A stretch of 64,000 nt of DNA. Source: Brenneria roseae subsp. roseae (GTDB lineage Bacteria; Pseudomonadota; Gammaproteobacteria; Enterobacterales; Enterobacteriaceae). Positions 1 to 64,000 of this stretch are shown here, piece after piece (within the stretch, counting starts at the first letter, position 1; each line of letters opens with the position of its first letter). The translations under genes were made by a program, and so were the position numbers. Where the stretch lies: assembly GCF_003115845.1 (NCBI RefSeq), contig NZ_KZ819022.1:310001-374000 (forward strand), given 5' to 3'. The notes beneath the pieces are model-generated. The model was not told where the DNA came from. It searched no databases and saw only the letters and a list, made by a program, of their open reading frames with translations.

Positions 1-1
1 G

Positions 2-571
2 GAGCAGAAACTGGCCATTGCGCTGACTTTTCTGGGATCGACGTTTGGGGCCTGGATGATTCAGCAGATTCACGCCGATTTCCTGCGGCAGTTGCTGCCC
101 GTGTTGATCATCGGTATTGGACTTTATTTTCTGTTGTCGCCCAAAATTGGCGATGAAGATCGGCAGCGTCGTCTTTCCGGTCTGCCTTTTGCTGTTGTCG
201 CGGGTGGCTGTGTCGGGTTTTATGACGGTTTTTTTGGACCCGGAGCCGGATCTTTTTATGCGCTGGCGTTTGTCACCCTGAGTGGCTTTAATCTGGCAAA
301 GGCGACGGCACATGCCAAGGTTCTCAATTTCACGTCGAATTTCGGCGGTCTGCTGTTTTTTATGCTCGGCGGAAAAGTCGTGTGGGGGCTGGGCGCGGTG
401 ATGCTGGCGGGGCAGTTCATTGGCGCGCGTCTCGGCGCCAAAATGGTGCTGAGTAAAGGCCAGAAGCTGATCCGGCCTATGCTGGTGATGGTTTCTGGCG
501 TCATGAGCTGCAAACTGATCTATGACAGTCACGGCTCGGAGATTGGCGTCTGGCTGGGGCAATTTTTCTGA
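2..571 (+). CDS. yfcA: YfcA, TauE/SafE-family membrane transporter (5' end missing)
   Basis: The window opens inside this gene; frame 2 is open from base 2 and gives the last 189 residues. It is a very hydrophobic protein with glycine-rich membrane segments, including a stretch with GFYDGFFGPGAGSFYALAF (about residues 74-92 of the fragment), typical of the second half of TauE/SafE (DUF81) permeases. Family members are predicted inner-membrane exporters or importers of small anions such as sulfite or sulfoacetate; the substrate of YfcA is not known. Its stop codon overlaps the ATG of epmC by one base, which suggests translational coupling. The identity rests on sequence resemblance and on the E. 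coli-like order yfcA-epmC-yfcL-mnmC-fabB. Confidence 0.88.
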   Translation, partial: EQKLAIALTFLGSTFGAWMIQQIHADFLRQLLPVLIIGIGLYFLLSPKIGDEDRQRRLSGLPFAVVAGGCVGFYDGFFGPGAGSFYALAFVTLSGFNLAKATAHAKVLNFTSNFGGLLFFMLGGKVVWGLGAVMLAGQFIGARLGAKMVLSKGQKLIRPMLVMVSGVMSCKLIYDSHGSEIGVWLGQFF

Positions 572-1134
572 TGACGATGAATAATGCGATGGATACTCAT
601 CACTACCAGCAACTGATCGATATCTTCGACGGCTGTTTCAGCGGTGAATACAATACGCGCTTGATTAAAGGCGACGATGAACCTATCTACCTGCCTGCCG
701 ATGAACAGGTGCCGTATCACCGGATTGTTTTTGCCCACGGTTTTTACGCCAGCGCGTTGCACGAGATTTCCCACTGGTGTGTCGCGGGAGCGCAGCGCCG
801 TTTGCTGGTTGATTTCGGCTACTGGTATTGTCCTGATGGGCGGGATGCCGCCACACAGAGCCAGTTTGAGGTGGTGGAAATCAAACCACAGGCATTTGAA
901 TGGCTGTTCTGCGTTGCGGCGGGTTTTCCGTTTAACGTCAGCTGTGACAATCTGAACGGCGACAGTGAACCGGATCGCATTGATTTCCAACGGCGTGTGC
1001 ATGCGCAGGTCATGATGTATCTGGAGCAGGGGATCCCCCCACGCCCTGCGCGCTTTATTAACGCGTTACAATCGTTTTACAATACGCCGCCGCTGACGGC
1101 AGAACGCTTTCCGTATCCAGCCGATCTCTGCTGA
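571..1134 (+). CDS. epmC: Elongation factor P hydroxylase EpmC
   Basis: EpmC (YfcM) hydroxylates the beta-lysylated lysine of elongation factor P, the last step of the EpmA-EpmB-EpmC modification pathway that helps ribosomes through polyproline stretches. The 187-residue protein is close to E. coli EpmC along its whole length. It carries the HEISHW motif (about residues 64-69), whose histidines and glutamate are expected to bind iron, and the conserved FGYWYCPDGRDA block. The first ATG overlaps the yfcA stop codon; ATGs two and six codons further on are possible starts, and the E. coli protein begins nearest the latter. The targets of this pathway (efp, epmA, epmB) are not in the window. Confidence 0.93.
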   Translation: MTMNNAMDTHHYQQLIDIFDGCFSGEYNTRLIKGDDEPIYLPADEQVPYHRIVFAHGFYASALHEISHWCVAGAQRRLLVDFGYWYCPDGRDAATQSQFEVVEIKPQAFEWLFCVAAGFPFNVSCDNLNGDSEPDRIDFQRRVHAQVMMYLEQGIPPRPARFINALQSFYNTPPLTAERFPYPADLC

Positions 1135-1167
1135 ATATGAAAGGAACAGATTAACCGAGGGTAATAA

Positions 1168-1455
1168 ATGATCGCAGAATTTGAAGCGCGCATTCTGGCG
1201 CTGATTGACGATATGGTAGAGCATGCCAGCGACGATGAACTTTTTGCCGGTGGCTACCTGCGCGGTCATTTGACCGTATCGGTGGCGGAAGCCGAAGAGC
1301 TGGGGGAGCATACGCTGGAAGCCCTGAATGCCCGCGTCAGCGAAAGCATTGATAACGCTATAAAGAATGGCGAATTGTCGCCGCCGGATCAGATTCTGGT
1401 TAACCGCATGTGGGAAAACTTATTCCAGCAGGCGCAGAACCTGCAAACGCACTAA
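1168..1455 (+). CDS. yfcL: YfcL family protein
   Basis: A small acidic cytoplasmic protein of 95 residues, close in length to E. coli YfcL (92). It has no transmembrane segment and no recognisable catalytic motif; helices dominate by appearance ([18 protein letters not shown] at the N-terminus). A GAGGG ribosome-binding site lies just ahead of the ATG. It sits 33 bp after epmC in the same direction, so yfcA-epmC-yfcL probably form one transcript, and it is convergent with mnmC. Its function is unknown; genetic proximity to the EF-P and tRNA modification genes is suggestive only. Confidence 0.88.
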
Positions 1456-1509
1456 ATCATCACGATGCTGACGGGGCGGTTATCGGTTCGTCAGCGACCT
1501 TCCTTGCTG

Positions 1510-3549
1510 TCAGACCGGTCTGCCTTTTAATAACTTCCTGATCCAGAAACGATTCGGATTCAGCGCCGCCAGCGTTTCTCTGTCTAACGGCAGCGGTTCG
1601 CCATAAATCTGCGAGGCCAGTATTTCCGCCGACAACGGGGCGGAGCAGAGTCCGCGCGATCCTAACGCGCCGATGATAAACAAATTCGGATAGACGGGTG
1701 CTGGCGGCAGGTCTTCCGGGCAGTGTTGCCGATGAAGCAAATCCTGATAACCGTCGAGAGTTTGCCGGTAGTCAGGAACGGCCCCCAATAACGGCAGGTG
1801 ATCGCGCAACGCACAGCGCACGCCCTGACGTGCGCTGTGGTGGCTGATATCAATTTGCGATGCCCAGTCGGCACCGGGCAGGCAGTCTGACAGGCGCTGG
1901 CGATTTTCTTGCTGTTCCGCTTCCCGATAATCATTACTGGTATCACCACGTTGGTAGCTGGCGCCAATACAGTGTTCCTGATGTTGCGGGCTGACCGGCG
2001 TCAGATAGCCGTCATAGCACAATACCTGTTGCAGTCGCTGTAATACCGGTGTGGTAGGAATATGACTGACCTGACCGCGCACCGGATAGCAGGGTAACTG
2101 GCGGGTTTGCGGCCAGTCGGATAGCTGATGGCCATTCGCCAGAATAAGCGTGGAATGGGAGGCCGGTTGTCCCTTGTCGAAGGTTAATGTCCAGCCGCCA
2201 GCGGTTTGCTCAATGGCGGAAACCGGGGCGCCCATTCTGGCGATAAGCCCTTGCGCCTGGGCCAGCGCCATGGCTGAGGCGGTTAATTCCGCCGGGCATA
2301 GCCAGCCGCCGTCAGGATAGGTCACGCCTCCCGCGCCCAGAACCAGACCATTCTGTTCCTCAAGCTGTTGAGCGGTGACGCCTGATACCAGTTCCGCCGG
2401 CCATTCGCCCTGTAGAATATGTTCGATCTTGCGGGTGCTCTTTTCGTCATAGGCAAGCTGGCTGACGCCACACCACTGATGTTCGAATATTACCCCTTGC
2501 GCCGCCAGCGCAGCATACTGACGGCGGGCGAAGGTGAATGCGGCGGCGAAAAAACGTGAAAGTGCGTCATGCTTGTCGTTCAGTAACGGGTAAAGCGCGC
2601 CTTGTCGGTTACCGGACGCGCCTGTGGCGGGGAGTGCTTGCGCACAGTAGAGCGTGACGTTGGCTCCACGCCTTTGCAGGGCGAGAGCGGTTAATACGCT
2701 GGCAACGCCGCCGCCAACGATCGCGATATCACGGGTATTCGTTGCCGCGGGACGCGCATACCACGGCGTTGGCGAAGGGGCGGGAAGCGCCGCAGGGAGG
2801 ATGCCGCTCAGCATCTCGCGCTTCTGACCAAATCCTTTGACCTTACTGACGCTAAAGCCGGCTTGTTGTAGCCCGCGACGAACGAATCCCGCGGCGGTAA
2901 ACGTGGCGAACGTGCCTTGCCCGCGGCACAGACGCGCCATGGATTGAAACAGATTATCCGTCCACATATCCGGGTTTTTTGACGGGGCGAAACCATCCAG
3001 AAACCAGGCATCAACCTGATGATTTAATGAATCATCTAACGCAGGCAATAGCGCATTCACATCGCCAAACCACAGATCAAGAGTAATTCGCCCTTTATCC
3101 AGAATCAGCCGATGGCAGCCCGACAGCGGTAAAGGCCATTGCTGGCGTAGCGCGTCTGCGTAGATTGCCAGTTCTGGCCACTGCGCATGTGCGGCCGCCA
3201 GATCGTGCTGACGCAGAGGGAATTTCTCAAAACTGATGAAGTGCAGGCGCTGTAACATCGCTTCTGGCGACTGCGTTCTGAATTGGTCAAAGGCTTGCCA
3301 CAACGTCAGAAAATTAAGCCCGGTGCCGAAGCCCGTTTCCGCAATAACGCAACTGGCGCGCGGATGCGTCAGAAACCGTTCAGGGAACCGATTGCCCTGT
3401 AAAAAGACATATCGGGTTTCTGCCAGTCCATCCTGATTGGAGAAATAGACGTCATTAAACTGTTGCGATACAGGTGTACCCTGTTCATTCCAGCTTAAGG
3501 ACGCATGCTGGATGGGACGGTTATTCACGGCAAATGACTCATTATTCAA
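1510..3549 (-). CDS. mnmC: Bifunctional tRNA 5-methylaminomethyl-2-thiouridine enzyme MnmC
   Basis: MnmC completes the mnm5s2U wobble modification at position 34 of several tRNAs. The C-terminal FAD domain removes the carboxymethyl group from cmnm5U and the N-terminal domain then methylates nm5U with S-adenosylmethionine. The 679-residue protein shows both parts: a methyltransferase domain (about 1-250) with [17 protein letters not shown] as the SAM loop and [15 protein letters not shown], and a DAO-type oxidoreductase domain (about 270-679) starting with the dinucleotide loop [15 protein letters not shown]. Length is near the E. coli protein (668). It is divergent from fabB, as in E. coli, and shares the 138-bp promoter region. 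Confidence 0.96.
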
Positions 3550-3604
3550 GCGATGCGGCGATTCTAACCAGCGGAATGCCGTGGCGCAAATTTAGCAAAA
3601 GTTC

Positions 3605-3621
3605 GGCTGATCGGACTTGTT
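3605..3621 (+). promoter_or_regulatory. FadR-like operator upstream of fabB
   Basis: The 17-mer GGCTGATCGGACTTGTT agrees with the FadR consensus AGCTGGTCCGACNTGTT at 13 of the 16 specified positions. In E. coli, FadR activates fabA and fabB through a site immediately beside the FabR site, and the same arrangement is seen here. Binding is inferred from the match and the context. Confidence 0.6.
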
Positions 3622-3622
3622 C

Positions 3623-3640
3623 AGCTTACAACTGTACGCT
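3623..3640. promoter_or_regulatory. FabR-like operator upstream of fabB
   Basis: The 18-mer AGCTTACAACTGTACGCT matches the known FabR palindrome AGCGTACA-N2-TGTACGCT at all but one specified position. FabR represses unsaturated fatty acid synthesis (fabA, fabB) in E. coli. The site is one base from the FadR-like site and 48 bp upstream of the fabB start codon. Confidence 0.72.
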
Positions 3641-3687
3641 AAAGTGCGATGCGAAATCCCAAATTTTATAAGTGGAAGAGGTATTTG

Positions 3688-4905
3688 ATGAAACGTGCAG
3701 TGATTACTGGTCTGGGGATCGTATCAAGCATAGGTAATAACCAACAGGAAGTTCTGGCGTCTTTGCGTGAAGGGCGTTCGGGTATTACTTTTTCTCAGGA
3801 GTTGAAAGATTCCGGCATGCGTAGTCACGTCTGGGGCAATGTAAAACTGGATACTACCGGACTGATTGAACGTAAAATTGTACGTTTCATGAGCGATTCT
3901 TCTATCTATGCCTATCTGTCAATGGAACAAGCCATTGAAGATGCAGGTCTGGCTCCTGAGGCATATCAGTGCAACCCGCGCGTCGGACTGATTGCCGGTT
4001 CCGGTGGTTCTGCCCGTTATCAGGTGTTCGGCGCTGACGCCATGCGCAGCCCGCGCGGCCTGAAGGCCGTTGGCCCTTATGTAGTCACCAAAGCCATGGG
4101 ATCCGGCGTTTCCGCCTGCCTGGCAACGCCGTTCAAAATTTACGGCGTCAACTATTCCATCAGTTCTGCCTGCGCCACTTCCGCACACTGTATTGGTAAT
4201 GCGGTTGAACAAATTCAGATGGGCAAGCAGGATATTGTATTCGCCGGCGGCGGCGAGGAACTGTGCTGGGAGCTGGCCTGTGAATTTGATGCCATGGGCG
4301 CGCTGTCTACCAAATATAACGAAACGCCGGAAAAAGCGTCCCGTACTTATGATGCGGATCGTGATGGCTTCGTTATCGCTGGCGGCGGCGGAATGGTCGT
4401 AGTCGAAGAGCTGGAGCACGCGCTGGCGCGTGGCGCGCACATCTATGCTGAAATTATCGGCTATGGTGCAACGTCTGATGGCGCCGACATGGTTGCGCCT
4501 TCCGGTGAAGGCGCGGTGCGTTGTATGAAGATGGCGCTTCAGGACGTTAAAGCCCCGATTGATTACATCAACACGCACGGTACGTCTACCCCGGTGGGCG
4601 ATGTGAAAGAACTGGGCGCAATCCGCGAAGTATTCGGTGACAACATCCCGGCGATTTCCGCCACCAAAGCGATGACCGGTCACTCACTGGGCGCCGCAGG
4701 GGTACAGGAAGTCATTTATACGCTGCTGATGCTGGAACACGGTTTTATTGCGCCAAGCATTAACGTTGATACGCTGGATGAGCGTGCGGTGGGGATGAAT
4801 ATCATTACTGAACCTACCGAACGTAAGCTGACCACGGTGATGTCGAATGGCTTCGGCTTCGGCGGCACCAACGCCGCGCTGGTGATGAGCAAACTCGAGA
4901 AGTAA
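3688..4905 (+). CDS. fabB: Beta-ketoacyl-ACP synthase I FabB
   Basis: FabB condenses malonyl-ACP with acyl-ACP in fatty acid elongation and is essential for carrying the cis-unsaturated intermediate made by FabA. The 405-residue product is full length (E. coli 406). The nucleophile is Cys162 in [11 protein letters not shown], and the two catalytic histidines are in the [11 protein letters not shown] and [14 protein letters not shown] motifs. I chose the ATG at 3688, with an AGAGG ribosome-binding site, over an in-frame ATG at 3649, because [10 protein letters not shown] is the conserved N-terminus. It is monocistronic by appearance, and FadR-like and FabR-like sites precede it. Confidence 0.97.
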
Positions 4906-4924
4906 TCGTTACTTAATCATCGAT

Positions 4925-4958
4925 GAACATAGCGGGTGCGGCGACAGCCGTTATGTTC
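4925..4958 (+). terminator. Stem-loop after fabB
   Basis: An inverted repeat, GAACATAGCGG and CCGTTATGTTC (one G-T pair, 12-base loop), lies 20 bp after the fabB stop codon. There is no T-run behind it, so it may protect the 3' end or act as a weak terminator rather than being a classic intrinsic terminator. Confidence 0.35.
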
Positions 4959-5187
4959 AATATCCCCTGGTTATCTTCCAACATTTTCCCGCAGTGTCGC
5001 ATATTGACACATTGACTGCTTCCCTGTTTACTGGTCGGGTTCTACAGTAGCCGATTCCGGCGCTGCGTAAGCGTTCACGTGATCCAACGCACCCGTTGTC
5101 TGCGGTTTTTCGCGGACGGAGAGGGCGTTGGGATTTATAGACCGCTCCTGCCTTCTCGCTTCATTTGTTGTTGATTTGGAGTAAGAG

Positions 5188-6384
5188 ATGTCTTTGTTTG
5201 TTTTTCATTTGCGTCACGATTCTGCCGAGCGATCGCTGCTGTCGTTGACCTGTGCCGTTTTTCTTTCCTATTTGACTGTCGGACTGGCTTTGCCGGTGAT
5301 CCCGCTGTACGTGCATCACGAATTGGGGCTGAACAACACCATGGTTGGGATTGCCGTCGGCGTTCAGTTTCTGGCGACGGTGCTGACCCGCGGTTATGCC
5401 GGGCGTTTAGCCGATCAGCAAGGCGCAAAGCGTTCAACGTTGCAGGGCATGGGCGCCTGTGCGTTGGCCGGCGTCGCTTATTTATTGGTAGCGCTGTTGC
5501 CGTTACCGGTAATGGGTAAATTTGCGCTGTTGGTTGCCGGCCGTTTGATTTTGGGTTTTGGTGAAAGCCAAATGTTGACGGGGAACATGACCTGGGGAAT
5601 GGGGCTGGTCGGGGCACAGCGTTCAGGAAAGGTCATGTCATGGACCGGTATGGCGATTTATGGTTCGCTGGCCGCCGGCGCGCCATTAGGCCTGTGGCTG
5701 TATCACGGCTGGGGATTTATGGCGTTGGGTCTCTCTGCGCTGGCATTACCCATCATTGCCCTGTTGATGAACGGGCGTATTCCGGCAATCGCGGCCCATG
5801 GCGGCATTCGCCCTTCGTTCTGGAAAGTGGTCGGCCTGATATGGCAACCCGGTGTTGCACTGGCGATGCAGGGCGTAGGATTTGCCGTGATCGGTACGTT
5901 TGTGTCTCTCTATTTTAGCGTGCAGCAGTGGGGCAATGCCGGATTTGCGCTCACGGCGTTTGGTTTGTCGTTTGTCCTGATGCGTTTGGCTTTTGGTCAT
6001 CTGCCTGACAAGATCGGCGGCAGTAAAGTCGCCATGATTTCTTTGATGATCGAGATCGTTGGATTGGTCGTGTTGTGGTTGGCGCCTTCCGCCGGGCTGG
6101 CGCTGTTGGGGGCCGCGCTGACGGGATTGGGTTGTTCGCTGATTTTCCCCGCGTTAGGCGTGGAGGTTGTGAAACGCGTACCCGTATCGGTACGCGGTAC
6201 GGCGCTGGGCGGATATGCCGCCTTTCAGGACATTTCGTATGCGTTTAGCGGTCCGTTGGTCGGTATTCTGGCTACCGCTCAGGGCTATTCTTCCGTGTTT
6301 ATGGCCGGCGCCGTTTGTGCGGCACTGGGTATCGCCGTAACGCTGAATTTCGCGGTGAACCAGCGATCAGAGCAAAATCCATAA
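5188..6384 (+). CDS. yfcJ: YfcJ-like major facilitator superfamily transporter
   Basis: A 398-residue inner-membrane protein with about 12 hydrophobic segments, matching E. coli YfcJ closely ([18 protein letters not shown] and [20 protein letters not shown] regions). The loop [14 protein letters not shown] between segments 2 and 3 is the typical MFS motif A. YfcJ belongs to a branch of sugar/drug efflux proteins whose substrate is not established. A GGAGTAAGAG sequence ahead of ATG 5188 supports the start. Its 3' end overlaps the 3' end of the opposite-strand gene flk by 18 bp. Confidence 0.9.
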
Positions 6385-7635
6385 CAGAAAGACGGCGACA
6401 CAGGCGCTGACAATCACCAAAAATAGAGGCTTCTGGAATAAGGATTGCCAGTTAAGCGGCAATGAAGCAATCAATGGATTGAGCAGCGGTTGCGGATACA
6501 GCGGCGATGTCGCCCAGTCGCTTTCCTGCGATCGCTGTATGCGTTGTGTAAACAGGAACGTTAAAACGTCGTTCATTTGCATCGGCGTGAGCGGCGTTTG
6601 TAATCCAACGTTAAAACGATTCTGCGTGTAATCCAGCAGCATTTGCTGTTCCTGAGCAGAAAGCGGCTGCTGTAACGCACTTTGCAGTACGGCGAGGCTG
6701 GAGGTGGCAAACGCTGTCGCCGTCTGTGAGCCGGATTGTGATGTCAATAGGGGCGCGTTGGCCGTTGTTTGCGTATTGCCGGAGGCGGGTTGTCCCCGGA
6801 TGGCACTGTTCGCCGTGTCGGTCTGTGCAGGTTGCTGCTGCTGTTGCTGTGATGACGCCTGTAATAATGATGACGTTGGCAGCGACTTCGTTGCCTGCTG
6901 CAACATGATTTGCGTTTGCAGAAACTGGGTCAGCAATGACAGATGTTTGAGGGGGATAGATTCGCCCGCTTTTAAATTCTGCATGGTCATCAGCGCAGTC
7001 CAGATTTTGGCGGGCTGTTCTTCGGTCTGGGATGCCAGACGGTTTACCAGTTGATTCAAACTGTTCTGCTCGGCAGGAAGCAGCGGACGGTCAGGCGCAT
7101 TAATCGCAGCCTGAGAAGCGTTTGCCGCGCTAGTCGCTTGGGGGGGCGCCCCATTTTGCAGTAGCGTCACCACCTGTTGTAACTGCGCCTTGCTGAGCGA
7201 ACTGAGTACCGTATGACCGAACTGCTGACGGATAAAATCACTGACGACCTGGCGGTTATTCCCCTGCGGCAGCATGTCGGTCAGACGTTGCAGCAGTTGC
7301 TGGCGTCCGCTGTTATTATCCTGTACCTGTGTTAATCGTGTTTGTAGCAACTGCTCTGCGGGCTGATAGTGACGAGACTGTAGTTCAGCGTTTTCCGCCA
7401 GTCCGAGCCCTTGCTTGACGTTACTCCAGATTTCGGTGGCTTTTGATGTCGTCAGCGCCGCCACTTTGAGCACCAGATTCTCAAGCGTGGTGCGCTGTGC
7501 CGGCGTGAGCGGTTGATCGCCGCTGCTGACGCCGGATCGGCCGGTTGTTGATGAGGACGTCGTCGTGTTGACCGCTTGTTCGCCCGGCAGCGGGGCCCCG
7601 GGGCCACTTACTGGTTGCATACTGGCTATCCTCAC
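6367..7635 (-). CDS. flk: Flagella biosynthesis regulator Flk (RflH)
   Basis: Flk couples flagellar ring assembly to the substrate switch of the export apparatus and is anchored in the inner membrane by a single C-terminal segment. That segment is visible here ([19 protein letters not shown], last 19 residues) after a soluble region. The protein is 422 residues, longer than E. coli Flk (331). The difference is largely a low-complexity Gln/Ala/Thr/Ser-rich stretch (about 265-315, including seven glutamines in a row). Position between yfcJ and pdxB agrees with E. coli. It may be cotranscribed with the DMT gene 76 bp upstream. Identification rests mainly on the position and on the ends of the protein. 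Confidence 0.85.
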
Positions 7636-7711
7636 TGCTGGCGGTTAATGTGGGGAATCATAGCAAGCTCTATCCGCCTTCGATAGTCACAAAACAACGT
7701 AAAACCCGGCG

Positions 7712-8614
7712 TTAATCGTGATGACTCCGCTTAACCAGCGGACGTCTCAGACGCTGCGCCAGTATGACGCCCAGTAACGTCACGCCGCCACCGATCAAAT
7801 GATAGCCGTGCAGCGATTCATGCAGGAAGATAATCGCAATAACGGCGGTGAATAACGGTGTCAGGTTCATGAAGATGGAGGCGGTGCTGGCGCCCATTCG
7901 TATCAGGCCCTGAATCCACATAAACGGCGCGATGATGGACGCCAGAATGCCGGCAAAAGCCACCAGCGGAATGTTCTGACTGTTAAGCTGTACGTTGTCT
8001 GCGAACAGAAAATTAGGCAGCAACAGCAGTACGCCGAAAGCGATCTGTACATACAGCGACAGCCAGTTGGGCAAGGGAATATGCCAGCGTTTGGTTAACA
8101 CACCGTAGAGCGCGTAGGCGGCGGCCGCGCAAAACATCATGATTTCCCCCGGGCCGATGCCCTGCCCAAGAATCTGTTCGGGGTGGCCCTCGCTGATAAG
8201 CCAGACAATGCCCGCGAGTGACAACACGCCGCCCAGCAGAATACCGAGCGTAGGCGCGATGCGAAGCAGCGGAATACTGATGATGACCGTTAGCAGCGGC
8301 ACCAGCGATCCCAGTATTCCCATCATCAAGGCGCTGATAGTGTGCGCCGCGTAATAAGCCAGACTCTGATACAGCGCCATCCCCAGAAACCCAAGCAGCA
8401 TCAGTTTCCAGCCATACTGACGAATCGTGCGCCAATGTTTGCGGACACCCGGCAGCATAAAGGGCGTCATCACCGCAAAGGCCAGGAGCCAGCGATAAAA
8501 AGCGATCGCTGCCGGATCAATCACCGCGGCAGAGAGCTTATTGACGATCACGTTAACTGACCAGATCAGGACGGCGACGGTGGGAAACAATGCGTTCAAA
8601 TTAATACTTCTCAT
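7712..8614 (-). CDS. EamA/DMT-family transporter
   Basis: A 300-residue protein with ten hydrophobic segments in two homologous halves, the layout of drug/metabolite transporters with two EamA domains (about 7-140 and 155-285). The N-terminal block PTVAVLIWSVNVIVNKL and the second-half block ASIFMNLTPLFTAVIAIIFLHE are characteristic. Family members export amino acids, metabolites or drugs; the substrate cannot be told from sequence. E. coli has no such gene between flk and pdxB, so this is an insertion relative to that order. It is divergent from pdxB; an 8-bp inverted repeat (ACACTGCC at 8640 and GGCAGTGT at 8666) lies just upstream of its start. Confidence 0.85.
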   Translation of the reverse strand: MRSINLNALFPTVAVLIWSVNVIVNKLSAAVIDPAAIAFYRWLLAFAVMTPFMLPGVRKHWRTIRQYGWKLMLLGFLGMALYQSLAYYAAHTISALMMGILGSLVPLLTVIISIPLLRIAPTLGILLGGVLSLAGIVWLISEGHPEQILGQGIGPGEIMMFCAAAAYALYGVLTKRWHIPLPNWLSLYVQIAFGVLLLLPNFLFADNVQLNSQNIPLVAFAGILASIIAPFMWIQGLIRMGASTASIFMNLTPLFTAVIAIIFLHESLHGYHLIGGGVTLLGVILAQRLRRPLVKRSHHD

Positions 8615-8834
8615 CAGGAACGGGAAAGCATTCAGTTTAACACTGCCGCTTTCAATGTGCCGAATGGCAGTGTCTTCGCCATCTGCGTATAAAACACCTG
8701 ACTGATTTTTTACTGTTTCTGCGGTCAGTCATGACAGACACCGGAGCGGAGAATAAGCCCTTGGGCTTCCCCATCATTCAGTGGCAAAATAGCCTCCCTC
8801 TTTTTGACAGGGTAACCGATTACCGGGGAAGAAA

Positions 8835-9971
8835 ATGAAGATTCTGGTTGATGAAAATATGCCGTATGCCCGCGAGCTGTTCAGCCGTTTGGGTGATGTG
8901 CAGACCGTGCCGGGGCGTCCGCTGCCGTCTGAAACCCTGCAAGGCGCCGATGCCCTGATGGTGCGTTCGGTGACGAAGGTTAACGCTGAACTGCTGACGG
9001 GAACATCGGTGACGTTTGTCGGTAGTGCAACGGCGGGCACCGATCATGTCGACCAGAACTGGCTTGCAGCGAACGGTATCCGTTTTTCTGCCGCGCCGGG
9101 CTGTAATGCCATCGCGGTTGTCGAATATGTCTTTTCTTCCCTGCTGATGCTCGCCGAACGCGATGGTTTCCAACTGCGTGACAAAACGGTGGGAATTGTT
9201 GGCGTGGGCAATGTGGGCGGCAGGCTGAATGCCAGGTTGCAAGCGTGGGGCGTAAAGACGCTGCTGTGCGATCCCCCCAGAGCTGAGCGCGGCGATGATG
9301 AAGATTTTCTGCCGCTGGAAACGCTGGTCAGGGATGCCGATATTCTGACTTTGCATACGCCGCTGTACGCGGAAGGTCCTTACCGGACAAAACATCTGGT
9401 TGATGAGTCCGTGCTGAATCGCTTTGCCGACGGCCGTATCCTGATTAATGCCTGCCGTGGCCCGGTGGTGGATAATGCGGCATTGCTTGCCGCCCTGAAG
9501 CGCGGGGAAAAACTCAGCGTGGTGCTCGATGTCTGGGAGCCGGAACCCGCCTTGTCCACCGAACTGCTGGCTCGCGTCGATATCGGTACGGCGCACATCG
9601 CTGGCTATACGCTTGAAGGTAAAGCGCGCGGCACGACCCAGGTTTTTGAAGCCTGGAGTGAATTTATCGGTAATCCGCAGCAGGTTGCCTTGTCCTCGCT
9701 ATTGCCCGCGCCGGAGTTTACCCGCGTGACCCTGACGTCGCCGCTGGATGAAGCGTTATTAAAGCGGCTGGTGCATCTGGTGTATGATGTGCGCCGGGAT
9801 GATGCCCTGTTACGTCAGGCTGCGCATCAGGATGGCGGGTTTGACCGCCTGCGTAAGCATTATCAGGAACGACGCGAATGGTCGTCGCTCCATGTCATCT
9901 GCGCCGATACTGCCAGCGCGGAATGTCTGCATAAGCTGGGATTCAATGCGACGATGGCAGCCGATCTTTGA
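8835..9971 (+). CDS. pdxB: Erythronate-4-phosphate dehydrogenase PdxB
   Basis: PdxB oxidises 4-phosphoerythronate in the deoxyxylulose-5-phosphate-dependent pathway to pyridoxal phosphate. The 378-residue protein has the D-isomer 2-hydroxyacid dehydrogenase fold: a Rossmann loop [13 protein letters not shown] (about 118-130), the catalytic His in [18 protein letters not shown], and the PdxB-specific C-terminal dimerisation domain (about 290-378). The start has a GGGGAAG ribosome-binding site. It is followed by usg and truA as in E. coli, where the genes overlap in transcription. Confidence 0.97.
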
Positions 9972-10058
9972 CGTATTTTCATTGTCATGACGAGATTAGT
10001 CGACGGGGATGGTTTATCGCCGTGGAAGTTTATTCATCAATTTGGGGAGAAGAACCAC

Positions 10059-11069
10059 ATGTCTGACGGCTGGAATATTGCTCTGCTGGGCGCAACGGGC
10101 GCGGTGGGTTCAGCGTTGCTGGCGTTGTTGCAGGAACGTGAATTTCCGGTGGGTGAACTGTATCCGCTGGCCAGCGAACGTAGCGTGGGTGAAATCATAC
10201 GTTTTAATGGAAAATCCTGTCCGGTTGAGAATGTTGCGGATTTTGACTGGTCGCAGGCGCAACTGGCGTTTTTTGTCGCCGGTCAGGAAGCCAGCGAGCG
10301 TTATGCGGAAGAAGCCGGTAACGCGGGCTGTCTGGTTATTGACAGCAGCGGCCTGTTCGCGTTGGAGCCGGATGTACCGCTGGTTGTGCCGGGCGTGAAT
10401 ACGCATGTGCTGGCGGATTATCGTAATCGCAACATCGTCGCGGTTGCGGACAGTCTGACCAGTCAACTGCTGGTGGCAATCAAACCGTTGACGGATATCG
10501 CGGGTCTGTCCCGTTTGCAAATCACCGCCATGCTGTCGGTTTCCGCGCGTGGCAAAGCCGCCGTGGATGATTTGGCGGGACAAAGTGCGCGTCTGCTGAA
10601 CGGTATTCCGCCCGAAGCGGGAATATTTCCGAAACAGCTGGCGTTCAATCTGTTGCCGCTGCTGCCGGATAACGAAGGCAGCGTGCGTGAGGAACGCCGT
10701 CTGGTGGATGAAGTGCGTAAAGTGTTGCAGGATGAGGGATTGCCGCTTTCTGTCACCTGTATACAGTCACCGGTGTTCTACGGTCATGCTCAGGTTGTTC
10801 ATCTGGAAGCATTGCGCCCGCTGTCTGCGGAAGAAGCACGTGACGAACTGCTGCAAGTGGGGGAAGTTCAGGTGAGTGATGAACAGGATTACCCGACCCA
10901 GGTGGAAGACGCTTCCGGCAGTATACAACTGAGTATCGGTTGTCTGCGCAATGATTATGGTATGCCTGAACTGCTGCAATTCTGGTCGGTGGCGGATAAC
11001 GTTCGTTTCGGCGGCGCACTGATGGCATTGGAAACGGCGGAATGTCTGGTGCAGGAGTATCTGGGGTAA
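10059..11069 (+). CDS. usg: Usg, aspartate-semialdehyde dehydrogenase homologue without the catalytic cysteine
   Basis: A 336-residue protein with the fold signature of aspartate-semialdehyde dehydrogenase: nucleotide loop [14 protein letters not shown] at the N-terminus and the conserved C-terminal [19 protein letters not shown]. Where the enzymes have an N-C-[ST]-[TN] active-site motif this one reads D131-S132-L133-T134, so the nucleophilic Cys is Ser. E. coli Usg is likewise regarded as a non-canonical homologue of unknown function. I used the ATG at 10059, which has GGGGAG upstream, rather than an in-frame ATG at 9987. The stop codon overlaps the truA start (TAATG). Confidence 0.93.
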
Positions 11070-11911
11070 TGTCAGAACCGATGTTGGCGGGGGCGACTCA
11101 GCAAGGAGAGCTTGCCCCGCTGAAAATTGCGCTGGGCATTGAATATGACGGCAGCCGCTATTATGGCTGGCAGCGTCAGGCGGAAGTCGACAGCGTGCAA
11201 GGGGGCCTTGAGCGGGCCTTGACCAAGGTGGCGAATGAGCCGATCACGGTTTTCTGCGCGGGTCGTACCGATGCGGGTGTACATGCAACGGGGCAGGTGG
11301 TGCATTTTGTGACACAGGCGGTGCGTAAAGACGCGGCCTGGACCATGGGGGTAAATGCGAATTTACCGCCGGATATCGCCGTTCGCTGGGTAAAAACGGT
11401 AAGGGATGATTTTCATGCCCGTTTTAGCGCTACCGCACGCCGCTATCGTTATGTCATCTATAATCATCGCTATCGTCCGGCCATACTGGCCCAGGGCGTC
11501 ACGCATTGCTATCTGCCGCTGGACGCAGAGCGGATGGAACGGGCGGGTCAATGTCTGCTGGGTGAGAACGATTTTACGTCGTTTCGCGCCGTGCAATGCC
11601 AGTCGCGGACTCCGTGGCGCAATGTAAATCATTTAAAGGTTACGCGTCATGGCGCTTATATCGTGGTAGATATTAAGGCCAATGCGTTTGTACACCATAT
11701 GGTGCGCAATATTGTCGGCAGCCTGATGGAAGTGGGCTGTGGCAATCAGCCGGAAACGTGGATAGCCGAACTGCTGGCGGCAAAAGATCGCTCACTGGCG
11801 GCAGCGACGGCCAGGGCGGAAGGGTTGTACCTGGTTTCGGTGGACTATCCAACGTGTTTTGCTTTACCTCGACCCCCAATGGGGCCGCTGTTTTTGCATG
11901 ACGAATGTTGA
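11069..11911 (+). CDS. truA: tRNA pseudouridine synthase A TruA
   Basis: TruA makes pseudouridine at positions 38-40 of the tRNA anticodon stem. The catalytic Asp is in the conserved [15 protein letters not shown] motif (about residues 58-72). The RYRYVIYNH and [19 protein letters not shown] blocks complete the family signature. Length is 280 residues (E. coli 270). The ATG at 11069 shares a base with the usg stop, the arrangement expected for coupled translation; an in-frame ATG at 11042 inside usg is less likely. It is the third gene of a pdxB-usg-truA unit. Confidence 0.96.
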
Positions 11912-12068
11912 ATGATTGGTTTTGCATGATGGGCTTTTTACGTCATGCACGTTGGCGTAACCGATGTTTGCGTGGCGATGCTGTGATCGATAAAGCGGGT
12001 GCTCATGGATGGAAAAGTGCAGTCGAGAGTGGTGTATAGCGGCACTTTCTATCGAAAGAGATGTTTTT

Positions 12069-12731
12069 ATGGAATTCATACAATTTATTATTGATTTTAT
12101 TCTGCATATTGATGTGCATCTGGCGGAACTGGTCGCGCAATATGGTGTCTGGATTTATGCCATTTTGTTTCTGATCCTGTTTTGTGAAACCGGGCTGGTC
12201 GTGACCCCGTTTCTGCCGGGCGATTCCTTGTTGTTTGTCGCTGGGGCGCTGGCTGCGCTGCCATCGAATGACCTGAATGTGCATACGATGGTTTTCCTGA
12301 TGATTACCGCGGCGGTCATGGGGGATGCAGTGAACTACACGATTGGCCGTTTGTTCGGTGAGAAGTTGTTCAGTAATCCGGATTCAAAAATTTTCCGCCG
12401 CAGCTATCTGGATAAAACACATCAGTTTTACGCACGTCACGGCGGCAAGACAATAATTCTGGCGCGTTTTGTCCCTATTGTGAGAACATTTGCGCCGTTT
12501 GTCGCCGGCATGGGGCATATGAGTTACCGTCACTTTGCGGCTTATAACATAATCGGGGCGCTGCTGTGGGTCATTTTGTTTACCTACGCGGGATATCTGT
12601 TCGGTGACCTGCCGATAGTGCAGGAAAATCTGAAATTACTGATTGTCGTGATTATTTTTGTCTCTATCCTGCCGGGTATTATCGAGGTCGTCCGGCACCG
12701 GAGAGCGGCAATGCGTGGCAATGTGAAATAA
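12069..12731 (+). CDS. dedA: DedA-family inner-membrane protein
   Basis: A 220-residue membrane protein nearly identical in pattern to E. coli DedA. It has the [18 protein letters not shown] block with its functionally important Glu, the [17 protein letters not shown] segment, and the [24 protein letters not shown] motif with the conserved arginines. DedA/VTT proteins are proton-dependent membrane proteins linked to lipid (undecaprenyl phosphate or phosphatidylethanolamine) flipping and to membrane potential. I chose ATG 12069 (AAGAGA upstream), giving [17 protein letters not shown], which matches the E. coli N-terminus; an in-frame ATG at 12009 would add 20 unlikely residues. Confidence 0.95.
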
Positions 12732-12963
12732 GTGAACAGTATTTTAACATCCGGTTTGACCAGTTTTTTATCCACAGCACCGGATCGTTATGGTTTAATG
12801 GGCAGCATTTATGGTCTGTTCTTGGAACAACCCTTGACGCCAATGCCCTGGTGCCGCGATTGACGCGGGTCTATGGCATTTTTCAATTGGCTGTGTTGTC
12901 AGGGAATGGTTGAGGCATGAACAGCGGACTGGCATGTGCCAGGTTCAAGCAGAAAGGTTATCA

Positions 12964-13878
12964 ATGAGCTGGATTGAACGAATTCTTAATAAAAGCAATA
13001 TCACCCCGACCCGTAAAGCGAACATTCCTGAGGGCGTTTGGACTAAATGTGATAGTTGCGGTCAGGTACTGTATCGCGCAGAGCTGGAGCGCAATCTGGA
13101 GGTTTGCCCGAAGTGCGACCACCATATGCGTCTTTCCGCTCGAGCTCGCCTGCAAGCGTTCCTGGATAAAGAAGGGACAGTGGAGTTAGGCAGCGAACTG
13201 GAACCGAAAGATATCCTGAAATTCCGGGATTCGAAAAAATATAAAGATCGTCTGGTTGCAGCACAAAAGCAGTCTGATGAAAAAGATGCCCTGATCGTCA
13301 TGAAAGGGACATTATATGGTATGCCAGTGGTAGCCGCTTCCTTTGAATTTGCTTTCATGGGCGGCTCTATGGCCTCTGTCGTTGGCGCGCGTTTCGTTCG
13401 TGCGGTTGAACAGGCGCTGGAAGATGGCTGCCCGCTGGTCTGTTTCTCCGCCAGCGGCGGCGCCCGTATGCAAGAAGCGTTGATGTCGCTGATGCAGATG
13501 GCGAAAACCAGTGCGGCATTGGCTAAAATGCGCGAGCGCGGCTTACCGTATATCTCCGTACTGACCGATCCGACGATGGGCGGCGTATCGGCCAGTCTGG
13601 CGATGCTGGGCGATCTGAATATCGCCGAGCCTAAAGCCCTGATCGGCTTCGCGGGGCCGCGCGTTATTGAACAGACGGTACGTGAAAAACTACCGCCGGG
13701 TTTTCAGCGCAGTGAGTTCCTGATTGAAAAAGGCGCTATCGACATGATCGTTCGTCGGCCGGAGATGCGTTATAAACTGGCGACGATTCTTGCCAAGCTG
13801 ACCAATCAGCCGGAGCCAGGCAACGATGTGGTTGAACACCACAGCGACGCCGTGTCCGAATCACAGGATGAAGCGTAG
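12964..13878 (+). CDS. accD: Acetyl-CoA carboxylase carboxyltransferase subunit beta AccD
   Basis: AccD with AccA forms the carboxyltransferase that makes malonyl-CoA from acetyl-CoA and carboxybiotin. The 304-residue protein (same as E. coli) has the N-terminal zinc ribbon CDSCG...CPKCD (about residues 27-49), the oxyanion region [21 protein letters not shown], and [17 protein letters not shown]. The start at 12964 has a GAAAGG ribosome-binding site and yields [10 protein letters not shown], the conserved N-terminus; an upstream in-frame ATG at 12910 is not supported. In E. coli, AccD also binds its own mRNA through the zinc ribbon. Confidence 0.97.
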
Positions 13879-13967
13879 CTGAACCGATGAACAGGAAGCG
13901 TGAGTCCGCCTCAGGCGACATGCGCGCTTCCTGTATAAAATGAACCGTAAGCCAGTGAACGGGACTC

Positions 13968-15236
13968 ATGGATAATCTTCAAATACCCCAAGCCACGTCG
14001 CCTATGGTCACGTGGCTTCATTATCTGGAGCACCTGCACGCCAAGACCATTGATTTGGGACTGGAGCGCATTAAGCAGGTTGCCGAACATCTTCAATTAC
14101 TACAGCCCGCCAAGGTTGTCTTTACCGTCGCAGGAACCAATGGCAAGGGCACGACCTGCTGTACGCTGGAATCAATCCTGATCTCTGCCGGACTGCGTGT
14201 CGGTGTCTACAGCTCCCCCCATTTGCTGCGTTATACCGAGCGGGTGCGAATTCAGGGCGCAGAGTTGCCCGAATCACATCATTGTCAGGCTTTCGCCGCT
14301 ATCGAAGCCGGAAGAGGGGAGATCTCTCTTACCTATTTTGAATTTGGTACGCTGGCCGCGTTGCACTTGTTCAAGCAGGCGAATCTGGACGTTGTGATTC
14401 TGGAAGTCGGTCTGGGGGGGCGCCTCGATGCGACTAATATCGTGGACGCCGACGTGGCCGTCGTGACGAGTATTGCGCTCGACCATACCGACTGGCTGGG
14501 TAAAGATCGTGATAGCATCGGCAGAGAGAAAGCCGGGATATTCCGGCAGGGTAAGCCGGCCGTGGTGGGCGAACCCGATATGCCGGTCTCGATAACCGGT
14601 ATCGCTGATGAGAAAGGCGCGGTGTTGTTGCGTCGTGGCCGGGACTGGGATTTCTCGATCCAACGCGATGGCTGGAGCTGGCAGAACAAGCAGCGCGAGC
14701 TGTCAGGATTGCCAATGCCGAATGTTCCTCTGGCCAACGCCGCCACTGCATTGGCCGCGTTGAACTATTCACCGCTGAATGTGAGTGAAGAGGCCATTCG
14801 TCAGGGCGTGAAGCAGGCGTTGCTCCCTGGCCGTTTCCAGATCGTTCGTGAAAAACCCATGCTGATTCTGGATGTGGCTCATAACCCTCACGCCGCGGCG
14901 TATCTCGCCAACCGTCTGGCAACCCTGCCAAAAGCGGGGAAAATCCGCGCGGTGGTGGGCATGCTGGCAGACAAAGATATTCCCGGCACGCTGAGCTATT
15001 TGCAGCCGCTGGTGGATGAATGGTACTGCGCCACGCTGGAAGGTCCGCGGGGCGCGACGGCGGCGCAGCTGGCTGAACATCTGAATCAGTGCCAGTCGTT
15101 CTCCGACGTGGTCAGCGCCTGGCGTCAGGCGATGGCGGTATCAACGGAGCAGGATATCGTCATTGTGTGTGGATCTTTTCATACGGTAGCGCATGTAATG
15201 GAAGCGCTGGATGAGGAACAAGCCTATGGCGAGTAA
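13968..15236 (+). CDS. folC: Dihydrofolate synthase / folylpolyglutamate synthase FolC
   Basis: FolC adds glutamate to dihydropteroate and then polyglutamylates folates using ATP. The 422-residue protein, equal to E. coli FolC, has the P-loop FTVAGTNGKGTTCCTLESIL (about 49-68), the central GLGGRLDATNIVDADVAVVTSI block and the LDVAHNPHAA motif of Mur-ligase-like enzymes. It lies 89 bp after accD, and its last 11 bases overlap the start of dedD, so accD-folC-dedD are probably cotranscribed as in E. coli. Confidence 0.97.
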   Translation: MDNLQIPQATSPMVTWLHYLEHLHAKTIDLGLERIKQVAEHLQLLQPAKVVFTVAGTNGKGTTCCTLESILISAGLRVGVYSSPHLLRYTERVRIQGAELPESHHCQAFAAIEAGRGEISLTYFEFGTLAALHLFKQANLDVVILEVGLGGRLDATNIVDADVAVVTSIALDHTDWLGKDRDSIGREKAGIFRQGKPAVVGEPDMPVSITGIADEKGAVLLRRGRDWDFSIQRDGWSWQNKQRELSGLPMPNVPLANAATALAALNYSPLNVSEEAIRQGVKQALLPGRFQIVREKPMLILDVAHNPHAAAYLANRLATLPKAGKIRAVVGMLADKDIPGTLSYLQPLVDEWYCATLEGPRGATAAQLAEHLNQCQSFSDVVSAWRQAMAVSTEQDIVIVCGSFHTVAHVMEALDEEQAYGE

Positions 15237-15948
15237 ATTTCAGAATCGCCTGGTCGGTACCATTATTCTTGTTGCACTGGGCGTGATTGTATTGCCCGGT
15301 CTGCTGGATGGTGAGAAGAAGCACTATGAAGATGAGTTTGCGGCTATCCCGCTGATCCCCAAGCCGGGAGACAGCGATGAGATGGATTCGTTGCCTCCGC
15401 TGAACCAGTCCTTGCTGACCCAGCCGCCTGAAGGGGCAGAGGCGGCGATGCAGGATAAGCCGCCAGCCGCGGACGGTACGGACACCGGCGTTCCCGCGGA
15501 GCGTGTTCCCCCCGACGCGAATGCGCCTGCGGTTGTGACGGCGCCGCCTGCCGTGGTGGAACGGCCACCCGTTCAGACTCCGGCTCAACCTCCCATCGCG
15601 CCAAAAGTACAGCCTAAACCGGAGGTGAAGCCAAAAGTTGAAACCAAACCGGAACCCAAGCCTGAAGTCAAACCAGAAACGCCGGCCGCAGAACCAGCGC
15701 CCGTCGGACAGGCCTATATCGTTCAACTCGGAGCGCTGAAAAATGCGGACAAGGTGAATGAAATTGTCGCCAAGCTTCGTCTTTCCGGCTATCGGGCTTA
15801 TACCGTACCCGCAACGCCCGTGGCGGGGCAGATTACCCGTATCTATGTCGGCCCTGATGCATCGAAACAGAAGTTGCAGGCATCATTGGGTGAGTTGCAG
15901 CAACTGAGCGGTTTAAGTGGTCAGGTGAGGTCGCATAGCGTGCGTTAA
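15226..15948 (+). CDS. dedD: Cell division SPOR-domain protein DedD
   Basis: DedD is a septal-ring protein that binds denuded peptidoglycan glycans through its SPOR domain. The 240 residues read as: a short cytoplasmic tail, one transmembrane segment (LVGTIILVALGVIVLPGLL, about 8-26), a long periplasmic Pro/Lys/Glu-rich linker (about 90-160, with repeated KPE/KPK units), and the SPOR domain (about 162-240) beginning AYIVQLGALKNADKVNEIV. I took the ATG at 15226 (MASKFQNRLVG, as in E. coli), which overlaps folC by 11 bp; an in-frame ATG five codons earlier is possible. Confidence 0.95.
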   Translation: MASKFQNRLVGTIILVALGVIVLPGLLDGEKKHYEDEFAAIPLIPKPGDSDEMDSLPPLNQSLLTQPPEGAEAAMQDKPPAADGTDTGVPAERVPPDANAPAVVTAPPAVVERPPVQTPAQPPIAPKVQPKPEVKPKVETKPEPKPEVKPETPAAEPAPVGQAYIVQLGALKNADKVNEIVAKLRLSGYRAYTVPATPVAGQITRIYVGPDASKQKLQASLGELQQLSGLSGQVRSHSVR

Positions 15949-15999
15949 GGAGTGGCATCCGTCTTTATTGTCTATTGATAAAATCGGCGGAAATACGCT

Positions 16000-16015
16000 A
16001 CGCAAACGTTTTCTT
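16000..16015. promoter_or_regulatory. PurR box of the cvpA-purF promoter
   Basis: ACGCAAACGTTTTCTT is the purine repressor operator in the form known from the E. coli purF promoter (consensus ACGCAAACGTTTGCGT). It lies 75 bp ahead of the cvpA start codon, so PurR with hypoxanthine or guanine should repress cvpA-purF. Confidence 0.85.
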
Positions 16016-16089
16016 TTTCTGTTAGAATTCGCCGCGAACAGGATGATGTCGCGGCTTACCGGTAGCATCGTTCATTATTAGGATCGTTC

Positions 16090-16590
16090 ATGGTTTGGGT
16101 TGATTACGTCATTATTGGCATCATCGGATTTTCGGCTCTGGTTAGCCTGATTCGAGGGTTTGTTCGTGAAGCGTTGTCGCTGGTAACCTGGGGATGTGCA
16201 TTTTTTATCGCCAGCCATTACTACGCCTATCTGGCGATCTATTTCACCCGTTTTGATGACGAACTGGTACGTAACGGCATCGCTATTGCCATTCTGTTTA
16301 TTGCGACGTTGATTGTGGGTGCTATCGTCAACTATGTGATTAGTTCACTGGTTGAACACACTGGATTATCGGGCACCGACCGTGTATTGGGCGTTTGCTT
16401 TGGTGCGCTGCGCGGTGTGTTGATTGTCTCCGCACTGCTATTCTTTTTGGATACCTTTACCGGTTTTTCACAGAGTGACGACTGGAAGCAGTCCCAGTTA
16501 ATCCCGCAGTTCAGTTATATTATCAGGTGGTTTTTTGACTACCTGCAAAGCACGTCAAGTTTCTTGCCGCAGCACATTACACTGCGGTAG
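16090..16590 (+). CDS. cvpA: Colicin V production protein CvpA
   Basis: A 166-residue inner-membrane protein with four hydrophobic segments (about 5-22, 30-47, 63-83, 103-120), matching E. coli CvpA (162) from [29 protein letters not shown] on. It is needed for colicin V export in E. coli and has been linked to envelope stress tolerance, but its molecular role is not settled. It is the first gene of the PurR-controlled cvpA-purF operon, with purF 21 bp downstream. Confidence 0.95.
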
Positions 16591-16611
16591 CGCTGATGAG
16601 GAAAAGACACC

Positions 16612-18129
16612 ATGTGCGGTATTGTCGGTATCGCCGGTTTTACACCGGTCAACCAGTCGATTTATGACGCGTTAACGGTGTTGCAACACCGTGGGCAGGA
16701 CGCTGCGGGCATTGTCACCATTAATGACTCAAATTGCTTCCGCCTGCGTAAGGCCAATGGCCTGGTGAAGGATGTGTTTGAAGCAAGACACATGCAACGT
16801 TTACAAGGGAATATGGGCATCGGCCACGTGCGTTATCCCACCGCGGGCAGTTCCAGTGCGTCGGAAGCGCAGCCTTTTTACGTTAACTCCCCCTTTGGGA
16901 TCACGCTGGCACATAACGGTAATCTGACTAACGCGCATGAACTGCGTAAAAAGCTGTTCGAGCAGGAACGCCGTCATGTCAACACCACGTCTGATTCCGA
17001 AATTCTGTTAAACATTTTCGCCAGAGAGCTGGACCGTTTTCAGCACTATCCGCTGGAAGCCGATAATATTTTTGCGGCGATTGCTGCGACGCACCAGCAA
17101 ATTCGCGGTGCTTATGCCTGTGTCGCCATGATTATCGGTCATGGGATGGTTGCTTTTCGCGATCCCAATGGCATCCGTCCGCTGGTGATCGGTAAACGCG
17201 ATCTGGAAGATGGGCGCAGTGAATATATGGTTGCGTCGGAAAGCGTCGCGCTGGATACGCTGGGCTTTGAATTTCTGCGTGATGTTGCGCCGGGAGAGGC
17301 GATTTATATCACTGAAAAAGGGCAGTTGTTTACCCGGCAGTGCGCCGAAAATCCGAAGAGCAATCCGTGCCTGTTCGAGTATGTTTATTTTGCGCGCCCG
17401 GATTCTTTCATCGATAAAATTTCCGTATACAGTGCCCGCGTCCGGATGGGGCAGAAGCTCGGTGAAAAGATTGCACGCCAGTGGGAAGATCTGGATATTG
17501 ATGTCGTTATCCCTATCCCTGAAACCTCCTGCGATATCGCGTTGGAAATTGCGCGCATCATTAACAAGCCGTATCGTCAGGGATTTGTGAAGAACCGCTA
17601 TGTCGGCCGGACGTTCATCATGCCGGGCCAACAGGCGCGTCGCAAATCAGTTCGGCGCAAACTGAACGCTAACCGTGCGGAATTTCGCGATAAGAATGTG
17701 TTGCTGGTTGATGACTCCATCGTGCGCGGCACCACGTCCGAGCAGATCGTTGAAATGGCCCGCGAAGCTGGCGCCAAGCGTGTGTACCTGGCCTCGGCGG
17801 CACCGGAAATCCGTTTCCCGAACGTGTACGGCATCGATATGCCGAGCGTGAATGAACTGATTGCCCACGGGCGTGAAGTCGAAGAAATTCGCCAGCTCAT
17901 CGGTGCTGACGCGCTGATTTTCCAGGATCTGGACGATTTGATCGCCGCGGCGCGTGAAGATAATCCAGACATCACACAGTTTGAATGTTCGGTATTCAAC
18001 GGCGTATATGTGACGAAGGATGTCGATCAGGGTTATCTCGACTATCTGGAAATGCTGCGTAATGATGATGCCAAAGCGTTGCGTAGCCAGAATGAAGTCG
18101 AAGATCTGGAGTTACACAACGAAGGCTGA
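16612..18129 (+). CDS. purF: Amidophosphoribosyltransferase PurF
   Basis: PurF catalyses the first committed step of purine synthesis, glutamine plus PRPP to 5-phosphoribosylamine. The 505-residue protein starts MCGIVGIAG, so removal of Met exposes the N-terminal nucleophile Cys of the glutaminase domain (about 2-235). The phosphoribosyltransferase domain (about 260-470) shows the PRPP loop [15 protein letters not shown]. Its length equals the E. coli enzyme. It is cotranscribed with cvpA behind a PurR box, and a hairpin with some terminator character follows at 18220. Confidence 0.98.
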
Positions 18130-18138
18130 GTCTGAGTG

Positions 18139-18191
18139 TTATACCTGTAATAAAGCCAACGCGCATGCAACTTGACGTATAACGGGTATAA
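18139..18191. repeat. Small imperfect palindromic intergenic repeat
   Basis: After purF there is a 53-bp element bounded by TTATACC and GGTATAA, containing on the minus strand GTCAAGTTGCATGCGCGTT. I recall very similar blocks (TATACCC...CAAGTTGCATG...GTTGGC) scattered between genes in Pectobacterium, Yersinia and Serratia chromosomes. There is only this copy in the window, so its repeat status is from memory and not shown here. Confidence 0.45.
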
Positions 18192-18219
18192 ACATTTTTT
18201 AGCGGTGTAATGAGCGAAA

Positions 18220-18247
18220 AAAGGAGTACGTTCTGACGTGCTCCTTT
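18220..18247 (+). terminator. Terminator-like hairpin after purF
   Basis: AAAGGAGTACGT and ACGTGCTCCTTT form a 12-bp stem with one T-G pair and a TCTG loop. It is preceded by an A-run and followed after CCTG by five T residues, so it may terminate in the purF direction. Confidence 0.55.
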
Positions 18248-18353
18248 CCTGTTTTTATCTACTTCTTGCTTATCGTTAATCATTACGGCAAAGTCGGCGC
18301 AGATCACTTATTCGCATCAGTTAATCGCATGCGATCAGTCAGAGGCGGTATTG

Positions 18354-18923
18354 ATGAAACGACTCATTATTGGTATTTCCGGTGCCAGCGGTGTGATTTA
18401 TGGCATTCGTTTGTTGCAGGTTTTGCGGACTGTGGAAGGGATAGAAACTCACCTTATCATGAGCAATGCGGCCCGGCAGACGCTCACTCTGGAGTCTGAT
18501 TTCAATCTGCGTGACGTCCAGGCGCTGGCCGATGTTGTGCATGACACCCGCGATATCGCCGCCAGCATCTCTTCTGGTTCGTTTAAAACCGCTGGCATGG
18601 TGATCCTGCCCTGTTCAATAAAAACCCTGTCGGGCATTGCGCACAGCTACAGCGATAATCTGCTTACGCGTGCGGCGGATGTAGTGCTGAAAGAGCGTCG
18701 TCCGCTGGTGCTTTGCGTGCGCGAAACGCCGTTACATCTGGGGCATTTGCGGATGATGACCGCTGCCGTAGAACTCGGGGCGATTATCATGCCGCCCGTG
18801 CCGGCTTTTTACCATCGCCCGCAAAGTGTGCAGGATATTATCGATCAGACGGTGAACCGTGTGCTTGATCAGTTTGATATCGAATTGCCGGAAGAGCTGT
18901 TTACCCGCTGGCAGGGCTCGTAA
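18354..18923 (+). CDS. ubiX: Flavin prenyltransferase UbiX
   Basis: UbiX attaches a dimethylallyl group to FMN to make the prenylated flavin used by the decarboxylase UbiD in ubiquinone synthesis. The 189-residue protein has the N-terminal flavin-binding motif IIGISGASGVIYGIRLL and the conserved SSGSF and CSIKTLSGIAHSYSDNLLTRAADV blocks. I chose ATG 18354, which directly follows an in-frame TTG; MKRLI is the E. coli N-terminus. It stands alone between purF and the hisJQMP region, as in E. coli, where argT follows. Confidence 0.96.
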   Translation: MKRLIIGISGASGVIYGIRLLQVLRTVEGIETHLIMSNAARQTLTLESDFNLRDVQALADVVHDTRDIAASISSGSFKTAGMVILPCSIKTLSGIAHSYSDNLLTRAADVVLKERRPLVLCVRETPLHLGHLRMMTAAVELGAIIMPPVPAFYHRPQSVQDIIDQTVNRVLDQFDIELPEELFTRWQGS

Positions 18924-19010
18924 TGGTCACTTGTTTTTTGCTGTTTCTGGCGAAACACTGTCTATAATAAATAAGGCGTTATGCTTGCTTATAGTGCATT
19001 TTTATAACAT

Positions 19011-19048
19011 TGCGCTATTTTTGTGCGCTATTGCACTTTATTGGAGCG
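19011..19048. promoter_or_regulatory. Two adjacent NtrC-like enhancer sites
   Basis: Two 17-bp sequences resemble the NtrC site TGCACC-N5-GGTGCA: TGCGCTATTTTTGTGCG (19011-19027) and TGCACTTTATTGGAGCG (19032-19048). Their centres are 21 bp apart, two helical turns, and about 165-195 bp upstream of the start predicted from the sigma-54 site. That geometry is what an NtrC enhancer needs. This is an inference from sequence. Confidence 0.5.
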
Positions 19049-19186
19049 AAACGATGTTCATTTACACGCAATCCTTCTCAAATTTTACGCTCTTCCTGGA
19101 AATATAGATTAATAAAATCAATTAAATAAATTGTTACTCTGCGACGGGTTACTTTCAGCCGCGTTTCTGGGGTTGTTTTGTCAATG

Positions 19187-19202
19187 TGGCATGAAAACTG
19201 CT
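19187..19202 (+). promoter_or_regulatory. Sigma-54 (-24/-12) promoter of hisJQMP
   Basis: TGGCATGAAAACTGCT fits the sigma-54 consensus TGGCACG-N4-TTGCW with the invariant GG and GC 12 bp apart and two mismatches overall. The predicted transcript start near 19213 leaves a leader of about 105 bases before hisJ. Nitrogen control of argT/hisJ is established in Salmonella, which supports the call. Confidence 0.68.
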
Positions 19203-19317
19203 ATGTTTCGTAATGAGAAATAAACAGCAATCACGTCATTCATATTTACATCGATAAAAACCGTTAAATATCTACGACTAACTTTTGACCTCAATCACTT
19301 ATGGTAAGGGTAGCAAT

Positions 19318-20097
19318 ATGAAAAAACTGGTAAAAATTCTGCCGTTGGCATTAATTCTGGCCGCAGGAAGTGCGATGGCCGCCATTCCCGAAAATATTAA
19401 AATTGGTACCGATCCTACTTATGCCCCTTTCGAATCTAAAAATTCCAGCGGTGAACTCATCGGTTTTGATATCGATCTGGCCAAAGAGTTATGCAAACGT
19501 ATTGAAGCCAAGTGTACGTTTGTCGAAAGCGATTTTGATGCGTTGATCCCGTCCCTGAAAGCCAAAAAAATTGATGCCATCATCTCTTCACTTTCTATTA
19601 CTGAAAAACGTCAGCAGGAAATCGCTTTCTCTGAGAAATTGTATGCCGCCAATGCCCGTCTGATTGCGAAAAAAGGCGCCAATATCGAACCTACGCTGGC
19701 CTCGTTAGGGGGCAAACGCGTCGGTGTATTACAGGGAACGACTCAGGAATCCTACGCGAATGCACTCTGGCAGCCGAAAGGCGTTGAGATCGTCGCTTAT
19801 CAGAATCAGGAATTAGTCTATGACGACTTGACGGCCGGCCGTATCGATGCCGCGTTTCAGGATGAAGTGGCGGGCAGCGAAGGCTTCCTGAAGCTGGCAG
19901 CGGGGAAAGACTATGAGTTTGCCGGCCCTGCGGTTAAAGACGACGTATATTTTGGCGTGGGCACCGGTATTGGTCTGCGTAAAACGGATACCGAGCTGAA
20001 AGCCGCGTTGGATAAAGCATTTGAAGAAATTCGCAAAGACGGTACTTACGATACATTTGCCAAAAAATACTTCGATTTTGATGTCTACGGCGGCTAA
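19318..20097 (+). CDS. hisJ: Periplasmic histidine / basic amino acid-binding protein HisJ (ArgT-like)
   Basis: The substrate-binding protein of the HisQMP importer. A signal peptide covers about residues 1-22 ([21 protein letters not shown], cleaved before AIPENI), and the mature part is a type-2 periplasmic binding fold with [27 protein letters not shown] and [15 protein letters not shown]. Length is 259 residues (HisJ and ArgT are both 260 in E. coli). The sequence is a mixture: [14 protein letters not shown] resembles ArgT, while [13 protein letters not shown] and DFDVYGG resemble HisJ. I call hisJ by position, but it may bind lysine, arginine, ornithine and histidine. E. coli has both genes here; only one is present in this window. 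Start at 19318 follows the conserved MKKL. Confidence 0.9.
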
Positions 20098-20115
20098 GAC
20101 CTCCGTGGTCTGGAT

Positions 20116-20153
20116 TCGGGGATGAGGGCTGTGGCCTCGCCCCGATGTTTTTG
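20116..20153 (+). terminator. Stem-loop with T-run between hisJ and hisQ
   Basis: TCGGGG (20116-20121) pairs with CCCCGA (20140-20145), with an inner GAGG/CCTC pair, followed by TGTTTTTG. It looks like an intrinsic terminator that stops part of the transcripts, which would give more binding protein than membrane subunits. In Salmonella a repeated palindromic element occupies this same gap. Confidence 0.55.
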
Positions 20154-20221
20154 AGATATCTTGTCTGGTAATGATGTGCGATGTCATCAACCTCGATGTT
20201 TACTCTGAACGGGTATGATTA

Positions 20222-20911
20222 ATGCTTTATGGCTACTCCCAACTCATTCTGGATGGCGCGGCCATGACGCTGGAGCTGGCGGTGAGTTCACTGCTGCTGG
20301 CGCTGGTCATTGGTCTGATTGGCGCGGGCGCCAAGCTTTCCGCCAGCCGATTGCTATCGGGATTTTTCTCCGGCTATACCACGTTGATCCGCGGCGTGCC
20401 TGATTTGGTGCTGATGTTGCTGATCTTTTATGGTTTGCAGATCACGCTGAATACGTTGACGGAAGCGTTGGGCGTCGGTCAGATCGATATCGATCCGATG
20501 ACGGCGGGGATTATCACGCTGGGGTTCATCTACGGCGCGTATTTCACCGAAACGTTCCGTGGCGCTTTTCTGGCGGTTTCTCCCGGACAAATTGAAGCCG
20601 CCGTGGCTTTCGGTTTTTCACCGATGAAAGTGTTTCGCCGGATATTGTTTCCTTCCATGATGCGTTTTGCCTTGCCGGGCATCGGTAATAACTGGCAGGT
20701 CATTCTAAAGGCAACGGCATTGGTATCGTTACTGGGCCTCAATGACGTCATCAAGGCCACGCAGCTGGCTGGTAAAGGGGCGCATGAACCCTTTTACTTT
20801 GCGATCGTTGCCGCGGCGCTGTATCTGGTTTTTACCACGCTCTCCAACGGAGTGTTGTGGTGGTTGGAAAGACACTACTCGCAGGGAGTCAAAAAAATAA
20901 ACTATGAGTGA
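20222..20911 (+). CDS. hisQ: Histidine/basic amino acid ABC permease subunit HisQ
   Basis: One of two inner-membrane subunits of the HisQMP2 importer. The 229-residue protein has about five hydrophobic segments and the inner-membrane EAA loop (IEAAVAFGFSPMKVFRRILFP, about 123-143) that docks with HisP. Length and N-terminus (MLYGYSQLILDGAAMTLELAVSSLLLA) agree with E. coli HisQ (228). It begins 124 bp after hisJ, beyond a stem-loop, and overlaps hisM by 8 bp, so the two permease subunits are likely made in a fixed ratio. Confidence 0.95.
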   Translation: MLYGYSQLILDGAAMTLELAVSSLLLALVIGLIGAGAKLSASRLLSGFFSGYTTLIRGVPDLVLMLLIFYGLQITLNTLTEALGVGQIDIDPMTAGIITLGFIYGAYFTETFRGAFLAVSPGQIEAAVAFGFSPMKVFRRILFPSMMRFALPGIGNNWQVILKATALVSLLGLNDVIKATQLAGKGAHEPFYFAIVAAALYLVFTTLSNGVLWWLERHYSQGVKKINYE

Positions 20912-21620
20912 GATCCTGCAACAATATTGGCAACCGCTGCTGTGGAGTGATGGTTACCGTATGACAGGGCTGGCGATGACCCTGTGGCTGCTGATTTCCT
21001 CGGTGGTGATGGGCGGTGTGCTGGCGCTTCCTCTGGCGGTGGCGCGTGTTTCGCCGCGGCGACGATTCAGTTTCCCGGTCTGGTTATTTACCTATGTTTT
21101 TCGCGGTACGCCGCTCTACGTTCAGCTATTGGTTTTCTATTCTGGCGTTTATAGTCTGGAATTTGTGCGGGGGACCGACCTGTTAAACGCCTTTTTCCGC
21201 AGCGGGCTGAATTGCGCCATTCTGGCGCTGGCGTTAAATACCTGTGCTTATACCACCGAGATTTTCGCTGGTGCGATTCGTTCGATTCCTCACGGTGAAA
21301 TTGAAGCGGCCAGAGCCTATGGTTTCTCACGCTTTAAACAATATCGTTATATCATTTTGCCGGGCGCGCTACGCATTGCGTTGCCGGCTTACAGCAACGA
21401 AGTGATTTTGATGCTGCACTCCACCGCGTTGGCGTTTACCGTCACGGTGCCGGATATTCTGAAAATTGCCCGTGATATTAATGCTGCCACCTACCAGCCG
21501 TTTTATGCGTTTGGCATCGCGGCAGTGATCTATCTGGTCATTTCTTTTACGTTAATCGGGTTGTTCAAAAAAGCGGAACAGCGCTGGTTGCGTCATCTTC
21601 GTATCCGTTCATCTCATTAA
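20904..21620 (+). CDS. hisM: Histidine/basic amino acid ABC permease subunit HisM
   Basis: The second membrane subunit of HisQMP2, 238 residues and matching E. coli HisM throughout (LLWSDGYRMTGLAMTLWLLISSVV at the start; FRGTPLYVQLLVFYSGVYSLE in the middle). The EAA loop is IEAARAYGFSRFKQYRYIILPGALR (about 133-157). The start codon lies inside the end of hisQ (8-bp overlap), and hisP follows after 15 bp. Confidence 0.95.
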   Translation: MSEILQQYWQPLLWSDGYRMTGLAMTLWLLISSVVMGGVLALPLAVARVSPRRRFSFPVWLFTYVFRGTPLYVQLLVFYSGVYSLEFVRGTDLLNAFFRSGLNCAILALALNTCAYTTEIFAGAIRSIPHGEIEAARAYGFSRFKQYRYIILPGALRIALPAYSNEVILMLHSTALAFTVTVPDILKIARDINAATYQPFYAFGIAAVIYLVISFTLIGLFKKAEQRWLRHLRIRSSH

Positions 21621-21635
21621 AAGCAGGAACAGAGT

Positions 21636-22409
21636 ATGTCGAATAATAAGCTGATGGTAACGGATCTGCATAAACGTTATGGTCAGCATGAAGTGCTGAA
21701 AGGCATTTCATTGCAGGCTAAGGCCGGGGACGTTATTTCCATTATCGGATCATCCGGTTCCGGTAAAAGTACGTTGCTGCGCTGCATCAACTTTCTGGAA
21801 AAACCCTGTGAAGGGACGATTCACGTCAACGACCAGGAAATCCGGGTGGTGCGCGATAATGATGGTCAGTTGAAAGTGTTTGATAAGAAGCAACTTCAGC
21901 TATTACGCACGCGCCTGACCATGGTATTTCAGCACTTTAATCTGTGGAGCTTTATGACCGCGTTGGAAAACGTGATGGAAGCACCGGTGCAGGTATTGGG
22001 GTTGAGCAAAGCCGAAGCACGCGCACGCGCTGTTTTCTATCTGGATAAGGTGGGGATTACCGGGGCGGCGCAGGATAAATATCCGGCTAATCTGTCCGGC
22101 GGTCAGCAGCAGCGCGTATCAATTGCGCGCGCGCTGGCGATGGAACCGGAAGTGCTGCTATTTGATGAACCGACGTCGGCGCTCGATCCCGAGCTGGTTG
22201 GCGAGGTGCTGCGTATTATGCAGCAACTGGCAGAAGAGGGGAAAACGATGGTGGTGGTCACGCATGAAATGGAGTTTGCGCGCCACGTTTCCAGCCATGT
22301 AATCTTTCTGCATCAGGGAGTGATTGAAGAGGAAGGGCCGCCGGACGCTGTGTTCGGTAGCCCTAAGAGCCTGCGTTTACAACAGTTCCTGTCCGGCACG
22401 TTGAAATAA
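21636..22409 (+). CDS. hisP: Histidine/basic amino acid ABC ATPase HisP
   Basis: The ATPase that powers HisJQM uptake. All nucleotide-binding motifs are intact in the 257 residues: Walker [10 protein letters not shown] (about 38-46), Q-loop near MVFQHFNLW, signature [15 protein letters not shown], Walker [13 protein letters not shown], and the switch His in [10 protein letters not shown]. It is the last gene of the operon; a short hairpin overlaps the convergent junction with yfcH. Confidence 0.97.
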
Positions 22410-22416
22410 TCCCTGT

Positions 22417-22440
22417 CTGGCTGCCCTGCGGGTCAGCCAG
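22417..22440. terminator. Stem-loop at the hisP/yfcH convergent junction
   Basis: CTGGCTGCCC, loop TGC, then GGG-T-CAGCCAG make a stem with one bulged T. The element overlaps the yfcH stop codon. T-runs on both sides are poor, so termination in either direction is uncertain. Confidence 0.35.
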
Positions 22441-23356
22441 CGTTCTTCACGGTATCTTTTGGTGTTATCACCTCTTTCAAGGCTTCTTCCAGTTCAAAGA
22501 AACGAAAGCCGAACCCTGCGGCCTCAAGCCGGTGCGGTAATGCGCGTTGTCCCCCCAGCACCAGCGTTGACGCTTCTCCCATCAGCAGTTTGATAACGAA
22601 ACCCGGTACGCGCAGAAAGCCGGGCCGATCCAGTACGTGCGCCAACATGGCTGAAAACTGTTCGTTGCGAACCGGATAGGGCGAAACCATGTTAAATGGC
22701 CCGCTAAGTATCGGATTATCCAGCAGATAAAGAATCCCGTTCACCATGTCATCAATATGAATCCACGACATGTATTGTTTTCCCGATCCGATTGGCCCGC
22801 CGAGTCCCAACCTGAAAATAGGCAACATCCTGGCCAGTGCGCCGCCTTCCGCAGAAAGCACGATGCCGGTACGCAACAGACAAACGCGGGTTTTGTCGCT
22901 TTCCGCGGATTGCGCCAGCGCTTCCCAACGGGCGCACAGATGATGGGTAAACTCATTGGCGGGCGTTTCATCTTCGGCGACCAGTGCCGCGCCCTGATCG
23001 CCGTAATAGCCCACGGCGGAACCGGAAATAAACACGGAAGGGGGTTCGCTGCTGGCGTTAATCAGTCTGGCGAGTTGTTCGGTCATGTTCCAGCGGCTCT
23101 GGCTCAGGCGCAGTTTTTGCTGTGGCGTCCAGCGCTTGTCGGCAATAGGTTCACCCGCCAGATTAATGACGCCATCGAAACCGTTGAGTGAGGTTTTATT
23201 GTTCAACGTGGACCAGTATTCCACCTGGTCGCCCAAAACCTGTCGGGCTCGTTCGGGATCGCGGGTCAAAACGGTGACATGATGAGAAAGCAGTAATAAC
23301 CGTTGAATCAGATGGCGTCCGATAAGACCGGTTCCACCGGTAATGAGTAATTGCAT
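22433..23356 (-). CDS. yfcH: YfcH, SDR-family NAD(P)-dependent epimerase-like protein
   Basis: A 307-residue cytoplasmic protein (E. coli YfcH 297) of the atypical SDR39U1 group. It has the N-terminal nucleotide loop [16 protein letters not shown], the [14 protein letters not shown] and [14 protein letters not shown] blocks, and a C-terminal DUF1731 segment (about 250-300, [17 protein letters not shown]). The reaction is not known; homologues are called sugar nucleotide epimerases or cell division inhibitors without direct evidence. It is followed on the minus strand by nothing before the hisP junction and preceded by folX. Confidence 0.92.
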
Positions 23357-23413
23357 GTCTGGCCTCGCTTATCCCTTCATTGTGCAGTCAGTTTCTTGAC
23401 CATGATGACGGGC

Positions 23414-23785
23414 TTACTCCTTGTGATAACGCATGGTCATGGAGACAGAATCGGCGTATCGCAAGGCAAACAGTTTATCCACTTCTACTTCAGCATAGGT
23501 GATCCAGTCATGATCGCTGGCGATATTGAGCACCTCCTGCGTTAATTTCTCCAGCAGCGCGAAGCGGTTCTCCTCAACGTGGCGAATGATATTTTTGGTG
23601 ATGGTGCGGTAATTTAACGCATCCTCAATATTCTCGCTGTTGCGTGAACGTTCTGCTGGGTAATGGATCACAACGTTAATAACAACATCTTGTTTGTTAT
23701 TAATCTCTTCTTCTTTGATGCCAATGAACGTGCGTAGTCGCAGGTTTTTTATGCGAATAATGGCGTCAGTATTTCTGTATGACAT
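23414..23785 (-). CDS. folX: Dihydroneopterin triphosphate 2'-epimerase FolX
   Basis: FolX epimerises dihydroneopterin triphosphate to dihydromonapterin triphosphate, the pterin used for tetrahydromonapterin in gamma-proteobacteria. The 123 residues align with E. coli FolX (120) from [22 protein letters not shown] onward. The TRIM-tunnel fold residues are typical: the pterin-anchoring Glu in [21 protein letters not shown]. It lies 57 bp upstream of yfcH on the same strand. Confidence 0.94.
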
Positions 23786-23971
23786 TCATTAGTCCTCGGT
23801 TTTCCTTTTTGACCTGAAGTTGTCACGTTGGCCGTTGTCGCGTATCGGGCTGATTGCAATCCGCGCCCGGCAAAGGATTCGCGCCTCGTCAGGCCCCGGC
23901 GCCGCTTGTTGTGCGCATCGGTAACAATACCAGAAGGTAGCGGCAGGCCGGGCACCATGAAGAGGAAATGA

Positions 23972-24598
23972 CTATTCCTCTGCCAATTTATAGGCGCGTT
24001 CCGTCGCCGGACGTTCGCTAATGCGCGCATACCAATTTTTCACCGCCGGATAATCATCCAGATCAACACGTTGACGAGCGTAGGGGACAACCCAGGGATA
24101 GGTCGCGATATCGGCAATACTGTAGCGATCGCCGGCCAGCCAGGTGTTTCCCTGAAGCTGTTTGTTCAGTACGCGATACAGGCGCTGCGTTTCCTGCTGG
24201 TAACGTTCAATGGCGTAGGGCACCGGCTGAGGAGCATAGTGATTGAAATGGTGGTTTTGCCCCAGCATGGGGCCAAACCCCGCCACTTGCCAGAACAGCC
24301 ATTGCAGGGTTGCGGTACGCTCACGTAAATCTTTACTGAGCAGGACGTCATGTTTTTCAGCCAGATAGAGCAGGATGGCGCCGGATTCAAACAGGTTGAT
24401 GGCTTTGCCGCCGTCGGCGGGCTGCTGGTCGACAATCGCCGGAATTTTGTTGTTAGGCGAGATGGCAAGAAACTCGGGCCTGAATTGCTCACCCGTACCG
24501 ATATTCACGCGGTGAAGCTGATAAGGCAGATTGGCTTCTTCAAGGAACAGGGTGATTTTATGGCCGTTGGGTGTAGGGGCGTAATAAAGATCGATCAT
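23972..24598 (-). CDS. yfcG: Disulfide-bond reductase / GST-like protein YfcG
   Basis: YfcG is a Nu-class glutathione transferase homologue with strong disulfide-bond reductase activity using glutathione. The 208-residue protein has the thioredoxin-like N-terminal domain (1-85) with YYAPTPNGHKITLFLEEA, whose Thr/Asn replace an active-site Cys, the cis-Pro in NNKIPAIVD, and the helical domain with WLFWQVAGFGPMLGQNHHFNHYAP. I used the ATG at 24598, which has GGAG at proper spacing; the ATG at 24607 touches that GGAG. E. coli has yfcF nearby; no yfcF is present here. Confidence 0.93.
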   Translation of the reverse strand: MIDLYYAPTPNGHKITLFLEEANLPYQLHRVNIGTGEQFRPEFLAISPNNKIPAIVDQQPADGGKAINLFESGAILLYLAEKHDVLLSKDLRERTATLQWLFWQVAGFGPMLGQNHHFNHYAPQPVPYAIERYQQETQRLYRVLNKQLQGNTWLAGDRYSIADIATYPWVVPYARQRVDLDDYPAVKNWYARISERPATERAYKLAEE

Positions 24599-25051
24599 GA
24601 GTGGCATCTCCGTTTCACTTCAGAAAAACATCGTGGCGCTGCGTGACGGTTGAGCACGCCGATGCTCCGTTAAACTTTCGTATTGGATCAAGCGGGTGTT
24701 TCTGAAAAGTCGGAAGATTACCCTACCACTTTCCCGCAGGGAAAATAAGCGGCGGTGATGGCAAGTCATTATGATTAACTTGAATGGTTGTGCGGATTGT
24801 CGCGCCGGCCTTAACCGAAGGGGGTGGGGTATGACCGGGAATTGGCGTTACATTCGCCTGGTACACCGGTGAAATGCCCTTAAAGCACGCATCAACTGCC
24901 GCATTACGGAGCGGAATGTCCCAAAACGGGGCAGCATCCTATCGGGCGGGGGTGGAAAGAATCAATATCTTACCTGCGATGAGCCCTTCTTCTCATCTGG
25001 TACACTCTTTGCAATGTCCCCGGATATTATATTGATACAAGGGATGGCAGG
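24599..25051. other. Intergenic region between yfcG and the ethanolamine permease gene
   Basis: 453 bp shared by the divergent yfcG and eat-like gene. I see no gene in it. A small hairpin TTTCCC-GCA-GGGAAA lies at 24730-24744. A weak sigma-54-like TGGC...GC pattern at 24843 has too many mismatches to claim. No convincing sigma-70 promoter, cobalamin riboswitch or EutR site is visible by eye. Confidence 0.5.
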
Positions 25052-26437
25052 ATGGAAAACAACAAAGCAGAACCGGGGTTAAAACGGACATTGGGCAGCT
25101 TCCACTTGTGGGGCATTGCCGTGGGTCTGGTGATTTCCGGTGAATATTTTGGCTGGAGTTACGGTTGGGCGCAGGCTGGCACATTAGGCTTCCTGATTAC
25201 GGCGCTGGCGATTGCCGCGATGTATTGTGCGTTTATTTTCAGCTTCACCGAACTGAGCACCTCGATTCCACACGCAGGCGGACCGTTTGCCTACGCCTAT
25301 CGCGCGTTTGGCCCGACCGGAGGGTTTATCGCCGGGTTTGCCACGCTGATTGAATTTGTGTTTGCACCCCCCGCCATTTCAATGGCTATCGGCGCCTATC
25401 TGAATGTGCAGTTCCCGTCGCTGGATCCGAAATGGGTGGCGGTCAGTGCTTATCTGATATTCATGGGACTCAACATTCTTGGTGTAGGCATTGCCGCGAC
25501 GTTTGAACTGTTGGTCACGCTGTTGGCCATATTCGAGTTGCTGGTGTTCATGGGCGTGGTTGCCCCGGGCTTTGAATGGGGCAACTTCATCAGCGGCGGC
25601 TGGGCCGGTTCTGACGTATTCAGCTCGGTGGCGATATCCGGCATTTTTGCCGCCATTCCCTTTGCTATCTGGTTCTTTCTGGCGATAGAAGGGGCCGCGA
25701 TGGCGGCTGAAGAAGCCAAGGATCCCCGCCGTACCATCCCTCGCGCCTTCATCTGCGGTATTCTGACCTTAACGATGTTGGCCATTGGCGTGATGCTGTT
25801 TGCAGGGGGCGTGGGTGACTGGCGTCAACTGTCTAACATCAACGACCCGTTGCCTCAGGCGATGAAGCTGATCGTCGGCAGTAACAGCGGCTGGCTGCAT
25901 ATGCTGGTATGGCTTGGACTATTTGGTCTGGTGGCGTCTTTCCACGGCATTATTATGGGATATTCCCGCCAGATTTTTGCGCTGGCCCGTGCCGGCTATC
26001 TGCCTAAACCACTGGCCCGTGTGCATACCCGTTTCCGCACTCCGCACCGCGCTATTCTGGCCGGGGGCGTTGTCGGTATCGCCGCAATCTTCTCTGATTC
26101 GCTGGTGACTATCGGCGGTCAGCCGTTAACCGCCAACATTGTGACAATGTCGGTATTCGGTGCCATTGTTATGTATATCACGTCAATGGCGTCGCTTTTC
26201 AAATTGCGTCGTAGCGAACCGGAACTGGCGCGTCCGTTCCGTGCGCCGTGGTATCCGTTTGCGCCGGCGTTTGCGCTGGTGATGGCGGTGATTTGTCTGG
26301 CTGCGATGGTGTATTACAACACGCTGCTGGCCATGATTTTTGCGGTCATGATGCTGCTGGGCTATGGCTGGTTTCGTCTGACCAGCACGTCGCGCGATGC
26401 CGCGGTGTTTGACCCGCAGTTGACGGTTTCCAAGTAG
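25052..26437 (+). CDS. eat: Ethanolamine permease, APC superfamily
   Basis: A 461-residue transporter with about 12 membrane segments and the N-terminal LKRTLGSFHLWGIAVGLVISGEYFGWSYGW signature of the ethanolamine permease family within the amino acid/polyamine/organocation superfamily. The central WFFLAIEGAAMAAEEAKDPRRTIPRA block is also typical. Ethanolamine as the substrate is inferred from the family and from the adjacent ethanolamine ammonia-lyase genes, which start 79 bp downstream. The whole cassette is absent from this position in E. coli. Confidence 0.9.
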   Translation: MENNKAEPGLKRTLGSFHLWGIAVGLVISGEYFGWSYGWAQAGTLGFLITALAIAAMYCAFIFSFTELSTSIPHAGGPFAYAYRAFGPTGGFIAGFATLIEFVFAPPAISMAIGAYLNVQFPSLDPKWVAVSAYLIFMGLNILGVGIAATFELLVTLLAIFELLVFMGVVAPGFEWGNFISGGWAGSDVFSSVAISGIFAAIPFAIWFFLAIEGAAMAAEEAKDPRRTIPRAFICGILTLTMLAIGVMLFAGGVGDWRQLSNINDPLPQAMKLIVGSNSGWLHMLVWLGLFGLVASFHGIIMGYSRQIFALARAGYLPKPLARVHTRFRTPHRAILAGGVVGIAAIFSDSLVTIGGQPLTANIVTMSVFGAIVMYITSMASLFKLRRSEPELARPFRAPWYPFAPAFALVMAVICLAAMVYYNTLLAMIFAVMMLLGYGWFRLTSTSRDAAVFDPQLTVSK

Positions 26438-26516
26438 CGAACGTTTTCATATCATCAAAAATGACGGCCCGCTATCTGCATGCGGGCTGTTACCACATAA
26501 TGATCGAGGCGAATGG

Positions 26517-27908
26517 ATGTATCAGACAACGCTGAGTCACCGCAGCTATCGTTTTCACGATTTGCGTGAGCTGATGGCGAAAGCGTCACCCGCCCGTTCC
26601 GGTGATTTTCTGGCGGGCGTGGCGGCGCAAAGCGCAGAAGAACGAATGGCGGCCCGCATGGCGCTGGCGGATTTGCCGCTGAAGGCCTTTTTGCAGCAGG
26701 CGCTGATTCCTTATGAACAGGATGAAGTCACGCGGCTGATTGTCGATTCGCACGATGATGCGGCGTTTGCGCCTATTTCTCACCTGACCGTCGGGGATTT
26801 CCGCGACTGGCTGTTAAGCGAACGAACGGACAGCGCACTACTGGCCCGGATCGCTAAAGGGATTACGCCGGAAATGGCGGCCGCAGTCAGTAAGCTTATG
26901 CGTAATCAGGATCTGATTCTGGCGGCGAAGAAATGCCGGGTTATTACGAAGTTTCGTAATACGCTTGGATTAGCGGGCCATATCAGCGTGCGCTTGCAGC
27001 CCAATCATCCGACGGACGATTTGAAAGGCATCGCGGCCAGTATGCTCGACGGGCTGCTGTATGGAAGCGGTGATGCCATGGTGGGGATCAATCCGGCCAG
27101 CGACAGTTTGCCGCTGCTGGAAAAACTGAATTACATGCTGGACGATGTGATCAGCCGTTTTGACATTCCGACGCAGTCCTGTGTGTTGACACACGTCACC
27201 AATACGCTGCAACTGATGGAGCGCGGCGCGCCGGTTGATCTGGTTTTTCAATCCATTGCCGGTACTGAAGCAACCAATAGCAGTTTTGGCTTTAATCTGG
27301 CGACGTTGGAAGAGGCGCATCAGGCGGCGTTAAGCCTGAAACGCGGTACGCTGGGCAACAACGTGATGTATTTTGAAACCGGGCAGGGGAGCTGTTTGTC
27401 AGCCAACGCGAATCACGGCGTCGATCAGCAAACCTGTGAAGCGCGCGCCTATGCGGTTGCCCGGCGTTTCTCTCCGTTTCTGGTGAATACGGTCGTGGGC
27501 TTTATCGGCCCGGAATACCTGTATGACGGTAAACAAATTATCCGGGCCGGTCTGGAAGATCATTTTTGCGGCAAGCTGATGGGCGTCCCGCTGGGATGCG
27601 ATGTGTGTTATACCAACCACGCCGAGGCCGATCAGGATGACATGGATACCTTGTTGACGTTGCTCGCCAATGCCGGGCTGACCTTTCTGATGGGGGTTCC
27701 GGGCGCGGATGACATCATGCTGAACTACCAGAGCACTTCTTTTCACGATGCGCTTTATGTCCGTGAGCTGTTGGGACTTAAACATGCCCCAGAATTTGGT
27801 GAGTGGCTGGAGAAAATGCGCATCATTGATGCGCAGGGGCGTTTGTGTGATACCAGCAGTCAGCATCCGCTGTTGCAGCATCAGCCCTATCTGGAGGGAA
27901 GCCTATGA
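26517..27908 (+). CDS. eutB: Ethanolamine ammonia-lyase large subunit EutB
   Basis: EutB is the catalytic, adenosylcobalamin-dependent subunit that converts ethanolamine to acetaldehyde and ammonia. The 463 residues (E. coli 453) cover the whole barrel, with LRPNHPTDD-type (here LQPNHPTDDLKGIAASMLDGLLYGSGDA) and GQGSCLSANANHGVDQQTCEARAYAVARRF blocks and MGVPLGCDVCYTNHAEADQDD near the C-terminus. GAGG lies seven bases ahead of the ATG. Its last four bases overlap eutC (ATGA), so the two subunits are coupled. Confidence 0.97.
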   Translation: MYQTTLSHRSYRFHDLRELMAKASPARSGDFLAGVAAQSAEERMAARMALADLPLKAFLQQALIPYEQDEVTRLIVDSHDDAAFAPISHLTVGDFRDWLLSERTDSALLARIAKGITPEMAAAVSKLMRNQDLILAAKKCRVITKFRNTLGLAGHISVRLQPNHPTDDLKGIAASMLDGLLYGSGDAMVGINPASDSLPLLEKLNYMLDDVISRFDIPTQSCVLTHVTNTLQLMERGAPVDLVFQSIAGTEATNSSFGFNLATLEEAHQAALSLKRGTLGNNVMYFETGQGSCLSANANHGVDQQTCEARAYAVARRFSPFLVNTVVGFIGPEYLYDGKQIIRAGLEDHFCGKLMGVPLGCDVCYTNHAEADQDDMDTLLTLLANAGLTFLMGVPGADDIMLNYQSTSFHDALYVRELLGLKHAPEFGEWLEKMRIIDAQGRLCDTSSQHPLLQHQPYLEGSL

Positions 27909-28699
27909 GTCGGGTGATCCACGACAACCCCTGGGAGACGTTACGTGAGTTTACGGGGGCGCGCATTGCGCTGGGGCGTACCGGCGCGAGCCTGCCGACC
28001 CGTGAACTGTTGAAATTCGGCATGGCTCATGCGCAGGCGAGGGATGCCGTTCATCAGGTTTTTGATAGCGAAGCGCTGGCGAATGCATTGGAAAATGCCG
28101 GATTGAAAACGCTGACGGTTCACAGTGCGGCGCAAACGCGGGAACAGTATCTGTGCCGGCCCGACTTAGGCCGCCGGTTGTCTGAATCGAGTCGAACGCT
28201 GCTGATGAACTCATCAGTCCGGCAGGCCGATTTGCTGCTGGTGATTGGCGATGGATTGTCTTCCAAAGCGGTGCATCGGCAGGCAGTACCATTAGTTTTA
28301 GCGTTACAGCCGTATCTCGAACTGCTGGGCTTGTCTTTGGCACCTATCGTATTAGCTCATCAGTCCCGCGTCGCACTGGGTGATGATATCGGTGAATGCA
28401 TTCAGGCCAAAGCGGTTGCGATCCTGATTGGCGAGCGCCCCGGCTTATCGTCGCCGGACAGTCTGAGCGTCTACATGACCTGGGGACCGCATACCCGGCG
28501 GCTTGAATCAGAGCGTAACTGTATCTCGAATATTCGCCCTGAGGGGCTGGATTATCCTCTGGCGGCATTCAAGCTGGCCTGGCTGCTGGAACAATCTTTC
28601 CAGCGTCGTTTGTCGGGCGTTCAACTCAAAGATGAAAGTGATAATCCGGCGTTGCACGGACGGATTACGCCACCCCCATCCTTGCTGATGTCGCGTTAA
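27905..28699 (+). CDS. eutC: Ethanolamine ammonia-lyase small subunit EutC, short N-terminus
   Basis: The cobalamin-binding partner of EutB, 264 residues against 295 in E. coli. Core motifs are present: FTGARIALGRTGASLPTRELLKF, RPDLGRRL, LLLVIGDGLSSKAV, ILIGERPGLSSPDSLSVYMTWGP and RNCISNIRPEGL. Missing is the roughly 40-residue N-terminal extension of the enteric enzyme, whose first part targets EutC to the microcompartment. No reactivase (eutA), shell gene or regulator (eutR) is next to it, so ethanolamine probably serves as a nitrogen source in the cytosol, with cobalamin from elsewhere. Confidence 0.95.
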   Translation: MSRVIHDNPWETLREFTGARIALGRTGASLPTRELLKFGMAHAQARDAVHQVFDSEALANALENAGLKTLTVHSAAQTREQYLCRPDLGRRLSESSRTLLMNSSVRQADLLLVIGDGLSSKAVHRQAVPLVLALQPYLELLGLSLAPIVLAHQSRVALGDDIGECIQAKAVAILIGERPGLSSPDSLSVYMTWGPHTRRLESERNCISNIRPEGLDYPLAAFKLAWLLEQSFQRRLSGVQLKDESDNPALHGRITPPPSLLMSR

Positions 28700-28803
28700 T
28701 GACCGGCTGTCGCCATACGTTTGATATCGGATACACATTACGTCGTTATTAATACCGAATTCATACTAAGGTCGATGGTACAACTTTGTTAAACTAGATC
28801 CCG

Positions 28804-28878
28804 ATTGTTTGGATGGCGATTGTTTTGATAACAATAGTTTTGATAACAATTGCTTTGATGACAATACGTTGACGACGA
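28804..28878 (+). repeat. 15-bp tandem repeat, five degenerating units
   Basis: Five consecutive 15-base units start at 28804, 28819, 28834, 28849 and 28864. The three central ones read ATTGTTTTGATAACA, ATAGTTTTGATAACA and ATTGCTTTGATGACA; the outer two are more diverged. The array ends 18 bp before the yfcE start codon and therefore occupies its promoter or leader. Confidence 0.85.
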
Positions 28879-28896
28879 CACGCGGGGGATAAAACG

Positions 28897-29448
28897 ATGA
28901 AGTTGATGTTTGCATCTGACCTACATGGCTCTTTGAGTGCGACAGAACGGGTGCTGAGCCTATTTGAGCAAAGCGGCGCGACTTGGCTGATTCTATTAGG
29001 GGATTTTCTGAATCATGGGCCGCGGAATCCGTTGCCGGACAACTACCAGCCTGTGGAAGTGGCGGCCTGTCTGAATGCCTATGCCAAACGGATTATCGCG
29101 GTGCGCGGGAATTGCGATAGTGAGGTGGACCAGATGCTGCTGAGTTTTCCTATCACCGCGCCTTGGCAACATGTGCTATTGCCGAAAAATCGCCTTTTCC
29201 TGACGCACGGTCACCTCTATCATCCTGACAACTTACCACCGTTAAACGTCGGCGATGTACTGGTTTATGGACATACTCATATTCCGGTCGCCGCACAGCG
29301 GGGGGATATTTACCATTTTAATCCGGGTTCGGTCAGCCTGCCTAAAGGCGGCTATCCGGCTAGCTATGGAACGCTGGAAGACGATGTTCTGCGCGTTCTT
29401 CCTTTGTCTGATGGTGAGCCTATTGCGCAGGTGACCATTAGGCACTAA
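28897..29448 (+). CDS. yfcE: Phosphodiesterase YfcE
   Basis: A metal-dependent phosphodiesterase of the calcineurin-like superfamily, 183 residues (E. coli 184). All five metal-binding motifs can be read in order: FASDLHGS, LLGDFLNHG, VRGNCDSE, LTHGHLYH and YGHTHIPV. E. coli YfcE hydrolyses model phosphodiester substrates with manganese; the natural substrate is unknown. A short tandem repeat array precedes it, and yfcD follows after 84 bp. Confidence 0.95.
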   Translation: MKLMFASDLHGSLSATERVLSLFEQSGATWLILLGDFLNHGPRNPLPDNYQPVEVAACLNAYAKRIIAVRGNCDSEVDQMLLSFPITAPWQHVLLPKNRLFLTHGHLYHPDNLPPLNVGDVLVYGHTHIPVAAQRGDIYHFNPGSVSLPKGGYPASYGTLEDDVLRVLPLSDGEPIAQVTIRH

Positions 29449-29494
29449 TTTATTTGTGATTACACAGTTAGTGAAGTCTACTATTTAAACAGAT

Positions 29495-29510
29495 ACGCGT
29501 TGCAACGCGT
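29495..29510. promoter_or_regulatory. Perfect 16-bp palindrome upstream of yfcD
   Basis: ACGCGTTGCAACGCGT is identical to its own reverse complement and lies 22 bp before the yfcD start codon. It may be an operator for a dimeric regulator or form a small cruciform; I know no regulator with this consensus. Confidence 0.5.
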
Positions 29511-29532
29511 CAATACTAAAGGGTTTCAAAGG

Positions 29533-30141
29533 ATGGCGGAACAAAGTCAGTCAGCAGACACAGAGTGGGTAGATATCGTCAATGAAAACAATGAGGTAAT
29601 CGCTCAGTCCAGTCGTCAGCAGATGCGTGCCCAGAGTCTTCGTCATCGAGCTACCTACATTGTTGTGCATGATGGCATGGGCAAGATTCTGGTTCAGCGT
29701 CGTACCGAAAGCAAAGATTTCTATCCAGGGTGGTTAGATGCAACGGCGGGAGGAGTCGTGCAAAGCGGAGAGCAGATGCTTGAGTCCGCGCGTCGCGAAG
29801 CTGAAGAAGAGCTCGGTATTGCCGGTGTCCCGTTCGCTGAACATGGCCTGTTTTATTATGAAGCAGAGAACTGTCGCGTATGGGGAGGGCTTTTTAGCTG
29901 TGTTACGCATGGACCTTTTGCGTTGCAGGAAGCTGAAATTGATGAAGTCAGCTGGTTGTCGCCGGAAGAAATTACCGCGCGCTGTGATGAGTTTACGCCT
30001 GATTCACTCAAAGCCTTGTCGCTGTGGTTAACGCGCTACAATGACCAAAACTACGGTAAACCGCTGGCGCGTGACAACAGTGTCAACAACGACAGCCAGA
30101 GCCGCGCTGAAGACGGTGGCTTCATTGAACTGGAGAAGTGA
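29533..30141 (+). CDS. yfcD: Nudix hydrolase YfcD
   Basis: A 202-residue Nudix-family protein related to isopentenyl diphosphate isomerase-like hydrolases. The Nudix box is intact (about residues 74-96, [24 protein letters not shown] pattern), preceded by [14 protein letters not shown]. It matches E. coli YfcD, with an extra tail of some 20 hydrophilic residues. The natural substrate is unknown. I used ATG 29533, with AAAGGG upstream, because the E. coli protein starts just before the conserved [10 protein letters not shown] segment; an in-frame ATG at 29500 overlaps the palindrome and is less likely. Confidence 0.93.
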
Positions 30142-30155
30142 GGTTTTCTGTTCGC

Positions 30156-30183
30156 CGTTATCCCCGTGAAAACGGGGATAACG
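30156..30183. terminator. GAAA-capped perfect hairpin between yfcD and the PTS IIC gene
   Basis: CGTTATCCCCGT, loop GAAA, ACGGGGATAACG: a perfect 12-bp stem closed by a GNRA-type tetraloop, in the gap between two convergent genes. Neither strand has a good T-run after it, so it may be a 3'-end stabiliser serving both transcripts. Confidence 0.55.
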
Positions 30184-30222
30184 CTGATAGTCAAGGCGTT
30201 GAAATTAAGTCAGCCCGTGGGA

Positions 30223-31479
30223 TTAACGGACAATAATACCCAGCAGAATGCCCAGCGCACCGAAGTCCGCATCACTGAATGTGGTGTTGGCAAAACCGAT
30301 TTCGCCCAGCACCGGCAGCAGGAACACCGGCAGAAAGGTGATTAGCAGACCCTGAGCAAAAGCGCCCAGAATCGCCCCGCGCCGACCACCGGTCGCATTA
30401 CCAAATACGCCTGCGGCGGCGCCGACGAAAAAGTGCGGAACGACACCGGGAATAATCACCGTCATATTGAGCAGATACAGCGCGAACATACCGAGAATAC
30501 CCGCGGCAAAGCTGCTGAGAAAACCGACCAATACCGCGTTTGGCGCATAGGGAAACACGATCGGGCAATCAAGCGCCGGTTTGGCATTGGGCACCAGTTT
30601 GTCAGAGATGCCTTTAAAAGCCGGGACGATTTCGGCAATTACCATTCGTACACCCTGTAAAATGATGTAGACGCCCGCAGCAAAGGTAATCGACTGGATA
30701 ATCGAGAACATCAGCCAGTTCTTGCCGCCACTAATGCTCTTGACGAATTCCGGTCCGGCGAACAGACAGGTAATAATGAAGATAATGCTCATGGTGAACG
30801 CGATCGCGACCGGCGTATCCCGCAGAAACAGCAGGCTTTTCGGTACGTTCATATCTTCAGTTGAATGCGCTTTGTTGCCAAACCGGCTGCCGATGAAGCC
30901 AGCCAGTACGTACGATAATGTTGAAAAATGGCCGATCGCCACTTCGTCGGAACCGGTGACTTTTTTCATGTACGGGTGAGCAATCGCCGGGAAAAAAACC
31001 ATCGCCGTGCCAGTGACCAGTGAACCAATGGCAATCAGCGCCACGCCGGAGATGCCTGCGGTAGCCAGAATAACCGCCACCATCATCGACATGAATAGCG
31101 TGTGATGTCCGGTAAGGAAGATGAACTTCCAGGGAGTGAAACGGGCGATCAGAATGTTAATTACCATGGCGAAGAACATGATCATCGCCATCTCTCTACC
31201 AAAACTTTTCTGCGCTACCGAAACAATCGCCTCATTGTTTGGCACGACGCCCTGAATACCAAACGCGTGCTGAAAGATGTTGGCAAAATCGCCCAACGAG
31301 GCGACAACCAGACCTGCGCCCGCGCCGAGTATGATAAAACCCATGATGGTTTTGACCGTGCCTTTAATGCATTCGGTAACGGGTTTTTTCTGGGCGACAA
31401 GACCAATCAATGCAATCAGACCGACCAGAATCGACGGTTCGGACAGCACGTCACTCATCAAAAAATGAAAGAAATCCAT
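30223..31479 (-). CDS. PTS ascorbate-type (UlaA/SgaT) membrane component IIC
   Basis: The transporter channel of an ascorbate-superfamily phosphotransferase system. The 418-residue protein has about 11 hydrophobic segments and reads like UlaA: VSVAQKSFGREMAMIMFFAMVINILIARFTPWKFIFLTGHHTLFMS near the front, GPEFVKSISGGKNWLMFSIIQSITFAAGVYIILQGVRM in the centre. Family members import ascorbate or related acidic or five/six-carbon sugars; the substrate here is unknown because no metabolic enzyme accompanies it. It is the last gene of a IIA-IIB-IIC operon. Confidence 0.88.
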   Translation of the reverse strand: MDFFHFLMSDVLSEPSILVGLIALIGLVAQKKPVTECIKGTVKTIMGFIILGAGAGLVVASLGDFANIFQHAFGIQGVVPNNEAIVSVAQKSFGREMAMIMFFAMVINILIARFTPWKFIFLTGHHTLFMSMMVAVILATAGISGVALIAIGSLVTGTAMVFFPAIAHPYMKKVTGSDEVAIGHFSTLSYVLAGFIGSRFGNKAHSTEDMNVPKSLLFLRDTPVAIAFTMSIIFIITCLFAGPEFVKSISGGKNWLMFSIIQSITFAAGVYIILQGVRMVIAEIVPAFKGISDKLVPNAKPALDCPIVFPYAPNAVLVGFLSSFAAGILGMFALYLLNMTVIIPGVVPHFFVGAAAGVFGNATGGRRGAILGAFAQGLLITFLPVFLLPVLGEIGFANTTFSDADFGALGILLGIIVR

Positions 31480-31491
31480 ACTGACCTCCGG

Positions 31492-31779
31492 TTACAGGGC
31501 GCCTAGTTCGGTAAGCGCAATGGACAAACGTTCTTTCATGGCGTTTTTGTCGATCATGTTATCGAGCGAAACGATTTTTCCGTTGACGGACTGCGCAATT
31601 AGCTGTTCCGCTATGTCTTTGGTGCCGACAAAAATATCGCTTTGCGTGCCTTTGGCCGAACCCAGATCCACGTGATCAACCTCGGCACTGACGCCCAGAT
31701 CCCGGATGATGGTTTTAATGCTCATTTCCATCATCAGGCTGGTACCTAAACCGTTACCGCATACGACTGTGATTTTCAT
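31492..31779 (-). CDS. PTS ascorbate-type component IIB
   Basis: A 95-residue cytoplasmic phosphocarrier. The phosphorylated cysteine is Cys7 in the loop VVCGNGLGTSLMME, the standard PTS IIB (lactose/ascorbate class) arrangement. It receives phosphate from IIA and passes it to the sugar bound in IIC. It sits 12 bp ahead of the IIC gene and 22 bp behind the IIA gene on the minus strand. Confidence 0.9.
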   Translation of the reverse strand: MKITVVCGNGLGTSLMMEMSIKTIIRDLGVSAEVDHVDLGSAKGTQSDIFVGTKDIAEQLIAQSVNGKIVSLDNMIDKNAMKERLSIALTELGAL

Positions 31780-31801
31780 TTATTTACTCCGGGGCAGGTA
31801 A

Positions 31802-32245
31802 TTAATAGCGCTCAATAATCGCAATAACATCTTGCGGGGTGTTGGCTTGCATGATGGCGGCAATATCATCGCTGTTGTCAAATAATGCCGCCAGCTGTGA
31901 AATGGTGTCGATATGGCTGTTACTGTCGGAAGCGGCCAACACCACCAGCAGCTTAACGGGATCGTTTTCGCCAGCCGAAAAATTAACGCCGTTGCGGATT
32001 ACCGTCAGACTCAATGCCAGACGATTCACGCCTTCTTCCGGACGCGCGTGCGGCATGGCGATGCCGGGACCAATGACGTAATACGGGCCTATCGCCTGGT
32101 GTGAGCGATAGATGGCGTCCAGATAACGGGGTTCGATAGCGTGATTGTCGATGAGCGGCCGACAGGAAACGGCCACGGCGTTCCGCCAGTCATCGACGCT
32201 GTCAATCAGTTGGATCACATCCGGCGTTAACAGATCTTTTAACAT
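31802..32245 (-). CDS. PTS ascorbate-type (mannitol/fructose-class) component IIA
   Basis: A 147-residue phosphocarrier of the PTS EIIA type-2 family, close in pattern to UlaC. His66 in GPGIAMPHARPEEGV is the expected phosphorylation site. It is the first gene of the IIA-IIB-IIC operon and starts opposite the LacI-type regulator. Between them lie CRP-like and palindromic operator sequences. Unlike the E. coli ula operon there are no ulaDEF-like enzymes next to it. Confidence 0.9.
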   Translation of the reverse strand: MLKDLLTPDVIQLIDSVDDWRNAVAVSCRPLIDNHAIEPRYLDAIYRSHQAIGPYYVIGPGIAMPHARPEEGVNRLALSLTVIRNGVNFSAGENDPVKLLVVLAASDSNSHIDTISQLAALFDNSDDIAAIMQANTPQDVIAIIERY

Positions 32246-32304
32246 TTATTTTGCTCTCTCTTTACGTCATGCCGCAGAGCGTAGCCGCTTTATACCGCGA
32301 TTGA

Positions 32305-32320
32305 TGAGATGTTTATCACA
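32305..32320 (-). promoter_or_regulatory. CRP-like site upstream of the PTS operon
   Basis: TGAGATGTTTATCACA fits the CRP core TGTGA-N6-TCACA with one mismatch and is extended by ATTT as in strong sites. Its centre is about 67 bp from the IIA start codon. Catabolite control of a sugar PTS is expected; binding here is inferred. Confidence 0.5.
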
Positions 32321-32351
32321 TTTGGTAGCGCTAACCGATAGCGCTACCAAA
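32321..32351. promoter_or_regulatory. Paired TAGCGCTA operators in a 13-bp inverted repeat
   Basis: TTTGGTAGCGCTA (32321-32333), spacer ACCGA, TAGCGCTACCAAA (32339-32351). Each arm contains the self-palindrome TAGCGCTA, with centres 13 bp apart. LacI/GntR-family operators are palindromes with a central CG or GC step, so this is the likely binding site of the adjacent regulator. A further LacI-like sequence, TGATAACGATATCA, lies at 32357-32370. Confidence 0.65.
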
Positions 32352-32461
32352 TTATGTGATAACGATATCATTAACAATGCGATGATCTTTGATGATGTAT
32401 CTCTGCGGCGGTTATAATAGCTATATATGTCATCTACCCGTTTAGGGTGTGGCGGGGCTCT

Positions 32462-33508
32462 ATGACGGAAGCAGGGAATACCAGAATGGAAAAATTGCGT
32501 AAACGCCGCACGACCGGACGGGTTACCCTTCAAGATGTGGCGAATTACGTCGGTGTTGGCATGATGACCGTTTCGCGTGCGCTGAGAACGCCAGAACAGG
32601 TATCGGATAAGCTGCGTGAAAAAATAGAGCAGGCGGTGGAATCGTTGGGGTACATTCCAAACCGCGCGGCGGGGGCGTTGGCTTCCGGGCACAGTAATAC
32701 CGTCGCTGTGCTGATCCCTTCTCTGACCAATCAGGCCGGTTCGCTGTTTATGCAATCATTGCAACTGGCGCTCAATCGCAATAATTACCAACTGCTGTTG
32801 GGTTGTCATGATTATAACCAGCAGAAAGAAGCCAGCATTCTCGGCACGTTACTACAGAATAACCCCGATGCGCTGGTCGTATTTAGATCGCAGCTTGCCG
32901 ACAGCACCTGGCAGTTCATTGAACGGGCTTCCGTACCAACCCTGAATATTGTCGGAGCCGGCAACCCGAATGCCAGACTGACCCTCAGCGTCGATTTTTC
33001 TGCCGCTGCGGAAGAGCTAACCCGGCATTTACTGGCGCGGGGGTATAAGAATATCGGCTACGTCTGTGCGCATATGGATAATCGCCTGCAAAAACAGCAG
33101 TTGAACGGCTGGCATAAAGCCATGCTGCAAGGCTATCAGAATGCCGATCTGGTCGTGGCGACGCCTGACGCATCCAGCATGCAGTTTGGCCGCCATGCCC
33201 TGATGGAACTGCTGCTCAGACAGCCGGAGCTGGATGCGCTGGTCTGCAGCCATGAAGATATTGCGCTCGGGCTGTTGTTCGAGTGTCAGCGCCGGTTGAT
33301 CAAGGTGCCCGGAAATCTGGCGATAGCCTGTCTGGACGGTAGCGAGAACAGCGATCAAACCTATCCGGTATTGACTTCAGTGAGGGTAGATTATGCAAAA
33401 ATGGGGCGTGAAACGGGCAAGCTACTGATATCCATGCTTAAGAAAGGAGTGGAAGAACCAATCAGTCTTCCTTTCAGCTATCGGTTTGAACCGGGAGGAA
33501 GCAGTTAA
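32462..33508 (+). CDS. LacI-family (GntR-like) transcriptional regulator
   Basis: A 348-residue repressor-type protein: a LacI helix-turn-helix (about 20-66, VTLQDVANYVGVGMMTVSRALRTPEQVS, then the hinge helix YIPNRAAGALASG) and a periplasmic-binding-like ligand domain (about 75-345) ending with RFEPGGSS. The overall pattern is nearest the gluconate regulator GntR. It is divergent from the ascorbate-type PTS operon and very probably controls it. ATG 32462 follows GGCGGGG; a GTG at 32447 and an ATG at 32486 are alternatives. The ligand is unknown. Confidence 0.88.
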   Translation: MTEAGNTRMEKLRKRRTTGRVTLQDVANYVGVGMMTVSRALRTPEQVSDKLREKIEQAVESLGYIPNRAAGALASGHSNTVAVLIPSLTNQAGSLFMQSLQLALNRNNYQLLLGCHDYNQQKEASILGTLLQNNPDALVVFRSQLADSTWQFIERASVPTLNIVGAGNPNARLTLSVDFSAAAEELTRHLLARGYKNIGYVCAHMDNRLQKQQLNGWHKAMLQGYQNADLVVATPDASSMQFGRHALMELLLRQPELDALVCSHEDIALGLLFECQRRLIKVPGNLAIACLDGSENSDQTYPVLTSVRVDYAKMGRETGKLLISMLKKGVEEPISLPFSYRFEPGGSS

Positions 33509-33618
33509 TATCCCAGGTAAATATGCATGGCTGACGGCGTCGTCAAAGCAAAGCGCAACACACGCTATGTACAACATAACCGGTGGATTTGTCAGTAAGC
33601 GCAATGATTGCGCATGCA

Positions 33619-33645
33619 TAAAAAAATCCCCGCTTGCGCGGGGAT
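33619..33645 (-). terminator. Intrinsic terminator of pta
   Basis: Read on the minus strand: ATCCCCGC, loop GCAA, GCGGGGAT followed by a run of T residues. It lies 22 bp after the pta stop codon, a textbook rho-independent terminator for the ackA-pta transcript. Confidence 0.93.
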
Positions 33646-33666
33646 CGGTATGTGGCAGACGGAGAA

Positions 33667-35802
33667 TTAAAGCTGGGTTGCCTGAATCGCCGTCAGGGCA
33701 ACGGTGTAAACGATGTCGTCTACCAGTGCGCCACGTGACAGATCGTTGACCGGTTTGCGCATACCCTGCAACATCGGCCCGATGGAGATCAGGTCTGCTG
33801 AACGCTGTACCGCTTTATAAGTGGTGTTACCGGTGTTCAGATCGGGGAAGATAAACACGGTGGCTTTACCTGCAACCGGAGAGTTCGGCGCTTTGGATTT
33901 CGCCACGTCGGCCATGATGGCGGCGTCATATTGCAGCGGACCGTCGATGACCAGATCCGGGCGTTTTTCCTGAGCCAGACGAGTTGCTTCACGAACTTTT
34001 TCCACATCGCTACCGGCACCGGAATTACCCGTAGAGTAGGAAATCATCGCAACGCGTGGGTCGATGCCGAAAGCAGTGGCGGAATCGGCAGACTGGATCG
34101 CGATTTCAGCCAGTTGTTCAGCGGTTGGGTCCGGGTTGATGGCGCAGTCGCCGTAAACCAGAACCTGCTCAGGCAGTAGCATGAAGAACACGGAAGAAAC
34201 CAGAGAACTGCCCGGCGCGGTTTTGATCAACTGCAACGGCGGACGGATGGTGTTAGCGGTGGTATGAACCGCGCCGGAAACCAGACCGTCAACTTCGCCC
34301 TGTTCCAGCATCAGTGTACCCAGGACGACGTTGTCTTCCAGTTGCTCACGCGCAACCACTTCGGTCATGCCTTTGCTCTTGCGCAGTTCAACCAGACGTG
34401 GAACATAACGTTCGCGCACGGCAACCGGATCGACGATTTCAATACCTTTACCTAATTCTACGCCCTGAGCGGCAGCGACGCGCTGGATCTCTTCCGGGTT
34501 CCCCAACAGAACGCAGTGAGCGATACCACGTTCGGCACAGATAGAGGCGGCTTTAACAGTACGCGGTTCATCACCTTCTGGCAGAACGATACGCTTGCCG
34601 GCTTTACGCGCCAGTTCGGTCAACTGATAACGGAACGCAGGTGGCGACAGGCGGCGTGAACGTTCGGATTCGGCGCTCAGCGAGTCAATCCACTGGGTAT
34701 CGATGTGGCGAGCCACGTATTCCTGAACTTTTTCCACGCGCTGGTGATCGTCTGCCGGCACTTCAAGATTGAAGCTTTGCAGGCTGAGCGAGGTCTGCCA
34801 GGTATTGGTTTTAACCATAAAGACAGGCAGTCCGGTCTGGAAAGCGCGTTCGCACAGTTTGCTGATGCTCGGGTCCATTTCGTAGCCGCCGGTCAGCAGC
34901 AGGGCGCCGATTTCCACGCCGTTCATTGCGGCCAGACAGGCGGCAACCAGTACGTCAGGGCGGTCTGCGGAGGTGACCAGCAGTGAGCCTGGACGGAAAT
35001 GCTCCAGCATATGAGGAATGCTGCGCGCGCAGAACGTCACGGATTTCACGCGGCGAGTCTGAATATCGCCTTCGTTGATGATACGGGCATTCAGGTGTTT
35101 GGCCATATCGATTGCACGGGTGGCAATCAGCTCAAAGCTCCACGGAATGCAACCCAGTACCGGCAACGGGCTATTGGCAAACAGGAGTTTCGGATCGATA
35201 TTGGTAACGCTGGCTTTGCTGGAATCATCAAAGATTTCAGACAGGTCAGGACGCGTACGACCTTGATCATCCACCGGGGCGTTCAGTTTGTTGATGATCA
35301 CGCCGGTGATGTTTTTATTCTTGCTGCCGCCGAAGCTGGAACGGGCCAGTTCGATACGTTCTTTCAACTGTGCGGGCGAGTCGTTGCCCAGCGCCAGTAC
35401 GAAAACGATTTCCGCGTTCAGCGTTTTTGCGATTTCATAATTCAGCGCGTTGGCGAACTGATGTTTGCGGGTCGGAACCAAACCTTCGACCAGCACCACT
35501 TCCGCATCTTTGGTGTTTTCATGGTAGCGGGCAATGATGTCTTCCATCAGCACGTCCTGCTGGTTGGAACTCAGCAGCGCTTCAACACGGTTCATCTGCA
35601 ACGGTTCTGCTGCATTGATGGAGGAGTTGGCGCGAATGATGGTCGTGGTCTGGTCTGGCGTATTGTCGCCAGTGCGAGGCTGAGCGATAGGTTTGAACAC
35701 GCTCAGGCGGACGCCTTTTTGTTCCATGGAACGGATGACACCCAGGCTGACGCTAGTCAGACCAACGCTGGTGCCAGTTGGGATCAACATGATTGTACGG
35801 GA
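33667..35802 (-). CDS. pta: Phosphate acetyltransferase Pta (GTG start)
   Basis: Pta interconverts acetyl-CoA and acetyl phosphate; with AckA it makes acetate and ATP during overflow and anaerobic growth. The long class II form is seen: an N-terminal P-loop-like domain ([19 protein letters not shown]), a central DRTGG domain (about 220-335) and the C-terminal catalytic domain (about 390-711, with [17 protein letters not shown] and [19 protein letters not shown]). I chose GTG 35802, with AGAGG upstream, giving 711 residues (E. coli 714) starting at the conserved [14 protein letters not shown] further upstream lies in the hairpin region. Confidence 0.96.
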
Positions 35803-35835
35803 CACGGCTAAACCTCTTGACGGTTGCTCGTTAGT

Positions 35836-35871
35836 CAAAAACAACTCCGTCAGCCTGAGCTGACGGAGTTG
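35836..35871 (-). terminator. Terminator-like hairpin between ackA and pta
   Basis: CAACTCCGTCAG and CTGACGGAGTTG form a perfect 12-bp stem (35842-35853 and 35860-35871) with a six-base loop. On the minus strand it is followed by TTTTTG. It lies 14 bp past the ackA stop codon and 40 bp before the pta GTG, so it can act as a partial terminator or RNA-processing barrier between the two genes. Confidence 0.7.
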
Positions 35872-35884
35872 GCGTTCTTTATTT

Positions 35885-37087
35885 TTACGCTGTCAGACGG
35901 AGGGCGTCCTGAGCGATGACCAATTCTTCATTGGTCGGAATGACCAGCGCCGGACGGGTACCCTCTTTAGCGATGTTGCCGCCTTTGCCGAAACGTGCGG
36001 CCAGGTTGCGCTCGTGGTCGACGTCAAAGCCCAGCAGGCCCAGTTTTTTCAGCGTCAGTTCACGTACCATCGCGGCGTTTTCACCGATACCGCCGGTGAA
36101 GATGACGGCATCCAGACGACCTTCCATCAGGGCGCTGTAAGAGCCGATGTATTTAGCCAGACGGTGGCAGTAGACATCCATTGCACGTTTGGCATCTTCT
36201 TTGGTCATATAGTTGTCTTCAACATAGCGACAATCGCTGGTGACTTCCGTCAGCCCCAGCAGACCGGACTCTTTGGTCAGCAGTTTATTAATGGCTTCAA
36301 CGCTCATGCCCAGCGAGTCATGCAGGTGGAAAACGATGGCCGGATCGATATCGCCGCTGCGAGTACCCATTACCAAACCTTCCAGCGGCGTCAGCCCCAT
36401 AGAAGTATCAACGCATTTACCGTTACGAACCGCCGCCACAGAACCGCCGTTGCCCAGGTGGCAGGTAATGACGTTCAGTTCATCAACCGGCTTATTCAGG
36501 GCTTTAGCCGCCTGTTGAGTAACGAAATAGTGGCTGGTGCCGTGTGCGCCGTAGCGACGGATGTGATGTTCTTTATACAGTTTGTACGGCAGGGCATAAA
36601 GATAAGATTCTTCCGGCATGGTCTGGTGGAACGCGGTGTCGAAGACAACCACGTTCTTGTCGGCCAGTTTAGGGAAGGATTTCAGCGCTTCTTCGATACC
36701 GATCAGGTGTGCTGGGTTATGCAAAGGTGCAAAAGGTATGGAATCTTTGATACCCTGCAAGACATCGGCGTTGATAACGGCGGACTGAGTGAATTTCTCG
36801 CCGCCGTGAACGATACGGTGGCCGATGGCCACCAGTTGTTCAGACAGTTCCGGTTTTTGAGCCAGAATGTTGCTAACGATGAAGTTCAGCGCTTCGCTGT
36901 GAGCTGCGCCAGCACCCAATTCAGCTTCTTGTTTGCTACCGTCCATCTTCCATTTGATACGGGCTTCAGGAAGGTGGAAACATTCGGCTAAACCGGATAG
37001 GTATTCTTCCCCGTTAACAGCATCGATGATGGCAAACTTCAGGGATGAACTACCACAGTTAAGAACCAGTACTAACTTACTCGACAT
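35885..37087 (-). CDS. ackA: Acetate kinase AckA
   Basis: AckA transfers phosphate from acetyl phosphate to ADP, giving acetate and ATP. The 400-residue product (same as E. coli) has the ASKHA-fold motifs: [15 protein letters not shown] at the N-terminus, [51 protein letters not shown] and [13 protein letters not shown]. It is the promoter-proximal gene of the minus-strand ackA-pta unit. The 440-bp region upstream holds an FNR-like site. Confidence 0.98.
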
Positions 37088-37530
37088 GGAAGTACCTACT
37101 TGTTATACATGGTTAAAAAAATGTCATACAGAGGTAAGTCTATCGCACACCACTGTTGGCATTTATGATTAACATCATGCCTTGGTGTGATACACCTGAC
37201 ATGACGATGAAAAAATGTCGATGTCTCTAAGCGTTGATACCGAATGAACAGTATACTGAACATGACGCCAACGTGATGAGACCGCAGCTTATTAAAAGCG
37301 ATGAATAACCGCGTTATGGCTGTTGGCAGCGCTTGTTGTAGTGAGGGAACGTACTCCCTGCGTATAGGCATACGATTTTAGTATATAGCAGCCAAATATA
37401 TAGCGGCCAAAAGGCCGTTCTAGAATACCGATAGCGTACGGCAAACACAAAATATATTTTAACCTTATCAAATTGAGTTGTTGGTTTGTGCAAAAGTTTT
37501 ATTTTTTATCTTTAAAGTTGAGGTGTGACT
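37088..37530. promoter_or_regulatory. Divergent ackA / yfbV control region with FNR-like site
   Basis: 443 bp without a credible gene. TGAT-TAAC-ATCA at 37166-37177 matches the FNR core TTGAT-N4-ATCAA at eight of ten positions, about 85 bp from the ackA start. A weaker CRP-like TGTGATACACCTGACA lies at 37186-37201. A 15-bp tandem duplication is at 37383-37412. A 91-codon open frame on the minus strand (37096-37371) resembles nothing I know and is not annotated. Confidence 0.45.
37383..37412 (+). repeat. 15-bp tandem duplication upstream of yfbV
   Basis: ATATAGCAGCCAAAT at 37383 is directly followed by ATATAGCGGCCAAAA at 37398, identical at 13 of 15 positions. The second unit runs into a GGCC-AAAA-GGCC mini-hairpin. 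Confidence 0.75.
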
Positions 37531-37986
37531 ATGGCAACGAAACCTAGCGGTAGAATCAGTTGGCTACAGTTACTCCAACGTGGGCAGCACTACATGAAAA
37601 CGTGGCCTGCCGATAAGCGTCTGGCTCCTGTCTTTCCTGAAAATCGTGTGGCGCGTGCGACCCAGTTTGCCGTTCGTTTTATGCCGCCGTTGGCGGTGTT
37701 TACCCTGACCTGGCAGATTGCCCTTGAAGGGCAACTAGGCCCCGCCATCGCCACCGCGTTATTTGCCTGTAGTTTACCTATGCAAGGGCTATGGTGGCTT
37801 GGACGTCGCTCCGTGACACCGCTGCCGCCTACGCTATTGAATTGGTTCCATGATATCCGCCATAAGCTGCTTGAGTCTGGTTTGGCGCTGGCGCCGCTGG
37901 AGGAAGCCCCTACGTACCAATCGTTGGCCGATGTGCTGAAACGCGCTTTCAAACAGCTTGATAAAACGTTTTTGGACGATCTGTGA
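37531..37986 (+). CDS. yfbV: YfbV, UPF0208 membrane protein
   Basis: A 151-residue inner-membrane protein, the same length as E. coli YfbV. Two hydrophobic segments (about 42-58 and 63-84, [41 protein letters not shown]) are followed by a cytoplasmic helical tail ending in [17 protein letters not shown]. coli YfbV has been implicated in limiting the spread of the Ter macrodomain; the mechanism is not clear. ATG 37531 has GAGG seven bases upstream. It is divergent from ackA, as in E. coli. Confidence 0.92.
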
Positions 37987-38087
37987 TCTGAATCCGACTG
38001 GGCGTGCGTGGACGGTGATTTTTCTCCTTCCTGCTGTTTTAAATCAAAAAATCGTCTGCTATTGCTATCACGAAACGATTCAGTATG

Positions 38088-38123
38088 CGATTCTGCTGTC
38101 AATAACGATTCTGTTATCAATAA
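38088..38123 (+). repeat. 18-bp tandem duplication upstream of yfbU
   Basis: CGATTCTGCTGTCAATAA at 38088 is directly followed by CGATTCTGTTATCAATAA at 38106, identical at 16 of 18 positions, 44 bp before the yfbU start. The reverse complement of the second unit contains TTGATAACA, the same core as the array upstream of yfcE. Confidence 0.78.
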
Positions 38124-38167
38124 CATGGTAATCGGCGGTATGCCGGGATGTGGTTCAGGAGAGCACG

Positions 38168-38662
38168 ATGGAAATGACAAATGCCCAGAGATTGATCCTT
38201 TCAAATCAATACAAAATGATGACCATGCTTGATCCGGAGAACGCAGAGCGTTATCGCCGGCTGCAAACTATTATCGAGCGGGGCTATGGTTTACAGATGC
38301 GCGAATTGGATCGTGAGTTCGGCGAGCTGAGTGAAGATGTCTGCCGCACGATTATCAATATAATGGAAATGCACCACGCCTTGCAGGTGTCGTGGGACAA
38401 TCTGAAAGATAAACAGGATCTGGACGAACGTCGCCTGATCTTTCTGGGCTTTGATGCGGCGACGGAAGCACGCTATCTCGGCTTTGTCCGTTTTATGGTG
38501 CACGTGGAAGGGCGCTATCCGCATTTCGACTCGGGTACGCATGGCTTTAATGCCCAGACTAAAATGTGGGACAAGTATGGCCGTATGCTGTCCATCTGGC
38601 AGTCTTGTCCGCGCCAATATCATTTGAGTGCGGTTGAGATCGCACAAATTATCAACGCCTGA
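38168..38662 (+). CDS. yfbU: YfbU family protein
   Basis: A 164-residue cytoplasmic protein, the same length as E. coli YfbU and very similar from [18 protein letters not shown] to the IAQIINA end. It is largely helical, with no catalytic motif I recognise; E. coli YfbU is a multimeric protein reported to affect cell death when overproduced. I used ATG 38168 (AGGAG upstream), with an alternative in-frame start six codons earlier. hxpA follows almost directly, suggesting one transcript. Confidence 0.93.
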
Positions 38663-38683
38663 ATGATTGCAAAGGGGCTTTCT

Positions 38684-39340
38684 GTGGAGTGTAAAGGTTT
38701 TCTGTTTGATTTGGATGGTACGTTGGTTGATTCATTACCTGCCGTAGAACGTTCCTGGATTAACTGGGCAAAAGCACACGATATCGATCCACAGGAAGTT
38801 CTGGATTTTATTCATGGCAAGCAGGCGATTACTTCTCTGCGGCATTTCCTCCAGGGACAGAGCGAGGAGACGATTCAGCAGGAATTCTATGCGTTGGAAA
38901 AAATTGAAACGATGGATACGCAGGGTGTCGTCGAAATGCCCGGGGCGAAAGCCCTGCTAGATCGATTGGATGAACTGGGTATCCCGTGGGCAATCGTCAC
39001 ATCGGGGACGATTCCGATTGCCAGCGCGCGTCACCGGGCCGCGGGGTTGCCTGCACCGAAAGCGTTTATTACCGCGGAACAGGTTGCTCAGGGTAAACCG
39101 CATCCTGATGCTTACTTGCTCGGCGCCCAACAGCTGGGCCTGAATCCGGCAGAGTGCGTGGTGGTCGAAGATGCGCCGGCAGGCGTATTATCTGGGTTGG
39201 CGGCAGGGTGTCGGGTTATTGCGGTAAAAGCGCCGTTGGATACGCCGAAACTGGATCAGGTCGACCTGGTTTTAAATTCGCTGGAACAGATTCGAATAGA
39301 GAAGTCTGACAACGGCGTTAGTATCGTCTATGGTCAATAA
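38684..39340 (+). CDS. hxpA: Hexitol / sugar phosphatase HxpA (YfbT)
   Basis: A HAD-superfamily phosphatase of 218 residues (E. coli 216) that dephosphorylates hexitol and other sugar phosphates. Motif I is FLFDLDGTLVDS (nucleophile Asp and acid/base Asp), motif II TSG in WAIVTSGT, motif III Lys in AQGKPHPDAY, and motif IV VVVEDAPAG. GTG 38684 with GGGG six bases upstream gives VECKGFLF, aligned with E. coli MRCKGFLF; the ATG at 38663 right behind the yfbU stop is the alternative start. Confidence 0.92.
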   Translation: MECKGFLFDLDGTLVDSLPAVERSWINWAKAHDIDPQEVLDFIHGKQAITSLRHFLQGQSEETIQQEFYALEKIETMDTQGVVEMPGAKALLDRLDELGIPWAIVTSGTIPIASARHRAAGLPAPKAFITAEQVAQGKPHPDAYLLGAQQLGLNPAECVVVEDAPAGVLSGLAAGCRVIAVKAPLDTPKLDQVDLVLNSLEQIRIEKSDNGVSIVYGQ

Positions 39341-39382
39341 GTTTTTGTAATTTACTGACAAAAGTATGATTAAATATGATCG

Positions 39383-39407
39383 AACCTCGCATCAGCGAGG
39401 TTTTTTT
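39383..39407 (+). terminator. Intrinsic terminator after hxpA
   Basis: AACCTCGC, loop ATCA, GCGAGGTT, followed by further T residues to give seven in a row. It lies 42 bp past the hxpA stop codon and should end the yfbU-hxpA transcript. Confidence 0.9.
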
Positions 39408-39510
39408 ATGGCAGACTATCCCTGTCTGCCACCCTAAAAAATGCATCGGTTTTTTATGGCATTTTGAATATATTTCCTATCAATGAACTCTTTCCGTCAG
39501 GGGAACCGTT

Positions 39511-41343
39511 TTGAATAGCGAACTTCTCTGGGTTTTATCCCTGTTGCTGATCGCCATTGTGTTGTTTACCACCAATAAATTACGCATGGATGTCATTGCA
39601 CTATTGGTCATTATCGCGTTTGTTTTGAGCGGAACGCTGACATTACCCCAGGCGTTGGTGGGATTTAGCGACCCTAATGTGATTTTGATCGCGGCGCTGT
39701 TTGTTATTGGTGAGGGTTTGGTGCGTACCGGCGTTGCCTATCAGGTGGGAGACTGGCTGGTGCGAGCCGCGGGCAGCAGTGAAATCAAAATGCTGGTGTT
39801 GCTGATGGTGACCGTTGCCATGCTGGGTGCATTTATGAGCTCAACGGGCGTGGTGGCTATCTTTATTCCTGTGGTGCTGAGTGTTTCTGCCCGCATGAAA
39901 ACATCACCGGGCAGATTGATGATGCCATTGAGCTTCGCCGGGCTAATCAGTGGGATGATGACGCTGGTGGCGACGCCGCCCAATATGGTCGTCAGCAGCG
40001 AACTTATGCGCGAAGGTATCGCGGGGTTCGGTTTTTTCAGTATGACGCCAATCGGTATGGTGGTGTTATTGATGGGCGTGGCCTATATGATGGTGGCGCG
40101 TTACTGGCTCAGCGGTGCGGAAACGGAAGCCTCAAAAGATGCCTGGAAAAGAAAAACATTTCGCGACCTGATTCGGGATTATAAGCTGACGGGCAGGGCG
40201 CGTCGTTTGGCGATCCTCTCCGGTTCCCCTTTGATTGGTCATCGCCTGGACGATCTTCGTCTGCGTCAGCGCTATGGCGCCAATATCGTCGGGATTGAAC
40301 GCTGGCGAAAATTTCGTCGCGTGATGGTCAGTGTGGCGGGCAACACCGAGCTTCGCCTGAACGATGTCCTGCTGATTGATATGTCGGCGTCGGAAATGGA
40401 TCTGCGTGAGTTCTGTACCTCGCAGCGTCTGGAACCGATGGTGCTGCGCGGGGAATATTTTTCAGAACAGGCTCGTGATGTCGGCATGGCGGAAATGTCG
40501 TTGATTCCCGATTCCGAGCTGTTGGGAAAAACGCTCTATGAAGTGGGGTTCCGCAGCCGCTACGGATTGAGCGTAGTGGGTATTCGTCGCAACGGTGAGG
40601 CGCTGGAAGGGATTTTGGCAGACGAGCAACTGCAACTCGGTGATATTTTGCTGGTTATTGGTGACTGGCGAATGATCCGGCAGTTGCACACGCAGAAAAA
40701 CGACTTTTTGTTGCTGAATTTGCCCGCGGAAGTGGATGATGTCGCACCTGCGGTCAGTCAGGCTCCCCATGCGTTATTTTGTCTGGCGTTGATGGTCGCC
40801 ATGATGCTGACGGATGAAATTCCCAATGCGATTGCGGCGCTGATCGCCTGTTTATTAATGGGCAAGTTTCGCTGTATTGACATGGAAGGCGCTTATCGGG
40901 CGATTCACTGGCCCAGCATTATCCTGATTGTGGGAATGATGCCGTTTGCACTTGCCTTACAGCAAACCGGCGGGGTGGCGCTGATCGTGAATGCGCTGAT
41001 GGAAGTCGCCGGGGAGGCTGGGCCTCATGTCATGCTGGTCTGTCTGTTTATATTGTGTGCGGTTATCGGGTTGTTTATCTCGAATACGGCGACAGCGGTG
41101 TTAATGGCGCCGATCGCCATTGCGGCAGCCAAACAGATGGGCGTTTCGCCCTATCCATTTGCCATGATCATTGCTATTGCGGCTTCAGCGGCGTTCATGA
41201 CGCCGGTGTCATCGCCGGTGAATACGCTGGTATTAGGGCCGGGGGGATACAAGTTTGGCGACTTTATCCGTGTCGGTGTGCCGTTCACCATCCTGGTGAT
41301 GATAGTGAGTGTGATGATGGTACCGTGGTTGTACCCTTTCTGA
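39511..41343 (+). CDS. yfbS: YfbS, SLC13-type transporter with RCK_C domains (TTG start)
   Basis: A 610-residue inner-membrane protein of the DASS/SLC13 (citrate-sulfate) transporter group. N-terminal membrane segments (about 1-205) and C-terminal ones (about 420-610) flank two cytoplasmic RCK_C/TrkA-C domains (about 230-400, with [24 protein letters not shown] and [24 protein letters not shown] as paired motifs). The substrate is unknown. The start is TTG 39511: AGGGGA lies eight bases upstream, and [12 protein letters not shown] aligns with the E. coli N-terminus. Confidence 0.92.
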
Positions 41344-41458
41344 TCGTTTTTGGTTCAGGCAACGGCATCGGCGAGACGGATTGCCCCGCTGGAGCAATCC
41401 ATTATCCTGGCGCGTGATTGCTGGCTATCGTGGAGAAAGCACCGCAATCTCATCAGCA

Positions 41459-42058
41459 TTATAGCGGGGAATCCTGACTGATTTCATCCAGCGACAGACT
41501 AAAGCTTGGAATAAAGACATCCATGAAATAGTCCATTTCCGGGCTGTTGCGCAGCTGCAATGTTTTCTCTAACCGGGCTTTGGCCAGCGTAAATTCGGTA
41601 TTACCCGCAGACAGTTCTTCCAGACATTTCAGATAGGCGCAAAGCGCATCGGCCTGTTTGACAATCGCCCGCTCGTCCTCGCTCATATATTGTGCATCCA
41701 GAAGCGAACGGTAGTCCTGTTGCAATTCTTCCGGAAGCATCTCAATCAGTTTTTGCTGTGCGATCTTCTCAATCTTTTTGTACTCATGGGCAATTTGCGC
41801 ATTGTAATACTTGATTGGCGTAGGCATATCCCCCGTCAACACTTCGCTGGCATCATGGTACATCGCCAGTAAGGCAATTCGTTCCGCATTGATGTTGCCG
41901 TTGAACTTTCGGTTTTTAATTACCGCCAGAGCGTGGGCGACAAAAGCCACCTGTAGGCTGTGTTCAGAAACATTTTCTGTGCGGACGTTTCGCATCAGCG
42001 GCCAGCGGCTAATGAGTTTAAGACGGGATAGATGGGCAAAAAAGTGACTCTGATTCAT
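41459..42058 (-). CDS. yfbR: 5'-deoxynucleotidase YfbR
   Basis: An HD-domain phosphohydrolase that removes phosphate from deoxyribonucleoside 5'-monophosphates; it contributes to thymidylate supply in E. coli. The 199 residues (E. coli 199) show the HD metal ligands: His in [16 protein letters not shown], the HD pair in [15 protein letters not shown], and the later Asp in [19 protein letters not shown] 42058 gives [16 protein letters not shown] as in E. coli; an in-frame ATG nine codons upstream is unlikely. Confidence 0.95.
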
Positions 42059-42171
42059 AACATCTCTCAGACAGCAGCACGACAAGAATCTATTGTGAGC
42101 ACTTGGGCAGGATTATGCAATCAGACAAAATAACGCCGGACAGGGAACTGCCCGGCAAGGCGCGGCATGGG

Positions 42172-43386
42172 TTATTGGTGATAACCTTCCAAAAAACGCC
42201 CCAGTTTGTGGACTGCCATATCCAACTCGTCAATGCGTGGCAGCGTCACAATTCGAACGTGATCCGGGTAAGGCCAGTTGAACGCGGTTCCCTGTACCAG
42301 CAGCACTTTTTCCTGCAATAGAAGATCCAGAACCAACTTCTGATCGTCATGGATATTGAAGCGTTTGGCATCAATACGCGGGAACATATAGAGCGCGCCG
42401 CTGGGTTTGACGCAGGAGACGCCAGGAATCTGATTGATCAGTTCCCAGGCGCGGTTGCGCTGTTCATACAAACGTCCACCGGGTTGGATAAATTCGCTGA
42501 TGCTCTGATAACCGCCAATGGCGGTTTGAATGGCATGTTGCATCGGTACGTTTGCGCACAAACGCATTGATGCGAGCATTTCCAAACCTTCAATATACCC
42601 TTTCGCATGCTTTTTCGGGCCATTCAATACCATCCAGCCCTGACGGAAACCGGCGACGCGATAGGTTTTTGATAAACCATTAAAGGTGACGGTCAGCAGA
42701 TCGGGGGCGAGCGCGGCAATAGAATGATGCTGGGCGTCATCATAGAGAATTTTGTCGTAAATTTCGTCAGCGAAAATAATCAGGTTATGTTCGCGGGCGA
42801 TGGTCACGATCTCAAGCAGCAGCGCTTTGCTATAGACTGCGCCTGTCGGGTTATTGGGATTGATGATGACAATACCGCGGGTACGCGGCGTGATTTTTTT
42901 ACGAATATCGTCCAGATCGGGAAACCAGCCGGCTTCTTCATCGCAGAGATAATGTACGGCATTGCCGTTGGAAAGTGATACGGCAGCCGTCCACAGCGGG
43001 TAGTCCGGCGCAGGCACCAGCATTTCGTCGCCGCTGTTCAGCAACGCCTGCATTGATTGCACAATCAGTTCGGAAACACCGTTGCCGATATAGACATCTT
43101 CAACCGTCATTTCGCGCATGTCCCGAGCCTGATAGTGCTGGACGATGGCTTTACGCGCGGAATACAGGCCTTTTGAGTCACAGTACCCTTGTGCTGTCGG
43201 CAGATTGCGGATAACGTCGACGAGGATTTCATCCGGAGCTTCAAAGCCGAAAGGGGCGGGATTACCAATATTCAGCTTGAGGACTTTATTCCCTTCTTCT
43301 TCAAGTCGTTTGGCTTCCTTCAGAACCGGACCACGAATGTCATAACAAACGTTCTCCAGCTTTTTGGATTTTTCAATCGGAGACAT
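42172..43386 (-). CDS. alaA: Glutamate-pyruvate (alanine) aminotransferase AlaA
   Basis: The main alanine-forming PLP-dependent transaminase of E. coli (YfbQ). The 404-residue product (E. coli 405) has class I/II aminotransferase motifs: NIGNPAPFGF near the front, NPNNPTGAVYSKALL, IFADEIYDKILYD, and the PLP lysine in TFNGLSKTYRVAGFRQGW (about residue 239). I took ATG 43386 (MSPIEKSKKLENVCYDI); an in-frame ATG at 43515 would add 43 residues absent from the family. It is divergent from lrhA. Confidence 0.96.
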   Translation of the reverse strand: MSPIEKSKKLENVCYDIRGPVLKEAKRLEEEGNKVLKLNIGNPAPFGFEAPDEILVDVIRNLPTAQGYCDSKGLYSARKAIVQHYQARDMREMTVEDVYIGNGVSELIVQSMQALLNSGDEMLVPAPDYPLWTAAVSLSNGNAVHYLCDEEAGWFPDLDDIRKKITPRTRGIVIINPNNPTGAVYSKALLLEIVTIAREHNLIIFADEIYDKILYDDAQHHSIAALAPDLLTVTFNGLSKTYRVAGFRQGWMVLNGPKKHAKGYIEGLEMLASMRLCANVPMQHAIQTAIGGYQSISEFIQPGGRLYEQRNRAWELINQIPGVSCVKPSGALYMFPRIDAKRFNIHDDQKLVLDLLLQEKVLLVQGTAFNWPYPDHVRIVTLPRIDELDMAVHKLGRFLEGYHQ

Positions 43387-43887
43387 AAATATCACAAACC
43401 TTTTGCGGGAAAAGCGTATTCCTGTGTGGAATAGCATAACCCGCTTAATGTACTCCTCCCGTTGTACCTTTTGAAGAATGTTTATCTCGATATCTACAAA
43501 TATCAGTGCCGGCATACTATGGCATTGTGTACTAGTTGATTAGTGCGCTATGGTAGGTTCAGAGGGCGGTCTTTCATCAGTTTGTAACTGTTTTCTCTAC
43601 TACAACCGGTCTCAGGTTATTTTAAATAACAGAGATTGTTTATTTTTTAGAGTGAAAAAAAGCGGAAACGATTTTTTATTCTGATAAAGATTAAGATTGA
43701 TGAATCATTTAAAATAAAGATGAGACATCAATTGAAAAGACGATAGGGGTAACGAAATATAAGTATTTTTTTGCCCTTACCGTGCGTCTGCGATAGTGTC
43801 TTCAAATGTATGGGTCGTTCCCAATACATGTAATAAAACACCAGGAATGCTCTTGTTAAAAATTAAAATAGATAAGTGAATAATCGT
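43387..43887. promoter_or_regulatory. AT-rich divergent region between alaA and lrhA/pecT
   Basis: 501 bp with no gene I can support, notably A+T-rich. It contains an odd palindrome GTTATTT-T-AAATAAC at 43616-43630 and long A/T runs around 43650-43760, the type of DNA bound by LysR and H-NS proteins. E. coli lrhA has a long leader and autoregulation; whether the same holds here cannot be seen. Confidence 0.4.
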
Positions 43888-44790
43888 ATGACCAATGCAA
43901 ATCGACCAGTACTTAATCTCGATCTTGATCTATTGAGAACGTTTGTCGCTGTTGCAGATTTAAACACCTTTGCAGCCGCCGCTGTTGCCGTATGCCGGAC
44001 CCAATCGGCCGTCAGCCAGCAAATGCAACGTTTAGAACAACTCATCGGAAAGGAGCTGTTTGCCCGTCATGGGCGTAATAAGCAGTTAACCGAACACGGT
44101 ATCCAGTTTCTCGGATACGCCAGAAAAATATTACAATTCAATGACGAAGCTTGCGCTTCATTAATGTATAGCGATATTCAGGGGACGCTGACGATCGGCG
44201 CTTCCGATGATACTGCGGATACTATTCTTCCCTATATTTTACACCGGGTAACTTCTGTTTTTCCTAAATTATCGATAGCGGTAAGTGTGAAACGCAGTGC
44301 TGAAATGTTGGAAATGCTACATGAGGAAAAAATTGATCTGGTGATTACCACGATGAATAGCGTTGGCTTTCCCCATGTTTTATTACGCAGCTCTCCTACG
44401 TTATGGTATTGCGCCGCGGATTATCAATTCAGATCTGAAGAACCGGTTCCGCTCGTCGTATTGGATGAACCCAGTCCTTTTCGCACATTGGCCATAGAAA
44501 GGCTGAAAGCGGCAGGGATACCCTGGAAGATTTCTTATGTGGCGTCAACGTTGTCCGCCGTACGCGCAGCGGTCAAAGCCGGGCTTGGTGTAACGGTTCG
44601 TTCGGTCGAGATGATGAGCCCCGAGTTGAAAGTGCTGGGGGAGGAGGATGGGTTACCCAGACTGCCTGAAACCCGTTATTTCCTGTGCAGAAACCCGCAT
44701 CATGAAAATGAGTTGGTAACCGCGATTTTCAACGTGATTGAATCAGGGAATAAATCGCATGTGATCCCTGTTTCAACGGCGCAGGATTGA
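43888..44790 (+). CDS. lrhA: LysR-type regulator LrhA / PecT (HexA)
   Basis: A LysR-family regulator. In E. coli LrhA represses flagellar and other genes; in soft-rot Erwinia relatives the orthologue PecT/HexA represses pectate lyases, motility and exopolysaccharide. The N-terminal helix-turn-helix (about 10-65) reads [23 protein letters not shown] then [20 protein letters not shown], followed by a substrate-binding domain to residue 300. The start [16 protein letters not shown] matches what I recall of Dickeya PecT; GTG 43876 is an alternative four codons upstream. It precedes the nuo operon as in E. coli. Confidence 0.92.
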
Positions 44791-45484
44791 GCAGCGAAGG
44801 TCGGCTTTTCGATCTTATCGCTGAGGGATACGGTGTAATTTTATGATAAACCTGACATTATTCGGGCAACAGGGACACAACCCGAATGATGGCGGCTTGT
44901 CGGTGATGCGTGCGTAAAGCACGCTATCCAGCTATCAGATATCCTATAAATGCCTCGGCTGAAAGGGGACGTTGCTACAGGATCGCATTCCTTTGCTTTT
45001 TATAAAACGATAGTTTGATTTTTTTAAAAGGTTGTTGCAAAAATTCACCTCCTGCCTAAAGTCAACCCCGCCAATTTTTTTACTAACTAAATTGAAAAAA
45101 ATGTGTGCTGGATCAAAAAATATCCCTAATAACCCTATGGGGGAACAGGCATTCCTTGTGAAAATGGTATAGTGGCATCGCGAATCAGAGTTTTCTACAG
45201 TCGTAATTTGTTAACGAGTCACGAAACTGACTCGATTTAGCCGAAGGTAAGGACACAAAATGTTAACAAAACTACGTGCATGTAAACTAATGTACTGTTA
45301 TTTTTAGTAAGGTTGAAAAAAGGTTACAAAATTAGGGACTCAACCACGCCGAATGCCGCTGACCTGATACGTTTCCGTGCTTTTCGTGTGGTTATTTATC
45401 CTTCCTTTTAATCGATGTGGCGCATTAACTGCCGGAAAAAGAGCAGATGTGTTACCCGCCACTTTTGATGAGTAAGCAAAGAGT
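44791..45484 (+). promoter_or_regulatory. nuo operon promoter and leader region
   Basis: 694 bp upstream of nuoA with no long gene. An extended -10 element TGGTATAGT (45165-45173) is the best promoter candidate; it has no good -35. Two NarL-heptamer-like sequences, TATCCCT (45121) and TAACCCT (45130), lie upstream of it. A leader longer than 300 bases would follow, containing the short open frame at 45260. E. coli nuo is controlled by ArcA, NarL, Fis and IHF through a similarly long region. Confidence 0.45.
45260..45307 (+). CDS. Possible 15-residue leader peptide ahead of nuoA
   Basis: An ATG with AAGGA six bases upstream opens a frame encoding MLTKLRACKLMYCYF followed by TAG, 177 bp before nuoA. 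Nothing about the peptide is recognisable apart from its two Cys and basic first half. The ribosome-binding site is as good as those of the nuo genes, which is why it is listed. A chance occurrence cannot be excluded, and I know of no described nuo leader peptide. Confidence 0.3.
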   Translation: MLTKLRACKLMYCYF

Positions 45485-45925
45485 ATGTCAACAACTACTG
45501 AAGTCCTCGCCCACCATTGGGCGTTTGCGCTATTCCTTATCGTTGCTGTGGGCCTGTGCGGTTTCATGCTGGTAGGGGGATTCTTGCTTGGTGGGAGAGC
45601 AAGGGCCAGAGCTAAAAACATTCCTTATGAATCCGGTATTGATGCGGTGGGTTCAGCGCGTTTACGTCTGTCCGCTAAGTTTTATCTGGTCGCCATGTTT
45701 TTCGTTATCTTCGACGTTGAAGCCTTATACCTGTATGCCTGGGCTGTCTCTATCAGGGAGAGCGGCTGGGTCGGCTTTATCGAAGCAACCATTTTCATTT
45801 TGGTGCTGTTGGCTGGTTTGATTTATCTGGTACGTATCGGGGCGCTGGACTGGATCCCTGCTCGTTCCAAGAGACAAGTCGTCAAATCAGACATGATCAA
45901 CACTACCGATACTCATCAGCAGTAA
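45485..45925 (+). CDS. nuoA: NADH-quinone oxidoreductase subunit A NuoA
   Basis: A membrane subunit at the interface between the peripheral and membrane arms of complex I. The 146 residues (E. coli 147) contain three hydrophobic segments (about 12-37, 66-88, 97-118), the conserved loop [33 protein letters not shown], and a hydrophilic C-terminus. It is the first gene of the nuoABCDEFGHIJKLMN operon; nuoB follows after 17 bp. Confidence 0.97.
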
Positions 45926-45942
45926 CAGCGAGGCATTTTAAG

Positions 45943-46617
45943 ATGGACTATACGCTCACCCGCATAGAGCCGGACGGTGAGAATGACCGTTATCCCCTGC
46001 AACGGCAGGAGATCGTTTCCGACCCTCTGGAGCAGCATGTTCACCGCAGTGTCTATATGGGCAAACTGGAACATGCATTACACGATACCGTGAACTGGGG
46101 TCGTAAACATTCTTTATGGCCATATAACTTTGGCCTTTCCTGTTGTTACGTTGAAATGGTGACGTCGTTTACTGCCGTTCATGACGTCGCGCGTTTTGGT
46201 TCTGAAGTATTGCGTGCTTCACCGCGCCAGGCCGACTTTATGGTCGTTGCCGGAACATGCTTTACCAAAATGGCGCCCGTCATCCAGCGTTTGTATGAAC
46301 AAATGCTGGAGCCTAAATGGGTGATTTCCATGGGAGCCTGCGCCAACTCCGGCGGCATGTACGATATCTATTCCGTTGTTCAGGGCGTCGATAAATTCCT
46401 GCCGGTTGATGTGTATATTCCTGGCTGCCCGCCGCGCCCTGAAGCCTATATGCAAGCTCTGCTACTGTTAAAAGAGTCCATTGGAAAAGAGCGCCGTCCT
46501 CTGTCATGGGTCGTGGGGGAACAGGGCGTTTACCGTGCCAATATGCAATCCGAACGGGAACGCAAACGCGGTGAGCGTATCGCAGTGACCAACCTGCGTT
46601 CGCCCGATGAGATTTGA
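45943..46617 (+). CDS. nuoB: NADH-quinone oxidoreductase subunit B NuoB
   Basis: Carries the terminal iron-sulfur cluster N2 that reduces quinone. The 224-residue protein shows the tandem cysteines in [14 protein letters not shown] and the further ligands in VVAGTC and [19 protein letters not shown]. It lies between nuoA and nuoCD in the expected order. Confidence 0.98.
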
Positions 46618-46713
46618 TCTGTAAATGATGATTACGCTGGCCGTGTAATATCACGATAACAGTGTGCGGCCATGATCAGATACAGCAATAGCACATTTAA
46701 TGTGGTGACATTT

Positions 46714-48513
46714 ATGACAGATTTAACGACGCACGATCTCGCTCTGCCTGCCTGGCAAACCCGCGATCACCTTGACGATCCGGTCATTAGCGAACTGCGT
46801 AACCGTTTTGGGCCGGATTCATTTACTGTACAGGCAACGCGCACCGGCGTTCCTGTCGTGTGGATCAAGCGTGAGCAATTACTGGAAGTGGTGTCTTTCC
46901 TGAAAAAACAGCCGAAACCGTATGTCATGCTGTTTGATTTACACGGTGTGGATGAACGTTTGCGTACGCACCGTGAAGGTTTGCCTGCTGCTGATTTCTC
47001 TGTTTTTTACCATCTGATTTCCATCGAACGTAACCGCGACATCATGTTGAAAGTCGCGCTGGTTGAAAATGATCTGCACTTGCCGACCATGACCGGCCTG
47101 TTCCCGAACGCCAACTGGTATGAGCGTGAAACATGGGAAATGTTCGGTATCACCTTTGACGGCCACCCCCATTTAACGCGCATCATGATGCCGCATACCT
47201 GGGAAGGTCACCCGTTACGTAAAGATTATCCGGCGCGTGCGACCGAATTCGATCCTTTCGTGCTGACCAAGCAGAAAGAAGATCTGGAAATGGAATCGCT
47301 GACGTTCAAACCAGAAGATTGGGGAATGACGCGCGGCACCGAAAATGAGGACTTCATGTTCCTCAATATGGGGCCGAACCATCCCTCGTCGCACGGCGCT
47401 TTCCGCCTCATCCTGCAACTGGATGGCGAAGAAGTGCTCGACTGTGTGCCCGATGTGGGTTACCACCATCGCGGTGCGGAAAAAATGGGTGAGCGTCAGT
47501 CCTGGCACAGCTACATTCCTTATACCGACCGTATTGAGTATCTGGGCGGCTGCGTCAATGAAATGCCGTATGTTCTGGCCGTTGAGAAACTGGCCGGCAT
47601 TGAGGTGCCGGATCGCGTGAAGACGATTCGCGTCATGCTATCCGAACTCTTCCGTATCAATAGCCATCTGCTCTATATCAGTACGTTCATTCAGGACGTT
47701 GGCGCCATGACGCCAGTGTTCTTTGCCTTTACCGATCGCCAGAAGATCTACGATCTGGTTGAAGCGATTACCGGTTTCCGTATGCACCCAGCCTGGTTCC
47801 GGATCGGCGGTGTGGCGCACGATTTGCCGCGTGGTTGGGAACGCCTGCTGCGCGAATTCCTCGACTGGATGCCGTCCCGTCTGGACACCTATGTCAAAGC
47901 CGCCTTGCAGAATACCATCCTTAAAGGCCGTACTCAGGGCGTCGCCGCCTACAATGCCAAAGAGGCATTGGAATGGGGGGTAACGGGCGCAGGCTTGCGT
48001 GCAACCGGTATTGATTTCGATATACGTAAGCGTCGTCCGTATTCCGGCTATGAAAACTTTGACTTTGAAGTACCGGTCGGCAATGGCATCAGTGATTGTT
48101 ACAGCCGGGTGATGCTGAAAGTTGAAGAACTGCGTCAGAGTCTGCGGATCCTGGAACAGTGCCTGAAGAATATGCCGGAAGGGCCGTTCAAGGCGGATCA
48201 TCCGCTGACCACGCCGCCGCCGAAAGAGCGCACGTTGCAGCATATTGATACCCTGATTAACCACTTCCTACAGGTTTCGTGGGGGCCGGTTATGCCTGCC
48301 AATGAATCATTCCAGATGATTGAGGCAACCAAAGGTATCAATAGCTACTACCTGACCAGCGATGGCGGCACCATGAGCTACCGCACCCGTATTCGCACGC
48401 CGAGTTACGCGCATCTGCAGCAGATTCCGTCGGTAATCCGAGGATGTCTGGTATCCGATTTGATCGTTTATCTCGGCAGTATTGATTTTGTCATGTCAGA
48501 TGTGGACCGCTAA
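46714..48513 (+). CDS. nuoC: NADH-quinone oxidoreductase fused subunit C/D NuoCD
   Basis: The fused 30/49-kDa subunits, as in other enterobacteria. The 599 residues comprise the NuoC domain (about 1-190, ending [14 protein letters not shown]) and the NuoD domain (about 210-599), which forms the quinone site with NuoB ([36 protein letters not shown], and a C-terminal [11 protein letters not shown]). ATG 46714 is chosen by alignment to the MTDLT start of E. coli; in-frame upstream codons at 46672 and a GTG at 46702 are alternatives. Confidence 0.96.
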
Positions 48514-48515
48514 TT

Positions 48516-49064
48516 ATGCACGATCATAACAACACTCACGATCATATCGACGCTCAGGGGCAACCCGCCGCCGATTCACTGACGAAAGAAAATGTTTTTG
48601 TGTTGAGTGACGCAGAGCGTGACGCGATTGAACACGAAAAACACCACTATGAAGATGCCCGCGCGGCATCCATCGAAGCACTGAAAATCGTGCAGAAGCA
48701 GCGTGGCTGGGTGCCGGATGGCGCCATCTCGGCGATTGCCGATGTACTGGGCATCCCGGCCAGCGATGTTGAAGGTGTTGCGACATTTTATAGCCAGATT
48801 TTCCGTCAACCGGTTGGACGTCACATTATTCGCTATTGCGACAGCGTGGTGTGCCACATCAATGGTTACCAGGGCGTTCAGGCCGCGCTGGAGCGCAAGC
48901 TCAGCATCAAACCGGGCCAGACAACCTTTGACGGACGTTTCACGTTACTGCCGACCTGCTGTCTGGGGAACTGTGACAAGGGGCCGTCAATGATGATTGA
49001 CGACGATACCCACAGCCACGTGAAGCCTGAAGATATTGAATCGTTATTGGAGCAGTATCAATGA
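48516..49064 (+). CDS. nuoE: NADH-quinone oxidoreductase subunit E NuoE
   Basis: A 24-kDa-type subunit with the [2Fe-2S] cluster N1a. Ligands are visible as [12 protein letters not shown] and [14 protein letters not shown]. At 182 residues it is longer than E. coli NuoE (166), with an extra His/Asp-rich N-terminal stretch ([18 protein letters not shown]). The last four bases overlap nuoF. Confidence 0.97.
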
Positions 49065-50410
49065 GTAAAAACATTGTCCTGACTGCTGAGCAACATCCTT
49101 TGACCTGGCGTTTGCGTGAAGATAAACAACCAGTATGGCTGGATGAATATCGCAGCAAAAACGGCTATGCCGGCGCGCAAAAAGCATTAAGCGGCATGGC
49201 GCAGGATGAGGTGGTTTCTCTGGTCAAAGATGCCGGACTGAAAGGGCGCGGCGGCGCCGGCTTTTCGACGGGGCTGAAATGGAGCCTGATGCCGAAAGAC
49301 GAAAGCATGAATATCCGTTATCTGCTGTGTAACGCAGATGAAATGGAGCCAGGGACATACAAAGACCGCCTTTTGATGGAGCAGCTTCCCCACCTGCTGG
49401 TGGAAGGCATGGTGATTAGCGCGTTTGCGCTAAAAGCCTACCGCGGCTATATCTTCCTGCGCGGCGAGTATATCGAGGCGGCAGAGAATTTACGCCGCGC
49501 GATTGAAGAAGCAAAAGCAGCAGGGTTGCTGGGTAAAAATATTCTGGGCAGCGGATTTGATTTTGAGCTGTTCGTTCACACGGGGGCGGGCCGTTATATC
49601 TGCGGTGAAGAAACGGCGCTGATAAATTCTCTGGAAGGCCGCCGCGCCAACCCGCGTTCCAAACCGCCTTTCCCGGCGTCTGCCGGCGCATGGGGCAAAC
49701 CGACCTGTGTGAACAATGTCGAAACCCTGTGTAACGTACCTGCAATTATTGAATATGGTGCGGCGTGGTATCAGGGGCTATCGGCGGGCAAGAGTAAAGA
49801 TGCCGGTACGAAGCTGATGGGTTTCTCCGGCCGCGTCAAAAATCCCGGATTATGGGAACTGCCATTCGGTACGACCGCCCGTGAAATTCTTGAAGACTAT
49901 GCTGGCGGTATGCGCGACGGATTGAAGTTCAAAGCCTGGCAGCCCGGCGGCGCGGGTACGGACTTCCTGACGGAAAGCCATCTCGATTTACCGATGGATT
50001 TTGAACATATCGCGAAAGCCGGCAGCCGTTTAGGCACGGCACTGGCGATGGCCGTCGATCACGAAATCAACATGGTTTCGCTGACCCGTAATCTGGAAGA
50101 GTTCTTTGCTCGCGAATCCTGCGGCTGGTGTACGCCTTGTCGTGACGGCCTGCCGTGGAGCGTTAAACTGCTGCGCGCGCTGGAACGAGGGGAAGGGCAA
50201 CCGGGCGATATTGAAACGCTGGAACAGCTATGTCGTTTCCTTGGGCCGGGCAATACCTTCTGTGCGCATGCGCCAGGTGCCGTTGAGCCTCTTCAGAGCG
50301 CCATTAAATATTTCCGGGAAGAATTTGAGGCGGGAATTTCTCCACAATATCTGGGTAATCTTAAAGCGATTGGCGGTATTCAACCCAACCTGTTGAAAGA
50401 ACGCTGGTAA
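49061..50410 (+). CDS. nuoF: NADH-quinone oxidoreductase subunit F NuoF
   Basis: The NADH-oxidising subunit, with FMN and cluster N3. The 449 residues contain the FMN/NADH glycine-rich loop [14 protein letters not shown] (about 61-74), the [19 protein letters not shown] block, and the [4Fe-4S] ligands in [12 protein letters not shown] plus a later Cys in [16 protein letters not shown]. It starts inside the nuoE stop (ATGA). Confidence 0.98.
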
Positions 50411-50539
50411 TAAGTACTGGCCTGATAAGTGTGAGATGCAGTCAATGTATCCGCCGGGTGGCGCAAATAAGCCACGCCGATAATAGAATTTTTGATTAGC
50501 GCTCGTGGCAACACGGGCCATTATGGAAGCATGCTGACT

Positions 50540-53266
50540 ATGGCTACTATTCATGTAGACGGCAAAGAGTATGAAGTAAACGGAGCGGACAATCTTCTTG
50601 AAGCCTGTCTGTCTCTGGGGCTTGATATTCCTTATTTTTGCTGGCACCCGGCGCTGGGAAGCGTCGGATCCTGCCGCCTTTGTGCGGTAAAGCAATACCA
50701 GAACGCGGAGGATACCCGAGGTCGTCTGGTGATGTCATGTATGACACCTGCCACACCGGGAACGTTTATCGCGATTGAGGACGAAGAAGCGCAGCTATTC
50801 CGTAAAACGATAGTTGAGTTTCTGATGACCAATCACCCTCACGATTGTCCGGTATGTGAGGAAGGCGGTAACTGTCATCTACAGGATATGACGGTGATGA
50901 CGGGACAGAACTTCCGTCGCTATCGTTTTACCAAACGTACCCACCGCAATCAGGATCTCGGCCCCTTCATTTCTCATGAAATGAACCGCTGTATCGCTTG
51001 CTATCGCTGTGTGCGTTACTACAAAGATTACGCGGATGGCAAAGATCTCGGCGTCTACGGCGCGCATGACAATGTCTATTTCGGTCGTCCCGAAGACGGT
51101 ACGTTGGAAAGCGAATTTTCCGGTAATCTGGTCGAAGTCTGTCCTACCGGCGTATTTACCGACAAAACGCATTCCGAGCGCTATAACCGTAAATGGGATA
51201 TGCAGTTTGCACCGAGTATCTGCCAACAGTGCAGCATCGGTTGTAATACCAGCCCCGGAGAGCGCTATGGCGAGCTGCGCCGAATTGAAAACCGGTTCAA
51301 CGGCAGCGTAAACCATTATTTCTTATGTGACCGCGGCCGTTTCGGCTATGGCTACGTTAATCTGAAAGATCGTCCTCAACAGCCATTGCAGCGTCGTGGT
51401 GACGACTGGATCGCGCTGAATGCCGATCAGGCGCTGCAAGGCGCCGCTGATGTTTTACGTCAGGCGAAGAAAACCATCGGTATTGGCTCGCCTCGCGCCA
51501 GCATCGAAAGTAACTTTGCTTTGCGTGAGCTGGTTGGCGCCGAGAATTTTTATACCGGTATCGCTCAGGATGAACAAAATCGCCTGCAACTCATGCTGAA
51601 AGTATTGCGTGAAAGCGGCGTGCGCACCCCCGCTCTGCGTGAGATTGAAAGTTATGATGCGGTTCTGATACTGGGTGAAGATTTGACTCAGACGGGAGCG
51701 CGTATTGCACTGGCCGTGCGTCAGGCGGTGAAAGGCAAGGCGCGTGAAATGGCCGCCGCGCAGAAAGTCGCGGACTGGCAAATCGCGGCCATCATGAATA
51801 TCGGCCAGCATGCCAAGCATCCTCTGTTTATCACCAACGTGGATAATACCCGTCTGGATGATATTGCCGCCTGGAACTATCGTGCGCCTGTCGCCGATCA
51901 GGCCCGGCTGGGGTTCGCCATTGCCCATGCTCTGGACGAAAATGCCCCGGCGGTGACCGATCTGGCGCCGGGGTTGGATCAGAAGGTCGATATCATCGTA
52001 CAGGCCTTGTCCGGCGCGAAGAAACCGCTGATTATTTCAGGCACCAACTCCGGCAGCGAAGAGATCATCGCGGCCGCCGCAAACGTGGCGCAGGCGTTGA
52101 AACATCGTGGTGCTGATGTCGGGATTACTTTTGTCGCTTCCGCCGCAAACAGCATCGGCCTGTCAATGATTGGTGGCGGTTCGCTGGATGAGGCGCTGGC
52201 GCAGTTGGAAAGCGGAGATGCGGATAGCGTTGTCGTGCTGGAAAACGATCTCTATCGCCATGCTTCGGCTGCGCGTGTCGACGCCGCACTGGAAAAGGCG
52301 GTTAATCTGGTGGTTCTGGATCATCAGCGCACCCCGATTATGGATAAAGCCAGCCTCATTCTTTCATCAGCCAGTTTTGCTGAAAGCGATGGAACGTTAG
52401 TCAATCAGGAAGGCCGCGCCCAACGCTTCTTCCAGGTTTACGATCCAACCTACTACAACGATAAAGTCGTCATGCTGGAAAGCTGGCGCTGGCTGCATTC
52501 CCTGTTTATCACCTATAACAGCCGTCAGGTTGACTGGACTCAGCTCGATCATGTGATAGATGCCTGTGTCAGCGCCTTGCCGCAATTGTCTGCTATCAAG
52601 CAGGCTGCGCCGGACGCTTCATTCCGCATCCGTGGGCAAAAGCTGGCGCGTTCGCCGAACCGCTCCAGCGGGCGTACCGCAATGCGCGCCAATATCAGCG
52701 TGCATGAACCGCGTCAGCCGCAGGATAAAGACACGATGTTTGCTTTCTCGATGGAAGGAAACAACAGTCCGACCGCCGACCGTCAGCAAGTCCCGTTCGC
52801 CTGGGCTCCGGGCTGGAACTCACCGCAGGCCTGGAACAAATTCCAGGACGAAGTGGGGGGGCATCTGCGTCATGGCGATCCGGGCGTGCGTATTATTGAA
52901 GCTGGCGAAGGCACGCTGGGGTATTTCGACAATATTCCCTCTGCGTTTGTCGCAGAAGCCGGTCAATGGCGGGTTGCACCGTATTATCACCTGTTTGGCA
53001 GTGAAGAGATGTCACAGCGCGCTTCGGTTATTCAACAGCGTATGCCGGAACCCTATGTGATGGTTAACCCTGCTGATGCGGCCGAGCTTGGCGTCAATGC
53101 CGGCGCTTTGCTGGAGTTGACCTGCGATGGTCTGACGCTGCGTTTACCGCTGCGCTTAAGCGCTGAACTGAGTCAGGGACAGGTTGGTTTGCCGCTTGGA
53201 TTCCCGGGAATCGCCCCGGTTCTGGTGGGTGCAACCGTTGAAAATCTGCGGGAGGCAGCACAATGA
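50540..53266 (+). CDS. nuoG: NADH-quinone oxidoreductase subunit G NuoG
   Basis: The large 75-kDa-type subunit with several iron-sulfur clusters. The 908-residue protein (E. coli 908) starts with a [2Fe-2S] ferredoxin domain (Cys in [19 protein letters not shown]), then the His/Cys-coordinated cluster ([18 protein letters not shown]), a [4Fe-4S] cluster (CIACYRC...CPTG), the extra N7 cluster (CQQCSIGC), and a molybdopterin oxidoreductase-like domain that carries no molybdenum in this family. ATG 50540 gives the conserved [13 protein letters not shown]; in-frame ATGs at 50531 and 50492 are upstream alternatives. Confidence 0.97.
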
Positions 53267-54240
53267 GTTGGTTAACACCGGAAATTATCGAGATTCTGAG
53301 TTCAGTCGGAAAAGCGATCGTGATCCTGCTGGTTGTCGTGACCTGCGGGGCATTCATGAGTATGGGTGAACGTAAGCTGCTGGGATTGTTCCAGGGGCGC
53401 TACGGACCGAACCGGGTAGGTTGGGGCGGTTCGTTGCAGCTTGTCGCCGATATGATCAAAATGTTCTTCAAAGAAGACTGGGTGCCGAAGTTTACTGACA
53501 AAGTCATCTTCACCCTGGCGCCGATGATCGCATTTACCTCGCTGTTGCTGGCTTTCGCCATAGTCCCGGTCACTCCGACCTGGGGCGTTTCTGACCTGAA
53601 CATCGGCCTGTTGTTTTTCCTGATGATGGCGGGACTGGCCGTTTATGCGGTGCTGTTCGCCGGCTGGTCAAGTAACAACAAATACTCACTGCTGGGTGCG
53701 GTTCGTGCGTCGGCGCAAACGTTGAGTTATGAAGTGTTCCTTGGGCTGTCCCTGATGGGGGTGGTTGCTCAGGCCGGTTCATTCAACATGCGCGATATTG
53801 TGGATTCACAGGCGCATCTCTGGAATGTGATCCCGCAATTCTTCGGCTTCATCACTTTTGCTATTGCAGGCGTTGCGGTATGTCACCGTCATCCGTTTGA
53901 CCAGCCGGAAGCAGAGCAGGAACTGGCCGATGGTTATCACATTGAATATTCCGGTATGAAATTCGGTTTGTTCTTTGTGGGCGAGTATATCGGCATCGTG
54001 ACGGTTTCCGCACTGATCGTCACCCTGTTCTTCGGGGGCTGGCATGGACCGCTGCTGCCGCCATTTATCTGGTTTGCGTTAAAAACGGCATTTTTCATGA
54101 TGATGTTCATTCTGATTCGTGCGGCTTTACCCCGTCCGCGTTATGACCAGGTGATGGCTTTCGGCTGGAAAGTCTGCCTGCCGATAACGTTATTGAACCT
54201 GCTGGCGACCGCCGCCGTCATTTTGTACAACGCTCAATAA
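53263..54240 (+). CDS. nuoH: NADH-quinone oxidoreductase subunit H NuoH
   Basis: A membrane subunit that builds the entrance to the quinone cavity. It has 325 residues, the same as E. coli, with eight hydrophobic segments and the acidic inner loop [29 protein letters not shown], typical of the family. It overlaps nuoG by four bases; nuoI follows after 14 bp. Confidence 0.98.
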
Positions 54241-54254
54241 GGGGTGAATAAACC

Positions 54255-54797
54255 ATGACATTAAAAGAGTTAGTGGTTGGTTTCGGCACCCAGATACGCA
54301 GTATCTGTATGGTGGGATCGAATGCTTTCAGAAAGCGCGAAACCAAAATGTATCCCGAGGAACCTGTTAATCCGCCGCCACGTTACCGTGGCCGTATCGT
54401 GTTAACGCGCGATCCGGATGGTGAAGAGCGTTGTGTAGCCTGTAACTTGTGCGCGGTGGCTTGTCCGGTTGGCTGTATTTCTTTGCAGAAAGCCGAAACC
54501 AAAGATGGACGCTGGTATCCCGAGTTTTTCCGTATCAACTTCTCGCGTTGCATTTTCTGTGGTTTCTGTGAGGAAGCCTGTCCGACCACAGCCATTCAAC
54601 TGACGCCAGATTTTGAAATGGGGGATTACAAACGCCAGGATCTGGTTTATGAAAAAGAAGATCTGCTGATATCGGGGCCGGGTAAATATCCGGAATACAA
54701 CTTCTACCGGATGGCCGGAATGGCAATTGATGGGAAAGATAAAGGCGAAGCCGAAAACGAAGCCAAACCCATTGATGTCAAAGGCTTATTGCCCTAA
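54255..54797 (+). CDS. nuoI: NADH-quinone oxidoreductase subunit I NuoI
   Basis: An amphipathic subunit with two [4Fe-4S] clusters (N6a, N6b). Both ferredoxin motifs are complete in the 180 residues: [12 protein letters not shown] (about 60-71) and [12 protein letters not shown] (about 99-110). Same length as E. coli NuoI. Confidence 0.98.
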
Positions 54798-54806
54798 GGA
54801 GCTAGC

Positions 54807-55367
54807 ATGGAATTCGCTTTTTATATCGCGGGGTTGATAGCGGTGCTGGCGACATTACGCGTCATTACCCATACCAACCCAGTGCATGCACTGTTATATC
54901 TGATCGTTTCCCTGCTGGCTATCGCGGGTGTGTTCTTCTCGCTGGGCGCTTACTTTGCCGGCGCGCTGGAAATCATCGTTTACGCGGGCGCCATCATGGT
55001 GCTGTTCGTGTTCGTCGTCATGATGCTTAACCTCGGTAATTCAGTGGTAGAGCAAGAGCGCGCATGGCTGAAACCGGGAGTCTGGATCGGTCCCGGCCTG
55101 TTGTCGCTTGTGTTGCTGACGGTGATTGTGAAGGCGATTCTTAGCCTGAGCGATCAGAACATCACCGGTGAAATGGTGGACGCGAAATCCGTAGGGATTA
55201 GTCTGTTCGGGCCTTACGTTTTAGCGGTTGAGCTTGCCTCAATGCTGCTACTGGCTGGATTGGTCGTTGCTTTCCATATTGGTCGTGAAGACAAGCGTGG
55301 CGACGTCATCAGCAAAGAAAGCGCGAATCAGGATGTTGAGAAAAAAATAACGGGGGAACGCGCATGA
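54807..55367 (+). CDS. nuoJ: NADH-quinone oxidoreductase subunit J NuoJ
   Basis: A 186-residue membrane subunit with five hydrophobic segments, including the [23 protein letters not shown] stretch whose pi-bulge helix links quinone reduction to proton pumping. The C-terminus is hydrophilic and charged. A GGAG ribosome-binding site precedes the ATG; it overlaps nuoK by four bases. Confidence 0.97.
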
Positions 55368-55666
55368 TTCCGTTACAGCATGGCTTGATTTTAGCCGCTA
55401 CGCTGTTTGTTTTGGGGCTGACCGGATTGCTGATTCGCCGTAACTTGCTGTTTATGTTGATCAGTCTTGAAATCATGATCAACGCCGCCGCACTGGCATT
55501 TGTGGTGGCAGGCAGTTACTGGCAACAGCCGGACGGGCAGGTGATGTACATTCTGGCGATTACGCTGGCGGCTGCCGAGGCAAGTATCGGTCTGGCGCTG
55601 CTGCTGCAAATGTATCGTCGTCGTCAGACCCTGAATATTGATACAGTCAGTGAGATGCGCGGATGA
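55364..55666 (+). CDS. nuoK: NADH-quinone oxidoreductase subunit K NuoK
   Basis: A 100-residue subunit with three membrane helices, related to the MrpC antiporter subunit. The conserved membrane glutamates are present in [14 protein letters not shown] and [17 protein letters not shown]. Four-base overlaps join it to nuoJ and nuoL. Confidence 0.98.
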
Positions 55667-57510
55667 ACTTACTCTATTTAACAATATTATTTCCGCTGCT
55701 CGGATTTTTGTTGCTGGCTTTTTCCCGCGGTCGCTGGTCAGAGAATACCTCTGCGACCGTAGGGGTTGGCTCGATTGGTCTGGCAGCGTTGGTTACCGCC
55801 TGGGTTGTGGTCGATTTTATGGGCCAACAGCACGGTGGCGTTACCTTCTTTAACCAGCATTTGTGGACATGGATGGCGGTTGGGAACTTTGACATCGGCG
55901 TGACGTTAACGCTGGATGGTCTGTCGGTGACCATGCTTTCCGTGGTGGTCGGCGTCGGTTTCTTCATCCACCTGTTTGCCTCCTGGTATATGCGTGGCGA
56001 AGAAGGCTATTCGCGCTTTTTTGCCTATACCAACCTGTTTATTGCGAGCATGGTGGTGTTGGTTCTGGCGGATAACCTGCTGCTGATGTACCTCGGATGG
56101 GAAGGAGTCGGCCTGTGCAGTTATCTGCTGATCGGCTTCTACTATACCAATCCGAAGAATGGCGCAGCGGCCATGAAAGCGTTCGTGGTCACCCGTGTTG
56201 GTGACGTGTTCCTGGCATTCGCCCTGTTCATTCTCTACAAAGAACTGGGTACGCTGAACTTCCGTGAGCTGATGGTTCTGGCTCCGCAACAGTTGGCAGA
56301 AGGCTCCCCGGCGATTACCTGGGCAACCTTGATGCTTCTCGGCGGCGCGGTAGGTAAATCAGCGCAGTTGCCATTGCAGACCTGGCTGGCAGACGCGATG
56401 GCCGGTCCGACCCCTGTTTCAGCCTTGATCCACGCCGCAACCATGGTAACCGCGGGGGTCTATCTGATTGCCCGTACGCATGGTCTGTTCCTGATGGCGC
56501 CGGATATTCTGCATCTGGTCGGTATTATCGGTGCGGTAACGCTGGTATTGGCAGGATTCGCCGCACTGGTTCAGACCGACATCAAACGTGTTCTGGCGTA
56601 TTCCACCATGAGCCAGATTGGTTACATGTTTCTGGCGCTTGGCGTTCAGGCATGGGATGCGGCCATTTTCCACCTGATGACGCACGCGTTCTTCAAAGCG
56701 CTACTGTTCCTTTCCTCTGGTTCGGTAATTCTTGCCTGCCATCACGAACAGAACATTTTCAAAATGGGCGGCCTGCGTAAAACCATCCCGTTGGTTTATG
56801 TCTGCTTCCTGGTCGGCGGTGCGGCGCTGTCGGCGTTGCCGCTGTTGACGGCGGGTTTCTTCAGTAAAGATGAAATTCTGGCCGGCGCATGGGCGAACGG
56901 ACATATCAACCTGATGGTGGCGGGATTGGCTGGCGCCTTCATGACCTCGCTGTACACCTTCCGTATGATCTTCATCGTGTTCCACGGTGAAGCAAAAACG
57001 CAAGCGCACGCCGGGAAAGGCATTTCCCATCATTTACCACTGATTGTGTTAATGGTGCTGTCAACTTTTATCGGTGCGATGATTGTTCCTCCTTTGCATG
57101 GCGTACTGCCGGAAACAACGGAGCTTGAGCATAGTCAGGTAATGACTCTGGAAATTGCTTCCGGCGTAATTGCCATTGCGGGAATTTTGCTGGCTGCCGT
57201 GCTGTGGCTGGGCAAACGTCAGGTTGTTGATAGTATCGCGAAAAGCGCGCCTGGACGTTTCTTCTCGACATGGTGGTTCCATGCCTGGGGCTTTGACTGG
57301 GTATACGACAAAGTCTTTATCAGACCTTATCTGGCGATTGCGAAGCTGTTGCGGCGCGATCCACTGAACTTACTGATGAATATTCCGGCTTTCATTACCC
57401 GCTGGGGAAACCGTGGGCTGACAGTAAGCGAGAATGGTCAAGTGCGCTGGTACGTTGCCTCGATGAGTTTGGGTGCTGTCGTGGTGCTGGCCTTGTTATT
57501 GCTGATTTAA
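55663..57510 (+). CDS. nuoL: NADH-quinone oxidoreductase subunit L NuoL
   Basis: The distal antiporter-like proton-pumping subunit, 615 residues (E. coli 613), with about 16 hydrophobic segments. The conserved Glu in [20 protein letters not shown] and the Lys in [38 protein letters not shown] mark the proton half-channels; the C-terminal part (about 520-615) is the lateral helix with its anchoring segment. It is followed by a 99-bp gap, the largest within the operon after the nuoF-nuoG gap. Confidence 0.98.
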
Positions 57511-57534
57511 GGCGGTACCCGGTAACGTGCGAAG

Positions 57535-57564
57535 GGCGGGGCATTCCCTGGGGGAGTCCCTGCC
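57535..57564 (+). other. Stem-loop in the nuoL-nuoM gap
   Basis: GGCGGGG...CCCTGCC arms enclose an inner TCCC-TGG-GGGA hairpin within the 99-bp gap. There is no T-run after it, so it is more likely a processing or stability element than a terminator. Confidence 0.35.
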
Positions 57565-57609
57565 ACGGCAAAGTTTTCAGATTTCTTTAATTTAGGGACA
57601 CAAAACGCC

Positions 57610-59145
57610 ATGCTACTACCTTGGCTAATTCTTATCCCCTTTATCGGCGGTCTGCTGTGTTGGCAGCTTGAGCGTTTTGGTACGAAAGTACCGCGCTGGA
57701 TCGCGTTGATTGCTATGGGGCTGACTCTGGCGCTATCTCTGCAACTGTGGTTGCAAGGTGGCTATTCGCTGGCAACACCCAATGGACTGCCGCAGTGGCA
57801 GGCCGAGTTCAATGTTCCATGGATCCCTCGTTTTGGTATTGATATCCATCTCGCATTGGATGGCCTGTCGATACTGATGGTGGTGTTGACCGGTTTACTG
57901 GGGGTTCTGGCGATCCTCTGTTCGTGGAATGAAATTCAACGCTATCAGGGTTTCTTCCATTTGAATCTGCTATGGATTCTGGGCGCCGTCATTGGGGTCT
58001 TCGTCGCTATCGACTTGTTCCTGTTCTTCTTCTTCTGGGAGATGATGCTGGTGCCGATGTATTTCCTGATCGCACTGTGGGGACACAAAGGCTCCGACGG
58101 TAAAACCCGTATTACCGCCGCGACCAAGTTTTTCATCTATACCCAGGCCAGCGGGCTGGTGATGTTGATTGCGATTCTGGCGCTGGTATTTGTGCACTAT
58201 AACGCGACTGGCGAGTGGACATTCAACTATGAGAAGCTGATCGATACCCCGATGTCCCGTGGCGTCGAATATCTGTTGATGCTCGGCTTCTTCATCGCTT
58301 TTGCCGTGAAAATGCCGGTGGTGCCGCTGCATGGCTGGTTGCCGGACGCGCACAGCCAGGCGCCGACGGCGGGTTCTGTCGACCTTGCGGGTATTTTGCT
58401 GAAAACGGCGGCCTATGGTCTGCTTCGTTTCAGCCTGCCGCTGTTCCCGAATGCTTCACATGAATTCGCGCCTATCGCCATGTGGCTTGGCGTGATCGGG
58501 ATTTTCTATGGCGCATGGATGGCCTTTAATCAAACCGATATCAAGCGCTTGATTGCCTATACCTCCGTTTCCCACATGGGATTCGTGATGATTGCCATTT
58601 ATTCCGGCAGTCAGTTGGCCTATCAGGGGGCGGTCATTCAAATGATTGCGCACGGTCTGTCCGCCGCGGGCCTGTTTATTCTGTGCGGCCAACTGTACGA
58701 ACGTCTGCACACCCGCGATATGCGCGAGATGGGGGGCCTGTGGGCACGCCTGAAATATCTGCCCGCGCTGTCGCTGTTTTTTGCAGTGGCCACGCTGGGG
58801 ATGCCGGGCACGGGCAACTTTGTCGGCGAATTCATGATTCTGTTCGGCAGCTACCAGGTGGTGCCGATGATCACGGTGATTTCAACATTTGGTCTGGTAT
58901 TTGCGTCGGTGTATTCGCTGATCATGATGCAACGCGCTTACTATGGCGCGCCGAAATCCGATCGGTTGTTGCAGAGTATGTCGATGCGTGAATTGTCCAT
59001 CGTGATGTTGTTGGTGGTATTGCTGGTGTTGTTAGGGGTGTTCCCGCAACCGATTCTGGATACCTCCAGTGCCGCGATGTCAAATATCCAGCAGTGGTTC
59101 ATGTCGTCTGCTCCAGATTCAATAATTTCAACAACAAGGCCGTAA
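57610..59145 (+). CDS. nuoM: NADH-quinone oxidoreductase subunit M NuoM
   Basis: The second antiporter-like subunit, 511 residues (E. coli 509) with 14 predicted membrane helices. The proton-path Glu is in LFFFFWEMMLVPMYFLIALWG and the Lys in AVKMPVVPLHGWLPDAHSQAPTAGSVDLAGILLKTAAYGLLR. It follows nuoL after a gap containing a stem-loop; nuoN starts six bases after its stop. Confidence 0.98.
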   Translation: MLLPWLILIPFIGGLLCWQLERFGTKVPRWIALIAMGLTLALSLQLWLQGGYSLATPNGLPQWQAEFNVPWIPRFGIDIHLALDGLSILMVVLTGLLGVLAILCSWNEIQRYQGFFHLNLLWILGAVIGVFVAIDLFLFFFFWEMMLVPMYFLIALWGHKGSDGKTRITAATKFFIYTQASGLVMLIAILALVFVHYNATGEWTFNYEKLIDTPMSRGVEYLLMLGFFIAFAVKMPVVPLHGWLPDAHSQAPTAGSVDLAGILLKTAAYGLLRFSLPLFPNASHEFAPIAMWLGVIGIFYGAWMAFNQTDIKRLIAYTSVSHMGFVMIAIYSGSQLAYQGAVIQMIAHGLSAAGLFILCGQLYERLHTRDMREMGGLWARLKYLPALSLFFAVATLGMPGTGNFVGEFMILFGSYQVVPMITVISTFGLVFASVYSLIMMQRAYYGAPKSDRLLQSMSMRELSIVMLLVVLLVLLGVFPQPILDTSSAAMSNIQQWFMSSAPDSIISTTRP

Positions 59146-59151
59146 TTCGCC

Positions 59152-60609
59152 ATGACAATAACTCCTCAACAACTAATCGCGCTATCGCCGCTGTTAATCG
59201 TCGGATTGACGGTAGTGGTTGTGATGCTGTGCATTGCGTGGCGACGCAACCATTTTGTTAACGCAACCGTGACGGTTATCGGCCTGAATATTGCGCTGCT
59301 GTCGCTTTACTTTGTCGGCCAGGCAGGGCCAATGGATGTGACGCCGTTACTGCGTGTTGATGGCTTTTCCATGTTTTATACAGGACTGGTGCTGCTAGCC
59401 AGTCTGGCAACCAGCACCTTTGCTTATCCGTGGCTGGAAGGCTATCCGGATAATCGTGATGAGTTCTATTTACTGGTTCTCATTGCTGCGCTAGGGGGGA
59501 TTTTGCTGGCGAGTGCGAATCATCTTGCTGCGCTGTTCATCGGTATTGAATTGATATCTCTGCCGCTGTTCGGCCTGATTGGTTACGCATTCCGTCAGAA
59601 ACGCTCGCTGGAAGCCAGTATCAAATACATGTTGCTTTCCGCCGCCGCATCTTCTTTCTTGCTGTTTGGTATGGCGCTGGTGTACGCCGAGTCCGGCGAT
59701 CTGAGCTTTGCCAGCCTGGGTAGCAGCCTGAGCGATCAGCAGATTCACGAACCGCTACTGTTGGCGGGGCTGGGGATGATGATCGTGGGTCTGGGCTTTA
59801 AACTGTCTCTGGTTCCCTTCCAACTGTGGACTCCGGACGTATACCAGGGCGCGCCTGCCCCCGTGTCAACATTTCTGGCTACTGCCAGTAAAATTGCCAT
59901 TTTTGGTGCGGTCATGCGTTTGTTCCTCTACGCGCCGATGGTCGATAGTGATTCTATCAGAATGGTATTGGGGCTGATTGCCATTGCTTCCATCCTGTTT
60001 GGCAACGTGATGGCGGTCTCGCAGAGCAATATCAAACGTTTGCTGGGGTACTCGTCTATTGCGCATCTGGGTTACCTGTTGGTTGCGCTGATTGCGGTGC
60101 AAAGCCATCAGATGGCGCTGGAAACCGTGGGTGTGTATCTGGTGGGGTATCTGTTCAGTAGCCTGGGCGCGTTCGGTGTGGTCAGCCTGATGTCCAGCCC
60201 GTATCGCGGCCCGGATGCTGATTCACTGTTCTCTTATCGCGGCCTGTTCTGGCATAAACCGATTCTGTCCGCAGTGATGACGGTGATGATGCTGTCGCTG
60301 GCGGGTATTCCGATGACTCTGGGCTTTTTCGGTAAATTCTATGTTCTGGCCGTCGGTGTGAATGCCGAACTATGGTGGTTAACCGGCGCTGTTGTGCTGG
60401 GGAGCGCCATCGGTCTTTACTATTATCTGCGCGTGATGGTCAGTCTGTATCTGAGCGCGCCGCAAGTGCTACAGCGTGATACGCCAAGCAACTGGGCGCT
60501 GACCGCAGGTGGCGTGGTGGTTCTTATTTCCTCCATCGCCGTACTGTTCCTTGGGGTCTATCCACAACCGCTGATCTCTCTGGTGCAATTAGCGCAGCCA
60601 ATGATGTAA
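59152..60609 (+). CDS. nuoN: NADH-quinone oxidoreductase subunit N NuoN
   Basis: The third antiporter-like subunit, 485 residues, the same as E. coli. The characteristic Lys is in [45 protein letters not shown]. It is the last gene of the operon and is closed by a strong terminator 24 bp beyond the stop codon. Confidence 0.98.
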
Positions 60610-60632
60610 TCACAGACGACAGTCTGATTGAT

Positions 60633-60668
60633 AAAAAAGCCGTTGATGAGAATCAGCGGCTTTTTTTT
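60633..60668 (+). terminator. Intrinsic terminator of the nuo operon
   Basis: AAAAAAGCCGTTGAT, loop GAGA, ATCAGCGGCTTTTTT followed by more T: a 15-bp stem with one T-G pair and an eight-base T-run. Confidence 0.95.
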
Positions 60669-60741
60669 ATCCGTTATTCGCAGAAAAAGGGCACTTTAGG
60701 AATGATCCGCCCACATCTGACGCAGAAGGCGCGCAGAATTG

Positions 60742-60752
60742 TCTATAGTTAA
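60742..60752 (+). promoter_or_regulatory. Sigma-S-type -10 element of elaB
   Basis: TCTATAGTTAA matches the extended sigma-S -10 motif KCTATACTTAA at ten of eleven positions and lies 37 bp upstream of the elaB ATG. No clear -35 is visible, which is common for sigma-S promoters; E. coli elaB is a stationary-phase gene. Confidence 0.55.
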
Positions 60753-60788
60753 TCGGACAATGATTTTTCATAGAAGAGGGAGAACATT

Positions 60789-61100
60789 ATGGCAGCAGCA
60801 AAGCAACAGCCTGAAGAAATTCGTATTGATGATGACTTAAAACTTTTGTCCGAGACGTTGGATGAGTTACTGCGTTACTCTGGGGATCAGGCCGATAAAG
60901 CCTATCTGGATTTGAAAAAGGGAGCAGAGAAAGCCTTGCTGGAGGTGAAAGCGCGTATTGGTGCAACCGATAGTTACTATGCACGGGCAAAGCAGGTTGC
61001 GGATAAAGCTGACGTCTATGTACACGACAAGCCATGGCATGGTATCGGTATTGGTGCAACCATCGGACTGGTTCTGGGGTTATTACTGGCAAAACGCTAG
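60789..61100 (+). CDS. elaB: ElaB/YqjD/DUF883-family membrane-anchored ribosome-binding protein
   Basis: A 103-residue stationary-phase protein. The N-terminal two thirds are a charged helix (IDDDLKLLSETLDELLRYSGDQADKAYLDLKKGAEKALLEVKARIG), and the C-terminus is a single membrane anchor (WHGIGIGATIGLVLGLLLAKR). E. coli paralogues bind ribosomes and tether them to the inner membrane, and ElaB protects against oxidative and heat stress. It lies after nuoN, close to its E. coli position, with a sigma-S-like promoter upstream. Confidence 0.93.
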   Translation: MAAAKQQPEEIRIDDDLKLLSETLDELLRYSGDQADKAYLDLKKGAEKALLEVKARIGATDSYYARAKQVADKADVYVHDKPWHGIGIGATIGLVLGLLLAKR

Positions 61101-61162
61101 TGGTCTGATGAAAATATGTAATGCCCAACTGAACTGATTTTCACACATGGCAGGCTAAATGC

Positions 61163-61208
61163 AGCAAACATTCTGTAGCGGTATCATTTCGACAGAATGT
61201 TTGCTTTT
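61163..61208 (+). terminator. Hairpin terminator after elaB
   Basis: AGCAAACATTCTGT and ACAGAATGTTTGCT form a perfect 14-bp stem around a 15-base loop and are followed by further T residues. It lies 62 bp after the elaB stop codon, between convergent elaB and treC. Confidence 0.7.
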
Positions 61209-61265
61209 AGTGCGAAGTCATCCCGATATGCCTATTGCTTCTTTTATTATCATTTCTCACCGCAC

Positions 61266-62957
61266 TTAAATCTTATCCTCCCGTTCGGGCATCCCTTGTA
61301 CCCAATAAATGGCCTCAAAAGGCCGTAGCGTCAATGTACCCGGTTGGTCGGCTGCATCGACATAGTTGCTCAATAGCAAGCGCCAGCGACGATCGTCAGC
61401 GTTGATAATAGGCGGCGATTGCCAGCTTTGGGGCGTTTTCCCAAGATTCGCCACAACCAATAGTCGCTGACCACGCCAGCATCGCTGATAACACCAGAGG
61501 GAAGGATGATTGGGCAGTAGATCCTGATAATCACCGTGGGTGAGTAGCGGAAGCTCTTTACGCATAAGGATCAATTGCTGATAGGTATAGAAGATCGAAT
61601 TTTTATCGGCCAGGGCCTGTTCGATATTAATCTGCGGATAATTGCTGCAAAGTTGCAGCCACGGAGTACCGGTGGTAAATCCCGCCTGTTCACCCCCCTC
61701 CCACTGCATTGGCGTTCGACTGTTATCCCGCGAGCGGGCCGCGAGGATTGCCAGTAGACGCGCATCCGACTGCGCGCCGCCGCTTTGTTCGGCAAACATG
61801 TTCAGGCTTTCCACGTCCCGATACTGGCTTAATGCTGTGTAGCCGGGATTGGTCATGCCGATTTCTTCTCCCTGATAGATATAAGGCGTTCCCTGCATAC
61901 CGTGTAGCACCATCGCCAGCATTTTGGCGGAATGAACCCGGTATTTTCCCTCATCGCCGAAGCGTGAAACGATGCGGGGCTGGTCATGATTACACCAGAA
62001 AAGCGCATTCCAGGCGTGGTTGTGCATTCCCTGTTGCCACTGATTCATTACCTGTTTCAACTGAACAAAATCCGGTTGTGCCTGAGTCCACTTTTCCCCA
62101 TTGGGATAATCAACTTTCAAATGATGGAAATTGAAGGTCATGGAAAGTTCGCTGCCGTCTAATGCCGCGTAACGACGGCATTGCTCAAGTGAGGTGGATG
62201 ACATTTCTCCCGCGGTCATCAGTCCGCGTGGCTGAAAAACATCCCGGCTGAATTCTTGCAGATAGTGGTGAATGCGCGGACCATCCGTATAGAAGCGTCT
62301 TCCGTCACCGTGTTCGTCGTCAGGAAAATCTTGCCGTTTGGAAACCAGATTGATGGCGCCCAGTCGTAGCCCGTCGATTCCCTTATCTGCCCAGAATTCG
62401 CAAACCTTTTTCAACGCTTCACGTACCCGCGGATGTTCCCAATTGAGATCGGCCTGTTCGGTGGCAAAAAGATGCAGGTAGTACTGTTCGCTTTCGGCAT
62501 GCCATTGCCAGGCCGGGCCACCGAATTTGGAACGCCAGTTATTCGGCAGATCTTCGCCGTTACCTTCCCGCCAGATATAAAAATGGCGATAAGCACTGCG
62601 ACGATCCTGAGCGGCCTGGAACCAGCGGTGCCGCGTCGAGGTATGATTAAAAACCATATCCATTATGATGCGGATACGGCGCCGATGCGCTTCGGCAATC
62701 AGCGTTTCCATATCCGCCATCGTGCCATAAGCGGGATCGATAACGCAGTAGTCGGCGATATCGTAGCCGTTATCAATCTGTGGAGAGAGGTAAACAGGGG
62801 TAAGCCAGATAGCGTCAATGCCCAGAAGTCGCAGGTAATCAAGCCGCGAGGTAATACCTCTGATATCGCCCATGCCATTGCCTGTGCTGTCCTGAAAGCT
62901 TTTCGGGTAGATCTGATAAATCACACCGTTTTGCCACCAGGGGAGGGATGTAGCCAT
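61266..62957 (-). CDS. treC: Trehalose-6-phosphate hydrolase TreC with missing catalytic nucleophile
   Basis: TreC splits trehalose 6-phosphate taken up by the trehalose PTS into glucose and glucose 6-phosphate. The 563-residue GH13 protein aligns without gaps with E. coli TreC (551) over at least its first 330 residues (WWQNGVIYQIYPKSFQD, DMVFNHTSTRH, NNWRSKFGG, ADLNWE). The acid/base Glu251 (TAGEMSS) and the third acidic residue Asp325 (CNHDQPR) are present, but the nucleophile Asp200 of GLRLD is Gly (codon GGC, 62358-62360). One base change explains it. No frameshift or early stop is seen. treB, which precedes treC in E. coli, is not adjacent. It is probably inactive as a hydrolase unless the base call is wrong. 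Confidence 0.9.
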   Translation of the reverse strand: MATSLPWWQNGVIYQIYPKSFQDSTGNGMGDIRGITSRLDYLRLLGIDAIWLTPVYLSPQIDNGYDIADYCVIDPAYGTMADMETLIAEAHRRRIRIIMDMVFNHTSTRHRWFQAAQDRRSAYRHFYIWREGNGEDLPNNWRSKFGGPAWQWHAESEQYYLHLFATEQADLNWEHPRVREALKKVCEFWADKGIDGLRLGAINLVSKRQDFPDDEHGDGRRFYTDGPRIHHYLQEFSRDVFQPRGLMTAGEMSSTSLEQCRRYAALDGSELSMTFNFHHLKVDYPNGEKWTQAQPDFVQLKQVMNQWQQGMHNHAWNALFWCNHDQPRIVSRFGDEGKYRVHSAKMLAMVLHGMQGTPYIYQGEEIGMTNPGYTALSQYRDVESLNMFAEQSGGAQSDARLLAILAARSRDNSRTPMQWEGGEQAGFTTGTPWLQLCSNYPQINIEQALADKNSIFYTYQQLILMRKELPLLTHGDYQDLLPNHPSLWCYQRCWRGQRLLVVANLGKTPQSWQSPPIINADDRRWRLLLSNYVDAADQPGTLTLRPFEAIYWVQGMPEREDKI

Positions 62958-63249
62958 GACGCTCTCCTCGTTTAGTCAAGGTATGAAAGCGGTTCGATGT
63001 CTGCCCGCTTGCGGCCAACCTATCCAGTTTAATAAGACGATCAATGTCCTGCGGCTGTAACCCTGTCCTTTACGTCTGGATCGCTAATCGAATGGGATAA
63101 AAAAGCGAGAGAGACAAGATAAGCATAGCGCATTGAGCTGTTTTTAAACGGGAAGTTTACATCACCCGTCTGGCGTGTTTTTCCACCGGGGAGCGTATGG
63201 CGGGGAGAGTAAATATCCGCCTGCGTTGAGGCGGATTTTAAGCCCTTAT
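62958..63249. other. Region upstream of treC
   Basis: 292 bp between treC and the acetyltransferase gene, both on the minus strand. I see no gene and no remnant of treB. TAAAC-N5-GTTTA at 63145-63159 is a possible small operator. The acetyltransferase terminator hairpin lies at its right end. Confidence 0.4.
63215..63236 (-). terminator. Hairpin after the acetyltransferase gene
   Basis: ATCCGCCT, loop of six, AGGCGGAT makes a perfect 8-bp stem 13 bp past the stop codon. The T-run on the minus strand is weak (ATTTACT). Confidence 0.5.
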
Positions 63250-63780
63250 TCAGGCTGGGTAGTGATAAATGTTCTGGTCGAAATCACAATCGCCTATTCT
63301 CTCCGCATTTTTGTCTAGCCGATAAAAACGAAAGCCGAGTCGTTGCGCCAGCGCATTGCTGCGCTCGTTCTCAACCGACGCTTTGATGACGCAGCGTTCG
63401 ATGATTCCGGCAGAAAGATACGCCTTGATCATGGTACTCACGGCCAGAGAAACAATGCCTTTACCTTCAAATGCTGCGGCAATCCAATAACCAATTACCC
63501 CCGTTTTATGCCGGAGGGTATTGAATGAAACGATACCGGCGATAGCATCATCCCAGCGGATAACGTATACCGCCGCCGTTCCGGCCGCGAAGGCATCCCG
63601 GTTGGCTTTGATCGTCTTGCGTGAGTCATCAATGCAGGTGACGGAATCAGGCCAGGGCAGCGTTCTGCGCAGGCGCGGTTTTTCTTGCTGAATCAGCGCA
63701 AAAATGGCAGCAGCATCACTCTCATCCTGAATGCTCAAATGTAAATGCGGTGGATAATGCAGCTCAGACAGTGTTTTCAT
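63250..63780 (-). CDS. GNAT-family acetyltransferase, RimJ/RimL-like
   Basis: A 176-residue acetyltransferase resembling ribosomal-protein N-acetyltransferase RimL: an N-terminal LSELHYPPHLHLSIQDESDAAAIFALI region, LRRTLPWPDSV, the GIVSFNTL strand, and the acetyl-CoA loop region GYWIAAAFEGKGIVSLAVS (about 98-116), then IKASVENERSNALAQRLGF. The substrate is not known; similar enzymes act on L12 or free amines. ATG 63780 has GGGGA seven bases upstream; start codons at 63783 and 63798 are in frame. Confidence 0.82.
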   Translation of the reverse strand: MKTLSELHYPPHLHLSIQDESDAAAIFALIQQEKPRLRRTLPWPDSVTCIDDSRKTIKANRDAFAAGTAAVYVIRWDDAIAGIVSFNTLRHKTGVIGYWIAAAFEGKGIVSLAVSTMIKAYLSAGIIERCVIKASVENERSNALAQRLGFRFYRLDKNAERIGDCDFDQNIYHYPA

Positions 63781-63825
63781 CATGACTTCCCCAATCAATG
63801 TTTCTGTCCTCCTTTCATCGTGATA

Positions 63826-64000
63826 TTACGCTTGTAGCGTACCGTCGATAATCGTCACGCTGTGCCCGCCGACCCACGGTTCATCGTTCAGATAAGTGAT
63901 AAAAAGTCGGCCGTCACATTGACGCCTGATGCCTTGCCGGACGCTGTAACCCAAATCTTCGGTAATATTATCCGGGTAATGCTGATGCCGCAGTAGCGCA
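63826..64000 (-). CDS. Unrecognised protein, C-terminal fragment (gene runs off the window)
   Basis: The last 57 codons of a minus-strand gene whose start is beyond the window. The fragment is open throughout and ends ...WVGGHSVTIIDGTLQA before a TAA at 63826. It is hydrophilic, contains LRHQHYPDNITEDLGYSV near its visible start, and has no membrane segment. I do not recognise the family. The strand and 46-bp spacing to the acetyltransferase start suggest cotranscription. Confidence 0.6.
   Translation of the reverse strand, partial: ALLRHQHYPDNITEDLGYSVRQGIRRQCDGRLFITYLNDEPWVGGHSVTIIDGTLQA

Follow-up and report, generated by a model that had tools for sequence, protein, structure and literature searches.

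Which sugar is imported by a PTS that is encoded beside its own regulator and without a single metabolic enzyme? The question is raised by a four-gene cassette in a stretch of 64,000 nucleotides of Brenneria roseae subsp. roseae DNA, referred to here as the window. Our answer, to which we assign a probability of roughly 0.55 as a whole, is that this Vpe-type unit would import a neutral ketose, likeliest of the ketopentose class.

Organization and position of the cassette

The three PTS genes are located on the minus strand. They encode a IIA (31802..32245; Pfam PF00359, PTS_EIIA_2) with phospho-His66 in a PHAR motif, a IIB (31492..31779; PF02302, PTS_IIB) with phospho-Cys7, and a VpeC-type membrane transporter, IIC (30223..31479; EIIC-GAT, 418 aa), which was assigned by PF03611 and its tree clade and covers the EIIC-GAT profile entirely (496 bits). 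Divergent from these, on the plus strand, an ORF (32447..33508) with LacI and periplasmic-binding Pfam domains encodes a GntR-like LacI-family regulator. Its true start is probably a downstream ATG, at 32462 or 32486, since the domain matches begin near residues 21-27. One flank of the cassette contains matches to YfcD and YfcE, and the other contains genes whose products we take, by recognition, to be Pta and AckA. No enzyme gene was found among the ORFs and domains of the four-gene unit. The ORFs, Pfam matches, critical residues and flanking genes thus bear out a preliminary description of this DNA, which had reported an intact IIA-IIB-IIC set with His66, Cys7 and a UlaA-family IIC, a divergent LacI-family gene, a place between yfcD and ackA-pta, and the absence of metabolic enzymes.

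The regulator had likewise been called GntR-like, and GntR is its top NCBIfam match, although below the cut-off (279.6 bits versus 400). The scores for IdnR (212.8 versus 500) and for a further entry in the curated GntR/IdnR comparison (191.6 versus 433) were also below their cut-offs. As all of these cut-offs were missed, the regulator is considered GntR-like rather than GntR.

Relationship to the E. coli Vpe PTS

The system is not an uncharacterized peculiarity of this chromosomal place. To judge from its sequence, the unit is almost certainly an orthologue of the published Vpe PTS of E. coli. Its IIC shares 91.6% identity with the E. coli NCTC 86 protein (WP_000345347.1), and falls inside the 19-row cassette clade of the IIC tree. 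In NCTC 86, the LacI-IIA-IIB-IIC genes adjoin the deoK operon on a leuX-tRNA island; this fits the description of vpe as the PTS locus beside deoK in E. coli (PMC5382810), and the NCTC 86 locus was therefore taken as vpe. Vpe is associated with colonization and with the amount of capsule; in E. coli vpe mutants, group 2 capsule is reported to be much reduced (PMC5382810). An IIC inside a characterized substrate clade had been named earlier as contrary evidence. The clade is indeed a named one (Vpe), but its substrate is undefined in the accessible literature: a limited search yielded no statement of the Vpe substrate and, for the clade, none apart from the pneumococcal proposal considered below. 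The accessible part of PMC7545054 covers the deoK island only. Two other sources were set aside on the basis of their accessible parts, namely PMC6020474, in which the K. pneumoniae psicose locus is a permease locus and not a Vpe-type PTS, and PMC10101011, whose content is not relevant to the Vpe-type cassette.

Distribution and conservation

Further copies of the four-gene unit were taken from GTDB genomes of the Enterobacterales and Vibrionaceae, where the best 80 of 432 loci were kept; its hosts include Proteus, Photorhabdus, Vibrio and E. coli. In 77 of these best 80 loci the LacI gene adjoins the PTS genes, while in three, from Xenorhabdus, it is absent. The flanks vary, and the cassette occupies many chromosomal places, islands and one IS26-flanked plasmid segment; the 53 loci scored as "elsewhere" include some that end at contig ends. 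Among 149 genomes sampled in the family search, 15 contained an IIC at or above 80% identity, the next match being at 64%.

Across the group, identities are 84-96% for IIC, 54-87% for IIA and 44-90% for LacI, and IIC is about as conserved as AckA and Pta in this comparison, in which IIB was uncalled in 4 of the 80 loci. Since LacI and IIA are far less alike than IIC, recent transfer outside E. coli is not claimed.

Matches to tkt, tal, epimerase, class I aldolase or ula genes within 9 kb were found in none of the 80 loci (the best 80 of 432), with reference proteins limited to the set used for surveying the operons of relatives. Using these references, two distant KdgA-like matches were the sole sugar-acid-type enzyme hits near the 80 loci.

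Operators and regulon size

Motif comparison across loci predicted an operator at 32323..32336 (TGGTAGCGCTAACC) and another at 32336..32349 (CGATAGCGCTACCA), which overlaps the first at a 13-bp spacing; their TAGCGCTA cores lie at 32326 and 32339. The arrangement is that of GntR at gntKU, likewise an overlapping operator pair with 13-bp spacing (PMC4052901). A third predicted operator (32357..32370) is degenerate in the window (TGATAACGATATCA), whereas most orthologues have it in intact form (TGATAGCGCTATCA). With up to three mismatches allowed, the double site occurs only once in the window's genome.

Operators were counted in the window and 76 of the 80 loci (excluding the three Xenorhabdus loci without LacI and one without a called IIA). 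A genome search for further genes with the same operator, as had been proposed, placed exact TGRTAGCGCTAYCA at the cassette alone in 21 of 21 genomes, and a wider regulon was rejected on this basis. Together with the lack of enzyme neighbours in all 80 loci, this indicates that no dedicated regulon supplies the enzymes. The other one-mismatch sites in the window's genome fall at two places, neither of them a PTS gene. One is near a galE-like gene (named by eye); the other is beside another LacI gene, which diverges from a gene for a galactarate/L-talarate dehydratase, and we take that LacI to be a regulator in its own right whose motif is similar. When up to two mismatches were allowed, sites numbered 64 per strand versus 96 in the reversed control, and are therefore at chance level. 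In six additional loci (80-85% identity, beyond the 80) the operator-like sites were weaker or absent, which argues against full conservation of the operator.

A CRP-like site (TGTGATAAACATCTCA, 32305..32320, minus strand) has one mismatch to the consensus used for scoring, which we take to be TGTGA-N6-TCACA. One-mismatch best sites were present in 40 of 77 intergenic regions versus 18 of 1540 shuffles; owing to partial overlap with the operator ends in some loci, the signal is suggestive only of candidate CRP control.

Substrate pocket and related operons

The pocket was defined by the 11 ascorbate-contact positions of UlaA listed in PMC6048161, located through a MAFFT alignment at ∼28% identity to UlaA, which is gapped around position 410. 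The cassette retains four of them (His135, His194, Asp314 and Phe362), a pattern common to every one of the 100 cassette rows (76 distinct). Two of the seven altered contacts are acidic (UlaA positions 87, now Glu, and 410, now Asp) and stand beside the conserved Asp314. Pocket positions in common with the cassette amount to 11 of 11 in Vibrio nigripulchritudo and in Priestia, 10 of 11 in the LacI-TktNC type, and 8 of 11 in both the Enterococcus and GntR-Tkt groups, where group sizes, the cassette group excepted, range from 1 to 8. The AlsE clade differs at positions 87, 139 and partly 86.

The IIB-IIC-IIA-tal-tkt system of V. nigripulchritudo is the sister of the cassette clade, with an IIC on a long branch in a tree whose deep joins are weak. 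A tkt-IIA-IIB-IIC order is found in four of the eight loci of the "GntR" group (labelled after its one annotated member). Another relative has the composition LacI-IIA-IIB-IIC followed by an AlsE/Rpe-like epimerase, which scores 374.1 bits, above the cut-off of 271 for D-allulose-6-phosphate 3-epimerase, and 212.1 against the rpe model (cut-off 212.6); the AlsE group is also compatible with a hexulose. Linked transketolase or transaldolase genes, which would mark ketopentose use, are lacking within 9 kb in the 80 cassette loci but present in the sister and cousin systems, and the cassette pocket resembles that of these relatives. The operator TGATAGCGCTATCA is present at the Tkt-type operons as well, and the yfcD-pta site is a hot spot where three different PTS, all of one family and under LacI control, occur with the same operator. 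Since the AlsE, Enterococcus and GntR-Tkt types combine same-pathway enzymes with somewhat different pockets, the pocket names no single sugar.

Proposed function and alternatives

In a PTS, phosphate passes from PEP through EI, HPr, IIA and IIB to the sugar bound in IIC. In the cassette, a neutral ketose would enter through IIC and be phosphorylated on entry, presumably yielding an intermediate of the pentose phosphate pathway, for example xylulose 5-phosphate. For such a product the housekeeping transketolase, transaldolase and epimerase would suffice, no dedicated enzyme being needed, and the sugar would join central metabolism directly. LacI is predicted to repress the divergent promoters from the two overlapping operators, with release by the imported sugar or the phosphate formed from it, and CRP may act as an activator. 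Among ketopentoses, D-xylulose ranks as likeliest and D-ribulose second; D-xylulose itself is proposed tentatively. It is conceivable, at somewhat less than even odds, that Vpe serves as a PTS for D-xylulose (or D-ribulose) and that its four genes open up a new carbon source without any enzyme.

The automatic annotation (NCBIfam NF006919, "PTS ascorbate transporter subunit IIC") would imply an additional L-ascorbate PTS that supplies the ula pathway, and the IIC does belong to the family of UlaA, whose structure is known. However, the NF006919 cut-off is passed by true UlaA and by the Tkt, AlsE and aldolase types alike, so that the name is uninformative. Ascorbate was rejected as a candidate because of the pocket, with its 4 of 11 contacts, because the window's genome already encodes UlaABC and UlaR in a complete ula operon, and because UlaG was undetected at E<=1e-60 in 24 of 40 cassette genomes. 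It is an unlikely substrate, and a second ascorbate system appears highly improbable. A complete ula-type operon under the same regulator had also been envisaged earlier as contrary evidence; the genome does have such an operon elsewhere, but under UlaR and without TGRTAGCGCTAYCA. A gluconate-like or plant uronate-like sugar acid would suit a regulator whose closest characterized relatives are GntR and IdnR and whose operators resemble those of gntKU. Glu at 87 and Asp at 410 beside Asp314 are nevertheless poor for an anion, pentose-phosphate enzymes accompany the nearest relatives, and the enzyme references gave only the two KdgA-like matches; we consider this reading improbable. The same acidic gains relative to UlaA, and the occurrence of the cassette in Proteus, Photorhabdus, Vibrio and E. 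coli, leave the earlier guess at a plant-derived acid sugar unsupported.

A different neutral ketose, such as a hexulose (allulose-like or fructose-like) or sedoheptulose, with its phosphate passing to glycolysis or transaldolase, has rather more in its favour, given the epimerase of the AlsE clade, yet the sister system has tal and tkt without an epimerase and the cassette pocket departs from that of the AlsE clade; such a substrate is thus doubtful, though less so than a sugar acid. The capsule phenotype of vpe mutants and the lack of further operator sites in 21 of 21 genomes would fit a sensor or surface-coat regulator, in which trace-sugar import would alter regulation instead of serving as a feeding route. 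Intact phosphotransfer residues and an IIC conserved like AckA and Pta point rather to transport, and other PTS are likewise known for pleiotropic effects, so that a purely regulatory role seems unlikely.

The ketopentose reading, with the comparison behind it, provides a short, testable list of sugars for Vpe, a locus tied to a capsule phenotype in E. coli. If it is true, the substrate would account for the unexplained phenotype of the vpe mutants, and the module at these many sites in the Enterobacterales and Vibrionaceae would be a minimal, enzyme-free one. The label "ascorbate" is argued to be wrong for the whole clade, as NF006919 spans at least five operon types.

Comparison with known systems

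UlaABC belongs to the same family, but its IIC is only 28% identical, and its operon carries UlaG, UlaD, UlaE, UlaF and UlaR, whereas the cassette has a LacI regulator and no ula enzymes. The pneumococcal SP2129-30 PTS, with its SP2127-28 transketolase, is of the L-Asc family and is likened here by description; it has a PRD regulator with a fused IIA and no LacI. It was proposed to serve ketopentoses, although published fermentation tests on four pentoses (ribose, xylose, arabinose, xylulose) produced no more than unspecific acidification (PMC3302838). The LacI-IIA-IIB-IIC-TktN-TktC operon of Salmonella and other Enterobacteriaceae (NF009549 type) occupies the same yfcD-pta place, with the same regulator family and operator; its IIC is 63% identical, with ∼45 extra C-terminal residues, and two transketolase genes are added. 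Salmonella Tkt-type genes, matched by name only, were up by no more than ∼3.5-fold when a delta-araE biofilm was exposed to high L-arabinose, a weak pointer. The V. nigripulchritudo plasmid system, whose IIC is 65% identical to that of the window, shares every pocket position, and differs in having tal and tkt, no LacI and another gene order. The closest counterpart is the Vpe PTS itself (VpeC, TC 4.A.7.1.2). The E. coli copy lies next to deoK on genomic islands and the window copy between ackA-pta and yfcD, where the third operator is degenerate, and across the group the regulator and IIA are far more diverged than IIC; nevertheless, the four genes agree between the two in identity, order and orientation, the operator is shared, and neither unit has enzymes.

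Composition of the unit and its identity with the Vpe PTS

The unit in the window is real and complete. Its IIA, IIB and IIC genes (32245–30223, minus strand) and the divergent LacI-family gene (32447–33508, plus strand) were called as ORFs, each supported by both Pfam and NCBIfam, and the phospho-residues are His66 and Cys7. The unit is flanked on one side by ackA-pta, as we named the adjoining Pta and AckA genes, and on the other by yfcD, with no further gene inside it; the preliminary description of an enzyme-free PTS unit at this position is thus upheld. Elsewhere in the window, adjoining yfcE, an amino-acid permease-like gene is followed by ORFs resembling, by eye, the large and small subunits of ethanolamine ammonia-lyase, outside any eut operon (25052–28699).

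The unit is the Vpe PTS, already known in E. coli. At least 80% of it was covered at 60–80% DNA identity in 931 of 5426 complete E. coli genomes. In the five E. coli chromosomes examined (loci L001, L092, L093/L196, L192 and L199), it adjoins the aldose epimerase, fucP and ribokinase genes of the deoK operon, whose DeoR-type regulator is present in four, the L192 record ending before it. PMC5382810 places a PTS locus named vpe in the same region as deoK in E. coli NCTC 86, and reports reduced capsule in vpe mutants. In the NCTC 86 record, the LacI-IIA-IIB-IIC unit adjoins deoK-operon genes on an island whose tRNA, annotated tRNA-Leu, we take to be leuX. The original vpe study reportedly did not identify the substrate. 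VpeC is classified as TC 4.A.7.1.2, near UlaA and apparently without the 11th helix (PMC6048161), which agrees with the 418-residue IIC.

In L192 (E. coli AR_451) the start of IIC is missing, and the truncated gene lies beside transposase remnants (5469–7309). Besides L192, the same partial match (query 385–1257) recurs in 16 of 60 records among the matches listed, so Vpe appears to be undergoing decay within a common lineage. One plasmid copy of the cassette has IS26 on both sides. A second PTS, with a MurR-like regulator, glucose-type IIC and NanE-like epimerase, lies a few kb from vpe on the same island (L199, 1–3087).

Distribution and placement

The cassette is a widespread, stand-alone module. 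Among the best 80 of 432 loci in GTDB genomes, IIC identity was 84–96%, the nearest matches being Brenneria (95–96%). LacI adjoins the PTS genes in 77 loci and is absent from three Xenorhabdus. The cassette was located at pta/yfcD in 27 loci and elsewhere in 53; of the former, 16 have pta on the IIC strand, as in the window, 8 have it on the opposite strand and 3 were assigned from yfcD alone. Since the orientation at this site is opposite between Brenneria/Yersinia and Proteus, the cassette was inserted there more than once, or inverted. No match to transketolase, transaldolase, Rpe/AlsE, class I aldolase or ula enzyme references was found within 9 kb in any of the 80 loci; a KdgA-like match occurred 3–5 kb away in two.

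Ascorbate as a substrate

Ascorbate was rejected as the substrate on three grounds. UlaR, UlaG, UlaA, UlaB, UlaC, UlaD, UlaE and UlaF are encoded elsewhere in the window's genome, each above its curated cut-off (the UlaD, UlaE and UlaF calls resting on subfamily models). The preliminary description had considered a complete ula operon under the same regulator; the ula set exists, but TAGCGCTA is absent near the ula genes of this genome. Moreover, UlaG was matched (E<=1e-60) in 16 of 40 cassette genomes and not in the other 24. Finally, of the 11 ascorbate-binding UlaA residues listed in PMC6048161, H135, H194, D314 and F362 are retained, whereas T86, Y87, I136, Q139, Q195, I358 and M410 are replaced by N, E, H, F, F, V and D, constantly over all 100 cassette rows (76 distinct sequences). 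The gained Glu and Asp would favour a neutral polyhydroxy sugar over an anion.

The NCBIfam model NF006919 ('PTS ascorbate transporter subunit IIC'), matching window 30223–31479, scored above cut-off on at least five operon types, a breadth that is one source of wrong 'ascorbate' labels.

Relatives and their linked enzymes

The IIC phylogeny proposed earlier was carried out carefully on 50 rows and placed the cassette in its own clade (19 rows, support 99/82). Its sister (100/99) is a V. nigripulchritudo PTS with tkt and tal (scores 1039 and 512 against curated cut-offs of 682 and 396). Priestia, without a linked enzyme, and the AlsE group follow (100/99; AlsE matched in 5 of 8 loci, the remaining 3 assigned through the tree), and then the Tkt groups: LacI-TktNC (both Tkt genes in 6 of 6; LacI not called in L168), GntR-Tkt (Tkt called in 4 of 8; GntR label from the sole annotated member, L088) and Enterococcus BglG-TktN-TktC. 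The deep joins are weaker (80/16, 92/81, 94/81, 91/66), and the V. nigripulchritudo branch is long.

The enzymes of these relatives all act on ketose phosphates in or near the pentose phosphate pathway. V. nigripulchritudo and Priestia share all 11 pocket positions with the cassette, and LacI-TktNC shares 10 of the 11; two or three positions differ in the Enterococcus, GntR-Tkt and AlsE groups. Ketopentoses were proposed, without experimental proof, as substrates of a pneumococcal PTS that shows the same enzyme linkage (PMC3302838). In Salmonella, PMC8341724 gives ulaA_2 and a transketolase gene as ~3.5-fold up in delta-araE at 40 mM L-arabinose versus wild type at 5 mM, genes equated with the Tkt operon through their names only.

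The window's genome encodes a second enzyme-linked PTS of the family (L095, G000:C10:32000-46000; 48% IIC). Its locus includes a SorC-like regulator, an aldolase of the tagatose-bisphosphate type and a kinase-like gene; a Sodalis plasmid (L125) carries a similar gene set.

Operators and proposed mechanism

Besides the window's own, all 76 usable intergenic regions contain at least two AGCGCT cores, with fixed spacings of 34 bp in 37 of 77 and 21+13 bp in 29 of 77 (window included). The preliminary description had suggested searching the genome for further operators: each of the 21 genomes scanned held 1–3 copies of the full motif TGRTAGCGCTAYCA, all confined to the cassette locus as judged by comparing coordinates by eye, and 0 or 1 copies of its reversed control. 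A CRP-like site in the intergenic region is suggestive. TGRTAGCGCTAYCA was also found upstream of all five Tkt-type operons examined (L086, L089, L166, L167, L177), and AlsE-type loci have GTTAGCGCTAAC-like sites. The TGRTAGCGCTAYCA motif likewise precedes a third PTS at the same yfcD-pta spot (L175, G136:C1:1464100-1479300), a UlaA-family system (48% IIC) with an aldolase-type pocket, LacI and the same TGATAGCGCTATCA operator, in which no IIA was called adjacent to the PTS. Another LacI-family gene of the window's genome is divergent from an L-talarate/galactarate dehydratase gene (683 bits, cut-off 500), and the region separating the two holds similar operator-like sites (L099, C4:60264-60462).

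Through phosphotransfer parts that are evident from the sequence, phosphate from PEP would pass to His66, Cys7 and then a ketose bound in IIC, the substrate class that we infer. The phosphorylated ketose, the predicted product, would enter the pentose phosphate pathway via housekeeping enzymes. LacI would repress at the overlapping operators, likewise evident from the sequence, and the sugar or sugar phosphate, as putative effector, would release it. This proposal for the Vpe substrate is open to direct testing.

The arrangement of sites resembles that of gntKU, where GntR binds overlapping operators 13 bp apart (PMC4052901): the window cassette, its outer site degenerate, likewise retains a 13-bp pair.
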